Shown here: piece after piece, positions 1-26,135 of the stretch
Layout of the letters: the number at the start of each line of letters is the position of its first letter
Numbering within the stretch: position 1 is the stretch's first letter
IMG/VR virus record: IMGVR_UViG_3300021389_000133
Coordinates: 1 to 26,135 of that record
DNA length: 26,135 nucleotides
Source of the DNA: a virus
Reading direction: 5' to 3' (one strand)
Made by a program: the position numbers and the translations under genes
Notes under the pieces: model-generated
The model's database searches: none
Seen by the model: only the letters and a program-made list of their open reading frames with translations
Told to the model about the DNA's origin: nothing

Positions 1-3000
1 AATTAAAAGCACTTAACTGTTGACCTCCCTCAACCATAGGTTTTCCGTTGAAATCAGTTTTTAACATTGTATCAACAAACCCAGCCATTTCAGATTTAGG
101 AGTTTTGTTACCTTTATACTCTCTATCTAGTATACCTTGTAAATCACTTGACTTTCTAACTAAGTTACCACTATTATCTTCTACTCTTTTTCTATTTGCT
201 GAATCTATTCTTTTCTTAGTTAACCTACCCATTTTACCACTATCAAAACCTTTCATGTGGTCCGCTAAGTACGCTGCGGCATTTTGTGGTGAGTTTATAT
301 CGTAATCACTATTAAATATACTCATGAAACCAGCTTTGTTACTATATAGTTTTTTCTTGTAAGGACCGTTTTGATCTCTTTGTATAGCGTCTTGTATATA
401 GTTACCATACTCAGCGTGCACCATTATATCTTGCTCGTTCCAAGGTTTCATTGGATCAAACTTAGTGTACTCAGCATTACCAATAATACGCGATATAGCT
501 TCAGCGTGTACAGGTCCAGCATTTTCAGAAGCCCAGTTAGCTAGATTTGTAGAGTAGTTGACAAGCTCAGTATCGTTAAAAGCTAAATTATCAACAGCAT
601 GTTTTATTTCATGTGACAACACAGTTCCTTGCGTAAGCTTACCATCAGCAAGATTTTTAGCTGCAGCCGCTTGGTCTGTAACTATATATTTGTTACCAAC
701 TATCATACCAAAAGTTTCTCCTGATTTTAACTCAGCAATTAAATCGTTAGCGCTTTCACCTTTTCTAAGCTCACCGTTTTGTTCCATATCTCTAAGCTCT
801 TGCTCAAAGTTACCATCAACAGCTTCAACTACTTTTAAACTTTCTAATCTTTTGTCAGATAAAAAGTCGCTAGCGTTAACGTTTTCACTTTTAAATCTAG
901 AAACTCCTTCAGCTTTAAAACCACCAAATAGTTTACCTAGTCTTTCGTATTCTTTATCATATCTAGCTTCTTGATCTGCTTGTCTTTTCTTTTGCTTGTA
1001 TTTTTTCTTTGGACCTAAACTAGCTTCAACCATACCAACTAAGCCTGGATCAGCTTTTGCTTCAGCTATTATTTGGTTTTTTAAATCACCTTTTACAACT
1101 CTATGTACTTCGACTGCTTTCTGTCTATCAGTCATGTCTTTATAGGCAGGATTGTTTTTTAACAAATTTTTATGGACAGCTTCACCTCTTGTTCCCCAAA
1201 CTTTGTGACCGTTTTTATAATCGATCTTACCCATTATCTTTTCTTTCTGATCACGAGCTGTTTTTAATCTATTGTCAAACTCTTTTTTGTCTCTACCTTT
1301 TAAACTATCAGAGTGCTCTGTTAATTTGTTGTCTATTATAACTTGAGAGTCACCAGGTATAACACCAGCGTCATTATATATATTGTCTAGCACAATACCA
1401 TTTCTAAGCAAGTCTCTAGTACCATCACCACCTAGCAACATACCACCAACTTCCATATCGTTTTGTAGAACAACAGATTTTTTATACTCCTCTTGTATAC
1501 CAGTTCTTAACTGCTCTTTCATTATCTCACCATCCGGCGTGTTTGGTAAGGTAGCTATATCCATTTTGTACTTATCTATAATAGCTTTGCTTTTATTAAA
1601 AGCATCTCTCTGCTCTTTAGTCTGTACTCTATTCATTATAGCTGTAGAAGCAATACCAGGACCATTCATTCCACCACCGACAATAAGTGAACTAGCCACA
1701 ACGTCGTCCCAACCTTCAAAATCAAAATCTCTACCTAGTATTAAGCTTTCTGAAGCAGCATCACCAAAGTGAATAGATAATTCTTCAGCGATCTCACCAC
1801 CGGTTCTTTTTGCAAACTCAAGACCAGAGCTTGCCCAGTATCTAGCATTTTTCTGCGTTATAGCGTTTAGTATATCATCACCAGGTCCTTTTATAAAACC
1901 TTTTACAAGTCTATTAGCATTAGGTATTGTACCAGCAACCATTGTAATACCACCTTCAATAACACCACTAACCGTTGCTTGTGCTAGTATCTCATCATCA
2001 CTCATTTTTCCAATAGCAACTGTCTCTTCTAAATTAGCTTTTTGATTTATATAGTCTTCGTAAGACATAAAATCTTTATTTTCTTCTAGCTCTTTTAGTT
2101 TTTCTTCAGCACCAATAGATGCATTTCTTTGTATTGTTAAATCAGCAAACTTAGTAGTACCAGAATTTAAACCAAACATTGTTGATGTTAACGCACTAGC
2201 AACTACAGTGCTACCAGTTAAAGCAGATCCAGCACCAGCAGTACCAACGGCAAGCAAAACATTAAAACCTTGTTGTGCACCTGTTTGTTTAGTGTACTTC
2301 CACTTTTGACCAGTAGCTACAGCTGTACTATAGTCTAAAGCTACTTCGTATTTTTCAGAACCAGCTTGTCTACTCTTGTGTCTATTTATAGCTTCATCAC
2401 TACCAAATAATATAGGGAATGTATCTCCAAAACTAGCAACACTATCTTCAAACATGTCTAACATTTGTCTAGTTGTATTACTATCTCTGTTAGCTATTTC
2501 TCTTATTTTTTTAGTGTCTTGATCTTGGTTCTCTTTCATCCAAAGATTAAGTCTATCACTTTCAGTGGTTACTGTTTGTTTGTAAGATTGTTTATGTAAT
2601 TGTTCTTGATCTCTTACTTGGTTTAAGTATGCTTGGTACTCTGCGGCTTTAGGACCAATAGCTTTGTAAATATTATTACCGTTACTATCTTGACTTGTTT
2701 CAACTCTAACGCCATCTTCAGCTGCTTTTTGAGCTATTTCTTTTGCAAATCTAAAAGTATTCTGCATACTTTTCTTGTATGTTTCTCCAGCTATTTTAGT
2801 ATTTTCCTCTATAGTGTTATACTGTTCTTCTAGCTGTTTAGCTTCTTGTTGCGCATCAACTCTAGCGCCATACTTAACTAGAACAGTATTGTTGTCCTCT
2901 GATAATCTTTTAGAATATTCCGCGTTCCAAACAACCTCGTTAGCCGCATCATTAACACGCTGCATTGATCTATCAAAAACATCATTGTTTTTAGCTTCAT

Positions 3001-4129
3001 CAAATATTGCTTGACCTTCCGGGCTTAATGAGTTTCTAACTTCATCAGAAAACATTTGGTCAAATCTTTTTGATTGCCAGTTTTCTTCAGGATTATATTC
3101 TGTATCACGTATAGGGTTGTTAACAAAAGCTTGTACTTTTTTAAAATCTTCTTCAGACATACCTTGAAAAGCTACTTGCATGTCTCGACCATACTGGTCA
3201 GTTTTTGTATAGGCATCTTTAGAAGCGCTCATATCTATTTTTCTACCTAAATCAGTCTGTGCTCTATTTCTAACGTTGACTTGCTCTTTTAAATAATTTT
3301 GAGCCTTGTTCATTAACTTACTTTTATCTTCAATAGTAAAATTTTCTCTATTGTTAAAAAAGTCTTCAACACCAGCAACACCAATGTTGCCAGTTAAATC
3401 TTCACTAGAAACCCATTTATTATTAGAATCATAACTACCTCTTTGTATTTTGTAACCTTTACCTATAGATTTTTCACTAGTAGGAACTATTCTAATACCT
3501 ATTTCTTTATAACCTTCGTTTGCTTCTTGAACATCTTTATCGTCAAATCTTCTCTCACCATCTCTAAAACCACCAAACTGACCAAATGAATCAGCGCCAA
3601 CCAATAAGTTAAAGCCAGGTCCATCTTTTATAAAGGCTTGTTCTTGTTCGTCAGCGCGTTGTTTTATTACTTCTAATTTTGCTATCGATGCAGCACTACC
3701 ATCTAAATCTATATTATCTCTAAAACCAGGTCCAGATATATTAACTCTATTACCAATTGATCCTGTAGCTTGTACAGTTATACCAGAGTTTGGATATGCT
3801 TTGTTAAAACTAGAAATAAAATCATCTTCGTTTTTCTTAGCCCAGGTAACAGGCGCGCCGTTATCCCAGTCATTTTCAGGTGTTAAAGCTGCTAATCTAG
3901 TTTTTTCTTCTTCTTTAACTTTTTCTACTTCTAAGTTTTTTTCTTTTTTCTTATTATTTATAACCGCAAGTTGCTCTGCATTGCTTGTCTCTTCAGCTTT
4001 GTATTCACCTTGCTTGTTAGCGACATACAGTTTTACAGCACTATTAATTTTATCTAAAGGTACGCTATCGTTTTTCATTTTAGCAATAGCACCAAGTATT
4101 TCTTGCTTGTGGTTATCTCTTAAATTCAT
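1..4129 (-). CDS. Giant internal virion/ejection-type protein with HExxH metallopeptidase motif; 3' end outside window
   Basis: The frame opens at ATG 4129 and has no stop to the left edge (1376 codons visible). It was too open-ended to appear as a closed ORF, but I translated it. The N-terminal third is charged and mixed (TPENDWDNGAPVTWAKK). Around residues 350-600 it is helical and Gln/Lys-rich. About 613-657 is an Ala/Gly/Thr-rich hydrophobic stretch (NVLLAVGTAGAGSALTGST), with further Gly/Ala segments near 705-735 and 810. Residues 1173-1177 are HEIKH in GTVLSHEIKHAVDN, a gluzincin-type zinc motif, with E1210 or E1240 (VHAEYGNYI) as possible third ligand. By size, position and composition it resembles T7 gp16-type ejection proteins, with a peptidase domain instead of, or besides, a lytic transglycosylase. 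The function of the peptidase is inferred from the motif only. Confidence 0.75.
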   Translation of the reverse strand, partial: MNLRDNHKQEILGAIAKMKNDSVPLDKINSAVKLYVANKQGEYKAEETSNAEQLAVINNKKKEKNLEVEKVKEEEKTRLAALTPENDWDNGAPVTWAKKNEDDFISSFNKAYPNSGITVQATGSIGNRVNISGPGFRDNIDLDGSAASIAKLEVIKQRADEQEQAFIKDGPGFNLLVGADSFGQFGGFRDGERRFDDKDVQEANEGYKEIGIRIVPTSEKSIGKGYKIQRGSYDSNNKWVSSEDLTGNIGVAGVEDFFNNRENFTIEDKSKLMNKAQNYLKEQVNVRNRAQTDLGRKIDMSASKDAYTKTDQYGRDMQVAFQGMSEEDFKKVQAFVNNPIRDTEYNPEENWQSKRFDQMFSDEVRNSLSPEGQAIFDEAKNNDVFDRSMQRVNDAANEVVWNAEYSKRLSEDNNTVLVKYGARVDAQQEAKQLEEQYNTIEENTKIAGETYKKSMQNTFRFAKEIAQKAAEDGVRVETSQDSNGNNIYKAIGPKAAEYQAYLNQVRDQEQLHKQSYKQTVTTESDRLNLWMKENQDQDTKKIREIANRDSNTTRQMLDMFEDSVASFGDTFPILFGSDEAINRHKSRQAGSEKYEVALDYSTAVATGQKWKYTKQTGAQQGFNVLLAVGTAGAGSALTGSTVVASALTSTMFGLNSGTTKFADLTIQRNASIGAEEKLKELEENKDFMSYEDYINQKANLEETVAIGKMSDDEILAQATVSGVIEGGITMVAGTIPNANRLVKGFIKGPGDDILNAITQKNARYWASSGLEFAKRTGGEIAEELSIHFGDAASESLILGRDFDFEGWDDVVASSLIVGGGMNGPGIASTAIMNRVQTKEQRDAFNKSKAIIDKYKMDIATLPNTPDGEIMKEQLRTGIQEEYKKSVVLQNDMEVGGMLLGGDGTRDLLRNGIVLDNIYNDAGVIPGDSQVIIDNKLTEHSDSLKGRDKKEFDNRLKTARDQKEKIMGKIDYKNGHKVWGTRGEAVHKNLLKNNPAYKDMTDRQKAVEVHRVVKGDLKNQIIAEAKADPGLVGMVEASLGPKKKYKQKKRQADQEARYDKEYERLGKLFGGFKAEGVSRFKSENVNASDFLSDKRLESLKVVEAVDGNFEQELRDMEQNGELRKGESANDLIAELKSGETFGMIVGNKYIVTDQAAAAKNLADGKLTQGTVLSHEIKHAVDNLAFNDTELVNYSTNLANWASENAGPVHAEAISRIIGNAEYTKFDPMKPWNEQDIMVHAEYGNYIQDAIQRDQNGPYKKKLYSNKAGFMSIFNSDYDINSPQNAAAYLADHMKGFDSGKMGRLTKKRIDSANRKRVEDNSGNLVRKSSDLQGILDREYKGNKTPKSEMAGFVDTMLKTDFNGKPMVEGGQQLSAFN

Positions 4130-4140
4130 TTAATATTATT

Positions 4141-5319
4141 TTATGATGTATACTGTCCAAGTATATCTTCGTCAGATACGTTATATTGTGATTTTTTAAA
4201 AGCCGTAGTAAAACCTGCTTTCTTATTGTACTGGTTTTCTAGGTGTTTTGTTATATAACCTTCCATTAAACTCATAGTAGCTTCTTCTTTAAAAAAGTCA
4301 TTAGACCTATTTGTTAATGCATCTACTATTTTTTCTTTATCTTCTTTAGATATTTTTTCAGCTTCTTGAGGGCTTAACTTACCGTCACCATCAGTGTCAT
4401 AAGGATTTGGCTTTGTACCCATACCTATACTTTCGTAAGTAATTTTATTTAACTCTGGGGCATCAAACAGATCATCTTTGAAGCTACTACCAGTTCCTAG
4501 CACATCATCGTTTATTAATGATACTATATTAGCCGTTTTAAGTATTTTGTTTACTTGCAACTTGTTTGCCTCGTAGTCAAAGCCACCATACTTCTCATCG
4601 CCACTAACAGCTATGTCTGCCGCGGCTTGACCCATAACTACATCTCTTAGTTTTTGAACTTGATTTATACTAACAACATCTTCTTTAGCGTCAGCAAGTT
4701 TGTTTTCTAATTCTTGTTTAGTATACCACTTACCATTGTACTCCATTGACTGTACCCATTTGCCATCAACATCTTCTATTTTTATAGGTGTGTTTGGATC
4801 AAGAACAGCTTTAAATAAATTTTGGTCATCAGCACCTAAGTTTTTTGTAAAGTTAGGCATTTCTTTACCATCAACACTAACAGTATCAAAAGTCTTAGCC
4901 ACATCTAATCTAAAATCTTTTGTTTGCTCTGTTAAAACCTTTAGCTCTTTCATACGAGTACCATTTTTAGCAACACCATCTTTGTCACCATCAATTTCAT
5001 ATTCATTATTTTGCTCACCAAGCTGCTTAACAACTTTATTAAAGGCATCGTAATGATTATTACCTAATCCACCGCCAGCATCTAAAACGCCATTAGCTAA
5101 TTCTTGACCATCTTTTTTAGCTTGTGCTATCTCGTTTTTTTCATTTTCTTTTTTGTCAACTATAGCTTTGCCAACCTTTTGAAGACCATCTGCTATACCA
5201 CCGACAACAGTTTCAGTCTGTGATTTTTCTTTTGCTCTAATTAAATCTGCTTCATTAGCTAGCGCATTACCTTGTAGCATTCTATCTTCAGCAGAAAATT
5301 TTATAGGTGTTTTACTCAT
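4141..5319 (-). CDS. Virion-type protein with an EF-hand-like calcium loop, 392 aa
   Basis: I chose the Met at 5319 because it gives the leader AAATTAAAAATAATATAAAA and avoids a 29-base overlap; a longer version starts at 5361. The protein is charged and mainly helical. Near the C-terminus (residues 308-319 from this start, bases 4363-4398) it has DTDGDGKLSPQE, a perfect EF-hand/dockerin-like loop with D1, D3, D5, G6 and E12. A weaker DGDKDG loop lies at 110-115. Neighbours are internal-virion candidates, so it may be packaged and need calcium for folding or assembly. The C-terminus ends DEDILGQYTS. I do not recognise the family, and no catalytic motif was found. The next gene starts about 11 bases after the stop. 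Confidence 0.65.
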   Translation of the reverse strand: MSKTPIKFSAEDRMLQGNALANEADLIRAKEKSQTETVVGGIADGLQKVGKAIVDKKENEKNEIAQAKKDGQELANGVLDAGGGLGNNHYDAFNKVVKQLGEQNNEYEIDGDKDGVAKNGTRMKELKVLTEQTKDFRLDVAKTFDTVSVDGKEMPNFTKNLGADDQNLFKAVLDPNTPIKIEDVDGKWVQSMEYNGKWYTKQELENKLADAKEDVVSINQVQKLRDVVMGQAAADIAVSGDEKYGGFDYEANKLQVNKILKTANIVSLINDDVLGTGSSFKDDLFDAPELNKITYESIGMGTKPNPYDTDGDGKLSPQEAEKISKEDKEKIVDALTNRSNDFFKEEATMSLMEGYITKHLENQYNKKAGFTTAFKKSQYNVSDEDILGQYTS

Positions 5320-5332
5320 TTTTATATTATTT

Positions 5333-5977
5333 TTAATTTGTTCCTCCAAAACCAAATCCATTTGTAACTCCTCCGGTTACATAGTCTGTAACACCACCTA
5401 TTGCTGCGTTAGTAGCATCAGCCTTTTCTTTTTGTGCTATAGCAGCTTTTGATTGAGCTGTGGCATAGTCTTGCGCATCCATACCGTAGAGAGTACTAAT
5501 CTTGTTTTTCTCATCTTTTCTCATTTGTACTTCACCTTCAATTTCTTTATCTTGTATTCTAGCCTCTTCACCAAGAGCTAATTTTTGATTAGCAGCTTCT
5601 TGCTCGCCAATAGATGAAGCTGATTTTTGAGCAGCTAACGCGCCTTCATTAGCCATAGCTTGAGCTAGACCAGCAATACCAGAACTACCAGCAGATCCTT
5701 TTAGATTGTTTAATATATTTGCTTGTGATTGTTGTTGTTTCTGAGAGGCAAACTCAGCTTCTTTTTGGTTTACAGTAAGGTCTTCATAAACATTATCCAT
5801 GTTCATAAAAGGATTACTAATATCTAAATTAGCAAACTGTTCTTTTCTAGCGTCCATTTCAGCTTTAGCGTTTTTAGCTTCTTCTTCAGCTGCTTTTTTT
5901 CTTTTATTAGCTTGAACTCCTTTAAAAATACTATGGCCGACCTTGACAGCTGCTACGCCTGCAAGTATAAAACTCAT
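5333..5977 (-). CDS. Internal virion (ejection) protein candidate, 214 aa
   Basis: Ala/Gln/Lys-rich, mainly helical protein with a hydrophobic N-terminus (MSFILAGVAAVKVGHSIFKG), then a charged coiled-coil-like stretch (KRKKAAEEEAKNAKAEMDARKEQ) and an Ala/Gly region (GSAGSSGIAGLAQAMANEGALA). The C-terminus is Gly-rich and ends NGFGFGGTN. This layout and position just before larger virion proteins resemble T7 gp14-type internal proteins, which form an ejected outer-membrane pore for DNA entry. Sequence similarity to gp14 cannot be claimed by eye. Its stop lies 14 bases inside the ATG-anchored alternative start of the next gene (5361), so the later start at 5319 for that gene is preferred. Confidence 0.6.
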   Translation of the reverse strand: MSFILAGVAAVKVGHSIFKGVQANKRKKAAEEEAKNAKAEMDARKEQFANLDISNPFMNMDNVYEDLTVNQKEAEFASQKQQQSQANILNNLKGSAGSSGIAGLAQAMANEGALAAQKSASSIGEQEAANQKLALGEEARIQDKEIEGEVQMRKDEKNKISTLYGMDAQDYATAQSKAAIAQKEKADATNAAIGGVTDYVTGGVTNGFGFGGTN

Positions 5978-5980
5978 ATC

Positions 5981-6433
5981 TTATTTATTTTGATTAATGT
6001 ATTCTTCATATTCTTTAAAATCTTTAGCTACAATCTCTTTTTCTAACCACTCTATGTCTTGGGAGTTTGTAGGGTTTTTATGTATATTAACAAATATACT
6101 TTGTTTATTTGCACGTATTACTCTTTTTGTTCCTGGCGTTGCTACAACATAACATGGCGCTATGTAATCTTCTACACTATCCTCTGTAACAACAGATATG
6201 TGTCCAGTTAATAAAAACCAGACATGTAAGTGTTTGTGTATTGCTCCAACAACTACAGATCCTACATCCATAGACATTTGTCGTACATATATACCATCTG
6301 CGAAAGTATGTTTCAAAGGGAATATCTTTGAGTCATGATGTGTGACGATATTAACCTCATCAGCATTATCAACTAGAGCATTTTGAAAATCTAAGATTTT
6401 CTTTCTAGTAGATAACTTAATATCTTTATTCAT
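5981..6433 (-). CDS. Cupin-fold protein within the virion gene block, 150 aa
   Basis: A single-domain cupin (double-stranded beta-helix). The first cupin motif is at residues 58-77 (GSVVVGAIHKHLHVWFLLTG), with H66, H68 and H70 as possible metal ligands. The second is around 98-120 (ATPGTKRVI ... FVNIHKNP), with H118. The C-terminal helix begins near SQDIEWLEKEIVAK. Cupins include metal-dependent enzymes and sugar- or ligand-binding proteins; which this is cannot be judged. Its place between a small structural gene and internal virion proteins suggests a virion part or a host-effect protein delivered early. I recall similar 'GAIHK..H' cupins in other marine phage genomes. There is a 41-base gap upstream, with an A/T-rich leader and no Shine-Dalgarno. 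Confidence 0.8.
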   Translation of the reverse strand: MNKDIKLSTRKKILDFQNALVDNADEVNIVTHHDSKIFPLKHTFADGIYVRQMSMDVGSVVVGAIHKHLHVWFLLTGHISVVTEDSVEDYIAPCYVVATPGTKRVIRANKQSIFVNIHKNPTNSQDIEWLEKEIVAKDFKEYEEYINQNK

Positions 6434-6474
6434 ATTATATTTAATTATACTTAAATAATCACACTTTTTTTGCG

Positions 6475-6816
6475 TTATTTACTACTTTCAAACGTATCGG
6501 TGGCAACACCAAACAACTCTGCATATACAGTTCCACTGTTTTTCATTTTAACTTCGGCAAAATAACCTAGCAAACTACTCAGATTAGCCTTGTTATCTTT
6601 AGTGAAAAATATGTAAGCATTTGACGGTGGAACAGAAAGATTGTTCGCTATAGTTATAGAAGATCCTGATATAGCAGTTATAGTTCCTATAGAAACTATG
6701 TTTGACTGTGTTGCTACAGAAAAACCACCAGAGCTAGAAGTTGGTGTATAATAAGCAAAGTCTCCTACTTGACAAGATGTGTTTAGCGCTTGGTTAAATG
6801 TTAGTGTTACTGGCAT
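6475..6816 (-). CDS. Small structural-type protein, 113 aa
   Basis: A beta-rich small protein starting two bases after the nozzle stop. It opens with MPVTLTFNQALNTSCQVGDFAYYTP, continues with strand-rich Ser/Ile/Thr repeats (GTITAISGSSITI) and ends with LLGYFAEVKMKNSGTVYAEL and then SSK. I remember this ending ('GY.AEVK..N....AELF....E.SSK') from small proteins beside nozzle genes in marine phages, probably virion components, but no function is established to my knowledge. The central 'GDFAYYTPTSSS' resembles turns in tail-tip domains. It could decorate the nozzle or act as an adaptor. Base composition matches the neighbours. Confidence 0.7.
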   Translation of the reverse strand: MPVTLTFNQALNTSCQVGDFAYYTPTSSSGGFSVATQSNIVSIGTITAISGSSITIANNLSVPPSNAYIFFTKDNKANLSSLLGYFAEVKMKNSGTVYAELFGVATDTFESSK

Positions 6817-6817
6817 A

Positions 6818-9800
6818 TTATGTTAGTGTTAGAAAGTCAGGTTTTAATGTTATGTTTCCGTTAGGTACAGTAGCACTACCTTTTTTACCGTAAGAAGTTA
6901 TTGCTATAGTACCTACCACAGTTGCTTGTGTACCAGTCTCGTTTACTACAGTAGAAGACTCAGTCCATATGTAGCTATAATCAGATTCTGTTTGTAAAAT
7001 AGAATGCTGAGGTGCTACACCGGTAGTATTTTGGCTTAAAGTAACAACTTTAGTAGTAGTGTTTACCCCAGCAATAATAGTATTATCAGGTATAAAACCT
7101 TTACCAGATCCACTACTAACTCTCATACCAACTTTTACTCCAGTAACTCTAGTTAAAGTAACAGTGTTTGTGCCACTAGCAGTGTCTTGAGCTAGTTTGT
7201 AAAGACCACCAGCTCCATCAAACATATCACCTCCAGCATTGACAATTTTTGCTAAACCACCAGATTGACTATTGAAATTAAGCTCTACAGGATATGTTTT
7301 TATATTAACAGATGATAGTTGAGTTCCTTCCATAGCGCTAGGTATAGTTGTAGAACCAGTAGTAGTAACAGTTCCACCGTTTGAAGTTTCAGTACCACCT
7401 GTAACAGTTATAGTTCCGGTTTGCACTACCACATCAAAAGTTGTTTCATTAACAGCGTCAGGCACATTTGACTGTAAAGTTAAGTTTGTACCAGATCCAC
7501 TGTTACCAGCTAAAAGTATTATACTATATGTTCCACCAGCATTTGATTCGTTAGAGTCAATAGGTACTGTTATTGTGTCTTGGTGTACTGGCGCTGTAGA
7601 TAAATCTGCAGAAGTAACTTCAAAACTACCAACATGTGTTGAGTTTGAAAAGTCCCAAGCGTTTGTGCTAAAGTTATACGATCCAGTTAAAGCGGTATTA
7701 GCACTATTGTTTTTACCAACTTTTATTCTATAGTGACCAACGCTGTTTGTTGTTACTGGTATAACCTGAGCTCCACCAGCAAAAACTTGGCCAAGATAAC
7801 CAACAGCTGTAACTCTTGGTCCACTAGCCGGTATAGCTACAGTATTATTAGTAAATCTAATATCATGTAATAATGAATCAAAATCAGCAGGATCACTAAT
7901 AGCAGGTGGCGTGTAGAATATCTCTACATCAGCAGATTGTATTCTATTTGTAAGACCAGACGTAGTATAGTTATTGTTCGTGATAACCCAAGAGTAACTA
8001 GAACTATAAGCAATATTTGAAGGTAGCGGGTTCCAAACAACCTCAACACCATTATTAGAGCCAGATAACGGTTGTAACTCATAGCCACTATCAGCTGTTA
8101 CAGTATATTTAGCTACTAAAGTTGTAACCCCGTCAGCAACCACACCGGTATGTTTATCTGTGAAAAAGCTTGGGTTTGTACTACCTGTATATCCATTATC
8201 AGAAGTTCTAGTTATATTAGTTATAGTTCCTCTTGACACTACTATGTGATCTGGATTACTAGCTCCTTCGCCTGTTGTTGTTGGTTCATCTACAAAACTA
8301 ACTCTAAACAAACTAGTTCTATTAGGTGCTCCATGTGCTATAGGTGGTATTGCTGATCCATTATAATCAACATCTACATATATATTTTTATTAGCACTAG
8401 GCATTGTAAAAGAATTATAATATATTTGCACGTTTATTCTGTTACCTGGATCACCAGCTATACCATTGTTTGTAAATTCAACTTTAGCAACTTCAGCATC
8501 AGCATTCCAACCTCCTGCAGCCGTGTAAATATAAGTTGTTGAGTTTCCGCTACCAGAAGTTGTGGCTGTACCACCAGGAACAATAAAGTCAGCGGCGTCT
8601 AAATTAAATCCGGAGTATTGTGCAACACCTTGAGAGTTTAAAACATCATTAGTTATTACTGCGTAAATTTGCCCAGCACCTGAAGGAAGACCTTCTGTCA
8701 TCGTAACCGTAGGGCCATCTAAAAATCTAAAGTCAGTTGAATCAGCAGTTGAGTCCCAATTAGTACCACTAGAAGATTGAGACCTAACAGCTACTGTTGT
8801 TATATAGTTGTTCGATGTTGAACCACTACTTGATTTTGAATCATAAACTCCAATACCTTGAACTGAAAATTCTTTTTGATCCATGTTTGATAAAGTAGAA
8901 GAAACACCTTTAACTGTAGCAAACCATTTACCTTCTTTATCTTTAAACTCTATGTTTTCAGCTTCTTGTAAGTCAGTAGTCATAGTGTCTAAATACCAAC
9001 CTTGTTTAGCGTTTAAGTTATAATATTCTTTATCTGTGTAATCAGTACCATTTAATGTTACCGTTTGAAACTGTGTTATTCTTGATTGTGTACCTTCATA
9101 GTTTAAAGCGCCAAAGCTTTTTACAGAGCTAGGATTATTATTAAAAATTAAAGTTACGTCAGAATAATGTTGCGTTCCATAAAAATTATTTGCAACAGCG
9201 TTTTGGTGATGCTGCCACATGCTACCATGTTTAAATGTATAGTATTCGTTATTTAAACTAACACCAAACTCTAAACCATTAAAATCTTTAAAACTACTCC
9301 AACCTTTTGATTTTTCATTCCACGTAACAGTTTTTGTTATAGGTCTTAGTTGGAACTTGTCCATCTTAGTGCAAGTTGTTAAGTTGAACTCATCTTTTTT
9401 ATCATCATAACTACCTATTACATAAGCTAGATCTTTTAAGTTATCGTTAAAATAATCTTTCATACCTATGTCAGATATAACTTGTATTGAAGCGTTTCCA
9501 GTTAGTTTTAATACTTGGCTTCTAGCTTGATCACACCAGTATATAGCATCAGAAGTTACTGTAACAGACTCTGGGTTTGTTGATATACCATACTCACCTT
9601 GTATTGGTGTTGCTGATCCTAGCACAACTGTTGACGATAAAACATTTGAACTTCCATCAGCATTAAATAAAGCGTCTTTATTTGTCTGTATACTTAAAAT
9701 CTTATCTTCACATAAAGCCAAAGTGTTTGTATTTCTAGCTATTATATGCTGTATACTACCGTAACTAGGGTTTAAGTCTTTTGTTATAGCTTCAGCTTGT

Positions 9801-12800
9801 ATAAATTGATTTAAATCATTTACACCACTTATTGAGTTAAATACTCCAGAGTGTATAAACCCACTTGACCTGTGTTCTTCTGAATATCTTTCCGCTAGAA
9901 CAGTTGATGCTTTAACGCCGTTTGTTATTTGTGATTGGTTATAGTCATCACGTATTCTGTCTGATTCTATACCATTTCCAAATTGAAAACAGTTGGACCA
10001 ACCTAAAACAAAAGGCATAAAATGAGGCGCTCTCCAAGGTTGTAAACCTAGAGACACTACATTTTTAGGGAAGTTTCCAGTAACAAGATCTACATAGTTA
10101 TCACCAGCAACATGTTTATTATTTGTATTGTTTATACCTACGTAAAGAATTATTTGCGAACCATCATATCTATCTATGTATATAAAACTATCATGTTCTA
10201 AATCATCTGTTAAGCCCATACTACCATCTAAAGTATTATAAACAGTTATTCTAGTTATATCTTCGTTATCAGTTGAGTTTACAGCCATTACTTTATAAAC
10301 TACATCAGTAGCTGTGTTATCAACAGGTGAAGTTGAAGTTCCTTTATGGAAAACACCACTACCATTTCTAGCTTTAAATGTTGAGCCAATAGGTATGTAC
10401 AGCTCGTTGTTTTCAGCTGTAATCTTTAATGGCATTGCCATAGAGGCTTCGTAATATATATCTAGCCCAACATCTTCTTTTGGTTCTGTTTCCCAAACAG
10501 CTGGGTTTTCAGTAGCTAACTCAGATCCGCCAGACTCGCTTATAAAATCTTGTTGTAATATATCAAGTGGTGTTGTTGAACTTCCATCATGCTTCATTAG
10601 ACTTAACACATCAAATGCTGCAGCGTCCATAGGTCCACCGCCATCTAGTCTTTCAAAATTAATATTAAACGCTGTACTCTTAGATTGCACCTCTCCATGA
10701 GGACTACTATTTGTAGATGACTTATTATAATTGTAGCTTTGTTGTACTCCACCAGCAGATATAACCCTATAAGCTGTTTGCGTTGTATCATCTCTAAATC
10801 TAAATATAGTACCAGGTGTTCTCATTGTTTCATAAAACCTTCTAACCATACCTGCTTGTGTGTTAGATGCTGGTGCGTGGTTGAGTCTCCAAAAAGGAAA
10901 ACCTAAATACATTTTACTATAACTACTGTAATGTTTTAAAACACCATTACCATCACAATTCATTGAACTACCAATTGCATTAAGATGTGAAGAGTGAACA
11001 CCGTTAGCCTCGTTGTGATTAACGTGTCCTGAACTTCTCCAGTTATATCTGTACCATTCGATACCGTCCATATATATTTTATCTTGTCCTGCGGAACCTG
11101 AGTTAGTAGAAGAGGTAAAAGCATGCCACCACTCTTGAAGTCTATCCTTTGATTTTTTCATACCAAAAGATTCGTCGTTACAAGCTATACAGTTTATACC
11201 ATTTCCACCGTGAGCATCTTGGTCCCAAGAATAACTTGAGTAAGAGCCAGTTGTTGAAGGGTGAGTAGCAGTACTACCACCTTCGTTAGAACCTTGAGCA
11301 CCAATAAGAAGTCGTAAAGGAAAAGTGTCTATAAGTGTTAAACTAGCAGTCGCATCTAAGTCAACCATTATAGAGTTTTGTAATAGTAAATCTTTATATA
11401 GTTTAACAAAAAATCTACCATCAAACTCTGGTCTATTGTGTATTATATCTTCTCTAAGTTCTATTTGATAGGTTATAGTTCCAGTAAGTAAATTAGACAT
11501 ATCACCATTTTCAAAAGCACTTGCAATTCTAAAACCCATGTTAATGTTTGGTGATGAACCTATTTCTTTAAGACTTACTAACTCTTTCCAATCTGTAGTT
11601 GCCATTCCACCTCCTGATGTAGTTCCAATTAACCTAGCATAACCATAGCCACTACTAACTTTAGACCATGTCTGTTCCATAAACTTATCACCAAAAGAAT
11701 TGTTAAAATTATTTTCGGTAACAAGATAGTTAACCTCAGTGTTTGATGGGGTTGTAGCTATAGCAGCGCTACCATGTGAAACTTTTTTACTTTTAATATA
11801 GTCTGGCGCTTCATTTTCTATAGCTAACACTTTGTATCTAGCTTTTTCAGCTACAGGTCTTATATCGTCATGACGTTTTTTAAGAATTAAGTGCGTATCA
11901 ATATCTACTTTGTTTCTTTCAGATGAAGGAAAAGAAATCCAAACGTTACCATCTTCAGCATCGTACCAACGATCCATAACCATGTTGTAGTATTCGTTAG
12001 ATGTTTCCTTGATATAATATTTATAGTATGTAGCCCAACTAGGTATTGTTGTACCACCGTAATCTAAAGTTGCTTTTAATCTATTGCTTCTATATGAGTA
12101 TTTTTTATCTATAGAAAAACTACTACTTTTCTTAGGAGCTTGCACCGGTGTCTCTCTACCAAACTCATCAGAGTAAACAATACCTAACTGATATGTTCTC
12201 ATTGTTTTTACAGATGGAAAACCTACACCGCCTTCTTGTAAATAGTTTTCTTTATTCTCATGTTTACAAACAACACTTAAATTAATATCACCGTTTATAT
12301 CGTAACCCTGCTTGTAGTTAGCAAACACCAACCTGTTACCAGTTATAGCTAAAGTAGCGGCTGATTTAGGAACATTATCCCAAGGTCTTAATATTTGATT
12401 GCTAGGTACTACAGCGTGTATCATTTCTGATGTTAATACATATTCACCTCTATTAACATTAACAGTTCTGTCTGGCCATTCAGGGTGATCGTTTTCTCTA
12501 GTTATAGTTTTTACAGTGTAAACGTTTGGACTAGTTTCTTCTTTGTACAGCAAATCTACAGCTACAACATCGCTAGGGACTAAATCAAACTCATGGAAAT
12601 AATCTTTTAACTTTATAGACTTAGCTCTATTTGTCATACCTAAGTTAACACCTTTCTTAGCTATAAAATCAAAAGCGCCTGGCATAAAAGCTACGTTAGT
12701 CCAAGGAGCAAACGTAGAGTATTCACCGTCAACAAATCGCCATCTATAAGAAAATCTAGGGAATTTAAACTCGAATAAAGCATTTTCTGTTTCTAATCTA

Positions 12801-14233
12801 CCTTGCCAATCACCAGGGGTTGTTTGAACATTTGTAGAAACACTGTCTATTTCAAAGTTATAAGGACCAGTACTACCACCGTTTTGTGGAGCACCACCAG
12901 GACCGCTAGTTACTGTAGCTCTTACCAAAGCATCAGTCGACTCTAGCAAATTAGCAGGTTCTGATAAATCATCTGTAAATATAACTACATCACCTTTTCT
13001 AAGATCTATTGGCGAAGTAAATACTAATCCATTTACAGAAGTACCAGCTTCGTATGGATCACCAGCTCCACCATTTTCTCTCCAAACTATTTGAGCTGAC
13101 AACTGTCCAAATGTAGGATTAGGAGTTAAAAGGTTACCGTTACTGTCAGTAGGTACTCTTTCTATAGGAGTGTCTGACATTTCTAATTTTAATGGAGCTT
13201 TTGGATATTTTTTAACTACAGTTATATATTGTTTTTCAAGATATACTGGTTCGTAATCATTTTGCCTTAGAGCAACTTCATAACCAGTTGATGGTCTTTC
13301 TATAACTAATCTAGTGTGAAAGTCTGGGTTGTTTGTATAACCAGTAGTATTTCTTTTACTTGAATTACTTTGGTTTGAAACGTGAGTTTTTATCTGAGTT
13401 ACATTATGACCTACAACTCTAGCTGTACCACCAGTACCCAGTAAACATCTTTTTATATTTATTTTCTTTGGCTCGGTGTAGTTGTCAGTCCAAAACAATA
13501 AACCATCTATATGATCTATAGAAGTTATTTTATCAAAAGGACTAAACTCTAAAACTCTAGGAGCTCTAAAGCTTATGGCTTGACCTGAGTTAATGTATAT
13601 AGGTGAAGATAAAAATATCTTCCAAGTTGATGTAGCTTTAACTATATCAGTAACTTGTATGTTATGGTTTTCACCTACGTAGTATGTAGCTCCATTTGCA
13701 ACTGTTTGTCCAGCTATTGTTTTAGAACTTCCACTAGAGTTTGTAAAAGATCCAACTACTTTCATACCACGTCTTATACCCGTTTTGTTTATAGTTGAAG
13801 AGGCGCCAAATGGAACTTCAATATAAGGAGCTCCGGTTTGCATGTTGGCACTTGCATTTTGTTTCACTTTAAATATATCAACAACAACATACTTACTAAG
13901 CTTAGTTATAGAATCATATTCTATTATAAAGTCTTTGTATATTAAAGGTTGAAAACCTTGTAAAGCAGGATGCCCTTCACTTGATACAAAGTAATATATT
14001 AGGTCAGACTCAGGTAAAACATAAACACCAACACAAGTAGAATAATCAGCAAGAACAATATTAGAAGTTACTTCTGTATTACCTAAAAGCGTCTGCACAG
14101 AACCAATATCACTACCATCAGAAGACTGGACTTGTATATTGTTAGCATCACGATATGTTCCATCTTTAACTAAACGCTCGTCGTTGTCTTTATCCATCTT
14201 ACCGCCAGCGAAGTTTCTTTTATATTCTGCCAT
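6818..14233 (-). CDS. Giant tail nozzle ('muzzle'/stabilization-type) protein, 2471 aa
   Basis: The N-terminus carries KMDKDNDERLVKDGTYRDA (residues 12-30) and SSDGSDIGSVQTLLGN (37-52), a pattern found at the start of tail stabilization or 'muzzle' proteins of crAss-like and related podoviruses. Most of the chain is beta-rich. Around residues 1480-1650 it contains VTVTSDAIYWCDQARSQVLK and GVSLNNEYYTFKHGSMWQ, which look like beta-propeller/nozzle repeats (T7 gp12-type role). The part after about residue 1700 is Ser/Thr/Gly-rich, with strand-rich modules such as GTITVTGGTETSNGG, resembling Ig-like or fibre-type domains. It probably forms the distal tail tip that holds fibres and opens for ejection. 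At 2471 aa it is far longer than T7 gp12 (794 aa). No transmembrane segment or enzymatic motif was noticed. Confidence 0.8.
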   Translation of the reverse strand: MAEYKRNFAGGKMDKDNDERLVKDGTYRDANNIQVQSSDGSDIGSVQTLLGNTEVTSNIVLADYSTCVGVYVLPESDLIYYFVSSEGHPALQGFQPLIYKDFIIEYDSITKLSKYVVVDIFKVKQNASANMQTGAPYIEVPFGASSTINKTGIRRGMKVVGSFTNSSGSSKTIAGQTVANGATYYVGENHNIQVTDIVKATSTWKIFLSSPIYINSGQAISFRAPRVLEFSPFDKITSIDHIDGLLFWTDNYTEPKKINIKRCLLGTGGTARVVGHNVTQIKTHVSNQSNSSKRNTTGYTNNPDFHTRLVIERPSTGYEVALRQNDYEPVYLEKQYITVVKKYPKAPLKLEMSDTPIERVPTDSNGNLLTPNPTFGQLSAQIVWRENGGAGDPYEAGTSVNGLVFTSPIDLRKGDVVIFTDDLSEPANLLESTDALVRATVTSGPGGAPQNGGSTGPYNFEIDSVSTNVQTTPGDWQGRLETENALFEFKFPRFSYRWRFVDGEYSTFAPWTNVAFMPGAFDFIAKKGVNLGMTNRAKSIKLKDYFHEFDLVPSDVVAVDLLYKEETSPNVYTVKTITRENDHPEWPDRTVNVNRGEYVLTSEMIHAVVPSNQILRPWDNVPKSAATLAITGNRLVFANYKQGYDINGDINLSVVCKHENKENYLQEGGVGFPSVKTMRTYQLGIVYSDEFGRETPVQAPKKSSSFSIDKKYSYRSNRLKATLDYGGTTIPSWATYYKYYIKETSNEYYNMVMDRWYDAEDGNVWISFPSSERNKVDIDTHLILKKRHDDIRPVAEKARYKVLAIENEAPDYIKSKKVSHGSAAIATTPSNTEVNYLVTENNFNNSFGDKFMEQTWSKVSSGYGYARLIGTTSGGGMATTDWKELVSLKEIGSSPNINMGFRIASAFENGDMSNLLTGTITYQIELREDIIHNRPEFDGRFFVKLYKDLLLQNSIMVDLDATASLTLIDTFPLRLLIGAQGSNEGGSTATHPSTTGSYSSYSWDQDAHGGNGINCIACNDESFGMKKSKDRLQEWWHAFTSSTNSGSAGQDKIYMDGIEWYRYNWRSSGHVNHNEANGVHSSHLNAIGSSMNCDGNGVLKHYSSYSKMYLGFPFWRLNHAPASNTQAGMVRRFYETMRTPGTIFRFRDDTTQTAYRVISAGGVQQSYNYNKSSTNSSPHGEVQSKSTAFNINFERLDGGGPMDAAAFDVLSLMKHDGSSTTPLDILQQDFISESGGSELATENPAVWETEPKEDVGLDIYYEASMAMPLKITAENNELYIPIGSTFKARNGSGVFHKGTSTSPVDNTATDVVYKVMAVNSTDNEDITRITVYNTLDGSMGLTDDLEHDSFIYIDRYDGSQIILYVGINNTNNKHVAGDNYVDLVTGNFPKNVVSLGLQPWRAPHFMPFVLGWSNCFQFGNGIESDRIRDDYNQSQITNGVKASTVLAERYSEEHRSSGFIHSGVFNSISGVNDLNQFIQAEAITKDLNPSYGSIQHIIARNTNTLALCEDKILSIQTNKDALFNADGSSNVLSSTVVLGSATPIQGEYGISTNPESVTVTSDAIYWCDQARSQVLKLTGNASIQVISDIGMKDYFNDNLKDLAYVIGSYDDKKDEFNLTTCTKMDKFQLRPITKTVTWNEKSKGWSSFKDFNGLEFGVSLNNEYYTFKHGSMWQHHQNAVANNFYGTQHYSDVTLIFNNNPSSVKSFGALNYEGTQSRITQFQTVTLNGTDYTDKEYYNLNAKQGWYLDTMTTDLQEAENIEFKDKEGKWFATVKGVSSTLSNMDQKEFSVQGIGVYDSKSSSGSTSNNYITTVAVRSQSSSGTNWDSTADSTDFRFLDGPTVTMTEGLPSGAGQIYAVITNDVLNSQGVAQYSGFNLDAADFIVPGGTATTSGSGNSTTYIYTAAGGWNADAEVAKVEFTNNGIAGDPGNRINVQIYYNSFTMPSANKNIYVDVDYNGSAIPPIAHGAPNRTSLFRVSFVDEPTTTGEGASNPDHIVVSRGTITNITRTSDNGYTGSTNPSFFTDKHTGVVADGVTTLVAKYTVTADSGYELQPLSGSNNGVEVVWNPLPSNIAYSSSYSWVITNNNYTTSGLTNRIQSADVEIFYTPPAISDPADFDSLLHDIRFTNNTVAIPASGPRVTAVGYLGQVFAGGAQVIPVTTNSVGHYRIKVGKNNSANTALTGSYNFSTNAWDFSNSTHVGSFEVTSADLSTAPVHQDTITVPIDSNESNAGGTYSIILLAGNSGSGTNLTLQSNVPDAVNETTFDVVVQTGTITVTGGTETSNGGTVTTTGSTTIPSAMEGTQLSSVNIKTYPVELNFNSQSGGLAKIVNAGGDMFDGAGGLYKLAQDTASGTNTVTLTRVTGVKVGMRVSSGSGKGFIPDNTIIAGVNTTTKVVTLSQNTTGVAPQHSILQTESDYSYIWTESSTVVNETGTQATVVGTIAITSYGKKGSATVPNGNITLKPDFLTLT

Positions 14234-14241
14234 GTGTTATT

Positions 14242-15237
14242 TTAGTGTTTAATCCATTTAGATTTACCTCTTAGTATTTGAGTAATCTCTTCTAATCTTA
14301 TATTTGATAATCTTATTTTAGCTTTTCTAGTTTCAGCAAACTTTTCTTTTTTCAAAGTTGGCAGCATGCCTTGTGGCGGTTTTGATCTTGCTTGTAAACA
14401 ACCGTATAGTATATGTTTTATCATTGCTTCTTGAGCAAATTTATGAACAATCATATCTTGTTCAGTGTGTATCTCTGTGTTGTAAGGTGAGCTTGAATGT
14501 ACACCAGACTGTAGAGTAGCTACTCCATCACTTATATATTTTAAAGTTATAACTCTTCCTGTTAAGTTACCAGAAAAATGTATTCTACCTTTTAAATAAT
14601 CTATATAAAAAGATCCATGTGCGTGCATGTGTCTAGGTTCTGCTCCAAACCTTTGACCTTCTTGTAAGTCATATATATCGTATTGGTCAGCATCATTTAT
14701 ATTTGGTGTTGCAACTCCAGTCGGTGCGCTTAAAACACCAGTGTTAACTGTGTTACCATGATAATCAAACCAAGTGTTAGAATCACTAGCATGTGTAGCT
14801 GCTCCATTGCTATCAAACTCTATAAAATAATCATTGTCCTGTTGATAAGGTGTTGGATTACTAGTTACTATAGCTGGCATTAAAGTTCTTTCTATACCAT
14901 CATCACCTTTGTAAGTTAATTTAGTATAACCAACAAAATCTATAGGTAAAGCCATTAATAGCGAAGGTGGTATTTCAATCTCTTTAGATTTAACAGATCT
15001 AAAAGTATCAAAGCTCAACTCTTGCATTGATCTGTAAGCATGATATGATACATCAGACTTTCTAACACCTTCTAGTATTTGACCCTCTTGACAGTAAGAA
15101 GCTAATACATCGTTAATAACATCACCAATTTTCATAAACTGATAATTACCATATTGAGCATCATCACCATTTAGTTGACCTCCATTTTGTCCTTCGTAAT
15201 ATTGTTTCTCTGTTAATGTTATTAAGTTATTCGGCAT
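14242..15237 (-). CDS. Head-tail connector/ring-type structural protein, 331 aa
   Basis: This protein has two segments I recall as characteristic of connector proteins in crAss-like and other Bacteroidota podoviruses. One is YHAYRSMQELSFDTFRS (residues 65-81). The other is the C-terminus with LSNIRLEEITQ and LRGKSKWIKH (322-331), preceded by the basic KKEKFAETRKAKI helix. Between them are a beta core with LPIDFVGYTKLTY, YIDYLKGRIHFSG and VITLKYISDGVA, and an inserted polar region (about 125-190). The motif HKFAQEAMIKHILYGCL is likely a helix facing the portal or the next ring. It probably forms one of the rings between the portal and the nozzle. It is flanked by the tail-tube-type gene and the giant nozzle gene, as expected. 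Confidence 0.72.
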   Translation of the reverse strand: MPNNLITLTEKQYYEGQNGGQLNGDDAQYGNYQFMKIGDVINDVLASYCQEGQILEGVRKSDVSYHAYRSMQELSFDTFRSVKSKEIEIPPSLLMALPIDFVGYTKLTYKGDDGIERTLMPAIVTSNPTPYQQDNDYFIEFDSNGAATHASDSNTWFDYHGNTVNTGVLSAPTGVATPNINDADQYDIYDLQEGQRFGAEPRHMHAHGSFYIDYLKGRIHFSGNLTGRVITLKYISDGVATLQSGVHSSSPYNTEIHTEQDMIVHKFAQEAMIKHILYGCLQARSKPPQGMLPTLKKEKFAETRKAKIRLSNIRLEEITQILRGKSKWIKH

Positions 15238-15243
15238 GTCTTA

Positions 15244-16056
15244 TTATTTTGTTTCGTTACTGTTTTGTGTTTCTTCGTTAGAAGCTATTTGTACTAAACC
15301 AGCTTTGTTAAGTGTAATACCAGCTAATTCCAATATCTTTATAACCAAGTTTGTTTCTTCAGATCGATGCATAGTAAAGTTTACTGAGTTAGTGTTGTCG
15401 TATAAAGCTTTTTCATTTACAACCACGTAAGCCCATTTAACAGTTGGAGGTACTGTAGCAACAACTTCTACTTTTAAACCAGATGTTAATGGTGTCTTAC
15501 CTGTGCTTTCCCTATATAAAGAAAAAGTACCGTCTGTATTTTCTGTATAATAATAATTTTCTTGATTGTTAGTGTGCCATCTAGAATTTGTCTTAGCGTC
15601 CCACAACTCTTTTAAATGGTCTAAAGAGTAGTAATCTACTATTTGTAATGGAATACTAGAACCTCCTGTACCAGTGTAATACATTCTACCGGTTCTGTAT
15701 ATGCTTGACGCTGTAAGTGCTGGTAAAGTAAAACTACCATTTGTACTGTTATACGTGAGAGCAACATCCGTGCCTTTGTATATACTTATTTTTTCTCTAA
15801 GAATATTAACAGTATCAGCAAAGTCTGGTTCTAATGGATTATTTGACCCTGGGTTTTTTTGTTCTTGATCTCCTCTTTTACTAAGGTTTACCATACCAGC
15901 TAGGTCGTAGAAATATTGTTCAAATATATCTAGTTGTGCTTGGTTGGCAAACAAGTTAAATTCTTGTGGAGTAATATAACCTCTTTGCTCTTTATTTGCT
16001 AAAGCCAATACTCTTTGATAAACTGTATCTATACTTATCTCTTTGTTGTTTGCCAT
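15244..16056 (-). CDS. Tail-tube/ring adaptor-type protein (head-tail connector), 270 aa
   Basis: A protein at the start of the tail segment, similar in size and layout to T7 gp11-type tail tubular proteins and crAss-like ring proteins. An N-terminal helix (ISIDTVYQRVLALANKEQRG) is followed by YITPQEFNLFANQAQLDIFE, a pattern I associate with connector or tail-tube A proteins of marine phages. The middle is beta-rich (TYNSTNGSFTLPAL; TGRMYYTGT) with VVATVPPTVKWAYVV, and the C-terminus is an amphipathic helix (LVIKILELAGITLNKA). It probably sits between portal and nozzle. The stop codons TAA TAA lie just before the next gene. The exact ring cannot be named, so confidence is moderate. Confidence 0.6.
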   Translation of the reverse strand: MANNKEISIDTVYQRVLALANKEQRGYITPQEFNLFANQAQLDIFEQYFYDLAGMVNLSKRGDQEQKNPGSNNPLEPDFADTVNILREKISIYKGTDVALTYNSTNGSFTLPALTASSIYRTGRMYYTGTGGSSIPLQIVDYYSLDHLKELWDAKTNSRWHTNNQENYYYTENTDGTFSLYRESTGKTPLTSGLKVEVVATVPPTVKWAYVVVNEKALYDNTNSVNFTMHRSEETNLVIKILELAGITLNKAGLVQIASNEETQNSNETK

Positions 16057-16074
16057 TTATTATTTGTTTAAATA

Positions 16075-16105
16075 ATGTAACCACCCTATATAAGGGTGAT
16101 TACAT
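16075..16105 (-). other. Strand-specific RNA hairpin between the 277-aa and 270-aa genes
   Basis: The 58-base gap holds a 12-bp stem (ATGTAATCACCC / GGGTGGTTACAT on the transcribed strand) around a 7-base loop (TTATATA). It pairs fully on the minus-strand RNA, with one U.G wobble, but has a C.A mismatch on the plus strand. It is followed by ATTATTTAAAC, then the next start codon about 18 bases later, with no clean U-tract, so a complete terminator is unlikely. It could be a weak attenuator, RNase processing site or translation-modulating element between the head and tail segments. Confidence 0.5.
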
Positions 16106-16114
16106 AATATTGTT

Positions 16115-16948
16115 TTACTTTAATTGTTTTTCAACCGAACTTAACACTTCCATGCCTTCGTCAGTTTTAAACCATGATGCTAAAGCAGAATATGGATGCT
16201 CGTCAAAAGGAACATTCAATAATTTTCTACTATTAGAAGCCCAAGTAAAAGTTCTTTGATCGTGTGATAGATTAATAATTCCACTTTCAACAGATTTTAT
16301 ACCTATGTTTCTAATGTGAATGTTTTCATCTTTCATTAAATCTAAGAATAACATTGGGTTTTTCTTAGCAAATACAAGTAAATCTCTTTTAAGTTCCTTA
16401 GAACTCATCTTAGTAACGCTAGAACCTAATTCTACACGCATAATTGCTTCTGCCATATCTATATCTACAGACCTAGCTGCTATTAAAGCGTCTATTTCAA
16501 ATTCCATGTTAGCTAATTCATTCTCAGCCCTTACTTGTGGTTGTATTTCGTAATAAAGAGTATCTTTTTTTGGATGGTAAATAGTTAAATACTTTTGTAG
16601 TGTTACCTCATTTTTAGGCACGGCTAATATACCGTTTCTAAATATAATATGTCCAACCAATTGATCTCCTTTCATTTCATCTACAAAAACTGTTCTTTGG
16701 TTTTTACAATACTTTATCTCTCTTTCGTAACCTTGCTCTTTGTCAAAGAAATACAAACCCCTAGCTTTTATAGTATATGTTAGTGGTGTTCTATTGTCTA
16801 ACAGTCTATAAACCCTGTCTTTAACTTCCCAACCTCCAACTATTTGTTTTTTTGGTTCTTGTCTTTTTGGTTGTTTTACAACCGGTGGCGCTTCCATTAC
16901 TGGAGTTTCTACAGGCACCTCTGTTTTTGTTTCTTGTTTTTTTGCCAT
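16115..16948 (-). CDS. Hypothetical structural-type protein, 277 aa
   Basis: I do not recognise the family. The N-terminal 33 residues are a Lys/Pro/Glu-rich, presumably disordered linker (ETPVMEAPPVVKQPKRQEPK). Then comes a beta-rich core with GGWEVKDRVYRLLDNRTPLT and FRNGILAVPKNEVTLQ, a helical section (around 135-205) and a mixed C-terminus (NLSHDQRTFTWASNSRKLL). No catalytic motif, signal peptide or membrane segment is visible. It comes directly after the capsid terminator and before the tail adaptors, so a capsid-decoration, head-tail completion or packaging-accessory role is possible. A separate start signal is suggested by an A/T-rich leader (TATATTATTATGG) without Shine-Dalgarno. Confidence 0.65.
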   Translation of the reverse strand: MAKKQETKTEVPVETPVMEAPPVVKQPKRQEPKKQIVGGWEVKDRVYRLLDNRTPLTYTIKARGLYFFDKEQGYEREIKYCKNQRTVFVDEMKGDQLVGHIIFRNGILAVPKNEVTLQKYLTIYHPKKDTLYYEIQPQVRAENELANMEFEIDALIAARSVDIDMAEAIMRVELGSSVTKMSSKELKRDLLVFAKKNPMLFLDLMKDENIHIRNIGIKSVESGIINLSHDQRTFTWASNSRKLLNVPFDEHPYSALASWFKTDEGMEVLSSVEKQLK

Positions 16949-16964
16949 AATAATATATAATATA

Positions 16965-17010
16965 AGTTAATAAAAAATAAAAGGACCGAGGCCGAAGCCC
17001 CGGTTCTTTT
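16965..17010 (-). terminator. Intrinsic terminator with UUCG tetraloop after the capsid gene
   Basis: On the transcribed strand, bases just after the capsid TAA form a GC-rich stem of about 14 bp (16979-17010). Its core is CCGGGGC-UUCG-GCCTCGG, closed by C-G around a UUCG loop, with one A.C mismatch and one G.U wobble. A T-rich run (CCTTTTATTTTTTATT) follows, as in Rho-independent terminators. It lies between the capsid and the 277-aa gene, so it could partly stop transcription and raise capsid mRNA relative to tail genes; partial read-through is required because the genes downstream have no clear separate promoter. The same stem on the other strand lacks the T-run. Confidence 0.85.
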
Positions 17011-17024
17011 AAAAATAATAATGA

Positions 17025-18479
17025 TTAAGCGTTCATTAATAAGAAGTTATTAGCTCCTTGAACAACTAAACATCTTTCAGATAAGAAGTGCATTTCCATC
17101 GCATCTAAATCAGAAGTAGTAGCACCAACCGAACCAGTAGTCCAAGTTTTGTACTTTCTGCTTTCCATGTTAGAAGCTCTGTAACGTACATGTAAGAAAG
17201 GTCTTTTTAGGTTTTTACCTAATACCTCATCATAAACAGTAGATACACCAGCTGGGATCATAACACCAGTTATGTTACCAATTGAACCTCTCGTACCTTT
17301 GTCGTTTAGATATTTGAAATCAGATTTGTAGAAGTCATAAGAACCTCTTCTGAAACCAGTGAAACCTAAATTTAATGCCATATCTTCAGAGTTGTTAAAT
17401 ACTCCAAAAGAAGTACCACCATTGTAGCCAGCATTTAAAGTAGCTAACCAGTCATCAAAACCTATAGCCACAGTTCTGTTTAAGAACATCATATTCTCTT
17501 CAATAGCACCTTGCTCATCTAGCTTTGCTAATAAACCATCAACCTCACCAGTTGTGATTGCATTAGAAAAGTCAGAAGTTACATGTCCTCTATCGTTGAT
17601 AGCTGCAAATAAACCTTCAGTACCGTCGATTCTACCAGCTGCGCCAGTAATAGTTGATGGTGTCATTGGGTTAGAACCTGCAGTTGAAGTTGATTTCTCA
17701 GACTCTAGCATAGCCATTTCTAAGTAATCATTGAAACGAGCTTTAGTATCACCTGAAGCTTTTAAGTACCAGTAGTAACCGTTTTGTCCTTCCTCACCAG
17801 AAATTTCAACCCATCCAATTTGAGCTGTATCAGATCCTGAGATCTCATACTTGTCTTTTAGGATAATTGGCTTGTTGTTTCTTTGTTGGAATTGTGGCTT
17901 ATTAGCACCAACTCTACCTACAGAACCTTTAACATACTCAGATCCAAAGACCATAATAGTTGCTGCATCAGTACCAGTTAATCCAGTTGACATATCAGCC
18001 GCACTAGTATCATAAGCGAAAGCTGTGATTACACCGTTAGCTGCAACTGCGTTTACGAAAAACTTCTTAACAGTTGTAGTTTTTCTAACTAAAAGCATAT
18101 CACCAGCTCTTACACCGTGATTGTTACCAACCGCACCACCGTCTACATCTGTTGCGTTAGTCATTGTGATTGTTACATCACCATCAACTCCAGTTGCTAC
18201 ATTAGCAACTGTACACGCTAAATACGTAAGGTGTAGTCTACCTTGCTCTGACCAAATTACTTGGTCTGAAGCCATAGCTTCTTCTGCACCTACTTTTGAT
18301 AAGAAACCTGAAATAGTTCTGTTACCGAATATCTCAGCTTCTTTTTCGATTAAATCTGGCAAATATTGTTGAGCCCAACCTTTCTCAGCTGCGCTTGTAA
18401 AATCAATATAGTTTGTTGCCAGTGTTTGTTTAATAGGAGCTGGTGTCATTTTACCAGTCCCTTGAAATGTTACTGCCAT
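17025..18479 (-). CDS. Major capsid protein (HK97 fold), 484 aa
   Basis: The shell subunit, immediately after the scaffold. Features fitting an HK97-fold coat are an extended N-terminal arm (residues 1-45) entering ATNYIDFTSAAEKGWAQQYL, a Gly/Thr/Val-rich inserted beta region (about 90-185, which could be the surface insertion domain), the long helical spine segment around 230-260 (ARFNDYLEMAMLESEK), and an A-domain-like end DAMEMHFLSERCLVVQGANN (460-479). It is longer than the classic ~300-aa HK97 coat but normal for crAss-like capsid proteins, with which the ending agrees as I remember it. It is followed by a strong terminator, which would favour high mRNA output of this most abundant protein. 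No protease or delta domain is visible. Confidence 0.88.
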   Translation of the reverse strand: MAVTFQGTGKMTPAPIKQTLATNYIDFTSAAEKGWAQQYLPDLIEKEAEIFGNRTISGFLSKVGAEEAMASDQVIWSEQGRLHLTYLACTVANVATGVDGDVTITMTNATDVDGGAVGNNHGVRAGDMLLVRKTTTVKKFFVNAVAANGVITAFAYDTSAADMSTGLTGTDAATIMVFGSEYVKGSVGRVGANKPQFQQRNNKPIILKDKYEISGSDTAQIGWVEISGEEGQNGYYWYLKASGDTKARFNDYLEMAMLESEKSTSTAGSNPMTPSTITGAAGRIDGTEGLFAAINDRGHVTSDFSNAITTGEVDGLLAKLDEQGAIEENMMFLNRTVAIGFDDWLATLNAGYNGGTSFGVFNNSEDMALNLGFTGFRRGSYDFYKSDFKYLNDKGTRGSIGNITGVMIPAGVSTVYDEVLGKNLKRPFLHVRYRASNMESRKYKTWTTGSVGATTSDLDAMEMHFLSERCLVVQGANNFLLMNA

Positions 18480-18504
18480 TTTAAAATTGTTTTTAAATTA
18501 ATAA

Positions 18505-19599
18505 TTAGTTTCGTGTTTTAATTCGCAATTTCATATCATCTGAACTATCGCCTAACACTCTAACAGTAATTCCATCTTTAGTAGTCGAATGTGACGACCT
18601 AGATGTATTTATGTTTTTTGCATCAGCAACCGAAGCTTTAACAGCGTCAGCTTTTCCCTGCTCATAAAAATGATTTGCAATTGCATCAGGATTCATTGCT
18701 GTAAATAAACCTTTGTGATAACCTTCAGCATTTTCCATTAATCCATCTTTATTCAAAAACTTTTCGATAAAGTTATTAATGTCTTTTTGCTGTGTCTTCA
18801 CTTGATCTGTATTACTAACATTGTACGTAACCTGCTTGTCACCAACTTTAAATTCAAAACCTTTGAAATCGTTGTTAAAAACCTTATCGGTTTTATTTAA
18901 GAATGTATCAGATTGTTTCTGTATAATTCCAGCGCTCTCTTCCTGTTCAGCGTTGTAACTATTATAAAAATCTACAGCTTGCTGTTGCTCTTCACTGAGA
19001 GTGGTGCCAGCTTTGATTTCCTCATAGTATTTAGACTTTTGCCCGTCTAAGTAGGCTTTGGCCTCAGCAACTTGCTCTTTTAAGGCTATTTTTTTCTTTT
19101 TTATTTCTCTTTCATCAGCATTTTCTTCGTCATAAGAGTAAGTATCTTCTAATAAAAAGTTTATTTCATCATCATTAAGATGAGGTTTAGTTTTTTTATA
19201 GTAATCATGTAATACTTCTGAGTCGTCTAAATCATTAATATCAGTATTTAGTTTTACATAATCTTCTAGAGTTCCACCAGTATCTTTCATAAACTCTTGT
19301 AGTTTAACAAGATCATTTGGTAAATCTAATTCTTGTACAACTTCTTCCTGTGCTTCAACTTCCTGTTGTACTTCTTCTTGTTCTTCTGGGGCATTGGCAT
19401 CTTCATCGACTCCAACCACTCCCTCGTTGTCAGTGTTATCTTCTGCAACTTCTGTTGTTTCTGTGGTTTCATTTTCTATTGGGTTTTCTACTGGTATTGA
19501 TAAATCTACTTTATAATCACCGTCTTCGTTTATAGAGACTGGTGTTGGCGTCTCTTCTTGTGGTGTAGTTTCCTCAACTACTTCTTTGTTTTCTTCCAT
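18505..19599 (-). CDS. Capsid scaffolding protein, 364 aa
   Basis: Acts as the internal template for procapsid assembly and is removed before or during packaging. Evidence is position (between portal and major capsid) and composition. Residues 1-95 are extremely Glu/Asp/Thr-rich and presumably disordered. A predicted helical middle follows: LPNDLVKLQEFMKDTGGTL at 93-111, and DDDEVLHDYYKKTKPHLNDD-like residues around 125-144. The region after 165 is rich in charged helices (EIKKKKIALKEQVAEAKAYL). The C-terminus ends with a basic stretch (SSDDMKLRIKTRN), suited to binding the coat protein. No protease motif is seen, so removal would need exit through the shell or another protease. The pattern is typical of scaffolds, which have low sequence conservation. 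Confidence 0.82.
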   Translation of the reverse strand: MEENKEVVEETTPQEETPTPVSINEDGDYKVDLSIPVENPIENETTETTEVAEDNTDNEGVVGVDEDANAPEEQEEVQQEVEAQEEVVQELDLPNDLVKLQEFMKDTGGTLEDYVKLNTDINDLDDSEVLHDYYKKTKPHLNDDEINFLLEDTYSYDEENADEREIKKKKIALKEQVAEAKAYLDGQKSKYYEEIKAGTTLSEEQQQAVDFYNSYNAEQEESAGIIQKQSDTFLNKTDKVFNNDFKGFEFKVGDKQVTYNVSNTDQVKTQQKDINNFIEKFLNKDGLMENAEGYHKGLFTAMNPDAIANHFYEQGKADAVKASVADAKNINTSRSSHSTTKDGITVRVLGDSSDDMKLRIKTRN

Positions 19600-19620
19600 A
19601 ATATAATATTAAATAATTAG

Positions 19621-21957
19621 TTAAACATCCATATCCAAACCTTGGCCCATCACATCATTTCCTGATGATTCAAACTTTGGATTTTTCTTTTCTTCTCTTT
19701 TGTCTTTACGATCTTCTTGCTCTGTTTTAGAAGTCATCTCCATACGTTTAAGTTTAGTGTTAATCTCAAACTCATGATCCATTAACTCTTTCTTTAGTTG
19801 AGCTTCTTTCTTCATGTACTCCATTTGCAACTTGTTCTTTTCAGTTTCTAATAATATTTGATTATCAGTTTTACCTTTTTCTTCTTGCATTTTACCTTGA
19901 GTAGCTGCTTGAGCTGACTGTACATTAGACTGTGTCTGTGCTTCTTGTTGTGCTTGTTGTAGTTTTTGATCTTTGTCTTCTTTCTTTTTTCTACGTAGCT
20001 TAAGTAATTGGTTAGCCATTTTTAAGTTTCTAACTTCACGTAAATCTATAGCATCAGCTAGTTCTATAAGCTTTTGTTGTAAAGCCATTTGTATGTTATT
20101 TTCTAACACTTGCTTTTCTTCTTCATCTGGTTGTAGCTCAATAAATATACCAAAGTCATATAAGTGTAACTCTTTCATTTCACTTAACGTAGCTACGTTG
20201 TGAGAACCTATAGCTTGTATAAAAGCTTCTTTTGTAGGTGAGTATTCTATAATATCAGATATTCTTAATGATATTTGTTCTGCAGCTTCTACTGTTAAAA
20301 ACAAACTAGCATCTAATATATGTCTTGTAGCTACATTTGAGTTTGCCGCTGCTAACTTTTGTATACCTACTAGTGATCTAGAATCTGGTGTTGAAGCGTC
20401 TCTAGCTTCGTTAAGACCAGTTACATCTCTAATCATCTGTAGATAATAGTTATAGTTACCTATAAGAGCGTTTAATTTACCACCTGCTCCAGCTCCATTT
20501 GAAATTTCTTGAACTGGTATTTTAGCTGCGTTTTGATCACCATCACCAGTATAAGATCTACCGATTACAGAACCTGTTTGAAAGAACATGTTTAAAGCTT
20601 CTTGTGGGTTATAGTTTGTACCATTACCTAAATCAACTTCTGCCAAACCATCAATATCTAAATAAACACCGTCAGGTACCATACGTGACAATACTTGTTG
20701 TATTTTTAAATGTGTAAGCTGTATCATGTCAGCAAAACCAGTTATTCTACTAACAATAGATTCTATTCTTCCTTTATACATTTTAGGAGCTACTAACGAA
20801 TAATTCATTTTAACCTTGTTAAAATTACTTTTATCTCTCATCATGTTGTCAGCTTTTTGCCATTTCAACATAATATCAGTTCCTAATATTTTAGCTCCTT
20901 CAAATAAAACTTCTTGTGCTTTTTCTAATCTTATAAAATCAACTTGCTTTTCTACTGGCGGATTAAATCTATCTGTTTTAGGTATTGCTTTTTCTCCACC
21001 ACTAGCAGTTTTCTTTATTTTGTAAACATTATTCATATATGTTTTATAATTAAAATATAAAACAGATATTTTATTTCTATCTTTAGAGTGTTGATTGACC
21101 CTGTTGTGAGATAAACCGTTGTATCTTTTATCTATTCTTTCTAAATCTCCAGATGTTAACTGTGGAAACTCTTTTACTAATTCATTTACAGGTATGTACT
21201 TTACTTCACCTATATAGTATATGTCTTCAAAATAAGGCGAGTCACTATGAGAATAAACTAAATCTGCTGGATCTACATATTGCACTCTAGCACCTTCGCT
21301 CCAATCAAATGTTGTTTTAACAGCTCCCATACCTAACACTGTTAAATCTTCTAAACATCTTCTTCTAATTAAATCGTATTTACTACCTTGCATTAAAACA
21401 TTTACAGCTTGCTCGTTTGCAAGTTCAACCTCTTGCTTGTACGTTAACTGCATGTGCAATCTTAATTCTTCCATTGTTTCTGGAAGTTGCTCTGGATCGT
21501 TTTTATAAAGATTCATGTTAAAATCTTTCTTTGCTTGATCGTTGAACTCTCTGTTACGCATGTCTTTCAACATACTATCCATGTACTCAGTTCTTTTAGC
21601 AACACCGTACTGATCTTGTGAGTATGCTTTTATATCAAAACTTCTACCAGCCATACCGTTTACAACTATATCAACAAACTTAGGTATAATTGGCACTGGC
21701 GTCCAATCTAAATTAAGATAAGACAAATCTCCATTAATGGACAACTCGTCTTTGTATTTTTGTATTGATTGTTCACCCCTCGCGTATAACCTAAGATTAT
21801 GAAACTTTCTTTGAGTCATAGAATATCTATTGGATTGAGGACCATCGAACCATTCTAGTTCGATAGCTCTAGCCACTTTTAACCCGTATTCGTTACTAAC
21901 TTTTTCTAAGTCACTAACAACTTGAGAAGGAAATTCTTTATGTAGAGAATCTGCCAT
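19621..21957 (-). CDS. Portal protein, 778 aa
   Basis: The dodecameric ring at the capsid vertex through which DNA is packaged and ejected. It lies between terminase and scaffold, as expected. The N-terminal region carries YARGEQSIQKYK (residues 58-69) and LDWTPVPIIPKFVDIVVNG (83-101), a signature I associate with portals of crAss-like and marine Bacteroidota podoviruses. The centre has VLGMGAVKTTFDW and VDPADLVYSHSDSPYFED, the clip/wing-type segments. Later NEARDASTPDSRSLVG precedes a long helical region. From about residue 642 to the end the protein becomes very charged and coiled-coil-like (KLRRKKKEDKDQK, then Gln/Glu/Lys-rich), which could form the barrel extending into the capsid. The last ten residues are acidic (GQGLDMDV). 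It starts one base after the terminase stop. Confidence 0.9.
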   Translation of the reverse strand: MADSLHKEFPSQVVSDLEKVSNEYGLKVARAIELEWFDGPQSNRYSMTQRKFHNLRLYARGEQSIQKYKDELSINGDLSYLNLDWTPVPIIPKFVDIVVNGMAGRSFDIKAYSQDQYGVAKRTEYMDSMLKDMRNREFNDQAKKDFNMNLYKNDPEQLPETMEELRLHMQLTYKQEVELANEQAVNVLMQGSKYDLIRRRCLEDLTVLGMGAVKTTFDWSEGARVQYVDPADLVYSHSDSPYFEDIYYIGEVKYIPVNELVKEFPQLTSGDLERIDKRYNGLSHNRVNQHSKDRNKISVLYFNYKTYMNNVYKIKKTASGGEKAIPKTDRFNPPVEKQVDFIRLEKAQEVLFEGAKILGTDIMLKWQKADNMMRDKSNFNKVKMNYSLVAPKMYKGRIESIVSRITGFADMIQLTHLKIQQVLSRMVPDGVYLDIDGLAEVDLGNGTNYNPQEALNMFFQTGSVIGRSYTGDGDQNAAKIPVQEISNGAGAGGKLNALIGNYNYYLQMIRDVTGLNEARDASTPDSRSLVGIQKLAAANSNVATRHILDASLFLTVEAAEQISLRISDIIEYSPTKEAFIQAIGSHNVATLSEMKELHLYDFGIFIELQPDEEEKQVLENNIQMALQQKLIELADAIDLREVRNLKMANQLLKLRRKKKEDKDQKLQQAQQEAQTQSNVQSAQAATQGKMQEEKGKTDNQILLETEKNKLQMEYMKKEAQLKKELMDHEFEINTKLKRMEMTSKTEQEDRKDKREEKKNPKFESSGNDVMGQGLDMDV

Positions 21958-21958
21958 G

Positions 21959-24175
21959 TTATTGTTTAATTATTTTTGAATTGTTTCCTTTGTTACTATA
22001 TTTAGCAATGTTTATATTTATTGGTGCTTTTTGAATACTTTGATTTGGTCTATACAAATGTCTATTACAAGCCATTATAGCTAAGCCAGAACTTATAGTT
22101 GCATCATATTTAGTTCTTTTGTTTATGTCAAAACCAGCCCAATCGTTAAGTGTTCTATTAAAATACATATTACCGTAACCATCTTTTGTTTGACCAACCT
22201 TTTCCTGTATATACATTTCAATTGCAGCGGCGTGTGCTTGCTTTATATCTTCACTTGAATTTGGTATACCACCTATTTCTTTTTCAGTTGTAGATAATTT
22301 ATTCCATAATTTATCTGGTCTGTTCATACTAAAACCTCTGTAACCACGTCTTCTTAAATGATATAGTAGTCTTGGTTTATTGTTCTCTGCAAGCATAGGC
22401 ATACCATAAAATATCAAAGCCATCAATACGTCTTCAAAGAATATTTCAGCTGTTTGTGGTCTAGCTATGTATTCTAAGAAAAACTGTGTTGGTGGAGCAT
22501 CTTCCATACTAAACTTAGTTAAACCGTGTAAAGCACCTTTAGAACCTTTACCATCTACAGTTCCTGATATATCGTAACTATCACAACCAAAAGCACCCAT
22601 ATGTTCGTTGCCTGGGTATCGTACACCGTTTTTAACTATAACATTATTTTGCAAGTTTACCGGCGGTACCCAAGTAACTCTAAACCTTCCTTTTTGATCT
22701 GGATAAAACATTACTCTTGAATCTTTAATACCGTTTATCCATTGAAAATTACCTTGTGTTAATCCTAAGTTTCTACCTAGTTCTTCGTTGTAATCTATTT
22801 GTTCGTATAATTTAACTAGGTTAAATATACTATTACTAGCTTCATCTCTAAACGCATGCTCAGTAGTTCTTGGAAATTGTCTGTAAAACTCGTTTAAAGC
22901 GTCTTGATCATTTTTTAAACCATCAGCTTCGTTTTGCCAGTTTTCTACAACACCTACATCTATTAACTCTCCTTGGGGATCGAGTACATCATTATCTGGC
23001 GTATCAAAAACAGGACGTCCGTATTCGTCAATAAATCCTTCGTAGTTCCATTCCATTGGGATAAAGAGAGAATATAAACCAGACTTTGTTTGTCCATTCC
23101 TGTTTCTTTGAGTAACGTCTGATGCATTGTATAGTTTTTTAAAATTACTACCACCTTTATCTAAAGCATTTGATGTTGATCCCATCATACACTTACCTAT
23201 AATTCTACTACCTAATCTTAAACATGTTTTTGTAACACGCCAGTTATTTAATATATTATCAGGTCTTTCCCACTTACCACTTTCATCATGTACTAAAAGC
23301 TTTAATTTCTCACCGTCATAGCTATTGTCACCTGTATTTTTCCAATCAATAGTAGTATCAAGTCCAGCCAAGTCTTCCTGCTTTTCGTTAGCAGTGATTT
23401 TTTTACGTGTGAACTTACTTGCAGGAACCCTATAAGCAAGCTCAGACTTAGGTCTGTCCATACCGTCTTGAATCGGTTTAAAAAAGAACGGATAATTAAC
23501 CGATATTGGAACGACTTTGTCTGTAAACATTTTTTTAGCATCTGCACCTGTTTTAGATAATATACCAAATCTTGCATCACTTGATATTGTAGCTTGGTTA
23601 ACTGTTTCAGCTGATGACATAAAAGAAAAACCAGATCGTCTATTTTTAAGGTAGCACATACCATAACATCTTTTATCTGCTTTACAAGCTTCCCAGAATA
23701 TATAAAATAATCTGTTTGCCTCTCTAAAGTCTGGTGCGCCTACATCTATTTTACTCCATTGCAAGTACATGTAATGTGTACCAGTTATGTATGTTGACTC
23801 TTTACCGTTTTTAAACCAAAAACCTTGCTCTCTTCTAGCAAATTCTCCATCTATATAATCAAACCACTGTTCTTTTTGATCTTCAGGATATGACCTCCAG
23901 TCGAATATATTTTTTAACCTAGATAATTGTTTAGGATATTCTATTTGTTGCCACTTGCTTTTGGCATGCACGTACACCTTTTTAGGTTGCAAAGGTAAAG
24001 CGATTTGCAAACCTTGTATTTCATAGATCTCACCAATAGTACCATCTTTTGATATAACGACAATATCGTGTTCTTTATTGTATCCATATTTCCATTTTTT
24101 AGTTCTATTAAGTCTACTAATAGTAGTTTTTTTTACTGGCTCAACTACTTTATATAACTCTTGCTCGTAACTCAT
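21959..24175 (-). CDS. terL: Terminase large subunit (ATPase-nuclease), 738 aa
   Basis: This is the DNA-packaging motor and headful/cohesive-end nuclease, docking on the portal. The ATPase half has a deviant Walker A, YLKNRRSGFSF (residues 175-185); Walker B LKLLVHDE (291-298, with D297 and catalytic E298); and a coupling motif MGSTSN (331-336). The nuclease half shows the RNase H-fold acid triad: D532 in FGCDSYDIS, E597 in the typical MLAENNK motif, and D691 in KYDATISSGLA. The length is above the usual 450-600 aa but normal for crAss-like and other Bacteroidota podoviruses. The N-terminal 100 residues precede the ATPase core. The start is fixed by the ATGA overlap with the small upstream gene, and the portal start follows the TAA by one base. 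Several shorter antisense or out-of-frame ORFs here are shadows. Confidence 0.93.
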   Translation of the reverse strand: MSYEQELYKVVEPVKKTTISRLNRTKKWKYGYNKEHDIVVISKDGTIGEIYEIQGLQIALPLQPKKVYVHAKSKWQQIEYPKQLSRLKNIFDWRSYPEDQKEQWFDYIDGEFARREQGFWFKNGKESTYITGTHYMYLQWSKIDVGAPDFREANRLFYIFWEACKADKRCYGMCYLKNRRSGFSFMSSAETVNQATISSDARFGILSKTGADAKKMFTDKVVPISVNYPFFFKPIQDGMDRPKSELAYRVPASKFTRKKITANEKQEDLAGLDTTIDWKNTGDNSYDGEKLKLLVHDESGKWERPDNILNNWRVTKTCLRLGSRIIGKCMMGSTSNALDKGGSNFKKLYNASDVTQRNRNGQTKSGLYSLFIPMEWNYEGFIDEYGRPVFDTPDNDVLDPQGELIDVGVVENWQNEADGLKNDQDALNEFYRQFPRTTEHAFRDEASNSIFNLVKLYEQIDYNEELGRNLGLTQGNFQWINGIKDSRVMFYPDQKGRFRVTWVPPVNLQNNVIVKNGVRYPGNEHMGAFGCDSYDISGTVDGKGSKGALHGLTKFSMEDAPPTQFFLEYIARPQTAEIFFEDVLMALIFYGMPMLAENNKPRLLYHLRRRGYRGFSMNRPDKLWNKLSTTEKEIGGIPNSSEDIKQAHAAAIEMYIQEKVGQTKDGYGNMYFNRTLNDWAGFDINKRTKYDATISSGLAIMACNRHLYRPNQSIQKAPININIAKYSNKGNNSKIIKQ

Positions 24176-24447
24176 CTTGATCTACCCTCTGCAAAACCTT
24201 TAAATATTTTTGCTTTTGCTTCTTCGGGTGCTTTTCCCTCGAGTAAGTTTTCTTCTTCTTCGATTCTATTAAGTATTTCAAACGCGTCAAATATAGCTAG
24301 TTTTTTAGTAGCTGCGGCATTTTTTAATCTATCAGCTGATATATCGTCATCACTATCTACAATATCTTCTTTAGCAACTTTTATTAGTTCTTCAACCGCT
24401 CTATGCCCAGCTTGGATTATACGTTTTTTCGTTTCCTTGATATTCAT
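24172..24447 (-). CDS. Small terminase subunit candidate, 91 aa
   Basis: A short, wholly helical, highly charged protein (many Glu, Lys, Ala) with the central helix RLKNAAATKKLAIFDAFEIL followed by an acidic stretch NRIEEEEN. It lies directly upstream of terlL-type terminase, and its TGA stop overlaps the terminase ATG as ATGA, the tight coupling expected for a TerS-TerL pair. Size and helical character fit a small terminase or another packaging factor, but no helix-turn-helix is evident and TerS proteins are too variable to recognise by eye. The 5' end overlaps the GroES-like gene by 47 bases; no later ATG exists in the frame, so this start is the only ATG option. The family assignment is inference from position. 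Confidence 0.5.
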   Translation of the reverse strand: MNIKETKKRIIQAGHRAVEELIKVAKEDIVDSDDDISADRLKNAAATKKLAIFDAFEILNRIEEEENLLEGKAPEEAKAKIFKGFAEGRSR

Positions 24448-24985
24448 ATTTAATTGTAATTTGATTTAAGTTGACTTTATAAAGTCTTTGCCCATCTATA
24501 ACAAACTCATATCTAGCTCCAACATGTACAAAACCTAGTATGTCGCCTTTTTTATAAGTTTTATTTCCGTATACAACTTGACCAATAAACTTTTCTTTTT
24601 CTATAGAAAAATTATCATCTTCTTTTAACGGTTGTAAAAATATATAACCATCTAATGGTTGCCAAGTATCTTTACGTTTAACAGCATATATTTGCTCAGA
24701 GTATATATTATATCTATTCTCACTTATAAAGCTGCTACTGTTCTTCTCTACGCCTCTCTGGTTGTGCCATCGTCTAAACACATTGTGGTGTACTATTATT
24801 TCGTCACCATTTTTTATACCAGTGTGATTGTTTAATATTGGCGCAGATATAACACGTGCTTTTCTATTTATATATTTGTGATTGAATATATCAGTGTTTA
24901 ACACTAATTCTTTTTCACCTAATTTTTTTACGTTGTTATATCTACTTCCAATAGGTTCTATTATAAAACCAAATATGCTTTTCAT
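24401..24985 (-). CDS. Tandem GroES-like (co-chaperonin fold) protein, 194 aa
   Basis: Two successive halves each follow the GroES beta-barrel layout. Half 1 (about residues 7-103) has GFIIEPI, RVISAP, then IKNGDEIIVHHNVF and ends SEQIYAVK. Half 2 (about 113-181) has GYIFLQPL, FIGQVVYG, KKGDILGFVHVG, then FVIDGQRLYKVN and NQITIKYE. These match the GroES pattern 'v.v.P... G.Vv..g...vk.GD.V.f......i.dge.y.i...dIl'. GroES rings cap GroEL chaperonins, and T4 gp31 is a known phage example needed for capsid folding. A role in folding the capsid or another virion protein with host GroEL is therefore plausible. The mobile loop usually seen near the N-terminus is not obvious, so it may be a GroES-fold protein with another job. 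It ends with TAG and overlaps the next gene by 47 bases. Confidence 0.6.
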   Translation of the reverse strand: MKSIFGFIIEPIGSRYNNVKKLGEKELVLNTDIFNHKYINRKARVISAPILNNHTGIKNGDEIIVHHNVFRRWHNQRGVEKNSSSFISENRYNIYSEQIYAVKRKDTWQPLDGYIFLQPLKEDDNFSIEKEKFIGQVVYGNKTYKKGDILGFVHVGARYEFVIDGQRLYKVNLNQITIKYEYQGNEKTYNPSWA

Positions 24986-25206
24986 TAGTATTGTAAATTA
25001 TACTCTACTGATATAGCCATATTTTTATTAAAATCTTTCCAAGGTATTACTTCTTTGGATTTTCTTATATAAACAGAAAACTTATCAGTTTCTTCTATAA
25101 TATCGCAAATAGTATGACCACCGTACACTTCTTGCCCGACAGCATAATGCATAGCATCATTCTTGTAGTCTTTACCTATAGAAATTTTACGAATTAACTT
25201 GCTCAT
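24985..25206 (-). CDS. Hypothetical 73-aa conserved-type protein
   Basis: A small basic protein (MSKLIRKISIGKDYK...) with a predicted mostly beta pattern. A Gly-rich turn (VGQEVYGGHTI) is followed by alternating hydrophobic strands (KFSVYIRK) and an aromatic C-terminus ending NLQY. The overall pattern (basic N-terminus, 'MHY.VGQ', 'W.DFN', 'EYN') matches a small protein I recall beside terminase genes in marine Bacteroidota phages, but no function is known to me. It overlaps the coiled-coil gene upstream by 20 bases, and its TAA stop shares one base with the ATG of the next gene, so the three are probably translated as a coupled set. Confidence 0.65.
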   Translation of the reverse strand: MSKLIRKISIGKDYKNDAMHYAVGQEVYGGHTICDIIEETDKFSVYIRKSKEVIPWKDFNKNMAISVEYNLQY

Positions 25207-25468
25207 CTGTGTGATATGTTATTTTACCGTCTCTAACGTCAACATCAGCTTTACCGTAAACTTTCTCAAGCTCTCCTTGTAATTCACCTACTTGACCTTG
25301 AACTGCTTCCAAAGCTTTTAAAGCACCATACTTTTGTTGCTCTAACTGTCCAATCTCTCTTTGTATCATGTTAATTTTACCTACTAATTCTCGTAAACCT
25401 TTTAATTCTTCTTCTGTAATATTTGTTGGTTTAAGGCTTTTTGCCTTAGCTGTTTTTCTTTTTGCCAT
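25187..25468 (-). CDS. Small coiled-coil protein, 93 aa
   Basis: Residues 1-16 are strongly basic (Lys/Arg-rich, MAKRKTAKAK), and about 17-72 form one long amphipathic helix rich in Glu, Gln, Leu and Lys with heptad-like spacing, so a coiled coil is likely. The last 20 residues (YGKADVDVRDGKITYHTDEQ) look like two short strands. I recall similar small helix-plus-'YGK..I...DG.I' proteins near terminase in marine phages, but have no assigned function. Its 3' end overlaps the start of the 73-aa gene by 20 bases, suggesting coupled translation. A 72-base gap separates it from the preceding gene. A structural, chaperone or DNA-binding role are all possible. Confidence 0.7.
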   Translation of the reverse strand: MAKRKTAKAKSLKPTNITEEELKGLRELVGKINMIQREIGQLEQQKYGALKALEAVQGQVGELQGELEKVYGKADVDVRDGKITYHTDEQVNS

Positions 25469-25540
25469 TTTTTTTAATTTTAGTTAATTTAATTTAGTTT
25501 CTTATACTTATAATATCACATAAAATAGTGAATAATTACA

Positions 25541-25801
25541 CTAGTCATCTATTTCAGATATATAACCTCCTTCCTCAAGTTCTTCTACCTCTATACCTGT
25601 TCCGTCACCAACCCAATCACTATGGTTTGTAAATGTATAACTAGAGCATGTGTTTATGTCATTAAACTTACGAATGCGATCGTTAATTAAGTCTGTTGTA
25701 GCTACTAATCTTTCTGTACGATCCATACTTTTGTGCATAAAATGTACATTGTCTTTCTCTATTGTTTCAAATACTTCTTCTGATAATATGTAATAATTCA
25801 T
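25541..25801 (-). CDS. Hypothetical 86-aa protein
   Basis: An 86-residue acidic protein of unrecognised family, starting one base after the stop of the LamG-like gene and ending with a TAG stop. The N-terminus (MNYYILSEEVFETIEKDN) is hydrophobic/charged and could form a strand plus helix. The middle is basic and polar, with a region of Ser/Thr and aromatic residues around 52-62, and the C-terminal 20 residues are Glu/Gly/Asp-rich. There is no signal peptide, membrane segment or catalytic motif. Tight packing with neighbours and similar base composition support a real gene. No function can be proposed beyond belonging to the late operon. Confidence 0.6.
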   Translation of the reverse strand: MNYYILSEEVFETIEKDNVHFMHKSMDRTERLVATTDLINDRIRKFNDINTCSSYTFTNHSDWVGDGTGIEVEELEEGGYISEIDD

Positions 25802-25802
25802 G

Positions 25803-26135
25803 TTATTTATTTACTATTGCTGAGTTACCATCTATTGTAAAGTTATCATTTGATCTTGTAGCGTTACCATTACCTTCCCACTGCCAATAACCTATTAAGT
25901 TTGATTGAGCACTATGTGTTGTTGCATCCATTACTGTACCACTGTTGTATAGTGATGTAACTTCACTAGCACTTAACTCCTTGTTCCATATAGTTAAATC
26001 ATTATAAAGTGTTGGCGAGCTATTACCAGTTTTTCCTTCACCGTTTGAAATACCATTAGAACCAACACTCCAAGTTCTGTTATTAGTGCTACTCATCGCA
26101 CCATTAACATTGTTGTTTGTTTGTATTGGCGCTGC
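25803..26135 (-). CDS. LamG-like (concanavalin-fold) surface/adhesion protein, C-terminal part; 5' end outside window
   Basis: The reading frame stays open to the right edge: 13 further codons lie upstream of the first Met (26096), so this is a fragment of a longer protein of which 110 residues are visible. The segment LYNDLTIWNKELSASEVTSLY followed by NSG is the classic end of a LamG/concanavalin A-like lectin-glucanase domain (a strand, then 'W...LS..EV..LYN.G'). It is followed by a short strand-rich tail containing LIGYWQWEGN. In phages such domains usually sit in tail fibres, head fibres or other glycan-binding proteins, so a host-recognition or virion-surface role is inferred. It ends one base before the start region of the 86-aa gene. 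The specific virion position and ligand cannot be told from this piece. Confidence 0.7.
   Translation of the reverse strand, partial: AAPIQTNNNVNGAMSSTNNRTWSVGSNGISNGEGKTGNSSPTLYNDLTIWNKELSASEVTSLYNSGTVMDATTHSAQSNLIGYWQWEGNGNATRSNDNFTIDGNSAIVNK

Follow-up and report, generated by a model that had tools for sequence, protein, structure and literature searches.

The window, that is, the whole stretch of DNA analysed here, is a 26,135-base virus record (IMG/VR IMGVR_UViG_3300021389_000133) and represents a fragment. On its minus strand lie genes for a GroES-like co-chaperonin, the terminase large subunit (21959-24175, phrog_6681), the portal protein (19621-21957, phrog_6547), a virion protein that is the probable major capsid protein as judged by gene order (17025-18479, phrog_13704), and further virion proteins. 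Continuing on the same strand, a muzzle-type tail protein of 2471 aa (6818-14233), a protein resembling short tail fibres and other small genes precede a giant open reading frame at 2-4129. Pfam recognised the crassvirus muzzle domain crAss_MUZ_C (PF25729) in the muzzle-type protein with 37.4 bits, above the cut-off of 27. Since this protein is far longer than crAss001 gp44 (about 1371 aa), it must hold large extra segments. The terminase large subunit was closest to that of MW202828 (62%), and the values for Elemovirus, Maribacter, Cellulophaga and Tenacibaculum phages were 33-44%. All 87 terminase matches at E ≤ 1e-5 came from Flavobacterium, Cellulophaga, Tenacibaculum or Maribacter phages or from MW202828, and no Crassvirales terminase group was among them. 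Where taxonomy was looked up, this list of matches, which is not a tree, comprised Elemovirus, Pachyviridae, Pervagoviridae or unplaced phages.

The giant reading frame starts with an ATG at 4129 on the minus strand, runs for 1376 codons and is still open at the window end, thus giving the N-terminal part of the protein. The whole protein has 3108 aa in a 94% identical relative found on another IMG/VR contig (L002, 10001-19327). Between the window and L002, dN/dS was 0.10 over the giant and 0.038 in the zincin-like region described below, and both are under purifying selection. A tblastn search of annotated phages with the 1376 residues of the window returned no match, and with the C-terminal half of the giant the only phage hit was a weak one, to a faecal phage record that lacks annotation. 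By gene position, the giant corresponds to Elemo gp18, phi38:1 gp101 and phi13:2 gp127, all of which are annotated as structural. In crAss001, the genes that follow the muzzle gene specify cargo proteins, which were found in virions and are proposed to be ejected (PMC10172136). Judging by this position and by analogy with crAss001, the window giant is probably virion cargo that is packaged and then ejected into the host.

Translation confirmed the sequence SHEIKHAVDN in the giant, which a preliminary description of this DNA had pointed out, and placed HEIKH at residues 1173-1177 (599-613, minus strand), with H1173 and H1177 as predicted zinc ligands and E1174 as the predicted general base. That description had also staked its reading on conservation of the motif in homologs, and this was borne out: when related giants were gathered by their C-terminal domain (alignment A1), which does not contain the motif, HExxH was found in 80 of 82 distinct giants. 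It lies 802-1498 residues (median 1013) N-terminal of the C-terminal domain. When 14 giants, all bearing HExxH, were aligned over their full length, only four columns within the first ~2000 residues of the reference were invariant, and the residues H, E and H accounted for three of these. A very long protein can acquire a motif by chance, and about 0.02 HExxH would be expected in each giant; however, 81 sites were observed over the 82 giants against 0.93 expected from composition, and 676 other ORFs of the same loci (413,122 aa), used as a control, had 6 HExxH against 5.49 expected. With a downstream Glu, E1240, also invariant in aligned relatives, a chance occurrence is extremely improbable, and we rejected it.

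HExxH was missing from just two full-length giants, L113 and L166, which had HDxxH at the corresponding place, as HHDAFH (giant residue 1031) and HHDGLH (giant residue 868) respectively, with the downstream Glu kept. These are natural changes of the predicted catalytic residue. HExxH was also present in most giants on contigs binned in bacterial or archaeal assemblies, the exceptions being short contigs. Such contigs (L191-L200) came from MAGs labelled Maricaulis, Aliivibrio, Woesearchaeota and Bacteroidetes, and they are probably for the most part phage contigs binned with the wrong organism.

For the third zinc ligand, the preliminary description had offered two acidic candidates, E1210 and E1240, of which only the second held up. 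E1240 (410-412, minus strand, just outside the interval 450-650 given in that description) did not vary in any of three MAFFT alignments, two with 81 segments and one with 80, and has the consensus ExxTxxSDxI. Apart from L002, the aligned relatives were 10-38% identical to the window, and E1240 was the sole further invariant residue; because the segments were centred on HExxH, the motif itself is invariant by construction and only E1240 is independent. Aligners may favour the matching of Glu with Glu, and for this reason the support for E1240 is taken from its residue context, its location on a helix that follows the one bearing HExxH, and the pair of HDxxH giants, which stood outside the alignment. 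Thus, E1240 is a plausible third zinc ligand. E1210 (500-502) was not among the conserved columns and was rejected. G1141 (707-709), just before the strand pair preceding HExxH, was kept in more than 90% of the sequences.

The window domain was modelled by AlphaFold2 with 81 sequences, giving a pLDDT of 88.5 and a pTM of 0.85. Alignment and model together delimit a zincin-like metallopeptidase core at residues 1093-1265 (335-853, minus strand, alignment A3), and a zincin domain with a C-terminal helical extension at residues 1080-1335 (125-892, minus strand, alignment A2), to which the pLDDT of 88.5 applies. In model numbering, a strand (20-23), two helices (27-38 and 48-57) and two strands (62-65 and 69-72) are followed by helix 90-104, which carries HExxH (94-98), by helices 107-124 and 126-138, by helix 156-170, which carries E1240 (161), and by further helices. 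HExxH on a helix and a third-ligand Glu on a later helix are both features of Glu-zincins (MEROPS clan MA), and the order of elements matches the zincin core of polyvalent proteins as described in PMC5512222, in which three strands and an N-terminal helix precede the HExxH helix and the Glu helix. Foldseek searches with the full and the trimmed model against solved and viral predicted structures gave no relative at E ≤ 0.001 and no zincin, and trimming to the core brought lower confidence without any gain. Since no solved relative was obtained in this way, the assignment of a zincin fold relies on the motif, the topology and a profile similarity to M78 peptidases.

No zincin was recognised when Pfam, PHROGs and PDB sequences were searched with the protein of the window or with the full-length relative. 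Profile searches of PDB gave weak hits, several of which were zincins aligned on HExxH (M48 with E 0.02, IrrE, snapalysin and aureolysin). Compared with an alignment of M78 (IrrE/ImmA) peptidases built in this study, the domain scored 41.4 with a probability of 87% and an E-value of 3.7e-6, valid for a single pairwise comparison. The strand-turn-HExxH helix segment aligns, but over 45 columns only. Among 20 shuffled versions that kept HExxH, the best score was 32.0 and the probability reached up to 60%, and masking of HExxH lowered the probability from 87% to 0.7% with the register kept. Much of the M78 score therefore comes from HExxH itself, so that M78 serves only as a pointer to the fold, and the profile match suggests a modest addition to the evidence from the motif. 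At the cut-off of Pfam M78 (PF06114) no match was obtained, four of 81 members reaching this model with a best E of 0.005, and the window segment is not among the listed hits of PF06114. Taking the conserved site, E1240, the modelled order of elements and the gene position after the muzzle together, the reading of a zinc-metallopeptidase-like domain in a giant ejection-type virion protein is well supported, and the giant very probably has a zincin-like zinc site.

In known zincins, zinc is not bound by the Glu of HExxH. A zinc site kept for structure, packaging or assembly, rather than a protease acting in infection, would agree with the change of the catalytic Glu to Asp in two relatives, and it may have a precedent in N4 vRNAP, which carries an HExxH domain and enters the virion uncut, and whose encapsidation depends on this region (PMC5512222). 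If the site were purely structural, however, this Glu should be lost more often than is seen in the giants, and we consider such a role unlikely. The domain is likely to be an active protease, a claim that we make with less assurance than that of the zinc site.

The C-terminal part of the giant contains a HAD-type phosphatase signature (DFDDTLA, LTARP and FADDA), and this region matches the phage polynucleotide kinase family phrog_415 with E 2.7e-4 at residues 2207-2366 of the L002 giant. Among the 14 giants scanned, one also contains a P-loop kinase domain (AAA_33, 1.1e-10). If an end-healing enzyme were injected, this would be notable. The C-terminal tail of the L002 giant (residues 3080-3108) is rich in Cys and His and resembles DUF5763, which was matched by three of 14 related giants. 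In the window, residues 620-735 (1925-2272, minus strand) include the two most hydrophobic 19-mers of the giant, with mean hydropathy values of 1.36 and 1.41, which are borderline, and could possibly form a membrane-interacting part.

In other podoviruses, enzymes that degrade the cell wall are often part of the ejection proteins, and the preliminary description had named a lytic transglycosylase as their usual content. No such family was recognised in the giants scanned, nor was any polymerase or lysozyme family found by Pfam and PHROGs scans of the full-length relative or the 14 giants. The domain could itself cut peptidoglycan peptides or periplasmic proteins and in this way open the way for DNA, as the wall-degrading enzymes elsewhere might lead one to expect. 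Known phage peptidoglycan peptidases, however, are mostly of other types (M15, M23 and CHAP), and the scanned giants showed no wall-binding family either, making this role very unlikely.

We propose instead that the domain processes the giant itself. At infection, the giant would exit the capsid by way of the portal and tail, and the zincin-like domain, situated about one third along its length, would hold zinc on H1173, H1177 and E1240 with E1174 as general base and cut the giant polypeptide in cis, during or after delivery. Such a cut would separate the N-terminal third, which is variable and possibly interacts with the envelope, from the C-terminal two thirds with the HAD/polynucleotide-phosphatase-like domain, the large conserved domain and the Cys/His tail. 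Cleavage in cis is favoured by precedent, as P1 DdrB is processed before packaging and self-processing has been proposed in general for the zincin-like domains of giant injected proteins (PMC5512222). The computation itself shows that the zinc-site signature is conserved, that the domain bearing it is modelled with confidence, that selection is purifying and that the gene lies in the context of a structural block; from these we infer zinc binding, catalysis, packaging, ejection and self-cleavage as the job of the domain. Against this account stand the uncut N4 vRNAP, the two HDxxH giants, the failure of Foldseek to return a zincin, and an M78 similarity that is largely due to the motif. We therefore regard the whole explanation, a cargo giant with a zincin-like peptidase acting in cis during or after delivery, as evenly poised, and self-processing as the main role as even at best and perhaps slightly less.

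Because N4 vRNAP keeps a comparable domain uncut, a protease directed at the host also has to be considered, next to the non-catalytic role discussed above. After ejection, the domain would cleave a protein of the host cytoplasm or envelope, such as a factor in defence or transcription, with the giant as its delivery vehicle. Across the same pairs of giants, the zincin domain had a mean identity of 21% and the C-terminal domain 54%; this divergence would fit varied cleavage sites as well as varied host targets, and would be expectable if the targets vary. Use as an effector is among the options listed by Iyer et al. (PMC5512222), and the fusion with a polynucleotide-phosphatase-like domain resembles an injected protein with several activities. 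On the other hand, the near-universal presence of the domain and its low dN/dS at short range do not suggest an arms race, and no host target is indicated. A host-directed role, including the example targets, thus appears rather improbable, less so than a purely structural one.

The domain also occurs in a phage with a cultured host. When the zincin profile was compared with 167 ORFs of annotated phages, the top two were Elemo gp18 of the Flavobacterium phage Elemovirus, which has the motif as HEIFH and was matched along the entire domain (E 4.6e-9), and the MW202828 giant (E 2.3e-5), both in the same gene position as the window giant. They differ from it in being longer (3694 and 3859 aa, respectively) and in showing no match to the C-terminal domain profile, and Elemo gp18 differs further in carrying DUF3293. 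The MW202828 giant (L091:744-12338, UOF82488.1, 3859 aa) has two HEFGH motifs and is annotated as a reticulocyte binding/rhoptry protein, a name that looks spurious. Tenacibaculum phage Gundel_1 gp074 has HEFGH at 1337 together with part of the C-terminal domain. Cellulophaga phages phi38:1 and phi13:2 and Maribacter phage Panino have smaller giants, from which HExxH was absent, and so not every phage of the wider group has the domain.

Ever since zincin domains were noticed in polyvalent proteins and N4 vRNAP, their role in giant ejected phage proteins has been an open question, and zincins in giant injected phage proteins are an already known theme (PMC5512222, PMC12633501). What is new here is an unnamed family that neither Pfam nor PHROGs matches and that the giants of one large marine phage group almost always contain, its site being kept in essentially every sampled giant while the surrounding sequence falls to the low identities given above. 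Our literature search, conducted largely outside subscription journals, found no paper on metalloproteases in crAss-like phages. As the family reaches Elemovirus gp18, by profile, and Gundel_1 gp074, by motif and C-terminal domain, self-cleavage and host targeting can be tested against each other in a phage with a cultured host. The family also offers a functional label for giants that are annotated only as structural protein or are misleadingly named. We hold it as a tentative proposal, on the doubtful side, that three things are jointly true: the family is near-obligatory in the ejected giants of one large marine Bacteroidota phage group, self-cutting timed to delivery frees an end-healing (HAD/polynucleotide-phosphatase) payload in the host, and the rare HDxxH giants are natural variants at the catalytic residue.

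Among known systems, the crAss001 cargo proteins gp45-gp50 resemble the giant in being encoded by giant genes after the muzzle and in being found in virions (PMC10172136), but they include RNA polymerase-related proteins. One of them, gp47 (L003), annotated as a putative RNA polymerase subunit, has HEAFH near its C-terminus at about residue 2157 with a downstream Glu in MAEGF, both kept in a 51% identical relative (L253); gp47 did not match the zincin profile. The N4 vRNAP gp50 is likewise a giant ejected protein, with its HExxH domain (C1) about two thirds along the sequence (PMC12633501, PMC5512222) and a large helical C-terminal part after it. It differs in its polymerase module, no T7-like RNA polymerase family having been recognised in the giants studied here, and the profile match to N4 C1 was weak (5%, E 0.007-0.008), with none to C2. 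The MPTase-PolyVal family (PF18818) gave no match at E ≤ 1 in the window, its relatives, MW202828, Elemo or crAss001, and reached 13% in a profile-profile comparison with the zincin domain. The window lacks the His that is conserved where strand 2 ends in one phage-type polyvalent clade, but its HEIKHAVD has an Asp three residues after HExxH, as in that clade (PMC5512222). The polyvalent MPTase domains of Iyer et al. (2017, PMC5512222) share with the window domain the HExxH helix followed by a Glu helix and a three-strand core, and polyvalent proteins, like the 3108-aa L002 protein with its zincin-like and HAD/PNK-like domains after the muzzle, are giant multidomain proteins encoded beside late virion genes.
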